A DNA stretch of 38,986 nucleotides from Clostridiales bacterium. GTDB taxonomy: Bacteria; Bacillota; Clostridia; Lachnospirales; Lachnospiraceae. A program made the translations under genes and the position numbers. A model generated the notes under the pieces. It had not been told where the DNA came from, made no database searches, and worked only from the letters and a program-made list of their open reading frames with translations. Positions 1 to 38,986 of the stretch are shown here, one piece after another. Position 1 is the stretch's first letter; the number at the start of each line of letters is the position of its first letter. Where the stretch lies: NCBI GenBank assembly GCA_014799595.1, contig JAAVHR010000058.1:1-38986 (forward strand), written 5' to 3'.

Positions 1-46
1 CCCCTCATGAATGAGGGGCTAGGGGAGTTGATGTGGGCTTGCCCAC
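1..46. repeat. Two adjacent short perfect hairpins at the window edge
   Basis: An 8-bp arm CCCCTCAT is followed after two bases by ATGAGGGG, and 14 bases later GTGGGC-TT-GCCCAC forms a second hairpin. They lie just upstream of the PAP2 gene. They may be the end of an intergenic hairpin element cut by the window, or a terminator of an upstream gene; no T-tract follows, so I cannot decide. Confidence 0.4.
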
Positions 47-84
47 TTTGTTCTAATACTAAGTATTTGAAAGGAAATAGATTC

Positions 85-621
85 ATGGAATTAGATTTTT
101 TGCATTTATTACAAAATATACATAATGAGGTTCTAGATCATGCTATGATGTTTATAACTTCTCTTGGAAATGGTGGATTATTATGGATTTTTATTAGTAT
201 AATGTTAATAAGTATTCCAACAATAAAAAGAGAAACTATGGAGGAAAAAAGGAAAAGAAAAATTTGTGGGATAATGGTTCTTGTATCATTAGCAGTTACT
301 GCAATTTTAGGAAATCTTATTATAAAAAATATAATTCAGCGGCCAAGACCTTTTCAAGTGGATACAAGTGTGATACCATTGATTTATCCCAGGGAGTATT
401 CTTTCCCGTCTGGACATACAAGCTCTTCTTTTGCAGCAGCGACAACTTTATTTTTTTATAGTCCTAAAAGAGGGAGCTTTGCATTTTTTATTGCAGGACT
501 TATTGCTTTTTCTAGGATGTATTTCTTTGTACATTTCCCCACAGACATTGTAGGTGGAATGGTACTTGGCATTTTTTGTGCAGTTCTTGTATATTATGGA
601 CAGAAAAGATATTTTGGGTAA
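85..621 (+). CDS. PAP2-family membrane phosphatase
   Basis: This is a type 2 phosphatidic acid phosphatase-like enzyme of about 178 residues. Members remove phosphate from lipid phosphates such as undecaprenyl pyrophosphate or phosphatidic acid at the outer face of the membrane. The three family motifs are visible: KNIIQRPRPF (C1), FPSGHTSS (C2, catalytic His) and SRMYFFVHFPTDIVGG (C3, second catalytic His). Several hydrophobic helices flank them. I chose ATG 85 (MELDFLH) because AAGGA lies about 10 bases before it; the longer ORF from base 7 would add a Cys-containing stretch without a ribosome site. The stop codon TAA lies inside a GTAACAG sequence that resembles the end of the intergenic repeats. 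The exact lipid substrate cannot be told from sequence. Confidence 0.88.
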   Translation: MELDFLHLLQNIHNEVLDHAMMFITSLGNGGLLWIFISIMLISIPTIKRETMEEKRKRKICGIMVLVSLAVTAILGNLIIKNIIQRPRPFQVDTSVIPLIYPREYSFPSGHTSSSFAAATTLFFYSPKRGSFAFFIAGLIAFSRMYFFVHFPTDIVGGMVLGIFCAVLVYYGQKRYFG

Positions 622-700
622 CAGTTAACGGTTCTACGATAAACATTATACTTGGATTTATAATCTGGCAAAATATGAATGACATGGCTGAACTGTTATA
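618..700. repeat. Degenerate intergenic element with short terminal inverted repeats
   Basis: The segment starts with GTAACAGTT and ends with AACTGTTAT, which are inverted repeats of each other and match the ends of the better preserved elements in this window. The interior has no strong hairpin that I can see, so this looks like a decayed or deleted copy. It overlaps the stop codon of the PAP2 gene. Confidence 0.4.
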
Positions 701-723
701 GTATATGTTTATTGATAACACTT

Positions 724-857
724 GTAACAGTTCAGGTAGGTCTGCACACTCCGCTGTGCAGACCGTATAAAAGAATAAAACAGAAAGGGGAATGGGGCAA
801 TTTACATGTGAAGCTTGCCCCATTCCGTAACAGGTCAGCCCCCGGCTGAACAGTTAC
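724..857 (+). repeat. Type I modular hairpin element
   Basis: The order is GTAACAGTTCAGGTAG, hairpin 1 (GTCTGCACA/TGTGCAGAC), CGTA, a short A-rich spacer, hairpin 2 (GGAATGGGGCAA/TTGCCCCATTCC), and a terminal imperfect palindrome GTAACAGGTCAGCC/GGCTGAACAGTTAC. The plan is the same as the elements at 13198, 17286, 19690, 23324 and 28552, but the stems differ in sequence on both arms. It fills most of the gap between the PAP2 and exonuclease genes. Confidence 0.85.
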
Positions 858-886
858 TAACACTTTCATAGTAAGCAGGTGAAAGA

Positions 887-1834
887 TTGAATTATATAGT
901 GATGGATTTAGAATGGAATCAATGTCCAGAGGGCAAACGAAAAGAAGTAGAAGAGATTCCGTTTGAGATAATAGAAATTGGAGCAGTAAAACTAAATGAA
1001 AGATTTGAAATTTTGGAGGAATTTGGTGAAAAAATTAAGCCACAAGTATATAAGAAAATGGATCAACATGTAGGCGAAATTATTCAGATTACAATGGAAG
1101 ACTTACAGAATTGCAGAAAATTTCCGCAAGTGGCTGAAGATTTTCTCCAGTGGTGTGGAGAGGAACCAGTATTTTGCACATGGGGAACCTTAGATTTAAC
1201 AGAATTGCAGAGAAATATGGAATATTATAATATGATGGCACTTTCTGAAAAACCATTTTTTTACTATAATGTACAAAAACTTTTTGAGGTTTTTTTTGAT
1301 GAACAGAAGTCAACCAGAAATTTGGCATTTGCAGTGAATTATTTTCATTTGGAACAAAAACAAGAATTTCATACAGCAATTAATGATGCCAGATATACTG
1401 CTTTTATTATGCAAAAGTTTGATATAAAGAAAATAAAGAAATATAAGGAGATAGATTATTTTCATTATCCTCAAAAACTAGAGGATGAAATTGACATTTC
1501 CTTTGCCAGTTATTCTAAATTTATTTCTATGGGATATCTGGGAAAAGAAGCATTAATGAATGCCAAAACAGTAAAAGAGGTAAAGTGTTGTGTTTGTGAA
1601 AAAAAGGTGGAAAAAAAAATAGACTGGTTTACCAATAACTCTAAAAACTATTATGGATTGTTTTTGTGTACAGAACATGGATATCTTAAAGGAAAAGTAA
1701 GGGTGAAGCGAGGACATGGAGAGGAGTATTTTGCAGTAAAAACTGTTAAGATAATTTCCAAAGATGAGGCAAACCGATTGAGTAAGCAGAGGGCAGATAT
1801 TATTGCAAAACGTGCACAGAAAAAAAGAAGATAG
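887..1834 (+). CDS. DEDDh 3'-5' exonuclease domain protein with C-terminal Cys/His segment
   Basis: The N-terminal ~190 residues form an RNase T/DnaQ-like exonuclease fold. The metal-binding residues are seen as D7 and E9 in IVMDLEWNQ, an Asp in WGTLDLTEL, and H162/D167 in HTAINDARYTA, which makes it the DEDDh subtype. The family removes nucleotides from 3' ends of RNA or DNA; related stand-alone proteins include KapD and Eri-1-like exonucleases. After the nuclease domain there is KCCVCEKK and, later, FLCTEHGY, a possible zinc-binding Cys-x2-Cys/Cys-x2-His pair, then a basic tail rich in Lys and Arg that could bind nucleic acid. I chose the TTG start at 887 because AGGTG sits five bases upstream; ATG 902 would be too far from it and would remove part of the first strand. 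Confidence 0.85.
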   Translation: MNYIVMDLEWNQCPEGKRKEVEEIPFEIIEIGAVKLNERFEILEEFGEKIKPQVYKKMDQHVGEIIQITMEDLQNCRKFPQVAEDFLQWCGEEPVFCTWGTLDLTELQRNMEYYNMMALSEKPFFYYNVQKLFEVFFDEQKSTRNLAFAVNYFHLEQKQEFHTAINDARYTAFIMQKFDIKKIKKYKEIDYFHYPQKLEDEIDISFASYSKFISMGYLGKEALMNAKTVKEVKCCVCEKKVEKKIDWFTNNSKNYYGLFLCTEHGYLKGKVRVKRGHGEEYFAVKTVKIISKDEANRLSKQRADIIAKRAQKKRR

Positions 1835-1851
1835 AAAGGTAACAAAAAAGT

Positions 1852-1988
1852 GTAACAGTTCAGCCAGGAGGCTGTCCTGTTATGGCTCGCAGCAAGCTAA
1901 CGCATGCAAATTGCTGTGAGCCACACTTAATTTACACTTTCATACGTCCCTGCACAGCAAAGTGTGCAGGGACTACCTGAACTGTTAC
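1852..1988 (-). repeat. Type I modular hairpin element (reverse orientation)
   Basis: Read on the minus strand: GTAACAGTTCAGGTAG, hairpin 1 (TCCCTGCACA/TGTGCAGGGA), CGTA, spacer, hairpin 2 (GGCTCACAGCAA/TTGCTGCGAGCC, one mismatch), and a terminal palindrome ending GGCTGAACTGTTAC. Hairpin 1 keeps the ten paired positions but with bases different from the copy at 724. Its first 16 bases also serve as the end of the type II element that follows at 1973. Confidence 0.85.
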
Positions 1989-2147
1989 AAAACTCCCATG
2001 CCTCACACAATTAGGCATCACCATAAATATATTCGCATGGGAGTTTCGTAAACGATGATGCACACAAGTGCAAAAGCAGCACTTGGCACTTGTACGAACC
2101 TTGCAGCAGAGTGCAAGGTTCTACCTGAAGATAGTGAATATATAGAA
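1973..2147 (-). repeat. Type II modular hairpin element, fused to a type I copy
   Basis: Read on the minus strand: TTCAGGTAG, hairpin 1 (AACCTTGCA/TGCAAGGTT), CGTA, a spacer containing GTGCAAAAGCAGCAC-like short inverted repeats, hairpin 2 (AAACTCCCATGC/GCATGGGAGTTT), then GTAACAGTTCAGGTAG shared with the neighbouring type I copy. There is no separate terminal palindrome because the shared module replaces it. Near-identical copies occur at 7141 and 13305. Confidence 0.85.
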
Positions 2148-2183
2148 AAAAGTATCTGTTTAAGTTCTGAACAGATACTTTTT
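2147..2183. terminator. Bidirectional Rho-independent terminator
   Basis: AAAAAGTATCTGTT and GAACAGATACTTTTT form a long stem around an 8-base loop with A/T runs on both sides. It sits between two convergent genes, so it can end transcription of the exonuclease gene (plus) and of the carboxypeptidase gene (minus). Confidence 0.85.
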
Positions 2184-2206
2184 GTTGTTACTGCATGTAA
2201 AGGATA

Positions 2207-3664
2207 TTAAAAATGAATATCTTTATTTCTTGGCTTTCCTATATATTGGTTTTTCCGGTTGGAAAGCATTCGTCTTCTTCTAAGTAAACGGAAGTAGAAG
2301 AACAAGAACAGGCATACAATTATAATGCATACCATTATAACAATCGTTTTAATAATAACAGAAGTATATTTAAAGGAACCAGAAATTTTTGTACTGTTGG
2401 TAAATTCTATATCATCTATACTTGCTAAATGTTCTATATCATTATTAGGAGTAAAATAAATATCTGTATGACCTACTAGTTGCTTTCCGTAAGTATAAGT
2501 TACAGAACCAATTACATTTTTACCATTTTCTTCTTTTATGGTATCATAAAGCTCTACTTGATGTACAGCACTGGAAACGTCAACTCCATTTGGTAAAATA
2601 ATTTGACCATTATTGCTGGTTTGGAGTGGTGCAGTGTCCTTATCAAAAAAAGAAGTAAAGCGGGTAAACAATGGAGAATCTACAGAGTTGGTATCTTCTA
2701 TAGTGGATGTCAAATCATGTATTTGATAATTCTCAAAAGCAAAATCCAATAAGGAAGTGGTGTCTGTGTAAATGTTAGCAGTCAGGCTTTGTTTTGGAGC
2801 CTGTCCCTTCATTACCACACAGATTAAACGCATACCATCCCGTTCTGCAAATGTTACTAATGTACTTTGTGCCATAGATGTATATCCGGTTTTACCACCA
2901 GTACAGCTATCATAAATATATTGGTTATAAGTATATGCGTTTAACATATTATGGTGGTTGGCTATTGGAGGACGGGCATCATGTTTATTGGTTTTTGGAA
3001 TATAAGCTACTTTCGTACCTGCCACTTTTCGGAATGTGCTATTTTTTAGTGCTTCTTTGCTAATCATAGCCATGTCATAAGCAGTTGTATAATGATCGTC
3101 ACTGTGCAATCCATTTGGATTGGAAAAATGGGTATTTTTACAGCCAACTTCTTTTGCACGTTTATTCATAAGATCTGCAAAACTTGCAATATCACCAGAA
3201 ATATAATCTGCAACACCAAGACAGACTTCATTGGCAGATGCAAGCATAATCGCATACAAACATTGTTCAATTGTCAAAGTTTCACCGACTTTGGTATCAA
3301 TATTGCTGGCACCAGATTCCAGATTTAAAACTTCGCTTTCTTTAAATGTAACAGTCTCATTCATTGCACAGTTTTCTATACAAAGGAGAGTGGTCATAAT
3401 TTTTGTAATACTGGCAGGGTAGTGTTTTACATTACTTTTTTTATCGTATAAAATAAGCCCGGTATCTGCATCCATTACAATGGCAGAAGCAGCGGTAATG
3501 GATTTCGCTTTTGGACCTTTTGGAAAAGATACATTTTCATCAGGAGGTGCAACATCCGTTGCTGTTAAAGAAATAGGGCAAATACTTTCTGTTTGTATAC
3601 TCTTAGTTAAAAAAGAAGAAAGTAAAAGTACAATAGCAAATGATTTTATTAAAAATTTTTTCAT
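2207..3664 (-). CDS. Serine-type D-alanyl-D-alanine carboxypeptidase (PBP5/DacA-like)
   Basis: This low-molecular-weight penicillin-binding protein trims the terminal D-Ala from peptidoglycan stem peptides outside the membrane. The active-site triad is clear: S85-I-T-K88 in YPASITKIM, S143-A-N145, and K258-T-G260 in GGKTGYTS. A signal peptide (MKKFLIKSFAIVLLLSS) opens the protein. A C-terminal hydrophobic helix followed by RLLRRRR gives it a bitopic anchor, instead of the amphipathic C-terminal helix of classical PBP5. I chose ATG 3664 rather than 3676 because GGAGGA lies just upstream of it. The gene has its own promoter and a terminator shared with the convergent exonuclease gene. Several dac paralogues usually exist in clostridia, so I give no symbol. 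Confidence 0.92.
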   Translation of the reverse strand: MKKFLIKSFAIVLLLSSFLTKSIQTESICPISLTATDVAPPDENVSFPKGPKAKSITAASAIVMDADTGLILYDKKSNVKHYPASITKIMTTLLCIENCAMNETVTFKESEVLNLESGASNIDTKVGETLTIEQCLYAIMLASANEVCLGVADYISGDIASFADLMNKRAKEVGCKNTHFSNPNGLHSDDHYTTAYDMAMISKEALKNSTFRKVAGTKVAYIPKTNKHDARPPIANHHNMLNAYTYNQYIYDSCTGGKTGYTSMAQSTLVTFAERDGMRLICVVMKGQAPKQSLTANIYTDTTSLLDFAFENYQIHDLTSTIEDTNSVDSPLFTRFTSFFDKDTAPLQTSNNGQIILPNGVDVSSAVHQVELYDTIKEENGKNVIGSVTYTYGKQLVGHTDIYFTPNNDIEHLASIDDIEFTNSTKISGSFKYTSVIIKTIVIMVCIIIVCLFLFFYFRLLRRRRMLSNRKNQYIGKPRNKDIHF

Positions 3665-3706
3665 ATTATCCTCCATATAATCATATAATAAGTTAGTCTA
3701 CTTTTA

Positions 3707-3735
3707 ATTATAAACAGTTTGTGGAAGAGTGGCAA
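3707..3735 (-). promoter_or_regulatory. Sigma-A type promoter for the carboxypeptidase gene
   Basis: On the minus strand TTGCCA is followed by exactly 17 bases and TATAAT, about 45 bases upstream of the start codon at 3664. Both boxes match the housekeeping consensus well. Confidence 0.7.
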
Positions 3736-3765
3736 GAAGAGAATCAAATATAAATAAAAAAAATG

Positions 3766-3951
3766 GTAACTGTCCATGGTTCTGAACAGTTACAAAACAC
3801 CTATGCCTTGTGGATTGCGGCATCACCATAAATATATTCGCATGAATGTTTCATAAACGAGGATGCACACAAGTGCAAAAGCAGCACTTGGTGCTTTACG
3901 AACCTTGCAGCAGAGTGCAAGGTTCTACCTAAAAGAGTGAATATATAGAAA
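3766..3951 (-). repeat. Type II modular hairpin element (divergent subfamily)
   Basis: This copy starts with the GTAACTGTCCA/TGAACAGTTAC palindrome and ends CTACCTAAAAGAGTGAATATATAG. Hairpin 1 (AACCTTGCA/TGCAAGGTT) is intact, whereas the hairpin 2 arms have about two mismatches. It shares the spacer variant GGTGCTTTAC with the copy at 26171. The ORF predicted across it (3801-3989) is a by-product of the repeat. Confidence 0.82.
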
Positions 3952-3982
3952 AAGTGAATGAAAGAATGATGAATGAAAGTGA

Positions 3983-4011
3983 TTGACATAATGTATACCG
4001 ATTGGTATACT
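3983..4011 (+). promoter_or_regulatory. Promoter with embedded TetR-type operator
   Basis: TTGACA, 17 bases, TATACT forms a near-consensus promoter 60 bases upstream of the tetR start. Between and over the boxes lies a perfect inverted repeat GTATACC-GATT-GGTATAC (3993-4010) whose right arm covers the -10 box. A TetR-family dimer bound there would block RNA polymerase, so the tetR-glgB unit is very likely autoregulated. Confidence 0.85.
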
Positions 4012-4073
4012 GTTTATATTAGAATAGTACGGAATCAGGGGTTTGCTTGTGTAAAGGGTAAAGGGGGCATCTG

Positions 4074-4661
4074 ATGCGTGACGGGAACAAACAAGACAAT
4101 ACAAACAAGGACAAGATATTATCTTGTGCACAACGATTGTTTTATGAAAAGGGATATGACTGTGTTGGTGTACAAGAAATCGTGGATGCTGCCGGAATTA
4201 CGAAACCAACCATGTACTATTATTTTAAGAGTAAGCATGGATTATTAGAGTGTCTTTTAGAGCGGGGAGCCAATCAGTTGGTGGACGGTTTAAAACAGAC
4301 GATGCGTGGGTCAGGGGGATATCAGGAGATTCTTTATAAGGCGGTGGTAACTTATATTGAACTTGCTGTGGAGAACAAAGAAATTTATCTTCTTATTATT
4401 AGTTTATTTTCATCAGCAAGGGATAATGAGGCTTATATAGCAGCAAAACCATATTTATCAAAGTTGCTACATGTAGTTCGTTCTTTCTTTATGCAGTATG
4501 CCAATGAACAGGAGCATTTAAAAGGAAGAGAGGATTTTTTGGCAATTAGCTTCACTGGTGTAATTAATTATTATTTGTTGGTTTATTTTGAACGTGGAGC
4601 ATCTAAGGAAGTACTATTGGATGAAGAGATGATTCAGAATATTGTGAAACAATTTCTATAG
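4074..4661 (+). CDS. TetR/AcrR-family transcriptional regulator
   Basis: This 195-residue protein has a TetR_N helix-turn-helix at roughly residues 13-58, with the family pattern ILSCAQRLFYEKGYDCVGV followed by IVDAAGITKPTMYYYFKSK. The C-terminal two thirds is the usual all-helical ligand and dimer domain and has no recognisable ligand signature. An AAAGGGGG ribosome site precedes ATG 4074. It stands 12 bases before glgB and shares its promoter, so it probably controls glgB together with itself through the perfect inverted repeat at 3993-4010. The inducing ligand is unknown; a sugar phosphate or a stress signal would both fit. Linking glgB to a TetR regulator outside a glg operon is unusual. 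Confidence 0.9.
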   Translation: MRDGNKQDNTNKDKILSCAQRLFYEKGYDCVGVQEIVDAAGITKPTMYYYFKSKHGLLECLLERGANQLVDGLKQTMRGSGGYQEILYKAVVTYIELAVENKEIYLLIISLFSSARDNEAYIAAKPYLSKLLHVVRSFFMQYANEQEHLKGREDFLAISFTGVINYYLLVYFERGASKEVLLDEEMIQNIVKQFL

Positions 4662-4673
4662 GAGGTTTTAGGT

Positions 4674-6929
4674 ATGAATGATATGTTGCAAAATTGGATT
4701 AATTGGATTCAGTATGATGAATTGATGAATTGCACAAATAATGCACCACATTTTTTGTTGGGTGCCCATGATTGTGGAGAGGGACAAGTAATCACTGCTT
4801 ACAGGCCAGATGCATATCGGATCGAATTGGTTAGCAAGAATGGAAAATATCAAGAGGATATGGAAGGAATTGGAGATAGAGGCTTCTTTGGTATTTATTT
4901 CCCTAAGAAAAAATATACAAAATACAAATTAAAAGTGTATTATGGAGATGGCACAATTATTGAAACTGAAGATCCATATAGTTTCCCTTCACAGATTTCT
5001 TCTATGGATTGTCATTTGTTTGCAGAAGGAAAACATTATGAGATTTATGAAAAATTAGGTGCACATCCAATGACAATTGATGGCGTGGAAGGTGTACACT
5101 TTGCGGTTTGGGCACCTCATGCAAGACGTGTCAGTGTGGTAGGGGACTTTAACTTGTGGGATGCAAGAATGCATCAAATGAATATTTTGGGAAGTTCTGG
5201 TATCTATGAGATTTTTATTCCTGGTGTACAAGTTGGAGCGATATATAAGTTCCAGATTTTGACTAGAAATGGTGAGATTTTGCATAAGGCGGATCCATAC
5301 GCAACTTCTACACAGATGCGTCCAGAGAATGCTTCTATGGTTGCAGACATCCGTGATTTCAAATGGTCAGATAGTGCATGGATTAAGAAACGTCAGGGAA
5401 AAGACCGTCTGGCATGCAGAAAAGATCCGATTTCCATATATGAAGTTCATTTGGGTTCTTGGAAAAAAAGAGATGATGATGTTAATGAAGGATTCTATAA
5501 TTATAGAGAAATTGCACCAGAACTTGCAGAATATGTGTTAGATATGGGTTATACTCATATTGAATTGATGGGAATTGCAGAACATCCATTTGATGGTTCG
5601 TGGGGATATCAGGTAACTGGATATTATGCACCAACAAAACGTTATGGTAATCCAGATGATTTTATGTATTTTATAGATTATATGCATAGTAAAGGTATTG
5701 CAGTTATACTTGACTGGGTACCAGCACATTTCCCAAGAGATGCCCATGGTCTGGCAAAATTTGATGGACTTCCATTATATGAGCATCCAGATACCCGCCG
5801 TGGGGAACATCCACATTGGGGAACTTTAATTTTTAATTATGAGATGAATGAAGTAGCCAACTTCCTTGTAGCAAATGCACTTTATTGGATTGAAAAATTC
5901 CATGTGGATGGGTTGCGTGTAGATGCAGTGGCTTCTATGTTATATCTCGATTATGGTAAAGATGATGGAAACTGGCTTCCAAATAAGAATGGTGGAAGAG
6001 AGAATACAGACGTGATTGCACTTTTCCAACATTTAAATACCATTTTAGAAGAGAGAGATCCTGGAGCACTTATGATTGCCGAAGAATCCACAGCATGGGC
6101 AGGAGTAACGGCACCAGCTTCTATGCAGGGATTAGGATTTTTATTCAAATGGGATATGGGTTGGATGAATGACTTTTTACAGTATATGAAATGTCCACCG
6201 GAATCCAGACACTATGATCATTATAAATTAACATTTAGTATGATGTATGCTTATACAGAGAACTTTATTCAGGCATTGTCACATGATGAGGTTGTGCATG
6301 GAAAAGCAACCTTGTTAAATAAGATGCCAGGAAATAGAGAGGAACAATTTGCAAATTTACGTGTAGCTTATGGATTTATGTATGGACATCCTGGTAAGAA
6401 GTTATTATTTATGGGACAGGAATTTGCCCAGGATCATGAATGGAATGAAGATGTATCCATTAGCTGGAGTGATTTGGAACATGAGGAACATCGTGGAATC
6501 CAAAGATATGTAAAGGCATTGAATAAGCTTTATAAAGATTATCCATCTATGTATGTACATGATGGTAACAACATGGGATTTGAATGGATGAGCTGTGATG
6601 ATCGTATGAGTAGTGTTGTTTCCTTTGTCCGTCGTGGAGAAACCACCAGAAAACAGTTATTATTTATTTGCAACTTCCATAGTAAAGAATATCGTGATTT
6701 CCGTGTTGGTGTGCCTTGTGCAGGATTCTACCAGGAAGTGCTTAACTCTGACGCAGAAGAATTTGGTGGAATGAACAGAGTAAATAACTTCAAACCAATT
6801 AAGGCAGAAGCCATTCCTTGTGATGGAAAGGATTATTCTATTGGATTTGCTCTTCCACCACTTACTACAGTAGTATTTGCCTATGATTTTAAACAGGAAA
6901 AGAAAATCGTAGTGAAGAAGAAATATTAG
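4674..6929 (+). CDS. glgB: 1,4-alpha-glucan (glycogen) branching enzyme
   Basis: GlgB cuts alpha-1,4 linkages in glycogen and re-attaches the chain by an alpha-1,6 bond. At 751 residues it has the expected layout: N-terminal carbohydrate-binding segments (including HFAVWAPHARRVSVVGDFN, the CBM48 signature), a GH13 catalytic barrel and a C-terminal beta domain. Catalytic motifs are present: VILDWVPAHF (region I), VDGLRVDAVASMLYLDY with nucleophile D417, MIAEESTAWAG with acid/base E470, and ALSHDEVVHGK with D538. The ribosome site GGAGG lies inside the 12-base gap after tetR, so the two genes form one transcript. No other glycogen gene (glgA, glgC, glgP) is nearby. Confidence 0.96.
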   Translation: MNDMLQNWINWIQYDELMNCTNNAPHFLLGAHDCGEGQVITAYRPDAYRIELVSKNGKYQEDMEGIGDRGFFGIYFPKKKYTKYKLKVYYGDGTIIETEDPYSFPSQISSMDCHLFAEGKHYEIYEKLGAHPMTIDGVEGVHFAVWAPHARRVSVVGDFNLWDARMHQMNILGSSGIYEIFIPGVQVGAIYKFQILTRNGEILHKADPYATSTQMRPENASMVADIRDFKWSDSAWIKKRQGKDRLACRKDPISIYEVHLGSWKKRDDDVNEGFYNYREIAPELAEYVLDMGYTHIELMGIAEHPFDGSWGYQVTGYYAPTKRYGNPDDFMYFIDYMHSKGIAVILDWVPAHFPRDAHGLAKFDGLPLYEHPDTRRGEHPHWGTLIFNYEMNEVANFLVANALYWIEKFHVDGLRVDAVASMLYLDYGKDDGNWLPNKNGGRENTDVIALFQHLNTILEERDPGALMIAEESTAWAGVTAPASMQGLGFLFKWDMGWMNDFLQYMKCPPESRHYDHYKLTFSMMYAYTENFIQALSHDEVVHGKATLLNKMPGNREEQFANLRVAYGFMYGHPGKKLLFMGQEFAQDHEWNEDVSISWSDLEHEEHRGIQRYVKALNKLYKDYPSMYVHDGNNMGFEWMSCDDRMSSVVSFVRRGETTRKQLLFICNFHSKEYRDFRVGVPCAGFYQEVLNSDAEEFGGMNRVNNFKPIKAEAIPCDGKDYSIGFALPPLTTVVFAYDFKQEKKIVVKKKY

Positions 6930-6959
6930 TTAAGAGATATTTATAAATAATAAACCGAG

Positions 6960-7126
6960 ATTATTCACGGCCTTAAGCATGAACTAAGTCTTATGTAAGC
7001 TGAAGGCTTACAAATAATGACTTAGTCATGCTTAATAGGTCAATTGACGATGATTGCAGACAGGTGATGCTGTTAAGCAGCTCCTAGCTGCGATAGCAGC
7101 GGTCTGCAATATAGGACGTGAATAAT
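6960..7126. repeat. Branched hairpin element, third family (full-length copy)
   Basis: A perfect 10-bp closing stem ATTATTCACG/CGTGAATAAT encloses two long internal hairpins. The first uses TAAGCATGA-ACTAAGTC with GACTTAG-TCATGCTTA and has an inner GTAAGC-GCTTAC-type hairpin. The second uses ATTGCAGAC/GTCTGCAAT around a GCTGC-rich inner stem. The layout resembles a multi-branched RNA or a MITE with terminal inverted repeats. A shorter copy is at 24430 and a relic near 37990. No coding potential is visible. Confidence 0.8.
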
Positions 7127-7140
7127 TCCCCATAAATAAA

Positions 7141-7330
7141 GTAACTGTTCATGGTTCTGAACAGTTACTAAACTCCCATGCCTCGTACAATTAGGCATCA
7201 CCATAAATATATTCCGCATGGGAGTTTCGTAAACGATGATGCACACAAGTGCAAAAGCAGCACTTGGCACTTATACAAACCTTGCAGCAGAGTGCAAGGT
7301 TCTACCTGAAGATAGTGAATATATAGAAAA
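7141..7330 (-). repeat. Type II modular hairpin element (complete)
   Basis: This copy has the full plan: terminal palindrome (arms GTAACTGTTCA and TGAACAGTTAC), hairpin 2 (AAACTCCCATGC/GCATGGGAGTTT, 12 bp perfect), spacer, hairpin 1 (AACCTTGCA/TGCAAGGTT) and CTACCTGAAGATAGTGAATA. It directly follows the branched element at 6960, so the glgB-trmB gap is almost wholly repeat. Confidence 0.88.
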
Positions 7331-7338
7331 TAAAAATG

Positions 7339-7376
7339 TAAACGATCTATTGCTCTTTTGAGAGATAGGTCGTTTA
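7339..7376 (+). terminator. Hairpin terminator between glgB and trmB
   Basis: TAAACGATCTAT pairs with ATAGGTCGTTTA (one G-U pair), with an inner CTCT/AGAG extension after a two-base bulge, followed by ATATTTGG. It probably stops transcripts from upstream before trmB. The T-tract is weak, so a role in the trmB leader is also possible. Confidence 0.55.
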
Positions 7377-7427
7377 TATTTGGTTACAGTTCATGATTAT
7401 GAACATTATAAGTAAAAGGAGAAAACT

Positions 7428-8084
7428 ATGCGTTTAAGAAATGTAAAAGGTTCTAGGGAAACTATTGCAGCAAATGACTATGTCATGCATTTACCTGAAG
7501 AATATGAAAGTTATAAGGGGCGTTGGAAAGAATTTTTTGGGAATGAAAACCCTATACATATAGAAATTGGAATGGGAAAAGGACAGTTCATTATGGAACT
7601 TGCAAAGACGAATCCAGATATTAATTACATTGGAATAGAAAAATATTCCAGTGTATTGGTTCGTGCTTTGGAAAAAAGACCAGAGTTAGAAACTAAGAAT
7701 CTGATATTTATCCGTATGGATGCAGAGGATATTGTAAAGGTATTTGATAAGGATGAAATTGATCGGATTTATTTGAATTTTTCTGATCCTTGGCCAAAGG
7801 ACAGACATGCGAAGAGAAGATTGACATCTACTCAATTTTTAAGTAAGTATAATCAATTTCTCCGACCAGATGGTAAAGTAATCTTTAAAACAGATAACCG
7901 TCCGCTTTTTGATTTTTCTTTGGAGCAGGTAGAAGAAGCCGGTTGGACTTTGGAGAATCATACTTTTGATTTGCATAATAGTGAGTTTGTAGAAGGGAAT
8001 GTAATGACCGAATATGAAACAAAATTTGTGGCAGAGGGAAAGCCAATTTGCCGGATGGTGATTTCTAGAAAAAGGAAATTATGA
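7428..8084 (+). CDS. trmB: tRNA (guanine-N7-)-methyltransferase
   Basis: TrmB uses S-adenosylmethionine to make m7G46 in the variable loop of tRNA. The 218-residue length is normal for the family. The SAM-binding motif IEIGMGKGQFIMELA is near residue 45, and the TrmB signature LNFSDPWPKDRHAKRRL is at about 120-136. The C-terminal YETKFV segment (in TEYETKFVAEGKPI) is typical of bacterial TrmB. AAAAGGAG precedes ATG 7428. It appears to be a single-gene unit. Confidence 0.95.
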   Translation: MRLRNVKGSRETIAANDYVMHLPEEYESYKGRWKEFFGNENPIHIEIGMGKGQFIMELAKTNPDINYIGIEKYSSVLVRALEKRPELETKNLIFIRMDAEDIVKVFDKDEIDRIYLNFSDPWPKDRHAKRRLTSTQFLSKYNQFLRPDGKVIFKTDNRPLFDFSLEQVEEAGWTLENHTFDLHNSEFVEGNVMTEYETKFVAEGKPICRMVISRKRKL

Positions 8085-8090
8085 TGTGAG

Positions 8091-8535
8091 ACATTGGAAG
8101 CAAAATGGGTTGTGGAAGCAATAGAAAAAGCGAAAAGGGGGAAACTTGCAGCTATGGAAAAAGAAAAAACACAGTTAGAAAAGCGGGTATTGAAGGCAGA
8201 ATGTGCAAAAAGCAAAGGAGGAATATGAATACGTTCCACCAAACGGGTATTATAAAGATGGGTACAATTTGTATCTCCGAATGGAGGAATACATGCTGGA
8301 ACACCTGTTGTTTCTTCATGATCACAGAGTATCCACTACCAATAATGAAGCCGAACGGCTTTTGAGAAGCTATAAACGAAAACAACAGCAGGCTGTGTCA
8401 TTTAGGAGTTAAGAGAGTATCGGTTATCTCTGCCAATGCATGAGCATGCTTGTTGTGATGCACCAAAATGAAGAACTTAATATATTTGACAGAGTATCCC
8501 AGATATTTGAGATGAAGAAAACAGATGGGTTTTGA
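8091..8535 (+). pseudogene. IS66-family transposase C-terminal remnant
   Basis: Only the last third of an IS66 TnpC-type transposase remains. The first part reads KWVVEAIEKAKRGKLAAMEK in one frame. It shifts near 8205 into the frame coding for EYEYVPPNGYYKDGYNLYL and TTNNEAERLLRSYKRKQQQA, the C-terminal IS66 signature. That frame meets a TAA at 8410-8412 and then continues as ESIGYLCQCMSMLVVMHQNE to a TGA at 8533-8535. So there is at least one frameshift and one nonsense codon, no start codon and no N-terminal DDE domain. No inverted terminal repeats or accessory IS66 ORFs are visible. Confidence 0.85.
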
Positions 8536-8578
8536 CTAAGATTAGTCTATACTATCGGTTTCTCTTTTTCAAGTTAAC

Positions 8579-8602
8579 CTGTGAACAGTAACGAACTGTT
8601 AC
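8579..8602. repeat. Short relic of the intergenic repeat palindrome
   Basis: The sequence CTGTGAACAGTAACGAACTGTTAC contains two end-type sequences (TGTGAACAGTAAC, as in the element at 19690, and AACTGTTAC) abutted with nothing between them. It looks like an excision or deletion scar of an element. Confidence 0.45.
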
Positions 8603-8631
8603 ATTAATTATAAAAATTTTGTATTTTTTTA

Positions 8632-8661
8632 TTGACAATTAAACCATAATAATGGTATACT
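8632..8661 (+). promoter_or_regulatory. Promoter for the secreted-protein/ABC unit
   Basis: TTGACA, 18 bases, TATACT is a near-consensus promoter. It leaves a leader of about 280 bases before the secreted-protein gene. The leader contains a TATGAC/GTCATA hairpin (about 8680-8710) and a strong ribosome site (AAGGAGGG, near 8790) followed by ATG-AAG-GAC-TAG, a three-codon ORF. The rest of the leader shows no gene that I can support. Confidence 0.7.
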
Positions 8662-9029
8662 GTAACACGCAAATAGTGATTATGACGAAAAATATGTTTT
8701 GGTCATAGTATATTATTTCGAAGAGGGAAATCTTACATACATCCACCTCATGGTTTTAATCACAAGTGTCCTGTGTCAAAAAATAAAAGGAGGGTATATG
8801 AAGGACTAGGAGAATCAGATATTTATTACAAAGAATGTTAGAAATGGGTATTATGATAGAAGCCTGTGATTAGATATTTATATTTTGATGTTACAATAAG
8901 TAAAAAAGTATAATAAAATAAAACAGAGAAAGGTTTAAGGGTATAATGAGACAAACTATATGAAAAATCAAAAAAAGTGCTTTAAAAGGAGTAGCAGCGT
9001 TAGTTGCTGTAGTAACTTTAATAAATGAA

Positions 9030-9737
9030 ATGCCAATTACAGTATTAGCAACAACAAAATATGGTTTTACATACGACAAAAGTGACTACAATGTATCATG
9101 GAAAGCGATGGAGTCGTTTAATGTTCGTACAGAGGCCGGAGGTAAGTTGGGAACTTGCAGTTATGTTGTTGGTCTTACGCGTGAAAAGAAGAGTAATGAT
9201 TATGTTTTGATGACAAGGGAGGTTATGACACCCAACAAAACGAAAGTTAAATTATATCCAAATTCATCTCAAAAAGGATATGGATTAAATGAATTTGTAT
9301 CAGCAAAGGTAACTTTACCGTCTTTAGATGATTATCAACCACAAAATGCACCAACTACAGATACAGTGCAGTTTTCCATTGGTGCGGATTCCTCAGGACC
9401 AAGTGTAAGTGCTTCTTATAACATTGTACATAATGATTTGAATATAGTTGCAAGTTGTAATACGCCAAATAAAAAATTTTTTGTTAAATATGATTTTCAG
9501 CCGAGCATTGGAAATCCAGTTGCAAGCAACAAGTATGTTGCCAATGAAGCAGTTCAACTTGGAGCTGCAGCCTTTCATACAAAAAAAGATACAGTATCCT
9601 TTAGTATGAATTATGATGCAAGATTTGGTGCAGCGGGAAATTCTAGTTGTTCACCATGGTTGGTATATATTAGTTATGTGCAGAAGGAAACTGCAACGAA
9701 AGCGTATAGCTTTACTGTGTCAAAAAATAATATATAG
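9030..9737 (+). CDS. Secreted protein of unknown family, start region disrupted
   Basis: The frame is open from upstream of ATG 9030, and the codons before it spell a clear signal-peptide core (ALKGVAALVAVVTLINEM then PITVLATTKYG). However, no usable start exists upstream. ATG 8946, which has a ribosome site, meets TGA at 8961 after five codons. ATG 8960 is one base out of frame and would need one A removed from the AAAAATCAAAAAAA tract. As it stands only ATG 9030 is usable, which removes the export signal. The mature part (about 225 residues) is Thr/Ser/Asn-rich with alternating beta-type hydrophobic pattern and no motif I recognise. It is followed by a membrane-anchored protein and an ABC transporter, an arrangement seen with secreted bacteriocins or toxins and their immunity/export genes. 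That function is inference only. Confidence 0.6.
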   Translation: MPITVLATTKYGFTYDKSDYNVSWKAMESFNVRTEAGGKLGTCSYVVGLTREKKSNDYVLMTREVMTPNKTKVKLYPNSSQKGYGLNEFVSAKVTLPSLDDYQPQNAPTTDTVQFSIGADSSGPSVSASYNIVHNDLNIVASCNTPNKKFFVKYDFQPSIGNPVASNKYVANEAVQLGAAAFHTKKDTVSFSMNYDARFGAAGNSSCSPWLVYISYVQKETATKAYSFTVSKNNI

Positions 9738-9790
9738 TTGTGCTTGGGGATAAATGTTTTTATCCTCAAGTTTTGTTATGGAGGAATGAT

Positions 9791-10366
9791 ATGAAAAAGA
9801 CAAGTATAATATGTGGAGGAATTATAATAGCATTTGTGTTGTTGTTTTTAGGATATCGGTACTGGATGAGTGTAACTCCGGATGATGGAAGCGTTCTTCG
9901 GGAGCAGATGCAATATTTGAATGAGGAGATAGATTTGCAGGTGCTTTTGTATGGGGATGATGTTGTCTTTCCAGAAGAATTTACATACAAATCCTTGGAA
10001 AGACTTGATGAAGATAACTGGAAACCGGATAACGATTATGTGTTTTTGATTGTGAATGATTTGGATGGCTCAGTTGGTCTGACGGAGGAACAAATTACAG
10101 AGATAAAAAAATATGCTGATCAAAATACAAACTTTAATTTTTATTATATTGGTTTAAATAAATTAGAATTATTCAAGAAAGTATATGACGACTGTAATAT
10201 AGGTAAGACGGATATGAGTTTTGGTTATGTGATATATGAAGGAACGAGACTGCAACATTATGGTTTGTGGAGAACAACCGATCATGAATATTATGAGATG
10301 AATCCAAAGTTGTTAGGTCAGGATATTTGTGATACCATTGAACAGAATGTGAGGTCAAATGAATAG
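9791..10366 (+). CDS. Membrane-anchored protein of unknown function
   Basis: ATG 9791 follows GGAGG and gives a 191-residue protein with one N-terminal transmembrane helix (SIICGGIIIAFVLLFLGYRY) and an acidic, mostly polar domain outside. I recognise no family. The domain contains FLIVNDLDGSVGLTEEQI, YADQNTNFNFYYIGL and a late FGYVIYEG, a strand-turn-helix rhythm that could be an alpha/beta fold. Its stop codon overlaps the GTG start of the ABC transporter (TAGTG), so the two are translationally coupled. A partner for the transporter or an immunity factor for the secreted protein are plausible roles, neither shown by the sequence. Confidence 0.75.
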   Translation: MKKTSIICGGIIIAFVLLFLGYRYWMSVTPDDGSVLREQMQYLNEEIDLQVLLYGDDVVFPEEFTYKSLERLDEDNWKPDNDYVFLIVNDLDGSVGLTEEQITEIKKYADQNTNFNFYYIGLNKLELFKKVYDDCNIGKTDMSFGYVIYEGTRLQHYGLWRTTDHEYYEMNPKLLGQDICDTIEQNVRSNE

Positions 10367-12801
10367 TGTTAAAAATAGAGGGTATATGTAAAGTATATGG
10401 TGATTTTTATGCACTTAGGGATATAAGTATAGAATTGCCATCATCTGGTTTTGTATTTGTGAATGGTATTAGTGGAAGTGGAAAGACCACACTTATGAAT
10501 CTATTAGCAGGATTGGCATTACCTACATTGGGGAATATATATTATAATAATCATAATATAATGCAATATACTCAGAGGGAGTGGGCAGAGTATAGAAATG
10601 CAGTTGTAGGTATAGTTTTTCAAAGCTTTAATTTGATGGAGGATATGACAGTGGAGGAGAATCTGTTGTTGCCATTGTATCTTCAAAAAATAGAGTTTGA
10701 GGAAAAAAAGAGGTGCATGCAAGAGATTTTAGAGTATGTAGGATTATTGGGCTATGAAAAACATAAAGGAAATGAATTGAGTGCAGGACAAAAACAAAGA
10801 ATCGCAATTGCCAGAGCAATGATAAAGCAGCCGAAAATAATTCTAGCAGACGAGGCGACTGGAAATTTAGATTATGTAAATTCAGAGTCAATTTTAGAGC
10901 TTTTTAATTCCATTTCGAAACAGTGTCTGGTTATTTTGATTTCTCATGATAAATCTGCTGCTGAAAGATATGGTGACCGCATTATCACACTATCTAATGG
11001 AGAGGTAATAAGTGACATTGACAACAAATTGGTGAAGAAGTTATCTTTATTGCCATATAAAGTGCATTTGTTTGGCAAGGAAAAGGAAAAATGTATTCCT
11101 ATACAAGAATTTGATATTCGAAAAGAAATACAAGAATTTGCTGGGTGGAGAGGAGAAACCTTACAAAGCTGTGAATTTTTAATAAAATTAGATTATGAAG
11201 AAATATTGGTTGAAGAAAAAAAGTCAATAAAATGGAGAAGAGAAAATTTATGTACCAAAAGACTATCGTTTAGTGAATTATTGGGGTTTATTAAGCATTC
11301 CTTGAAAAAGAAGAAAGCAAAAAATAGTTTGATTGTGTTTATATCTGCATTTATTAGTACACTGCTTATTCTATTGCAAATGTTTCGGTGGAATGATTAT
11401 AGTGGAGTTATGTTTCGGTATATACAAGACTCCAAGGAACAATTGTATGAAGTTAAGCAGTGTATTACTACGGATGCAGCAGAGTTTGAGATTGTTAGGG
11501 GAAAAGAATTTTATCAAAAACTAAAAAATTGTATTGGTGAGGAAAATATTTTAAAGATAGTGGAGGAAAATGAGCTAGAAACAGAAAATGATAATTATGT
11601 TGTAGATAAAATTATATATAATGATAATTTTTTTGGAGGAATAGATTTTCAGGGGGAAAGACCTCAAAAAGTTGATGAAATAGCTATAAATCAACAGTTT
11701 GCAAAAAAAATAGATGTTCAAGTGGGAGACGATGTGTTGATTGAAGATTTGCAGTATAGAGTTTCAGGAACATTTGATTTGGAGTTGAATGGAAATAATG
11801 ATTTCATCGTTTTAACAGAAAATGCAAACAATAGATTTTTATATGAGCAAGACAATATTAACCTGCGATCCTGCGATGTGACAAAATCGGTAGATATAGA
11901 TGAATATTTACAAAGTATACAAACAGTAGGTTCACTTGCAAATATACAACAAGATATGCTTTTGTGGGGAGAACTGCCGAAAGAGAGCAGGGAAATAGTC
12001 ATATCTAGTGAACTGGCGGAAGAACTTGGTTATTATGAGAATAAAAATATAGTAACAAAATACAGGTTGAGAGATTTGTATGCGAGTAAATATCAGGAAG
12101 AATATACAGAATATATTAATATGTTTGATTACCTTGGTAAGCATGTAAAGATAGTGGGTATATATGATATAGAGAAGGTAACAACAGATTGTGGAAACAT
12201 TTTAGTGCAAGACGATTTGTATCAATCCATTATCTCGGATTATGCCAGTTATTTAAATTATACATGTTGTTACATAAATCTAAAAAGTAGTGAAAAAAAT
12301 ACAATAGATAAACTTTTAGAGGATAATTTCTGTCTATGTAATGATGTTTGCGAATTTGTTTTTTTGGTTCGGAATTTTGCAGAACATATGAAAGTGGTGT
12401 CAATTATTTTGTCCTTAATTTTATTAATTATGGTTATATGTGTAGTGGTTTCTTTTATGACATATAATGTAAAAGAAGCAGGAAAAAGAATTGGAATCTA
12501 CAAATCAGTTGGAGTTTGCAATGAGGATTTAAGAAAAATGTTTGTAATACAGAACTTGCTTTTAAATGGTACTGCGGTCATATTAGCAAACATAGTATGT
12601 TATGTTGCAGTAGGTTGCATAAATAAGCAGATTGTTTCAATGGCAGCTTTAAACACATTTGATACATTTGCTGTTGATGGTGTTGTGTGTTTGGTATCAA
12701 GTGCAATCATTTTATTTATAGCATTAGTTGCGACTATAGCACCATTAGGAAGGATGCTAAACGATGAATCTATTGTGTTAATTAATGAGAATGAGATATA
12801 A
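10366..12801 (+). CDS. MacB-like ABC transporter, ATPase fused to FtsX-type permease
   Basis: The N-terminal ~210 residues are a complete ATPase: Walker A GISGSGKTT (34-42), signature LSAGQKQR (about 138-145) and Walker B IILADEAT (about 157-164). A linker is followed by one helix (about 320-340), a large extracytoplasmic domain (about 340-670), and three C-terminal helices (about 675-698, 730-750, 770-795) with the FtsX-type segment KEAGKRIGIYKSVGV. This order matches MacB, which works as a homodimer and moves substrates by mechanotransmission without carrying them through a channel. It starts with GTG overlapping the preceding stop. The likely substrate is the secreted protein or a peptide acting on the membrane. 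An immunity/detoxification function is equally possible. Confidence 0.85.
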   Translation: MLKIEGICKVYGDFYALRDISIELPSSGFVFVNGISGSGKTTLMNLLAGLALPTLGNIYYNNHNIMQYTQREWAEYRNAVVGIVFQSFNLMEDMTVEENLLLPLYLQKIEFEEKKRCMQEILEYVGLLGYEKHKGNELSAGQKQRIAIARAMIKQPKIILADEATGNLDYVNSESILELFNSISKQCLVILISHDKSAAERYGDRIITLSNGEVISDIDNKLVKKLSLLPYKVHLFGKEKEKCIPIQEFDIRKEIQEFAGWRGETLQSCEFLIKLDYEEILVEEKKSIKWRRENLCTKRLSFSELLGFIKHSLKKKKAKNSLIVFISAFISTLLILLQMFRWNDYSGVMFRYIQDSKEQLYEVKQCITTDAAEFEIVRGKEFYQKLKNCIGEENILKIVEENELETENDNYVVDKIIYNDNFFGGIDFQGERPQKVDEIAINQQFAKKIDVQVGDDVLIEDLQYRVSGTFDLELNGNNDFIVLTENANNRFLYEQDNINLRSCDVTKSVDIDEYLQSIQTVGSLANIQQDMLLWGELPKESREIVISSELAEELGYYENKNIVTKYRLRDLYASKYQEEYTEYINMFDYLGKHVKIVGIYDIEKVTTDCGNILVQDDLYQSIISDYASYLNYTCCYINLKSSEKNTIDKLLEDNFCLCNDVCEFVFLVRNFAEHMKVVSIILSLILLIMVICVVVSFMTYNVKEAGKRIGIYKSVGVCNEDLRKMFVIQNLLLNGTAVILANIVCYVAVGCINKQIVSMAALNTFDTFAVDGVVCLVSSAIILFIALVATIAPLGRMLNDESIVLINENEI

Positions 12802-12814
12802 GTTTAAGTCATGT

Positions 12815-12940
12815 ATGAAAATAGAAATCAAAACAGATAAAAATATATTGGGACCTAAACGCAGAAATATACTGTCTATAATAATGAATAGGATAAAAAA
12901 TAGCCTTTTAGGGCAAAAGTGCGAAAAAAGGGGAAAATAG
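12815..12940 (+). CDS. Short Lys-rich ORF downstream of the ABC gene (doubtful)
   Basis: This is a 41-codon ORF 13 bases after the transporter stop, with many Lys and Arg residues and no clear ribosome site. It may be a remnant of a lost operon gene or chance. The rest of the 12941-13055 gap shows nothing that I can support apart from a possible TTGAAT-17-TGTAAT promoter (13018-13046). Confidence 0.2.
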   Translation: MKIEIKTDKNILGPKRRNILSIIMNRIKNSLLGQKCEKRGK

Positions 12941-13055
12941 TGTGTAATAGAGTCTGTAGAATAGATAGAGTGAAAATTATAAAAAATAAAAAGGACAAAC
13001 TTACTTTTGTATTTGTTTGAATAGAATAAATACAAAACATGTAATAGGTGATTTT

Positions 13056-13196
13056 ATGGAAAAATGGAAAGTAAAACTGGCACAACTTTCCAGTAATAAT
13101 ATAGAATTAAACCGAAAATCTTTGCAATTAAAACGTTCGTGGGATGAAGTGGCAAAGATAATTCATGCAGAAGAGAAAAAGAAAAAGAAAAAATAG
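13056..13196 (+). CDS. 46-residue basic protein with poly-Lys tail
   Basis: ATG 13056 is preceded by AGGTG and by a weak promoter (TTGAAT-17-TGTAAT). The product starts MEKWKVKLAQLSSNNIELN, contains a helical LKRSWDEVAKIIHAEE segment and ends in six lysines. I do not recognise it. The size, start signals and amphipathic helix suggest a real small protein, perhaps nucleic-acid binding. Its stop codon lies two bases before the type I element at 13198. Confidence 0.5.
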   Translation: MEKWKVKLAQLSSNNIELNRKSLQLKRSWDEVAKIIHAEEKKKKKK

Positions 13197-13197
13197 T

Positions 13198-13332
13198 GTA
13201 ACTATTTAGGTAGAAACACGCATTTACTGCGTGTTTCGTAAGAAAAAGTAAATTATGTAATGTTTAAGCCCCTTCGCCGAAGGCGAATTATTATGGGTTT
13301 AAACGTAACTGTTCATGGTACTGAACAGTTAC
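13198..13332 (+). repeat. Type I modular hairpin element
   Basis: GTAACTATTTAGGTAG, hairpin 1 (AAACACGCA/TGCGTGTTT), CGTA, spacer, hairpin 2 (GTTTAAGCCC/GGGTTTAAAC with inner TTCGCC-GAA-GGCGAA), and terminal palindrome 13305-13332. The palindrome is shared with the type II element that runs on to 13495, so the two form a head-to-head composite of about 300 bp. Confidence 0.88.
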
Positions 13333-13495
13333 AAAACTCCCATGCCTCGCACAATTAGGCATCATCATAAATATATTTCACATGGGAGTTTCGTAAACGA
13401 TGATGCACACAAGTGCAAAAACAGCACTTGGCACTTATACAAACCTTGCAGCAGAGTGCAAGGTTCTACCTGAAGATAGTGAATATATAGAAAAT
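13305..13495 (-). repeat. Type II modular hairpin element sharing its palindrome with a type I copy
   Basis: This copy closely matches the one at 7141: palindrome, AAACTCCCATGC hairpin 2, spacer, AACCTTGCA hairpin 1, CTACCTGAAGATAGTGAATA. The first 28 bases are also the last 28 bases of the element at 13198. Confidence 0.88.
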
Positions 13496-13513
13496 AGTCA
13501 AATTTAAGATAAT

Positions 13514-13547
13514 GAAAACAGCGGTACAAACGTGTACCGCTGTTTTC
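13514..13547 (-). terminator. Rho-independent terminator of pckA
   Basis: GAAAACAGCGGTAC and GTACCGCTGTTTTC form a perfect 14-bp stem around a 6-base loop, about 30 bases past the pckA stop on the minus strand. It is symmetrical and could act in both directions. Confidence 0.85.
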
Positions 13548-13578
13548 GTATATAAATCATTCTATTAATTCAATTTAA

Positions 13579-15183
13579 TTAAGCTTTTGGTCCTGCAGCT
13601 ACTAACGCTTTACCAGCTTCGTTTGTTTCATATTTTGCAAAGTTCTTAACAAAACGGCTAGCAAGATCTTTTGCTTTAGTCTCCCACTCAGAAGCATCTG
13701 CGTAAGTATCACGAGGATCTAAAATCTTAGGATCTACGCCTGGAAGTTCAGTAGGTACTTCAAAGTCAAAGAAAGGAATCTTCTTTGTAGGAGCTTTTGT
13801 AATAGAACCATCAAGAATTGCATCAATGATACCACGGGTATCTTTAATGGAAATACGCTTTCCAGTGCCATTCCATCCTGTGTTCACTAAGTATGCCTTA
13901 GCACCACTCTTCTCCATTTTCTTAACTAATTCCTCTGCATACTTTGTAGGGTGCAACTCAAGGAATGCTTGACCAAAACAAGCGGAGAATGTTGGAGTTG
14001 GCTCTGTAATTCCACGCTCTGTACCAGCAAGTTTAGCTGTAAATCCTGACAAGAAATAGTACTTAGTCTGTTCTGGTGTTAAGATAGACACTGGAGGAAG
14101 TACTCCAAATGCATCAGCAGAAAGGAAAATTACATTCTTAGCTGCTGGAGCAGATGAAATTGGACGAACAATATTCTGAATATGATCAATTGGATAAGAT
14201 ACACGTGTATTCTCAGTTACACTCTTATCGTCAAAATCAATCTTTCCATTTGCATCTACTGTAACATTTTCTAATAAAGCATTGCGCTTAATTGCATTGT
14301 AGATATCTGGCTCAGACTCTTTGTCAAGGTTAATAACCTTAGCATAGCATCCACCCTCAAAGTTGAATACACCATTGTCATCCCAACCGTGCTCATCATC
14401 ACCAATCAAAAGACGCTTAGGATCGGTAGACAATGTTGTCTTACCTGTTCCGGAAAGACCGAAGAAAATGGCTGTGTTCTCACCATTCATATCTGTGTTA
14501 GCAGAACAGTGCATAGAAGCCATACCCTTTAATGGAAGGTAATAGTTCATCATTGAGAACATACCTTTCTTCATTTCTCCGCCGTACCATGTATTTACGA
14601 TAACCTGTTCGCGGCTTGTGATATTGAACATAACTGCTGTTTCAGAGTTAAGACCTAACTCTTTGTAGTTCTCAACTTTAGCCTTTGATGCGTTGTACAC
14701 AACGAAATCTGGCTCAAAGTTTTCAAGTTCTTCTGCAGTTGGTTTAATAAACATATTCTCAACAAAATGAGCCTGCCAAGCAACCTCAACAATAAAACGA
14801 ACAGCCATTCTTGTATCTTTGTTTGCTCCACAGAAAGCATCTACTACAAAAAGTTTCTTGTTAGAAAGTTCCTTCTTAGCAAGTTCCTTTACTGCTTCCC
14901 ATGCTTCTTGTGATGCAGGATGATTGTCGTTTGGATACTCATCAGATGTCCACCATACAGTGTCCTTAGAATTCTCGTCCATAACAATGAACTTATCTTT
15001 AGGAGAACGTCCTGTGTAGATACCTGTCATAACATTGACAGCACCAAGCTCAGTTTCTTGACCTTTTTCATATCCCTCTAATTCAGGCTTAGTCTCTTCC
15101 TTGTACAATTCCTCGTAAGAAGGGTTATGCACGAGTTCAGTAGTTCCTGTGATACCATACTTAGTTAAATCAATTTTAGCCAT
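13579..15183 (-). CDS. pckA: Phosphoenolpyruvate carboxykinase (ATP)
   Basis: PckA interconverts oxaloacetate plus ATP and phosphoenolpyruvate, CO2 and ADP in the cytoplasm. The 534-residue length is typical of the ATP-dependent family. The kinase-1a P-loop [11 protein letters not shown] (242-252) and kinase-2 motif [19 protein letters not shown] (from 260) are intact. The N-terminal TGRSPKDKF (57-65) and central [19 protein letters not shown] are family signatures. In anaerobic fermenters the enzyme often runs toward oxaloacetate for succinate or propionate formation, which is inference here. AGGTGAGG precedes ATG 15183. It is a single-gene unit with its own promoter, operator-like palindrome and terminator. 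Confidence 0.97.
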
Positions 15184-15272
15184 TTTATTACCTCACCTTT
15201 CTTTTCATATATTTTTAAAATACGTTATCAAAAAATAACGAATTTTCTTTTCTAAATTTGTATGTGTTGCCA

Positions 15273-15324
15273 AATTGTTAAACAATTCAATATGTATTAT
15301 ATCATTAAAAAGAAGGTCAGTCAA
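15273..15324 (-). promoter_or_regulatory. pckA promoter with operator-like palindrome at the transcription start
   Basis: On the minus strand TTGACT (15319-15324), 17 bases, TATAAT (15296-15301) is a strong promoter. About two bases after the expected start lies the palindrome AATTGTT-A-AACAATT (15273-15287), placed where a repressor would block transcription. The leader from there to the start codon is about 90 bases and also contains CGTTAT-CAAAAA-ATAACG, a small hairpin. The regulator is unknown; the site does not match the spacing of a Rex operator. Confidence 0.75.
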
Positions 15325-15603
15325 CCAACTATATGGAAATTCAGTACTTGAGAATAAAAAATTCAAACATTACTCTAAATTTACAAAAATATCCATAGTA
15401 GATATGTTTCATTTTATATTACAAAATCATATATTAATGACAAAGGTAAAAGTACAGACAAAAATTGAAACTGAAAAATATAAAAAGGACACAGAAAACA
15501 AAATGGTTCTTATTCCCTAGTCCCTCCCTTATATTTTCTGGTTAAAGTTCTCTAACACGGTCAAAGAATCATAAAAAGTTCACAGGACATTAAAATTATA
15601 ATG

Positions 15604-15633
15604 CAGTAAATGTGTGTTTCTACCTGAATAGTT
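15604..15633 (-). repeat. Relic of a type I element (5' end and half of hairpin 1)
   Basis: On the minus strand this reads TAACTATTCAGGTAG followed by AAACACACATTTACTG, the first part of the common hairpin 1. The closing arm and the rest of the element are missing. Confidence 0.6.
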
Positions 15634-15642
15634 AAATTTTAC

Positions 15643-15672
15643 TTTACAAATGAAAAAAATATGTGTTAAAAT
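15643..15672 (+). promoter_or_regulatory. Promoter upstream of the MATE leader
   Basis: TTTACA, 18 bases, TAAAAT. The expected start near 15680 gives a leader of about 180 bases before the MATE gene. Confidence 0.55.
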
Positions 15673-15689
15673 AATTTCTAGAAATTGAA

Positions 15690-15833
15690 AAACCGTGTAT
15701 ATCCGGTAGATGTAAATCCAGCATATAGAAGATAAGTGCGTGTAATCTATTTGTAGTTAAGTGTTACAGTCCAGATTTGGGCTTATATAGTAACAGTTAT
15801 ACTGCATAAGGATTATACGCACTTTTTATTTTA
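15690..15833 (+). promoter_or_regulatory. Structured leader with terminator upstream of the MATE gene
   Basis: The leader ends in a 14-bp stem AAGTGCGTGTAATC (15734-15747) with GATTATACGCACTT (15811-15824), followed by a T-rich run, which looks like an intrinsic terminator placed before the coding region. Its long loop contains a GTTAC/GTAAC hairpin. An upstream hairpin ACCG/CGGT has a loop and flank (CGTGTATATCC, 15694-15704) that could pair with GGATTATACG in the terminator's 3' arm. That gives a possible antiterminator. I could not match it to a known riboswitch class (ykkC/guanidine, yybP-ykoY, TPP, purine, SAM). Confidence 0.5.
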
Positions 15834-15858
15834 TTTATTTAGTAGGAGGATTGGATTT

Positions 15859-17250
15859 ATGCAAAAAGAAGTAATAATGGAAACAAATGAAAGTCCCATG
15901 GCAACGGAACCAGTGAACAAGTTAATGTTAAAAATGGGAATTCCTATGATTTTATCTATGATGCTACAGGCAGTATATAATATAGTAGATAGTGCCTTTG
16001 TGTCAAATATGAAAGGAACAGGAGAAATTGCATTGAACGCCCTGACATTGGCTTTTCCGGTGCAGATGCTTATAGTGGCAGTTGGTATTGGAACAGGTGT
16101 AGGAGTCAATGCTTTGTTAGCAAAAAGTCTTGGACAGGGAGATAAAGAAAAGGCAAGTAAAACCGCAGGAAATGGTATTTTTTTAGCAACAGTTATATAT
16201 GTAGTGTTTTTTATATTTGGTATATTGGGAACGAAAGGATACATTGCAACTCAGACAAGTAACATTCAAATTGCAGAGATGGCAACACAATATTTGTGTA
16301 TATGCTGTGTGTGTTCTTTTGGTATTATATACTTTTCTATATTTGAAAAGGTATTACAGGCAACTGGAAAATCTCTCTATTCTACTATTGCCCAGATATT
16401 GGGGGCTGTGGTAAATATTATTTTGGATCCAATTCTTATTTATGGAATGTTCGGATTGCCAGAACTTGGTGTAAAGGGAGCTGCTTTGGCAACTGTAATT
16501 GGGCAAGTAGTTTCCTGCTTGTGTGCATTGAGTTTTCATTTTAAAGTAAATAAAGAGGTTTCTAATGGATTATCCTACATAAAACCAGATGAAACGATTA
16601 TAAAAGGAATTTATGCCATTGGTTTTCCGGCAATTATTGCCCAGGCATTGATGTCAGTTATGACATACGCATTGAATGTGATTTTCGTAACTATAGGGGA
16701 AAATGTGGTAACGGCGTATGGTTTATATTATAAGATCCAGCAATTTATTTTATTTGCTGCTTTTGGACTCCGGGATGCTATTACTCCGATTGTATCCTTT
16801 AATCATGGAATGAATAGCAAAAAGAGGGTAAAAGAGGGAATAAAATATGGTATGATATATACTCTCATTATTATGTTTGTAGGATTTGTAGGATTAGAGA
16901 TTTTTGCAGAACCTTTTGCAACAATATTTGGGCTTTCTGGAGAGACCGCAAAATTATGTATAAGTGCCATCCGTGTGATATCCATTAGTTATTTATTTGC
17001 AGGAGCAAATGTGGCATTTCAGGGAATCTTTCAGGCACTGGATAGTGGAGTGGAATCCTTGGTTATCTCTATATGCAGACAGTTTTTATTTGTAGTTCCA
17101 GTGGCTTGGGAATTTGCAAGGCTTGTGATGCTTGGTTCTCCATTATGGGTGGTATGGACTACCTTCCTTATTGCAGAGGGACTATCTGTTGTGATAGCTT
17201 GTTTATTTATGAGAAAGATATATAAGAATAAGATTCTAAGGCTGATTTAA
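15859..17250 (+). CDS. MATE-family multidrug/cation antiporter
   Basis: The 463-residue protein has about twelve predicted membrane helices in the two-lobed MATE arrangement. It starts with the family's PVNKLMLKMGIPMILSMMLQ and has the central repeat KGIYAIGFPAIIAQALMS at the start of the second half. MATE proteins export cationic drugs or metabolites in exchange for Na+ or H+. TAGGAGGA precedes ATG 15859. The gene seems monocistronic, with a structured leader that suggests control by transcription attenuation. The substrate cannot be told from sequence. Confidence 0.92.
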   Translation: MQKEVIMETNESPMATEPVNKLMLKMGIPMILSMMLQAVYNIVDSAFVSNMKGTGEIALNALTLAFPVQMLIVAVGIGTGVGVNALLAKSLGQGDKEKASKTAGNGIFLATVIYVVFFIFGILGTKGYIATQTSNIQIAEMATQYLCICCVCSFGIIYFSIFEKVLQATGKSLYSTIAQILGAVVNIILDPILIYGMFGLPELGVKGAALATVIGQVVSCLCALSFHFKVNKEVSNGLSYIKPDETIIKGIYAIGFPAIIAQALMSVMTYALNVIFVTIGENVVTAYGLYYKIQQFILFAAFGLRDAITPIVSFNHGMNSKKRVKEGIKYGMIYTLIIMFVGFVGLEIFAEPFATIFGLSGETAKLCISAIRVISISYLFAGANVAFQGIFQALDSGVESLVISICRQFLFVVPVAWEFARLVMLGSPLWVVWTTFLIAEGLSVVIACLFMRKIYKNKILRLI

Positions 17251-17285
17251 GTAAGATAAATAGAGAATCTGATTTTGAAACTTTT

Positions 17286-17420
17286 GTAACTGTTCAGAAC
17301 CATGAACAGTTACGTTTAAGCCCATAATAATTCGCCTTTGGTGAAGGAGCTTAAACATTACATGATTTACTTTTTCTTACGAAACACGCAGTAAATGCGT
17401 GTTTCTATCTGAATAGTTAT
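17286..17420 (-). repeat. Type I modular hairpin element (reverse orientation)
   Basis: On the minus strand: ATAACTATTCAGATAG, hairpin 1 (AAACACGCA/TGCGTGTTT), CGTA, spacer, hairpin 2 (GTTTAAGC.CC/GGGCTTAAAC region with inner TTCACC-AAAGGCGAA, slightly decayed) and the palindrome GTAACTGTTCA/TGAACAGTTAC. It is a close relative of the copy at 13198, and directly follows the MATE gene. Confidence 0.87.
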
Positions 17421-17538
17421 GAAACTTTTTATTTTATGCTCTTAGAATTTTGGTAGAATAGAATGATAAAATGGAAACTTGACGAAGAAGGGATGAGATT
17501 TCAAAATATTTCTAAAAGAAGTTAGTAATGGTTGTAAT

Positions 17539-17694
17539 ATGATTGATGGTTTTGGACTGAATCCTTTAGAAGATGTTAAGTTAAAAAATTTATTTCTGCT
17601 ATTTATGTTAGATGGTTCATGGATTTGGGAAGATGATTGCACTACAAGGAAAGAGTTGGTTAAGATGATAAACTTAAAGGATATATTGAGTTAA
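17539..17694 (+). CDS. Short ORF, possible gene remnant
   Basis: A 51-codon ORF begins MIDGFGLNPLEDVKLKNL and contains FMLDGSWIWEDD and KELVKMINLKDILS. I do not recognise it and no convincing ribosome site precedes it. Its amino-acid content looks protein-like, so it may be the end of a decayed gene in this accessory stretch. Confidence 0.3.
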   Translation: MIDGFGLNPLEDVKLKNLFLLFMLDGSWIWEDDCTTRKELVKMINLKDILS

Positions 17695-17728
17695 TCAATA
17701 TTGGAGGGGAAAGAAAAAGAAGCATAGG

Positions 17729-17905
17729 TTGAAATATTACAAAAAATTAAAAAAAGCTTGGATATACAAAATATCATGGTATACTGTTTTAAAAGAAGAT
17801 GAATTATAAATTGGATTGATGTTCATAGGAGGATTTTTACCAGCCATTATGGGAAATTATTAGATATTATGTATATTCTGGAAAAATCCAAATGAGGGGT
17901 TCTGA
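17729..17905 (+). pseudogene. Decayed small membrane-protein gene with two in-frame stops
   Basis: One frame reads LKYYKKLKKAWIYKISWYTVLKEDEL, TAA, IGLMFIGGFLPAIMGNY, TAG, ILCIFWKNPNEGF, TGA. The middle piece looks like a membrane helix. The final TGA lies within GGTTCTGAACAGTTAC, a half palindrome of the intergenic repeat, so a repeat has replaced the original end. The family is not recognised. Confidence 0.4.
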
Positions 17906-17967
17906 ACAGTTACATTTGACTTTATAGAATTGAATAAAATTTGTATTTGAAAGTGAGATGAAATAGT

Positions 17968-18864
17968 ATGGATAAGATTCTAGACACTAGTAGCTATGGA
18001 ATTTGTTTATTTTCCTTAGAAATATTACAAAATTTTATAAAAAAAGAAAAAATCTGGTCAAAAAATATCTTAAATAAATTTCAAAAGGACAAAAAACTAT
18101 ATTTAGGAACGCAAAAAGAAGGTACGTGGATTCCTATTGTACAGATAGATTCTGTAGGTTATGTTATTAAATTAGATGGTTATGATAAACCATTTAATGA
18201 TGAGTGGGAGCAAAAATTGGAGTATCATGGATTTAACATTGAGATAAAGGATATCCTTTGTATTTCTAGTATCGGTATGCTCTATAATTTTGATGTAAAT
18301 GATTTTAGTGAATATGAAACCTCATATCAGACATTAGATGGTGAAACACTATATAAAAGTTTTAAATATGATGTTCCTTCTGGAAAATACTTGGTATCTA
18401 TTAAAGGATATGCACGTAAGCAGGAATTAGTGCATTATGCAAGCCATGATAATCCAGACTATGGATTTTTATTTTCTCTTGTTAAAGTGAATGAGTTTGA
18501 TGGTTTTAAAAATCCTAGAGAAAGTGAGTTTTATGAATTCAATATAGGTTGGCTTACAGAGTCAAAGAAAGCGGTAATTCATTGGTTTTCAGAAGAGGAA
18601 GGAGGAAGAAAAGAACCTCCAACAGATGAAGAATACTGTCCTGTCATAGAATTAGAAAATGGAAATATTTGTAAGTTATATATTAAATTTGACAGGACAA
18701 ATCCAACACAGAATAAAATGATAGATAACTGTAGAGTAAAAATGTTATTATATTCTTCACTAGATTACTTACTAAGCAGCAATGCAGAATATATCATTTG
18801 TGAAGAATCTCGTAAAAGAGGTAAATTAGTTATCAAAAAAGTGGGTAGAATGGTAATCAAGTAA
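17968..18864 (+). CDS. Hypothetical cytoplasmic protein (298 residues)
   Basis: ATG 17968 follows GTGAGATG-like purine-rich sequence. The protein has no signal peptide or membrane helix. It contains repeated beta-type segments such as GTWIPIVQIDSVGYVIKLDGY, YLVSIKGYARKQ and a Pro/Glu-rich EEEGGRKEPPTDEEY. The overall impression is a soluble beta-rich protein; immunity proteins of polymorphic toxin systems often look like this, but I see no motif that proves it. Decayed ORFs lie upstream and no toxin gene is adjacent. Downstream, 18865-19026 shows only a weak ATATCA/TGATAT hairpin. Confidence 0.7.
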   Translation: MDKILDTSSYGICLFSLEILQNFIKKEKIWSKNILNKFQKDKKLYLGTQKEGTWIPIVQIDSVGYVIKLDGYDKPFNDEWEQKLEYHGFNIEIKDILCISSIGMLYNFDVNDFSEYETSYQTLDGETLYKSFKYDVPSGKYLVSIKGYARKQELVHYASHDNPDYGFLFSLVKVNEFDGFKNPRESEFYEFNIGWLTESKKAVIHWFSEEEGGRKEPPTDEEYCPVIELENGNICKLYIKFDRTNPTQNKMIDNCRVKMLLYSSLDYLLSSNAEYIICEESRKRGKLVIKKVGRMVIK

Positions 18865-19026
18865 GATAGAATATGTCCTAAAAGTGGGGTAATTTATATC
18901 AGATGGAATAGGATCCAATTTTTGATATAGACTCTAGTGGGTGGCAAGCGTACGGAATAGTATTAATAAAGTTTGGACTGTACATAAAAAGAAGTGAAAA
19001 TTGAAATAATGTAGGTTTGTAACAGA

Positions 19027-19659
19027 TTACAACACAGTCTTTAAATAATAAATCGCAAGCTGTGTTCTATCCCTTAAATCTAATTTTTCCAATATCGTAC
19101 TAATATAGTTGCGGACAGTACCTTCGCTTAAGAATAGCACTTCACTAATTTCCTTATTGTTTAAGCCTTTGGCAACCTGTTCCATAATAGAAAGTTCCTT
19201 TGGGGTCAACGAAGGGTCTATTTGTGGTGGGGCAGCAGGTGTTTCTGTCTGCTGCATAAGGGTAGGGATTTTGGAAACAATCTCCCCGCCAAATACACTT
19301 TGCCCACTGTATACAGCCTTAATAGAGGGAATAATGCATTCAAAATCCTGTTTGATAAGATAACCTCTGGCACCAAGATAAAGTGCCTTAATAATATAAT
19401 CATCATCAGAAAAAGTGGTGAGAAATAAAATACGGGCATCCTTATGGGTGTCAAAGATTTCTTTTGCCGCATCCAGACCATTCATTTCTTCCATGCGGAT
19501 ATCCATAAGCAGAACATCAGGATGATGTTCATTATAAAGGCGGATGGCATCTTTTCCATTATTGCCCATAGCAACGACTTCAATGTCATCATCAGATTCT
19601 AAGATGGTTTTTAAAGACAAAGTTACAAACTTATCATCATCTACTACAAGTACTTTCAT
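19027..19659 (-). CDS. NarL/FixJ-family response regulator
   Basis: This 210-residue protein has a receiver domain with the acidic pocket DDD (7-9), phosphoacceptor D53 in LLMDIRM and the conserved Lys in GYLIKQD (about 105). A LuxR-type helix-turn-helix follows: LTPKELSIMEQVAKGLNNKEI and GTVRNYISTILEKLDLRDR. ATG 19659 was chosen because AAGGTGAT precedes it; the longer ORF start lies inside a repeat element. It is the partner of the kinase at 20960 and probably controls the transporter operon upstream, as LnrK does for LnrLMN in Bacillus subtilis. Confidence 0.93.
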   Translation of the reverse strand: MKVLVVDDDKFVTLSLKTILESDDDIEVVAMGNNGKDAIRLYNEHHPDVLLMDIRMEEMNGLDAAKEIFDTHKDARILFLTTFSDDDYIIKALYLGARGYLIKQDFECIIPSIKAVYSGQSVFGGEIVSKIPTLMQQTETPAAPPQIDPSLTPKELSIMEQVAKGLNNKEISEVLFLSEGTVRNYISTILEKLDLRDRTQLAIYYLKTVL

Positions 19660-19689
19660 ATAAAATATCACCTTTCTAAAGGAACTATT

Positions 19690-19835
19690 GTTACTGTTCA
19701 CACCTACAGTGCAAACAGTAACAGAATCCAGCCTATTTATAATTCGCCTTCAGCGAAAGGTTGGATTCTTTGTCTACCACTACTTGTTCTTACGTACTTT
19801 GCAGCAAGTGCAAAGTACTACCTGTGAACAGTAAC
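19690..19835 (-). repeat. Type I modular hairpin element between kinase and regulator genes
   Basis: On the minus strand: GTTACTGTTCACAGGTAG, hairpin 1 (TACTTTGCA/TGCAAAGTA), CGTA, spacer, hairpin 2 (AGAATCCA/TGGATTCT with inner TTCGCT-GAA-GGCGAA) and a terminal palindrome GTTACTGTT/AACAGTAAC. The 13-bp ends GTTACTGTTCACA and TGTGAACAGTAAC are perfect inverted repeats. All stems differ from other copies while the junctions GGTAG and CGTA and the inner GGCGAA loop are kept. It lies in the 180-base gap inside a two-component operon. Confidence 0.87.
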
Positions 19836-19841
19836 GAAATA

Positions 19842-20960
19842 TTACCTTGGTTTCTGGATAATAATGAAAATCCGAAATCCATTGTCTGAAGTAATATGAA
19901 TGGTTCCACCAAGGGCAGTTACCCTTTCACGCATGTTATCAAGTCCCATACCATGATTGCTATTTATGTCATTTGTTTGGCTGAAGTTAGATGTTCCATT
20001 ATCCTGAACCAGTAATTGGTAAAGGGCTGGATGTTCTCTAATGGTAATTTCCATTGCGTTTCCGTTACTATGCTTTATCGTATTAGTCATTGCTTCTTTT
20101 AAAATAGCAAGAAAACAGTATTTTATATCCTTGGAGGCATGGTTAGACATGTCATAATCCAATTTTACATCTAAATTTGGAAATTCTTTTGTCATATTAA
20201 GAATCATTAACTCTAAATCCAAAGATTCGTCCCGTAAATCATGTACACTTTCCCGAATACTAGTCATGGCAGTATTTAGAGTATCCTTTAAATTGCTTAA
20301 AGGTTCATCTAATGTTTCATTTTTGTTAATGGTCAAAATTGCCCCTAACTGCAAAATAGAGCGGGAGAGCATGTGACCTACGTTGTCATGGATTTCCCTT
20401 GCAATACGGTTTCGCTCTGCAAGGGTGGCAAGATGTATTTCCCTATCCTGTTCCATACGTTGCTTTTTTTGATTACGCTGTAAACTTTGCTGCATATAAG
20501 AATGTACATCATGAATTTGGTGATTGCTTTCTTTTAGGGAAATTATTTGGTTTGTTTTTCTCACAAGCATATAGGCAAGAATACAAAAGCAAATTATAAA
20601 GAAATAGCCATTTAATGAGAGATAATCCGATGTAAATCCATATTTTATATAAACTATAACAAAAAGAACAATAAAAATCAATTCTGTGATATACGATTGT
20701 AAAGCACCCTTGGGATGTAAATATTTAAAAACATATAGGAACATGGGAAGGTAGAAAAAATAAACAGGAGAAAGTAAGGTACATAGCACAAATAGTCCCA
20801 CTGTAATTAGTGAGACGTATTTGTTGCTAAAATAGTATGCAAGACAACCCAAAATTAAAGTAATTAGCATAGAAATAATGGATTGTGTAGTTAAGTGGTT
20901 AACTAAAATATATAGAGTAGAACAAATATATATAATAATAATATCAATAAGTGAATTCAT
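19842..20960 (-). CDS. Sensor histidine kinase, HisKA_3 (NarX/DesK) type
   Basis: The N-terminal ~135 residues contain several hydrophobic helices without a large extracellular loop, so it is an intramembrane-sensing type of kinase. A coiled-coil stretch (about 140-175) leads to the H-box RNRIAREIHDNVGHMLS with H191, then the HATPase domain with KEAMTNTIKHS and HGMGLDNMRERV. I chose ATG 20960 (MNSLIDIII) because the longer ORF overlaps the upstream permease gene. In LnrJ-type systems the kinase senses membrane-active polyene or lantibiotic-like compounds with the transporter's help. The similarity in gene content makes that a reasonable inference. Confidence 0.9.
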   Translation of the reverse strand: MNSLIDIIIIYICSTLYILVNHLTTQSIISMLITLILGCLAYYFSNKYVSLITVGLFVLCTLLSPVYFFYLPMFLYVFKYLHPKGALQSYITELIFIVLFVIVYIKYGFTSDYLSLNGYFFIICFCILAYMLVRKTNQIISLKESNHQIHDVHSYMQQSLQRNQKKQRMEQDREIHLATLAERNRIAREIHDNVGHMLSRSILQLGAILTINKNETLDEPLSNLKDTLNTAMTSIRESVHDLRDESLDLELMILNMTKEFPNLDVKLDYDMSNHASKDIKYCFLAILKEAMTNTIKHSNGNAMEITIREHPALYQLLVQDNGTSNFSQTNDINSNHGMGLDNMRERVTALGGTIHITSDNGFRIFIIIQKPR

Positions 20961-20968
20961 AAAATTCT

Positions 20969-22132
20969 TTAACTCTCCTGCTGTTTTTTTGCAGCTACAA
21001 GTCCAATACAAAACAGAGCCAAGGCAAATAGTAGCTGAATTAGTAAATTCTCTGATATAGCTGAAAGAGAATGGGTTAGGTTATCTGTTCCTGTAGAAAT
21101 TATATCAAGTGACTGACTGTACCAATAGGAGGGCATAAGTTTTGCAACGGATTGCATGTTACTTCCTAAAACGGAAACAGGGACAAAAATTCCACCCAGA
21201 AATGCAATTGCCAAAGGAGTAACTACAGAAAAGCCCAAAACACTGGCATGTTGTTTGAAAAGATTACCAGCCATAAAAGCCAAACTAACAGATACAATGG
21301 CAAAACACATAGTATTTATTATATATAACAAAAAGCTTTCTGTTGTCAAGTCCTTATGGAATAAGATAAATGCAATCAAGTTAAAAATTCCCACAGTAAT
21401 AACGGCACAAAGCACAACTCCTATTGCTAATTGTATATTGTGGCTGTGAAAGGTCTGAGAAGAAATGGTAATACGGTTTTTCAGGCTTTTTTTTCGAAAT
21501 ACAACTAAAATGGGACTTACAGCAGTAATGAGAATTCCTACAAAAACATAAGCAAGAATATTGTAAAAGTTAAAAATTGCTGAATAGTCATTTGTTGTTT
21601 CTTTTGTTTGTAATTCACTCAAAAGAGAAACTTTTGTGGTATCCTCTAAGATAGGCTCTATTTTTTGAATGGCAGAATTCAAATCGTCACCACAGGAAAG
21701 ATAAGTATGCAATGTAGCAAAATAGCTGTCAATTTTCCGGTCAAATAAAAATCCAAAGGAGGAATCCTGTAACTTAATATTTTCTGTTTTGGGTTTTTTA
21801 CCTGTCTTGATGTCATTTTCAAATCCTTTTGGAATAATAAGTGCATAGTAAATTTTACGGTAGTACATAGCGTTACGGATATCATCCATATTATCATCAA
21901 ATTCTATAAAACTGTTATCCTTTGATAGATAAGAAAGAAGAGCCTTGGAAAGTTCACTATTGTCCCGGTCAATAATAGTAAAATTTACGTTACTTGAGCC
22001 AAAGGCATTAGGAACATCGCCGTCAGATGTAGCTGTGGTAATAATTGCCAAGAGAATAAAAATACCAAAGTAAACCCCTATACTTATAGAATTTTTCTTG
22101 AGTATTTTATAAAAAGCCTTAAAGGTTTGCAT
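20969..22132 (-). CDS. ABC-2 type transporter permease (second subunit)
   Basis: This 387-residue permease has the ABC-2 layout: one N-terminal helix (ISIGVYFGIFILLAIITT), a large extracytoplasmic domain of about 150 residues, and five or six C-terminal helices, with PLAIAFLGGIFVPVSVLG in the conserved region. AAGGAGGG precedes ATG 22132; this ribosome site is within the last codons of the first permease, so the genes overlap by 14 bases and are translationally coupled. With 22119-23291 it forms the membrane part of an Lnr/Yfi-like exporter. Confidence 0.9.
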   Translation of the reverse strand: MQTFKAFYKILKKNSISIGVYFGIFILLAIITTATSDGDVPNAFGSSNVNFTIIDRDNSELSKALLSYLSKDNSFIEFDDNMDDIRNAMYYRKIYYALIIPKGFENDIKTGKKPKTENIKLQDSSFGFLFDRKIDSYFATLHTYLSCGDDLNSAIQKIEPILEDTTKVSLLSELQTKETTNDYSAIFNFYNILAYVFVGILITAVSPILVVFRKKSLKNRITISSQTFHSHNIQLAIGVVLCAVITVGIFNLIAFILFHKDLTTESFLLYIINTMCFAIVSVSLAFMAGNLFKQHASVLGFSVVTPLAIAFLGGIFVPVSVLGSNMQSVAKLMPSYWYSQSLDIISTGTDNLTHSLSAISENLLIQLLFALALFCIGLVAAKKQQES

Positions 22133-23291
22133 ATTTTTCCCTCCTTAATATAAGAATAGCAGCAATAAATAATAGAATATTCCATACCAATAATGATAGA
22201 ATACAAACATGAAATCTTCCGGCATCATCAAACACACAAGTATATTGATAGCAGTCGCTAATAATGGCAGCAGGATTAATTCTGTTGAAAATTGGCAGAT
22301 TGCATTCCATAATGTATTTCATTTCGCCAACCATAAGACCAGCAAAAAAGTTGGATGTCAATACAACAGCAGTTACAATGCTTTCTTTAAAGCGATGTTC
22401 ACCTTTTAGAAATACACCAAGAAAATAGCCTATAGAGACTCCAACCATATTGGAACACAGACCAATTAATATAAGTTTACCAAGGTTGTTTCCTAGATTA
22501 ATACCTAAGATTTGTGTTAGATAAAAAAGAAGTAAAAAATATATTCCCATTTCTATAGTTAGTGCAGCACCAAAGTCGGATAAGACTGCCAGTAATTTTG
22601 AGGTTGGCGAAATACTTCTTCTTGCACCTACAATAGATTGATCTGCCTGTAACTGTTTGGTATTTTCTAATCCCAAGTTTGCTCCATAAAGACAGGTCAT
22701 AGCAATGAGAGCAAAGAAATATTGTGCATATATATCTGTATTTTGAGTGCTGAGGGGAAGCTCTTTACGAAATGAAGACTCACTAAAAAGTGCTTTCGTA
22801 GCTTGTTCCAGTTTTTCCGGACTGCTCATGGCAATATCAGAAAGAACTGCTGTATTTCTTTTACAAGTATCAAGAATCTCTTTTAGGATAGTTTGATCAA
22901 TTCCGCTATCTTTAACAATAAGAGATAATTCTCTGTTTTTCTCATCTACTGTGATAATACCAGTTATGGTACCTTCTTCTAAAGCATCTTCTCCCTTTTG
23001 AAAATCCATTTCTTTAGCAGTAATATAATTTTCTTCAGAAAGAGTGTCTATCATTTCAAAAAGATAAGAAAGATTCTCTGAATTATGTAACTCATCTATA
23101 GACACTTTTGAGGTACTGGTGGTAGTGATTGCCACAGGGATAGTATTAATAGATTCCGTTTTTTCTGTGATACTGGAGAATGCCATATAAAATAAAGTAC
23201 CTAAAATAAAAGGAAATGCCATATTCCAGAACAGAAGAGTTTTATTTTTAAATAATATCTTCAATCTGTTTTTATATAAATGCCAAAACAT
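22119..23291 (-). CDS. ABC-2 type transporter permease (first subunit)
   Basis: This 390-residue permease has the same layout as its neighbour: an N-terminal helix (LLFWNMAFPFILGTLFYMAF), an extracytoplasmic domain with TITGIITVDEKNRELSLIV, and a C-terminal helix bundle. The conserved ABC-2 region contains GLENTKQLQADQSIVGARR, a cytosolic coupling segment. AAAGGGG precedes ATG 23291. It lies 165 bases after the ATPase gene; that gap is filled by a type I repeat element. Confidence 0.9.
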   Translation of the reverse strand: MFWHLYKNRLKILFKNKTLLFWNMAFPFILGTLFYMAFSSITEKTESINTIPVAITTTSTSKVSIDELHNSENLSYLFEMIDTLSEENYITAKEMDFQKGEDALEEGTITGIITVDEKNRELSLIVKDSGIDQTILKEILDTCKRNTAVLSDIAMSSPEKLEQATKALFSESSFRKELPLSTQNTDIYAQYFFALIAMTCLYGANLGLENTKQLQADQSIVGARRSISPTSKLLAVLSDFGAALTIEMGIYFLLLFYLTQILGINLGNNLGKLILIGLCSNMVGVSIGYFLGVFLKGEHRFKESIVTAVVLTSNFFAGLMVGEMKYIMECNLPIFNRINPAAIISDCYQYTCVFDDAGRFHVCILSLLVWNILLFIAAILILRREKYANL

Positions 23292-23323
23292 AATTTACCC
23301 CTTTCTTAATTGTTGGTATCTCT

Positions 23324-23459
23324 GTAACTATTCAGGTAGAAACACGCATTTACTGCGTGTTTACGTAGTAAAATGTAAATTTTGATTGTTCTAAGCCCTT
23401 CGCCGAAGGCGAATTTTTATGGGCTTAGAACGTAACTGTTCATGGTTCTGAACAGTTAC
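23324..23459 (+). repeat. Type I modular hairpin element inside the ABC operon
   Basis: GTAACTATTCAGGTAG, hairpin 1 (AAACACGCA/TGCGTGTTT), ACGTA, spacer, hairpin 2 (GTTCTAAGCCC/GGGCTTAGAAC, 11 bp perfect, inner TTCGCC-GAA-GGCGAA), terminal palindrome. It is inserted between ATPase and permease genes of one operon, opposite in orientation to them. Its GTAAC end supplies the TAA stop of the ATPase gene (read on the minus strand ACG-TAA). Confidence 0.88.
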
Positions 23460-24403
23460 GTATCTCTTAGTTCTTTTCCGGTAATTTCAAGAAATACATC
23501 ATTTAAAGTTGGAAGTTCGGAATATATTCTGCCAAAAGAAATATTTTTTTCTTTTAAAAACTCCATTAAGCGGACAAGATTACGCTGGCCTTTCGTATAG
23601 AATACATTTAAATAATTATCTTTATATTCTACTTTATATACATGAGGAAGTTGTTTAATTTCAGGTAGAAGTTCTTCTTTAAAGGAAAGAATTTCTATTT
23701 GTATGGTTTCGCCAGCCTTAATCATATCTTTTAATTCTTCCTTTGTGCCTAAGGCGATATTCCGTCCAGTGTCTACAATGGCAATCCGTGTGCAGATTTG
23801 TTCCACTTCCTCCATATAATGTGAAGTATAAATAATGGTTGCCCCCTCTTGATTCAGTTGTTGAATGCCTTCCAAAATTTTGTTTCTGCTTTGAGGGTCA
23901 ACGGCAACTGTTGGTTCATCTAAGATAATTAACTTTGGCTTGTGGGCAATTCCACAGGCAATATTTAAACGTCTTAAAAGACCACCGGATAATTTCTTTG
24001 GAGGAAATTTGCGAAAATCTTCCAGACCAGTAAAGACAATGGCATCTTCTACATATTTTTTTCTAGTAGCTTTGTCTTTAATATAAAGCCCACAGAAATA
24101 ATCAATATTTTCATATACTGTCAATTCCTCAAATACTCCCACATCCTGAAAGACCACACCAACTTTTTTCTTTAATTCATAGCTATTTGGTTTTATGGTT
24201 TCACCAAATACTTTAATGCTTCCCTTATCATATTTCAGCAATCCCAGAAGACAGTTGATAGTGGTGGATTTACCAGAACCATTGGGACCTAGAAGTCCAA
24301 ATACTTCTCCTTCTTTGATTTCTAAATTAAAGTGGTCTAGTGCCACTAGTTCCTTGTATCGTTTTACTAAATCTTTAATTTCTACTATTGTTTTTTCACT
24401 CAT
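23456..24403 (-). CDS. ABC transporter ATP-binding protein
   Basis: This is a stand-alone ATPase of about 315 residues with Walker A GPNGSGKST, Q-loop VGVVFQDVGVF, signature LSGGLLRRLNIA, Walker B LIILDEPTVAVDP and switch His in IIYTSHYMEEVEQ. The C-terminal ~90 residues are the DrrA/CcmA-type extension. ATG 24403 (MSEKTIV) was chosen because TGGAGGA lies five bases before it. It is the first gene of the five-gene minus-strand unit (ATPase, permease, permease, kinase, regulator). The composition equals Bacillus LnrL-M-N plus LnrJ-K, which expel linearmycins and related membrane-active antibiotics. Confidence 0.93.
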   Translation of the reverse strand: MSEKTIVEIKDLVKRYKELVALDHFNLEIKEGEVFGLLGPNGSGKSTTINCLLGLLKYDKGSIKVFGETIKPNSYELKKKVGVVFQDVGVFEELTVYENIDYFCGLYIKDKATRKKYVEDAIVFTGLEDFRKFPPKKLSGGLLRRLNIACGIAHKPKLIILDEPTVAVDPQSRNKILEGIQQLNQEGATIIYTSHYMEEVEQICTRIAIVDTGRNIALGTKEELKDMIKAGETIQIEILSFKEELLPEIKQLPHVYKVEYKDNYLNVFYTKGQRNLVRLMEFLKEKNISFGRIYSELPTLNDVFLEITGKELRDT

Positions 24404-24429
24404 AATATCCTCCATTTGATATATCCTCA

Positions 24430-24535
24430 ATTATTCACGTCCTATATTGCAGACTGCTGCTATCGCAGCTAGGAGCTGCTTGACAGCAGCACCTGTCTGC
24501 AATCATCGTCAATTAATCTATTAAGCATGAATAAT
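24430..24535 (-). repeat. Branched hairpin element, third family (internally deleted copy)
   Basis: On the minus strand it reads ATTATTCA-TGCTTAATAG, then the ATTGCAGAC/GTCTGCAAT-type hairpin with GCTGCT-rich inner stems, then CGTGAATAA. Relative to the copy at 6960 the first internal hairpin is missing, leaving a shorter closing stem. It lies directly upstream of the ABC operon start codon, so it would be part of that leader. Confidence 0.78.
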
Positions 24536-24588
24536 CCCGGTATATCACTATAATTTAGCCAAAAACTGATATGCCACCTTTTGTGACA

Positions 24589-24624
24589 TTATCATAGTTA
24601 TAAAGCTCCATAACTAAATGATAA
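24589..24624 (-). promoter_or_regulatory. Inverted repeat upstream of the ABC/two-component operon
   Basis: TTATCATAGTTAT, 8 bases, ATAACTAAATGATAA is a near-perfect 13-bp inverted repeat with a small bulge. A TATAAT box on the minus strand (24629-24634) lies beside it. This is the natural place for the response-regulator binding site of the LnrK-like protein. A leader hairpin is an alternative reading. Confidence 0.5.
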
Positions 24625-24713
24625 CCATATTATATAGGAGAGAAATACAAAAGATAAGTTACAAGAATCATAAAATTATATGACATTTGTCATAAGTCCA
24701 CTTGTCTGACTAA

Positions 24714-24763
24714 TTATTTATTTAATAAAAGAAAGTAAAAAAAGACCTTCTTTTATTAAATAA
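24714..24763. terminator. Long AT-rich hairpin, probable terminator
   Basis: TTATTTAATAAAAG and CTTTTATTAAATAA-type arms pair over about 17 bp around a loop with AAAAAAAGAC. T/A runs on both sides would allow action in either direction. It lies between the ABC operon leader and the small ORF after padR. Confidence 0.5.
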
Positions 24764-24866
24764 AAGAAAGCCTTTTTTAAGTCCAAAGGAGCATATAAAG
24801 ATAATTATACCTATATTGAAATCAAAATATAACACCAGTTGGACTACAAGTCATTTTAATAAAATA

Positions 24867-25052
24867 TTAATAGATTGTTCTATACCAGAAAGGAAAGATA
24901 ACATAGAAGTTACCTTTTAGTGCCTGATATTGTAGACATCTGGTACATTTGACAGAAGTGCCATCATAAGCAAAATCTGCCCCACGATTGGTGCTAAATT
25001 CCATACCAGAAAAAGATATCTCTTTTCCTGATATGGAAATGCATAAGTACAA
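24867..25052 (-). CDS. Short ORF downstream of padR (doubtful)
   Basis: A TTG-started frame of 61 codons follows padR by 29 bases and contains KCTRCLQYQALKGNF, a Cys-x2-Cys pair. No ribosome site is visible. It may be the C-terminal remnant of a partner gene of padR that has otherwise been lost. I do not recognise the family. Confidence 0.25.
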   Translation of the reverse strand: MYLCISISGKEISFSGMEFSTNRGADFAYDGTSVKCTRCLQYQALKGNFYVIFPFWYRTIY

Positions 25053-25081
25053 ATAAATGTATGGATTAATTTACTATAATA

Positions 25082-25438
25082 CTATTCCTTTGCATTTCCT
25101 TTTGTACCTTCAATTGCCTTAAGAGTAGCAAGAACACTTGTTGTTAAATTGTGATAGTTTTCCAAAAGTTCGGAAACATAAGCAACCCCAGATTCTTCTA
25201 AGTGATAGTATATACGGGTTCTTTTACGACCCACTAGTTTAGAATATTCTGTAATATATCCTTCTCTTTCCAGCTTATAAATTGCAGTATACACTGTATT
25301 TAAAGGGATGGATAGTGTTTCATTTGATAACTCTTGAATTGTTTTTTCGATCTCATAGGCATAAGAATCTTCAACGGATAAAATATCCAAAATTAATAAA
25401 TCTGTAATACCATTTAATAGGGGATTTCTGTTTGCCAT
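25082..25438 (-). CDS. PadR-family transcriptional regulator
   Basis: This 118-residue protein is the short PadR type: an N-terminal winged helix (NPLLNGITDLLILDILSVE, YAYEIEKTIQEL, PLNTVYTAIYKLEREGYI, the wing with KLVGRKRTRIYYHLEESG) and a single C-terminal dimerisation helix. ATG 25438 is seven bases from AAAGGAG, whereas the earlier ATG is one base from it. It usually represses a neighbouring membrane or efflux gene. The nearest candidate is the divergently or convergently placed ABC operon, but there is no direct evidence. Confidence 0.9.
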   Translation of the reverse strand: MANRNPLLNGITDLLILDILSVEDSYAYEIEKTIQELSNETLSIPLNTVYTAIYKLEREGYITEYSKLVGRKRTRIYYHLEESGVAYVSELLENYHNLTTSVLATLKAIEGTKGNAKE

Positions 25439-25462
25439 ATACATACTCCTTTGTGTTTTTTA

Positions 25463-25502
25463 TTATGTATCTGATTATAACATAAATAAAACAATAATAC
25501 AA
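25463..25502 (-). promoter_or_regulatory. padR promoter with PadR-type inverted repeat
   Basis: On the minus strand TTGTAT, 17 bases, TATAAT. The -10 box is flanked by TTATGT (25463-25468) and ACATAA (25480-25485), an ATGT/ACAT inverted repeat of the kind recognised by PadR proteins (spacing 11 instead of the common 8). This suggests autoregulation. Confidence 0.6.
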
Positions 25503-25632
25503 TACTTTATTTAAAAAAAATTTTTTTTTATATCTTTTAAAAGATAAAGCATTTAATAACTCTTTGTTTTACCAAACTGATTTTTTAAGTTTGTATGTGT
25601 TTTGTAACGCTGTTTTCTATTTATCCATACAC

Positions 25633-25683
25633 TTGACAGAAAAAGGAAGATTCGATATACTGGAAGAAAGTTCACTAGTGAAC
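25633..25683 (+). promoter_or_regulatory. marR promoter with palindromic operator at the transcription start
   Basis: TTGACA (25633-25638), 17 bases, TATACT (25656-25661). The perfect 14-bp palindrome GTTCACTAGTGAAC (25670-25683) begins about where transcription should start and ends 14 bases before the start codon. A MarR dimer bound there would repress its own gene. Confidence 0.78.
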
Positions 25684-25697
25684 AAATGGAGGATGTC

Positions 25698-26129
25698 ATG
25701 GAAACAAGTGAGATTGTTTTATCGGGAATACAGTTGAAGAAACTTATGGAACATATGGAATTACCCATTATGGAAAAATATCAATTAAGACCAGTGGAAC
25801 TGGATATTTTGGTTTTTTTGTATCATTCAAAGGGAAATACTGCTAAAGAAATTATGAAAAAAAAGTGTATTTCTAAGGCACACATTTCCAAATCAATTGA
25901 TAACTTATATTCTAAAGGTTATGTGAAATTAATGGAGGATACAAAAGATCATAGGGTAATACATATTGAATTGACAAATTCTGCCAATCAGGTTGCACAG
26001 GAGACTATACAAATGTATGAAGCATGCAGAGATGTTTTGTTAAAAGATATTTCTCCTGAGGAATTTGCATTGGTTAAGAGAGTTACAAAAAAAATGGTGG
26101 AGAATATTAATGAAGTGCTGGGAAGTTGA
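25698..26129 (+). CDS. MarR-family transcriptional regulator
   Basis: This 143-residue protein has the MarR winged helix: LRPVELDILVFLYHSKGNTA, CISKAHISKSIDNLYSKGY and the wing KLMEDTKDHRVIHIELT. N- and C-terminal helices form the dimer interface. ATG 25698 is five bases after GGAGG. The gene is alone, with a near-consensus promoter and a perfect palindrome over the start site, so autorepression released by a small molecule is likely. Its other targets are not visible in the window. Confidence 0.9.
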   Translation: METSEIVLSGIQLKKLMEHMELPIMEKYQLRPVELDILVFLYHSKGNTAKEIMKKKCISKAHISKSIDNLYSKGYVKLMEDTKDHRVIHIELTNSANQVAQETIQMYEACRDVLLKDISPEEFALVKRVTKKMVENINEVLGS

Positions 26130-26170
26130 AAGTGTTTCACTAGAAATGAATATGTGAAATACATTTTGTT

Positions 26171-26366
26171 GTAGGTATATAGTTCGTTAATGAACTATAT
26201 ACCTACAAAACACCCATGCCTTGTGGACTGAGGCATCACCATAAATATATTCGCATAAGAGTTTTGTAAACGAGGATGCACACAAGTGCAAAAGCAGCAC
26301 TTGGTGCTTTACAAACCTCGCAGCAGAGTGCAAGATTCTACCTAAAAAGAGTGAATATATAGAAAC
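26171..26366 (-). repeat. Type II modular hairpin element with a replaced palindrome
   Basis: The body is a type II element of the 3766 subfamily (hairpin 1 AATCTTGCA/TGCGAGGTT held by G-U pairs; hairpin 2 with about three mismatches). In place of the usual terminal palindrome it has a perfect 15-bp hairpin, GTAGGTATATAGTTC/GAACTATATACCTAC, of unrelated sequence. The ORF predicted across it (26187-26381) is a by-product of the repeat. Confidence 0.82.
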
Positions 26367-26400
26367 AGTAAATGGACACAATACATAAGCAAAAAGTGAG

Positions 26401-26428
26401 ATAACTGTTCATGGTTCTGAACAGTTAC
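26401..26428. repeat. Solo terminal palindrome of the repeat superfamily
   Basis: The arms ATAACTGTTCA and TGAACAGTTAC surround TGGTTC, as in the complete elements, but no hairpin 1 or 2 follows. It lies 34 bases upstream of the citrate synthase start, within its leader. Confidence 0.75.
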
Positions 26429-26462
26429 AAAGTGAGAAGGATGAAAGACAGGAGGAATTTAA

Positions 26463-27809
26463 GTGAAGGATATAACAGCATATACAAAACAACAGGTATA
26501 TTTATGTAGGGAGAACAATCAGATTGAAAAAGGGTTATATGACCAGTTTGGGGTGAAAAAAGGATTACGGGATGAGTATGGAAAGGGAGTTTTAACCGGT
26601 CTTACTAATATTTCACAAGTTAAGTCTTTTGAAAAGAAGAATGGGCAGGAGGTTCCTTGTGAAGGAGAATTGCTTTACCGTGGTTATAATGTAAAAGACT
26701 TGGTGAATGGAGCTCATGGCAAACGGTTTATTTTTGAAGAAGCAACCTATCTTCTATTATTTGGTGATTTGCCTAATGATAAACAATTAGAAGAGTTTAA
26801 GAAGATTCTTGTAGATTGTATGGAGTTTCCGGTTAGCTTTACCAGAGATGTTATTATGAAAGCACCTAGTGCAGATATTATGAATTCCATGACACGAAGC
26901 ATTTTAACACTGGCATCTTATGATGAGAGAAAAGAGGATTTGAATATTGACAATGTATTAAGGCAATGCCTGCAGCTTATCAGCACATTTCCAATGATGG
27001 CAGCTTATGGCTATCAGGCATATAATCATTATATTAATGAAGGAAGTATGTTTATACATAATCCAGATGAAAATTTATCCATTGCAGAGAACTTTCTTCG
27101 CATGCTTCGACCAAGTGGAGAATTTACAGAATTAGAGGCCAGAGTGTTGGATGTTGCATTGCTTCTGCACATGGAGCATGGAGCAGGAAATAATTCTACA
27201 TTTACTACAAGAGTGGTAACTTCCGCAGGAACAGATACTTATTCTGCTATTGCGGCTGCTATGTCTTCCCTTAAAGGAAAAAAACATGGTGGTGCAAACC
27301 TTATGGTTATGAATATGATGGATGATATTAAGGCTCATGTGAAAGATTATCATGATAAAGAGGAGATTGCAGCATATTTAAAGAAGATTCTTGGAAAAGA
27401 AGCCTTTGACAAAAGAGGGCTGATATACGGAATGGGACATGCTGTATATTCCCTGTCAGATCCAAGAGAGGTTGTGTTTAAAGGATTTGTGGAGCAGTTG
27501 GCAAAAGCAAAAGGAAAAGACGAAGATTTGCTACTTTATAATAATATAGAAGAAATTGCTCCAAAATTAATTGAACAAAGCCGGAATAATCATAAAAAAA
27601 TCAGCCCGAATGTGGACTTTTACAGCGGATTTGTGTATGATATTCTTAGTATACCAAGAGAGTTGTATACACCGCTTTTTGCCATTGCCCGTGTGGTGGG
27701 ATGGAGTGCTCACCGAATTGAAGAATTGGTGTCCGCAGATAAAATTATCCGTCCGGCTTACAAGAGTCTTGTGATAGCACGAGATTATAAAGAGCGGGTG
27801 GGCAGATAA
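26463..27809 (+). CDS. gltA: Citrate synthase
   Basis: Citrate synthase joins acetyl-CoA and oxaloacetate to citrate at the entry of the (here probably partial, biosynthetic) TCA pathway. The protein has 448 residues and shows the catalytic triad: H275 in KGKKHGGANL, H326 in YGMGHAVYSLSDPRE, and D385 in SPNVDFYSGFVYDIL. The last motif includes the IPRELYTPLFAIARVVGW signature. It starts with GTG 26463 after CAGGAGG. A 2-methylcitrate synthase role cannot be excluded from sequence. It is monocistronic, with a strong terminator after it. Confidence 0.93.
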   Translation: MKDITAYTKQQVYLCRENNQIEKGLYDQFGVKKGLRDEYGKGVLTGLTNISQVKSFEKKNGQEVPCEGELLYRGYNVKDLVNGAHGKRFIFEEATYLLLFGDLPNDKQLEEFKKILVDCMEFPVSFTRDVIMKAPSADIMNSMTRSILTLASYDERKEDLNIDNVLRQCLQLISTFPMMAAYGYQAYNHYINEGSMFIHNPDENLSIAENFLRMLRPSGEFTELEARVLDVALLLHMEHGAGNNSTFTTRVVTSAGTDTYSAIAAAMSSLKGKKHGGANLMVMNMMDDIKAHVKDYHDKEEIAAYLKKILGKEAFDKRGLIYGMGHAVYSLSDPREVVFKGFVEQLAKAKGKDEDLLLYNNIEEIAPKLIEQSRNNHKKISPNVDFYSGFVYDILSIPRELYTPLFAIARVVGWSAHRIEELVSADKIIRPAYKSLVIARDYKERVGR

Positions 27810-27848
27810 AAAAAGTGCTGCCACATTTGCAGATGTGGCAGTTTTTAT
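27810..27848 (+). terminator. Rho-independent terminator of citrate synthase
   Basis: CTGCCACAT and ATGTGGCAG form a 9-bp stem closing a 6-base loop, preceded by an A-run and followed by TTTTTATAT. It sits directly after the stop codon. Confidence 0.9.
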
Positions 27849-27889
27849 ATGGTATACTTAAGAATATAAATTTTATAGGAGGTTTTCTT

Positions 27890-28555
27890 ATGCATAAGAA
27901 TAGAAAAATATGGGGGAGTATAACAGCACTCCTTAGTGCATTGGCGGTTTTAGTTGCCATAATTTCTGGGCAGTCTTTGGATGCAAAGACAAAGATTAAG
28001 TTGAACAAAACGAAAATTTCCCTAGAGGTCGGTCAAACTAAACAATTAAAATTAACAGGAACAAAAAAGAAAGTTACATGGAAGAGCAGTGCGGCTAAGA
28101 TAGCTGCTGTTAATAAAAAAGGTAAGGTAACTGCTAAGAAGGCAGGAAAAGCAACGATTACAGCAAAATACAATAAGAAGAATTATACCTGCAAGGTTAC
28201 CGTAAAAGCACAAAGTATAAAAAAAGATGGTAAGTATGATGTGAAGAAGGATGTACAGAAGTATTTGACAAAATACCACTGTCTGCCATCCAATTATATT
28301 ACAAAAGCAGAGGCAAGGGAGCTTGGATGGAATGGAGGCGGATTAGATTCTTATCAGTATGGAGCTTGTATTGGCGGAGATTACTTTGGAAATTATGAAG
28401 GGTATCTGCCAAAGAAAGATGGACGTTCTTATTACGAGTGTGATATCGATACCATGCATAAGGATAGTCGTGGAGCAAAACGCATTGTATATTCCAATGA
28501 TGGATTGATATATTATACAGAAGATCACTATCAGACATTTGAACTTCTGATGTAA
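27890..28555 (+). CDS. Secreted barnase-type ribonuclease with N-terminal bacterial Ig-like (Big_2) domain
   Basis: ATG 27890 follows ATAGGAGG. Residues 1-32 are a signal peptide. Residues ~35-107 are a Big_2 immunoglobulin-like domain (KTKISLEVGQTKQLKL ... KKAGKATITAKYNKKNYTCK), a fold used for surface or matrix attachment. Residues ~115-221 closely follow Bacillus barnase: NYITKAEARELGW, CIGGDYFGNYEGYLP, SDG-like loop and TEDHYQTF. Catalytic residues are kept: E183 (barnase E73), R194/R198 (R83/R87), H213 (H102), and K139 (K27). It should therefore be an active extracellular guanyl-preferring endoribonuclease, possibly an antibacterial effector. The stop codon TAA is provided by the end of the next repeat element, and the inhibitor gene follows it. 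Confidence 0.92.
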   Translation: MHKNRKIWGSITALLSALAVLVAIISGQSLDAKTKIKLNKTKISLEVGQTKQLKLTGTKKKVTWKSSAAKIAAVNKKGKVTAKKAGKATITAKYNKKNYTCKVTVKAQSIKKDGKYDVKKDVQKYLTKYHCLPSNYITKAEARELGWNGGGLDSYQYGACIGGDYFGNYEGYLPKKDGRSYYECDIDTMHKDSRGAKRIVYSNDGLIYYTEDHYQTFELLM

Positions 28556-28687
28556 CTATCCAAGTAGAAACACGCATTTACTGCGTGTTTCGTAAGAAAA
28601 AATGAAGGTTGGTTTGTTCTAAGCCCTTCGCCGAAGGCGAATTTTCATGGGCTTAGAAAGTAACTGTTCATGGTTCTGGACAGTTAC
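28552..28687 (+). repeat. Type I modular hairpin element between RNase and inhibitor genes
   Basis: GTAACTATCCAAGTAG, hairpin 1 (AAACACGCA/TGCGTGTTT), CGTA, spacer, hairpin 2 (GTTCTAAGCCC/GGGCTTAGAA with inner TTCGCC-GAA-GGCGAA) and a palindrome with one altered base (GTTCTGGACAGTTAC). Its first base pair step overlaps the RNase stop codon. Confidence 0.88.
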
Positions 28688-28730
28688 CTTCTGGCACAGG
28701 TAGAAGCGGTCTTAGAGGGGAAAAGGTAAT

Positions 28731-28970
28731 ATGGAAGGTAATAAATATGTAATTGATGGGGAGAAAATAGAAGATAAAGAGTCTTTGTGGAATGTAGTAG
28801 GTGAAGTGATAGAATTACCAGAGTATTTCGGAAATAATCTGGATGCTTTATCAGATGTTTTGCAGGAAAAAGGTTTACAGGGAAAGATAAATGTGTTAAA
28901 TAAAGAGAGATTTATAGACATATTAGGAGATTATGGAAAGATTTTTTTGCAAATAATAGACCATGAATAA
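28731..28970 (+). CDS. Barstar-family ribonuclease inhibitor, short C-terminus
   Basis: Barstar is the tight cytoplasmic inhibitor of barnase. The signature ELPEYFGNNLDALSDVL matches the barnase-binding helix and loop of barstar (including the conserved N-L-D-A-L and the acidic residue next to it). It starts at ATG 28731 after AGGGGAAAAGG. At 79 residues it is about ten shorter than Bacillus barstar, and the alignment ends before the last strand; the bases after the TAA would encode VNIT in frame, like the missing strand, so an early stop is possible. It lies 175 bases after the barnase gene, separated by a repeat element, and is presumably the cognate antidote. Confidence 0.9.
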   Translation: MEGNKYVIDGEKIEDKESLWNVVGEVIELPEYFGNNLDALSDVLQEKGLQGKINVLNKERFIDILGDYGKIFLQIIDHE

Positions 28971-28976
28971 GTAAAC

Positions 28977-29004
28977 ATAACTGTTCATGGTTCTGAACAG
29001 TTAC
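28977..29004. repeat. Solo terminal palindrome of the repeat superfamily
   Basis: Arms ATAACTGTTCA and TGAACAGTTAC around TGGTTC, seven bases after the barstar stop codon. No hairpin 1 or 2 is attached. Confidence 0.75.
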
Positions 29005-29033
29005 AATGTTATAATGAAGGGAGGAACTGTAGT

Positions 29034-29573
29034 ATGGAAAAGGCAATGTTTGTAAATGAAACAGAATATCAGATTATTAAACTGTTAGGGAAAGGAAAAG
29101 GCGGGTACTCCTATCTTGCTAAGAATGGAAATCATCAATATGTATTGAAACAGATTCATCATGAACCTTGTGATTACTATCAATTTGGCAATAAAATAGA
29201 AGCAGAACTAAGGGATTATAAACGTTTATCTGATATAGGAATCACAATGCCCAAGATGTTGGATGTTGATGTGGAAAAGGAAAGAATACTGAAAGAATAT
29301 ATTGAAGGAGACACTGTGTATGATATGGTGTTACAGGACAAAATAACAGAGAATTGTTTAAAACAGGTAAAAGAAATGTGTAATCTTTTGTATCCTGCAA
29401 ATACAAATATTGATTATTTTCCAACAAATTTTGTGCTGCAGGAGGGTATTCTTTATTATATCGACTATGAATGTAATGATTATATGGAAGAATGGAATTT
29501 TGAAAACTGGGGTATCAAGTATTGGTCTAAGACGGATGAGTTTTTAAAATATGTGGAAAACAACAACCATTAA
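29034..29573 (+). CDS. Small protein-kinase-like (Rio/Bud32-type fold) protein
   Basis: This 179-residue protein shows a reduced kinase fold. The Gly-rich loop is LLGKGKGGYSYLAKNG, the ATP-anchoring Lys lies in QYVLKQIH, a catalytic-loop-like NIDYFPTNFVLQEG carries the Asp and Asn, and YYIDYECNDY takes the place of DFG. Its length is close to Rio/Bud32 or small-molecule phosphotransferase types. GGGAGG precedes ATG 29034. The substrate is unknown. It stands just after the barnase/barstar pair with a solo repeat palindrome between, so a functional link to them is possible but unproven. Confidence 0.72.
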   Translation: MEKAMFVNETEYQIIKLLGKGKGGYSYLAKNGNHQYVLKQIHHEPCDYYQFGNKIEAELRDYKRLSDIGITMPKMLDVDVEKERILKEYIEGDTVYDMVLQDKITENCLKQVKEMCNLLYPANTNIDYFPTNFVLQEGILYYIDYECNDYMEEWNFENWGIKYWSKTDEFLKYVENNNH

Positions 29574-29605
29574 TAAATGATTACCTGTGACTTGATATTT
29601 ATAAC

Positions 29606-29634
29606 TTGACATATAAGTGCTATAGAGCTATAAT
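29606..29634 (+). promoter_or_regulatory. Consensus promoter of the surface-polymer cluster
   Basis: TTGACA, 17 bases, TATAAT, a full sigma-A consensus. The leader from about 29641 to 29892 is 250 bases and holds a hairpin at 29694 and a repeat relic at 29779. The predicted ORF 29647-29844 lies across both and has no independent support. Confidence 0.85.
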
Positions 29635-29693
29635 TTATCTGATTTTGTGAGAATAAAACAAAATTATGGTGTCAAGAAGGTGAAAATTCTTAC

Positions 29694-29723
29694 AGGGCTG
29701 TTTATAGATTATCTGACAGCCCT
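29694..29723 (+). terminator. Attenuator-like hairpin in the polymer-cluster leader
   Basis: AGGGCTGT and ACAGCCCT form an 8-bp stem around a 14-base loop, followed by TTCTGTGGTTTT. It is placed 60 bases after the expected start of transcription and 170 bases before the first gene, so it could reduce read-through conditionally. The T-tract is interrupted, so termination strength is doubtful. Confidence 0.45.
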
Positions 29724-29778
29724 TTCTGTGGTTTTGATAAAGAGAGTAAGTGGTTATACTATACAAGTAAAGAGTTTA

Positions 29779-29831
29779 GTAACTATTCAGGTAGAAACAC
29801 GCATTTACTGCGTGTTTTGTAAAAAAAGTAA
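29779..29831 (+). repeat. Partial type I element (5' end and hairpin 1 only)
   Basis: GTAACTATTCAGGTAG, hairpin 1 (AAACACGCA/TGCGTGTTT), TGTA and the first part of the spacer are kept. Hairpin 2 and the palindrome are absent. Confidence 0.8.
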
Positions 29832-29892
29832 ACAGAGTTCATAATAAAAATTATCATATTTTTGAAATTAAAGAAAGAACGAGGAATCATAG

Positions 29893-31695
29893 ATGGGTTT
29901 AAAAGATTGGTTTACACATAAAAAGCAGAAAAACAAAGAAAAAGAGATAGAGGCAGAAATACAAAAAGAAATAAAAACTATAAAAACAGAAGTACAGCAG
30001 GAAATAGCGAAAATTGCACCAGAAAGTATAGCAGCATTGCGATTAGTGTATGGGGATTTTTATGAGACAGAGACGGTACAGGAAAATGTGATTTTATATG
30101 AATCTTATGCCGGAAGAGGATTAATTTGTAGTCCTTATGCAATATTCAAATGTTTTTTGGGCAGACCCGATTTTGAAAAATATACGCATATATGGGCACT
30201 TGAAAATATGGATGCACAGAAAAATATTTTGGAAGACTATAAAGAATATGGCAATGTGAAGTTTGTACAACGGGATACAATAGAATATGCTAAGACGCTT
30301 TGTCAGGCTAAATTCTTAATTACGAATTTGTCTTTTCCAAATTATTATACAAAAAAGCCAGATCAAATTTATATCAATACATGGCATGGCATTCCTCTCA
30401 AGACTCTGGGATTTGATATACCAGATGGCAGAATTACAGGATTGAATACAATTCGGAATTTCTTATCCGTAGATGTTTTCTTATCACCTAACCGTTTTAT
30501 GACAGAACGTTTCCAGCACGCTTTTCGCTTGGAAGGTTTATATGAAGGGCATATTATGGAGTCAGGGATGCCTCGTAATGATAATTTATTTCATACTGAC
30601 CGTAATGAAATTATTGGGAAATTACAAGAAGCAGGTGTGGAGATTCATCCAGATAAGAAACTGATTATGTATGCACCAACTTGGAAGGGTGATAAATACT
30701 CTGCACCAGATACAAGTACAGAATTATATTTTGAATTGATGAGAGTGATAGAAGCAAATGTGGATACCGAACAGTATCAGATACTTGTGAAACCACATCA
30801 GATTGTATACAAACATATTGTAGATAAAGGTGAGCAGCTTACCAATAGGTTTATTCCTGCCACAATTGATACCAATGAACTTCTTTCTATTGTGGATATA
30901 TTAATTTCTGATTATTCTAGTATATACTTTGACTTTTTGGCAAGTGGCAGACCAATTTTATTTTATATACCTGATTTACAGGAATATAAATTGCAACGAG
31001 GTTTGTATTTTGGTATAGACAAGCTCCCAGGTCCAATAGCTGAAAATTTTGAACAATTAGGAAGTATGATTGCAGATGTACCAGCAGCTATCAGTCCATA
31101 TATGGAAAAGTATACAGAAGAGAAGGAATGGGCTTGTGGCAATGATGATGGTACTGTATGTGAGAGAGTGATTGATAAGATTATTGTAAAACAGGATTTT
31201 TCGAATATGATATCTTGTGACTATCAGAAAAAACAGAAATTGTTGTTATATACTGGAGGATTGAATGCTGGAAAAAAACGTGATAAGCTGGACGAATTTA
31301 TAGAACAATTTAATTATGATAACTATGATTTGACATTGATTGTTCCACATACAGAAAGTGAAGAGATATTTGCGTGGATCCGTAATGTTGATTCCAAAGT
31401 GCGTGTTTTGCGCAGAACAGGAACACATGCAGCAAATGAGGAAGAACGCATTTGTATGGAATTTTTATCCAGACATGGTGAGAAGGATCCATGGCATGAA
31501 ATTGTTTATAAAAATTATTATCCGGTAAATGTATATAAGAGAGAGTTGTATCGTATAATAGGACAAACGCATTTTGACTTTGCAATAGACTATTCACAAA
31601 AATCTCTGTATTATATGAATTTGTTCCAGTGTTTGGAGAATACCAAAGTTCTTAATATAAAAGAATTGGATTCATTTAAGGTCAAGGAACAGTAA
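29893..31695 (+). CDS. CDP-glycerol:glycerophosphotransferase-family (TagF-like) protein with extra C-terminal domain
   Basis: TagB/TagF-type enzymes transfer glycerol-phosphate (or related polyol-phosphate) from CDP-activated donors to teichoic or similar surface polymers at the inner face of the membrane. The Glyphos_transf signatures are present: YINTWHGIPLKTLGFD, SGMPRNDNLF, MYAPTWKGDKY, ILVKPHQIVY and ILISDYSSIYFDFLASG. An N-terminal Lys/Glu-rich coiled coil precedes the domain. From about residue 440 there is an additional ~160-residue Rossmann-like segment (LLLYTGGLNAGKKRDKLDEF, LTLIVPHTESEEI) like the N-terminal half of a GT-B glycosyltransferase. The ribosome site GAGGAA is close to ATG 29893. 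It is a paralogue of the gene at 36133. Confidence 0.9.
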   Translation: MGLKDWFTHKKQKNKEKEIEAEIQKEIKTIKTEVQQEIAKIAPESIAALRLVYGDFYETETVQENVILYESYAGRGLICSPYAIFKCFLGRPDFEKYTHIWALENMDAQKNILEDYKEYGNVKFVQRDTIEYAKTLCQAKFLITNLSFPNYYTKKPDQIYINTWHGIPLKTLGFDIPDGRITGLNTIRNFLSVDVFLSPNRFMTERFQHAFRLEGLYEGHIMESGMPRNDNLFHTDRNEIIGKLQEAGVEIHPDKKLIMYAPTWKGDKYSAPDTSTELYFELMRVIEANVDTEQYQILVKPHQIVYKHIVDKGEQLTNRFIPATIDTNELLSIVDILISDYSSIYFDFLASGRPILFYIPDLQEYKLQRGLYFGIDKLPGPIAENFEQLGSMIADVPAAISPYMEKYTEEKEWACGNDDGTVCERVIDKIIVKQDFSNMISCDYQKKQKLLLYTGGLNAGKKRDKLDEFIEQFNYDNYDLTLIVPHTESEEIFAWIRNVDSKVRVLRRTGTHAANEEERICMEFLSRHGEKDPWHEIVYKNYYPVNVYKRELYRIIGQTHFDFAIDYSQKSLYYMNLFQCLENTKVLNIKELDSFKVKEQ

Positions 31696-31696
31696 T

Positions 31697-31735
31697 TAAC
31701 AGACATGCCTGTTACGCAGGCATCACCATGAATAA
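31697..31735. repeat. Relic of a type II element (inner part of hairpin 2)
   Basis: ATGCCTG-TTAC-GCAGGCAT followed by CACCATGAATA resembles the GGCATCACCATAAATA interior of the type II hairpin 2. The outer stem and other modules are gone. Confidence 0.4.
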
Positions 31736-31759
31736 TGAAAGGCTTGGTTTAGGACATAT

Positions 31760-34700
31760 ATGGATACAAAATATACAATATTAGATAAATATGAGATTAA
31801 TGAGGATATTCGTGTATCAGAAGGCAGATTGTATATTCCTGCAAAGGAGGACTGCACCTATACAAAGATATTGTGTGATAGTTCAAAGATGGATTTTTTA
31901 GTTGATGCTAAAAGAGAAGAAAGTGCTGATGGAAAACATAACTTAGTTGTTGACTTCTCAAAAGAGAATAGAGAGATAGAAGTATTGTTTACACAGTTTT
32001 TAGAGGCAAAGGAAAATATATTAACCTTTTCTATGTTTTTTTTAGATGGTACACAGTGTCATAGGATTCAGGATATTAGAAAAGAGGATATTTTAGTTCA
32101 TAAAATTCTTTCTGTTACAAAAGAAGGAATGTTTCTTACTTTAGGAGTATATTTTCAAGCTGGTGGAAATATGAGTCTTATTCTTGCAAAAGAACAAGAT
32201 ATTTATCAAAAAACTGTTAATGTTTATTTAAAAGCAATAAAACAACAGAATAATATTTGTGAAATTATATGTAATAGCGGCCGTGTTGCAGCGTTACAGA
32301 AGTATGGAGCAAAGTGTGTAAGATTTGAATTGAGGGCAGCATCTACGGAAGAGCAACATATTGTTCCTATTAAGGAGTGTAATGAATATCAGGAAAAAGA
32401 AAATGTATATGTAGAGTTATGTGCAGATATTGATTTTATGCAAATTCAGAACCTATTTACAACACATTGGAATATATTTTTTATCTTCCAATTACAGGGA
32501 GAAGAATATTGTGTGCCAGTTATAAACAAAAAGAACAATAAAAAATTGAATAATTCTTTGTTAAGGGAAAGTCTTTTGCATCCTTTTAAAAATGTGAATG
32601 GACGTAATATGGCATACTTAAATATTACTAAATCAGGACGTGTAAGAATTTATACTGGAGATTTGAATAATGCTGTAGAATATGACCGCAATGAGGACTT
32701 TGAAAGCCTTATTCAGAATCAGGATATACCATTTTGTAAAGAAATTTCTGCTCAAATCTTAGAACCCTCTATGGGGCAAATGAAGATTCAATTATTGGAG
32801 GCTTCTTTTGAAGAAGTAGATGAAATCGCATTGTTAGTATATAAGATGGTTAGTGTGCACATTCTAATTGTACCTGTTGATATTATTGATAAAAAAGAGG
32901 GAATATGTCAGGTAAATACGGAAGATTTTGTTAAGATTTGTGAAGGAACAGGTGCCGCTGCATATAAGTTTGCACTAGCAATTCGTAAAGGCAATCGTTT
33001 TATGAAAGGAAGGCTTTACGATAGAAATATCTATATAGAGACCATGATTGGAAGACATGGAACAGCAGATGAGGAGATGGCAGAAGAAGAGAATACTGCC
33101 GATAAGGAAAATGTACAGGATGAACACGCCATTTATATGGAAAATATCTTTTCTACAAAGGTTGGTGAAGAGATAGTGGAAGCATGTCCTTATACCAATA
33201 ATACAGGGTTCTTCTTAATGCGTATGTGTGCCCAGAAGAATATGTCTATCTATAAAGTAGTATGTGAGGCACTGCAAATTCACGTTTCAGATAACTATTT
33301 AACAATAAAAGCAAAATGCCCAGGTTCCAATAGAAAATGGGTTGGTTTTTTATTGTCATACCGTTATCAAAAAGAAGAAGATCAGGATGAACGGTTTTTT
33401 GCTGCAAATTCCATAGAAAAAGAAGACAGCAGTTGTATTATCTCGGCAAAGATTCCATTGAAAAATCAAGAATTTAAGGGAATATATTGGAACATCCGTC
33501 CTGTTTTTAAAGAGGAAGGCAATATGTGCTATGCTTCTATAAAGGCACTAAAGCCTGAATTAAAGGAAAGTTATAAAAAGTTATTTCAACGTAATTGTAA
33601 ATATTATAATGTGGGCAATGAAAAATATATTTTGTTTCCATTTGTAGCAAAAAATGGAAATATAAACTTAATGTACCGGACAACAGAAGGTAATGATGGA
33701 TTGCAATTTCGGTTAAAGGAGCGTATGGGATTACGACTTTACCAATTATTAGAAAAAAGATTAAAAGCACAGAAAATTATGTTGATATATGAGAAATATT
33801 GTTATATGGCGGAAGATAATGGTTACCAGTTTTTTAAATATTGTATGGAAAACGACATGGAAAAATATATGAATAGAAAAATTTACTATGTCATTGATAA
33901 GAATTCGCCAGATTACCAGAAGGTAAAAAAATATGACAAAAATGTACTGGATTTTATGAGTGTAAAGTTTATTGCTTACATGTTAGCTGCTAAGCTTCTT
34001 GTAAGTTCAGATGTGCGAAGCCATGCTTATGCATGGAGACACCGTTCCAGTATTATTTCACATGTTATACAAAAGAAAAAACATGTATTTTTGCAGCATG
34101 GTGTTACTGCAATGAAAAAAGTTGATAATATTTTTGGAAAATCCAATAATTCTCCAACCAATTTATTTATTGTGACATCAGAAGATGAATATAACATTGT
34201 TAGTAAATATTTTGGTTATAATAAAAATGAAATAGCACTTACAGGATTTGCCCGCTGGGATGTATTAGAAGATAAATCTCAGCGAAGAAGAGAAATCCTT
34301 TTGATGCCGACTTGGAGAAATTGGTTAGATGATGTGGACAGTGAGACATTCCGCAACAGTGAATATTATAAAAATTATATGGAACTTCTAAATTCCAAAC
34401 GATTACAGAAGATATTATCAGAGCATCATGTACACATGAATTTTTATATTCATCCTAAATTTAAAGATTATATTGGAAATTTTCGGATTAATGGTGACAG
34501 TATCCGGCTGATACCGTTTGGTGCGGAACCGTTAAATGAACTTATGATGCAATGTAATATGTTAATTACTGATTATTCCAGTGTAAGCTGGGATGTATAT
34601 TACATGAAAAAACCAGTTCTATTTTATCAGTTTGATATAGACACTTACAACCAGACACATGGAAGTTATATGGATATGGAACACGATTTATTTGGAGACC

Positions 34701-34864
34701 GTACTTTAGATTTAGAGGAATTAATTTCTCTTATTGAGGAAAATATAAAGAATGGGTTTCAATTAAAACCAAAATACGAAGAAGAATGTAAAAAGAATTT
34801 TAAGTATATGGATAAAAATAATTGCAAACGTATCTGTATGGCGATAAAACAGAAGGGATATTAA
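31760..34864 (+). CDS. Large TagF-like glycerophosphotransferase-family protein with long N-terminal region
   Basis: The last ~390 of 1034 residues form a Glyphos_transf domain: HVFLQHGVTAMKKVDNIFG, LLMPTWRNWLDD, FYIHPKF and LITDYSSVSWDVYYMKKPV. The first ~620 residues are unlike the short paralogues in this cluster. They consist of repeated beta-rich blocks (for example GRLYIPAKEDCTYTKILCD, NMAYLNITKSGRVRIYTGD) with an acidic linker (MAEEENTADKENVQDEH, about 435-455). Similar N-terminal beta domains occur in large multi-domain teichoic acid synthases, where they help in membrane or polymer binding. TAGGACAT precedes ATG 31760. It probably makes a different repeat unit or a different chain step from the two 600-residue paralogues. 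Confidence 0.85.
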   Translation: MDTKYTILDKYEINEDIRVSEGRLYIPAKEDCTYTKILCDSSKMDFLVDAKREESADGKHNLVVDFSKENREIEVLFTQFLEAKENILTFSMFFLDGTQCHRIQDIRKEDILVHKILSVTKEGMFLTLGVYFQAGGNMSLILAKEQDIYQKTVNVYLKAIKQQNNICEIICNSGRVAALQKYGAKCVRFELRAASTEEQHIVPIKECNEYQEKENVYVELCADIDFMQIQNLFTTHWNIFFIFQLQGEEYCVPVINKKNNKKLNNSLLRESLLHPFKNVNGRNMAYLNITKSGRVRIYTGDLNNAVEYDRNEDFESLIQNQDIPFCKEISAQILEPSMGQMKIQLLEASFEEVDEIALLVYKMVSVHILIVPVDIIDKKEGICQVNTEDFVKICEGTGAAAYKFALAIRKGNRFMKGRLYDRNIYIETMIGRHGTADEEMAEEENTADKENVQDEHAIYMENIFSTKVGEEIVEACPYTNNTGFFLMRMCAQKNMSIYKVVCEALQIHVSDNYLTIKAKCPGSNRKWVGFLLSYRYQKEEDQDERFFAANSIEKEDSSCIISAKIPLKNQEFKGIYWNIRPVFKEEGNMCYASIKALKPELKESYKKLFQRNCKYYNVGNEKYILFPFVAKNGNINLMYRTTEGNDGLQFRLKERMGLRLYQLLEKRLKAQKIMLIYEKYCYMAEDNGYQFFKYCMENDMEKYMNRKIYYVIDKNSPDYQKVKKYDKNVLDFMSVKFIAYMLAAKLLVSSDVRSHAYAWRHRSSIISHVIQKKKHVFLQHGVTAMKKVDNIFGKSNNSPTNLFIVTSEDEYNIVSKYFGYNKNEIALTGFARWDVLEDKSQRRREILLMPTWRNWLDDVDSETFRNSEYYKNYMELLNSKRLQKILSEHHVHMNFYIHPKFKDYIGNFRINGDSIRLIPFGAEPLNELMMQCNMLITDYSSVSWDVYYMKKPVLFYQFDIDTYNQTHGSYMDMEHDLFGDRTLDLEELISLIEENIKNGFQLKPKYEEECKKNFKYMDKNNCKRICMAIKQKGY

Positions 34865-34928
34865 AGGTTTTGTTATAGTTCTATAGTTTTTAAGTTGTTT
34901 GTGAAAATAACATTAGATATGTAAATGG

Positions 34929-34966
34929 AAAAAGCACGTATTCTTATGAAGCGGGATACGTGCTTT
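34929..34966 (+). terminator. Hairpin between the large TagF-like gene and the acyltransferase
   Basis: AAAGCACGTAT and ATACGTGCTTT form a perfect 11-bp stem around a 14-base loop with an A-run before and TTTCTGG after. It could be a terminator of the upstream gene or partial read-through control of the next gene, which begins 20 bases later. Confidence 0.6.
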
Positions 34967-34986
34967 CTGGTAAGGATGAGTTAAGA

Positions 34987-36099
34987 ATGAAAGAAATAGT
35001 AGAAAAGAAAAATTCTTTTACTAAAACAGATACTTTATTATTAAAAGGTGTTGCGATTATTATGATGATGTATCATCATTGTTTTTTGGATGAAACACGG
35101 TTTGAGGGGCATGAAATAATTCCCACTTTTTTTTCTATAGAGACATTGATGCATACCAGTAATTTCTGTAAGCTTTGTGTAGCGATATTTGTATTTTTAA
35201 GTGCATATGGGATGACAGTATCCTTAAAAAAAATACAAAAAGATATGGATTTATCTGCAGAAGAGTTTACTTTATATACAAAAAAAAGATTTTTTAATCT
35301 CATGCATGGCTGGTTATTCGTCTTTGCTGTTTGTCAAATTTTTACATTTTTTATAAATCGCTATCAAGTTAAGAGATATGGTAATTCTGTTGCAGAGGCA
35401 ATAGTATATTTTCTATTAGATGGCTTGGGTGTTGCAGATCTTTTTGGAACACCAACACTTGTTGCAACATGGTGGTATATGAGTTTTGCCATTGTGATTA
35501 TTATAATATTTCCGTTACTGATTTTACTATACAAAAAGATTGGCAGCATGGGAATGCTTTTGTTTTCTGTTGTTATACCTAGAATTATTAGCATTCATTA
35601 TGAACCATTTGAAAACTGGTTTTTGGTAATTATTTTTGGAATTATATTTGCAGATAATAACCTGCTTGTAAGAATAAAAGAAAAGAAATTTACAAAGAAG
35701 ACTTTTTGGGATAAAGCCATAAAACTTCTTCTGTGTTTTCTCTTGTTACAATTGGGGTTATTTTTGCGGGAGAGTTGTGAACTTGGTTTCTTTTTTGAAT
35801 TTCGTCATGGACTTCTGTGTTTGCTCGTCATTTATGTAATTTATGAATTTTTGCCAGATGTGAAGTATTTGAATACAATGCTCATATTTGCAGGGAAACA
35901 CTCCATGAACATGTTTTTAACTCATACATTTATCAGACATGTATATCTTAATGAATTCACTTATAGTTTTAAGTATCCAATTGTGATTATAGCAGTATTA
36001 TTTAGTTTGAGTCTGGTTCTTTCTATTTTGATAGAGCAAATGAAGAAATGGATAGGATATAACCGTTTGGTAGAAAATTTACGAAAAAGGTGGTTCTAA
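34987..36099 (+). CDS. Membrane-bound acyltransferase-3 (OafA-like) family protein
   Basis: The 370-residue protein has about ten membrane helices and the family start KGVAIIMMMYHHCFLDE with the conserved double His region. The family transfers acetyl or other acyl groups from the cytoplasm to surface sugars or peptidoglycan. An internal HSMNMFLTHTFIRHVY near the end is typical too. I chose ATG 34987 because AAGGATGAG precedes it; the longer GTG-started frame runs into a hairpin. In this setting it most likely decorates the polymer made by the adjacent TagF-like enzymes. Confidence 0.88.
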   Translation: MKEIVEKKNSFTKTDTLLLKGVAIIMMMYHHCFLDETRFEGHEIIPTFFSIETLMHTSNFCKLCVAIFVFLSAYGMTVSLKKIQKDMDLSAEEFTLYTKKRFFNLMHGWLFVFAVCQIFTFFINRYQVKRYGNSVAEAIVYFLLDGLGVADLFGTPTLVATWWYMSFAIVIIIIFPLLILLYKKIGSMGMLLFSVVIPRIISIHYEPFENWFLVIIFGIIFADNNLLVRIKEKKFTKKTFWDKAIKLLLCFLLLQLGLFLRESCELGFFFEFRHGLLCLLVIYVIYEFLPDVKYLNTMLIFAGKHSMNMFLTHTFIRHVYLNEFTYSFKYPIVIIAVLFSLSLVLSILIEQMKKWIGYNRLVENLRKRWF

Positions 36100-36132
36100 G
36101 GATTGACAAAAGTGAAAGGTGTGGTGCAGAAT

Positions 36133-37893
36133 ATGGGGAATATAGCAAATGCAAAAACGTGGATAAAAAACAGTTATTTGTGGAGTTTCTTAAAAAAAGG
36201 GAAAAATAAATGGAAGCACTATCAAAGCAGGATTTCACCAAAAGGATTAGATGCACTTCGGTTGTTATATGCACAATATTACGAACAATGTAAAGTGAAT
36301 GACAATATGATTTTATATGAAGCGTATGCGGGCCGGGGAATGATCTGCAGTCCGTATGCTATTTTTAAAATGTTTAGAAAGCGTCCAGATTTTGCGAAGT
36401 TTACACATATATGGGTGGTTGAGAGTGAGCAGCAGCAACAGGAATTAAAGGAAAGTTGTAACGATTCGAATATAGAGTTTGTGGTTAGAGATACACCTTT
36501 GTATTGTAGATATTTATGTACCACCAAGTTTTTAATAAACAATCTGTCTTTTCCCACCTATTATACAAAAAAGAATAAGCAGATTTATATTAACACTTGG
36601 CATGGAATACCGCTAAAAACACTAGGATTTGACATTCCAGAGGGAAGAATTACTGGTTTAAATACCATTCGTAACTTTTTATGTGTTGATGTATTTTTAT
36701 CTCCCAACCATTTTATGACAGAACGGTTTCGGGAAGCTTTTCTTTTAGAGGGAATTAGCGAAGGCAGAGTGATGGAATCCGGAATGCCAAGAAATGACAA
36801 TTTATTTCATACCTGCAAAAGTAATATTGTAGAAACTTTAAGAAAAGCAGGAGTAAAACTGGACGAAAAGAAAAAAATTATTCTTTATGCACCAACTTGG
36901 AAAGGTGAGAAATATTCCAGCCCAGATACAAGTACAGAATTATATTTCCGGCTTATAGAGGATTTAGAAAAACATATTGATATGCAGGAGTACCAGATAC
37001 TTGTGAAACCCCATCAAATTGTATATAAACACATTGTAAAAAAGGGAGAAAAGCTTACTGATAAATTTATTCCTGCAACCGTAGACACCAATGAAGTTTT
37101 ATCTATAGTAGATATACTGATTTCAGATTATTCCAGTATTTACTTTGACTATTTGGCTAGTAGAAAACCAATACTATTTTATATACCAGATTTACAAGAC
37201 TATCAAAAACAGCGTGGACTGTATTTTGGGATAGATAAGCTGCCTGGACCTGTTGCAGAGAATTTGCAGGAACTTGGAGGTTTACTGGAGGATATTCCCA
37301 CAGCAACAGAACCCTTTAAAGAGAAATATGAACAGGAGCGTCAATGGGCTTGTGGAAATGATGATGGAACGGTTTGTAATCGGGTAATAGAGGAACTTAT
37401 AGTTAGAACAAATACAGAAAAACTACTCTCTTTTCATACTAATAAAAAGACAAAAATATTGGCATACAGTGGAGATTTACAGCCAGGAGAGGTTCGTAAC
37501 AAGTTAAAAAAATGGATTGCTGTAGTGGATTATGACAAATATGATGTTACATTACTTGTTCCACATACTGCTACTGAGCCTGTACTTAATTGGATTAAAG
37601 AAGTGGATCAAAGAGTAAGAGTGCTTAGGCGTACTGGAAAAATGGCAGTGACAAAAGAGCAATATAAACTAGCAGACATAATAGAAAAAAAGAGTATCGC
37701 AAAAGCTACATTGGATGCAGAACGAAGAAGAGAGTTAGTAAAGATTTGTCAAACAGAGGTAATTAGAACGGTTGGTATGGCGAAATTTGATTATGCAGTA
37801 GATTTTTCAGAAGGATCCATTTTCTATCAAAATTTATTTTATAGTATGGAACATACAAAAATGATTACCATACAACAATTGGAAAATCTGTAA
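36133..37893 (+). CDS. TagF-like glycerophosphotransferase-family protein, second 600-residue paralogue
   Basis: This protein matches the one at 29893 along its whole length: YINTWHGIPLKTLGFD, SGMPRNDNLF, LYAPTWKGEKY, ILVKPHQIVY, ILISDYSSIYFDYLASR, and the same extra C-terminal Rossmann-like segment (ILAYSGDLQPGEVRNKL, VTLLVPHTATEP). The N-terminal 40 residues differ and are basic, as in a membrane-surface anchor. Start choice is uncertain: ATG 36133 has AAGGTG 11 bases before it, while TTG 36103 and GTG 36112 also have plausible ribosome sites. The two paralogues flank the large enzyme and the acyltransferase, which suggests duplication followed by different polymer roles. Confidence 0.88.
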   Translation: MGNIANAKTWIKNSYLWSFLKKGKNKWKHYQSRISPKGLDALRLLYAQYYEQCKVNDNMILYEAYAGRGMICSPYAIFKMFRKRPDFAKFTHIWVVESEQQQQELKESCNDSNIEFVVRDTPLYCRYLCTTKFLINNLSFPTYYTKKNKQIYINTWHGIPLKTLGFDIPEGRITGLNTIRNFLCVDVFLSPNHFMTERFREAFLLEGISEGRVMESGMPRNDNLFHTCKSNIVETLRKAGVKLDEKKKIILYAPTWKGEKYSSPDTSTELYFRLIEDLEKHIDMQEYQILVKPHQIVYKHIVKKGEKLTDKFIPATVDTNEVLSIVDILISDYSSIYFDYLASRKPILFYIPDLQDYQKQRGLYFGIDKLPGPVAENLQELGGLLEDIPTATEPFKEKYEQERQWACGNDDGTVCNRVIEELIVRTNTEKLLSFHTNKKTKILAYSGDLQPGEVRNKLKKWIAVVDYDKYDVTLLVPHTATEPVLNWIKEVDQRVRVLRRTGKMAVTKEQYKLADIIEKKSIAKATLDAERRRELVKICQTEVIRTVGMAKFDYAVDFSEGSIFYQNLFYSMEHTKMITIQQLENL

Positions 37894-37989
37894 GAAACAT
37901 AATGATTGACTACTATTTGACACAAAACAATTTTAAAATTTGGTTTAGTGTTAAAGTACGAAACAAAAGAGGTATTTAGCTGACTTAAC

Positions 37990-38019
37990 AGTCATCTGCA
38001 ATATAAGTCGTGAATAATT
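37990..38019. repeat. Relic of the third (branched) repeat family
   Basis: GTCATCTGCAATATAAGTCGTGAATAAT matches the last part of the element at 6960 (GTCTGCAATATAGGACGTGAATAAT) with a few changes. The rest of the element is missing. The remaining 37894-38071 gap shows no other feature I can support. Confidence 0.65.
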
Positions 38020-38071
38020 AAGGATTAAAAGATATAAAAATGTGTACTTTAATGAATAAGAAGGGAAAAGA

Positions 38072-38986
38072 ATGTTTATTTCAAAAATAAGAAGAAAAAT
38101 AAAAAGTGGGGTACATGCAGTAAAAAAAAATGTGGTACGTGTTGTAGCAAGAGACCCAAAGCGAAAGTTTTTCTGGACAAAATATCATATAAATTGCGAT
38201 ATGATAAAAAGTAGAATCTTGTTGGATGTACCCATTTTGTCAGAAGAATGTTGCAGCATAATGAGAGGAATAAAAAAAGCTGGTTACAAGGAATGTTTTG
38301 TTGCAACAGATAAACAAAATATAGAAAAAGTTAAGCAATGGCTTTTGGAATCTGATATAACAGATGCAAAAATTTTAGACAATCAATCTTATCAATATTT
38401 AAAGGTGCTTGCGACAGCAGAATATGTATTAGCGACAGACTGGATTCCCTCTTTTTTTATAAGAAGAGAAGAACAAAAGTTGATATATTTTTATAAAGGC
38501 AGTGGAACTTTGCAGGATAAATCCCAGTTGATTCATGAGAAAACAGGGGAAGTTCAGCACAGTATGTTACAGGCTAGTTATTTATGTTTTCGTGGAGAGG
38601 AAGAAAAGAAGTCTATTGTTGATATTTATGGTTCTTATATCATAAGAAAAGAAGCTGCCATTATGTGGGAGCTACAGGGCTTGGAGCAACTGACAGAAGC
38701 TATTATTAGAGATGAAAAAGAAAAATTGGAATTTTGTGATGTTGATGAAAACAGGATAAAAACAAGAAGAATTATTGTTCCTAAAACTGTAAAAAAATCA
38801 GAAGATTTAGAAACTATAAGACGTTTTATGGGCGAAAACGATATTGTGCAATTTTCCAAAAGACAGTTTCAAAATAAAGAAACCAGACGTTTCCTTTGTG
38901 AGGAACATGCAGCCCCATTTCCCTTTTTAGTGGTAGATTATAATTATCCACGGACATATAGTGAGGAAATAAGACAGAAATTAGGG
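38072..38986 (+). CDS. TagF-like/glycerophosphotransferase-family protein, 3'-truncated by window end
   Basis: The frame from ATG 38072 (preceded by AAGGGAAAAGA) is open to the last base and codes for at least 305 residues. It does not appear in the ORF track because it has no stop codon in the window. It begins with a basic helix (MFISKIRRKIKSGVHAVKKN) and has AEYVLATDWIPSFFIRREEQ followed by LIYFYKGSG, which corresponds to the region just before and at the WHG motif of TagF enzymes; the usual HG is KGSG here, so it may be an altered or non-catalytic relative. The diagnostic C-terminal motifs (PTW, KPHQ, DYSS) would be beyond the edge. It fits the preceding polymer cluster. Confidence 0.65.
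   Translation, partial: MFISKIRRKIKSGVHAVKKNVVRVVARDPKRKFFWTKYHINCDMIKSRILLDVPILSEECCSIMRGIKKAGYKECFVATDKQNIEKVKQWLLESDITDAKILDNQSYQYLKVLATAEYVLATDWIPSFFIRREEQKLIYFYKGSGTLQDKSQLIHEKTGEVQHSMLQASYLCFRGEEEKKSIVDIYGSYIIRKEAAIMWELQGLEQLTEAIIRDEKEKLEFCDVDENRIKTRRIIVPKTVKKSEDLETIRRFMGENDIVQFSKRQFQNKETRRFLCEEHAAPFPFLVVDYNYPRTYSEEIRQKLG

Follow-up and report, generated by a model that had tools for sequence, protein, structure and literature searches.

A multi-copy MITE of Lachnospiraceae with IS1380-like ends and a branched fold conserved between genera

The window analyzed here is a 38,986-bp contig from a Clostridiales bacterium of the Lachnospiraceae (GCA_014799595.1, JAAVHR010000058.1). It contains three copies of a short, folded repeat, all of them recognized in an initial annotation made from the sequence alone (Table 1). 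The complete copy lies 25 bp past the stop codon of glgB (6929), and a shorter copy lies on the minus strand, 21 bp ahead of the likely start codon of an ABC gene (ATG, 24403), in agreement with the gene placement first reported. The third, recorded as a 3' fragment near 37990, is a 5'-truncated fragment ending at 38023.

The copy near glgB had been described as a 167-base element (6960-7126) with a perfect 10-bp closing stem and two interior hairpins. Folding bears this architecture out (RNA, -76.1 kcal/mol, z = -10.3; DNA, z = -11.6). The bounds required revision: copy alignment and comparison of flanks across multiple copies indicate that the terminal CCNNN and NNNGG bases are part of the repeat, and the unit is therefore 10 bp longer, a 177-bp sequence (6955-7131) of the form CCGAG-ATTATTCACG...CGTGAATAAT-TCCCC. 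The final bases of its right end are mutated; the ends of the family are written CCGAGATTATTCACG...CGTGAATAATTGAGG. No ORF of 100 or more amino acids lies within these 177 bp, so the element is short and without a transposase gene, as expected of a MITE. The second copy, which spans 24425-24540, has lost the first hairpin and kept a closing stem, as originally described; that stem is 9/10 (ATTATTCATG/CGTGAATAAT).

Table 1. Coordinates of the MITE copies, their parts and their target-site duplications. Positions refer to the window except in the last row.
Feature	Position	Strand	Remarks
Left target-site duplication, ATAAA	6950-6954	.	Identical to 7132-7136
Complete MITE copy, 177 bp	6955-7131	+	Termini by multi-copy flank comparison; orthologous sister-species site empty
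Left end CCGAGATTATTCACGGC, IS1380-type	6955-6971	+	16/17 against Lachnospiraceae IS1380 left end, e.g. L178, L186
Closing-stem 5' arm ATTATTCACG	6960-6969	+	Pairs with 7117-7126; helix 97% paired over 32 copies
Hairpin 1	6973-7035	+	Fold and covariation; in-place loss in several orthologous copies
Conserved linker GTCAATTGAC, mini-palindrome	7039-7048	+	Kept in three genera
Hairpin 2, stem with two sub-hairpins (about 7063-7084, 7087-7100)	7053-7110	+	Consensus fold
Right end CGTGAATAATTCCCC; family consensus CGTGAATAATTGAGG	7117-7131	+	Consensus 14/15 against IS1380 right end CGTGAATAATTCAGG
Right target-site duplication, ATAAA	7132-7136	.	Directly outside element
Target-site duplication, TATAT (plus-strand left)	24420-24424	.	
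116-bp derivative without hairpin 1	24425-24540	-	Orthologous sister-species insertion bears a different deletion
Target-site duplication, TATAT (plus-strand right)	24541-24545	.	
Relic truncated at its 5' side: hairpin 2 (3' part) and right end CGTGAATAATTAAGG, then ATTAA	37980-38023	+	
Copies with nested GTTACTATTCACGG...CCGTGAATAGTAAC element	L028 about 1501-1863; L020 about 1501-1857; L089 1-242; L033		

The family is far larger than the three copies initially noted. A search of the carrier's own genome (G000, a 3.44-Mb draft that is 84% complete) returned 48 matches at E<=1e-3, and at least 40 copies of the MITE are present. When up to two mismatches are allowed, the end motifs are found 87 and 62 times, compared with 3 and 1 for a reversed control pattern. 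Genome-wide pairing of these ends, a check proposed in the initial annotation, yields 43 two-ended elements of 37 to 373 bp; dozens of copies share the terminal inverted repeats CC(N3)ATTATTCACG / CGTGAATAAT(N3)GG that a MITE should have. Inspection of the flanks, proposed at the same time, revealed ATAAA and TATAT around the two longer window copies and a perfect 5-bp duplication in 29 of the 43 two-ended copies, whereas shuffled flanks gave a mean of 2.9 and a maximum of 9 over 2000 shuffles. Matches at other lengths are close to absent (perfect in one copy only at three or at four bases, in none at six to eight), which sets the duplication at exactly 5 bp. Its consensus is W-T-W-A-A.

All 29 copies examined for genomic context are intergenic by crude ORF calling, and several end 2-6 bp past a stop codon. 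Viral contigs gave zero matches to the exact core pattern. End pairs spaced 0.4-4 kb apart in the carrier genome were chance pairs only, without perfect target duplications, and none of them represented an autonomous copy. A left-end match at the end of contig C117 was considered as a partner and rejected, since it belongs to a composite in which hairpin 1 harbors a second repeat. At the other extreme of size, three mini-elements of 45-50 bp in G000 are hardly more than two ends (C64:6135-6179, C51:4244-4293 and C83:20635-20679); their 5-bp duplication is perfect in two and has one mismatch in the third, and the C51 mini-element is a full-length copy in the sister species G002.

Six other congeneric species were screened, and two of them carry the family. 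In G002, the glgB-trmB gap is without the element, and its flanks are about 97% identical. Since the repeat is multi-copy, is flanked by 5-bp duplications in 29 of 43 cases and is missing from this sister-species site, we consider it a non-autonomous MITE; its occurrence is neither single nor vertically conserved. A repeat from a different family, 195 bp long and containing GTAACTGTTCATGGTTCTGAACAGTTAC, begins 6 bp beyond the glgB MITE (7138-7332) and is likewise missing from the G002 gap. It recurs in the window at 1957-2151 and 13302-13496 and is present in numerous copies in G000, G002 and G003. Yet another dispersed repeat family, characterized by GTAACTATTCAGGTAGAAACACGCATTTACTGCGTGTTTC hairpins, is found at 13183-13336, 17282-17435, 23323-23459, 28551-28687 and 29765-29827.

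Comparison of orthologous copies also bears on how the shorter forms arose. At the 24430 site, the insertion and its TATAT duplication are common to G000 and G002, whereas the deletions differ: in G000, loss of hairpin 1 fuses the left end to TTAGTCATG, and G002 has another deletion of the same region. The common ancestor therefore most simply had a full copy, and hairpin loss, judged from these orthologues, occurs in place, at resident copies. The original reading of the 24430 copy as a deletion derivative thus stands, with the deletion placed in situ. Three further sites have a full element in one species and a 43-80 bp remnant in the other, and orthologous copies have shed hairpin 1 or almost the whole interior while their flanks are still 94-98% identical. 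Given the different deletion in its G002 orthologue, we do not regard the 116-bp form at 24430 as simply a separate mobile subfamily; such a subfamily is possible for the form common to G000 C103 and G002 C22. In several copies, a second inverted-repeat element of roughly 200 bp, GTTACTATTCACGG...CCGTGAATAGTAAC, lies inside the hairpin 1 loop, at an identical or almost identical position across copies, and it is missing in one G002 orthologue. It would be either a loop-targeting element or part of a composite spread by conversion.

The CC terminus together with a 5-bp duplication of A/T-rich sequence pointed to the IS1380 family, and IS1380 genes were searched for afterwards and found. Species of the same genus without the MITE carry IS1380-type genes, intact or relic; in one of these, G004, the match to PF13701 reaches 7e-160, and the protein is named IS1380 by NCBIfam NF033539 (395 bits, cut-off 180). 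A scan of GTDB genomes for IS1380 gave 80 loci. Complete Lachnospiraceae IS1380 elements are about 1.65 kb long, start with CCTAGATTATTCACGGC or CCTGAATTATTCACGGC and end with CGTGAATAATTCAGG, and many are flanked by 5-bp duplications of A/T sequence (for example ATAAT, TTTAA and ATTAG). The MITE consensus agrees with these ends at 16 of 17 positions on the left and 14 of 15 on the right, with a common asymmetry (AGATTATT left, AATTATT right). Similarity is confined to the ends, with none in the interior, and the target duplications of MITE and IS1380 agree in being 5 bp and A/T-rich. Among characterized members, ISEcp1 generates 5-bp duplications in A/T-rich targets (PMC2887853), and IS1247 has a 5-bp DR (PMC3281130).

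Taken together, these features make it highly probable that the element is a MITE moved in trans by an IS1380-family DDE transposase, with a 5-bp W-T-W-A-A duplication; its fold probably serves the mobile lineage. Searches of the carriers G000, G002, G003, G153 and G173, all of which are drafts, detected no intact IS1380 gene. Since multi-copy IS elements are often missing from draft assemblies and MITEs commonly lose their partner, this absence leaves the evidence incomplete without contradicting the partner assignment. The same absence could be taken to favor a transposase of another family (e.g. IS4/IS1634-like or Tn3-like), with the likeness of the ends due to chance or common descent, and several DDE families do duplicate about 5 bp. 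However, we regard such a partner as unlikely in view of the close identity of both ends, their same asymmetry and the same 5-bp A/T target, as well as the presence of IS1380 in the same genus and of a 37-codon C-terminal IS1380 relic in carrier G003.

Relatives about 70% identical to the MITE were found in two other genera among 299 sampled genomes of the bacterial family. Full copies from these genera adopt the same three-way-junction fold (z = -15.4 and -10.7), with much of hairpin 1 different in letters. Across 32 aligned sequences, pairing holds in 96.5% of the alignment cells, and two-sided changes are seen in 23 of 51 pairs, compared with 7.9 +/- 2.0 after shuffling and 3-9 with slid partners; all three stems of hairpin 2 have such changes in the consensus fold. 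Covariation within the genus alone is weak (8 pairs). Judging from these compensatory changes, the branched fold is conserved across genera. G153, from another genus, has many related ends, partly of the CATTGAGG variant, and numerous right-end motifs of a variant type, CGTGAATCATTGAGG (e.g. L302, L306, L307, L311), several of them at very short or truncated elements. By its altered ends, the CGTGAATCATTGAGG group is a sister MITE family.

Strong folding (z between about -10 and -15) together with cross-genus covariation might also be expected of a host-serving structured RNA, riboswitch-like or an mRNA stabilizer, that has merely spread and is kept for function at each copy, and the upstream gene has the same orientation as the element in 19 of 29 copies. 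This orientation bias is not significant, and no Rfam covariance model matched above its gathering score. Departures to G-U and A-C are about equal (39:27, p = 0.18, not significant) and thus give no evidence that selection acts on one RNA strand. Insertion sites differ among species, and orthologous copies lose hairpin 1 or the interior in otherwise well-preserved flanks. A host RNA of this kind is consequently very improbable. Two roles were first offered for the closing stem. The duplications, the empty site and the IS1380-like ends favor transposon ends over the base of an RNA structure; the structure is conserved, with no sign of action as RNA. Because the fold is kept between genera while resident copies decay, it looks selected in the mobile lineage and not at each insertion site.

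The fold could also have a mutational rather than a selective origin, compatible with a MITE, if template-switch quasi-palindrome correction keeps the arms complementary. This process is known in bacteria, and the arms of hairpin 1 are long and near-perfect, where correction is efficient; it stays a rival for these long arms. As an account of the whole fold, it is a possibility that we think should be taken seriously but do not favor, since stems of 3-9 bp covary too (helices 6-9, among them the tetraloop sub-hairpin and the stem of hairpin 2) and unrepaired mismatches build up in single copies. More speculatively, the three-way junction may be a functional transposon part, with extruded cruciform or hairpin DNA that joins the ends serving an IS1380-type DDE transposase, or else a host factor; mobility selection would then keep the shape while letters turn over and copies rot.

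In the mechanism that we propose for the MITE, an IS1380-family DDE transposase would act in trans, cutting or copying the element at its CC(N3)ATTATTCACG / CGTGAATAAT(N3)GG ends, and insertion would take place into A/T-rich intergenic targets with 5 bp duplicated (W-T-W-A-A). The presumed IS1380 partner would be lost or unassembled in present carriers. The three-way junction, which the inverted ends close, might help end synapsis or make transcribed insertions tolerable. After insertion, slipped-strand deletion could take out hairpin 1 or leave almost nothing of the interior; in the case of hairpin 1, slippage may occur, for example, between the flanking near-direct repeats TTATTCA and TTAGTCA/TTATTCA.

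On sequence criteria, the repeat makes up a new family within a known class, the MITEs: it is short, has inverted repeats and a fixed duplication, and is multi-copy with empty sites. An abundant, undescribed Lachnospiraceae repeat family thereby gains a likely enzyme partner, and it offers a comparative case, with structure kept between genera and single copies decaying, in which the strong folding of bacterial MITEs becomes testable. In the limited literature collection searched, no IS1380-partnered MITE was described. Compared with IS1380 insertion sequences (NF033539/PF13701; ISEcp1, IS1247 and the Lachnospiraceae elements), the MITE is alike in termini, asymmetry and 5-bp A/T-rich duplication, but it has 177 bp, no transposase gene and an unrelated interior, whereas those elements have about 1.65 kb and a transposase. 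MITEPye1, a bacterial MITE with IS1182 ends (PMC11578231), and the TIMEs, with Tn3 ends (PMC4133298), are similarly short, non-coding, RNA-foldable and intergenic, with IS-like inverted ends and target duplications. The present family differs from them in its IS1380 partner, its much higher copy number, a fold kept between genera and the branched, three-way form of that fold. REPINs with RAYT (PMC3116915) are likewise non-autonomous mobile sequences that form hairpins and show compensatory changes; unlike REPINs, the present MITE has DDE-type inverted-repeat ends and 5-bp target duplications.
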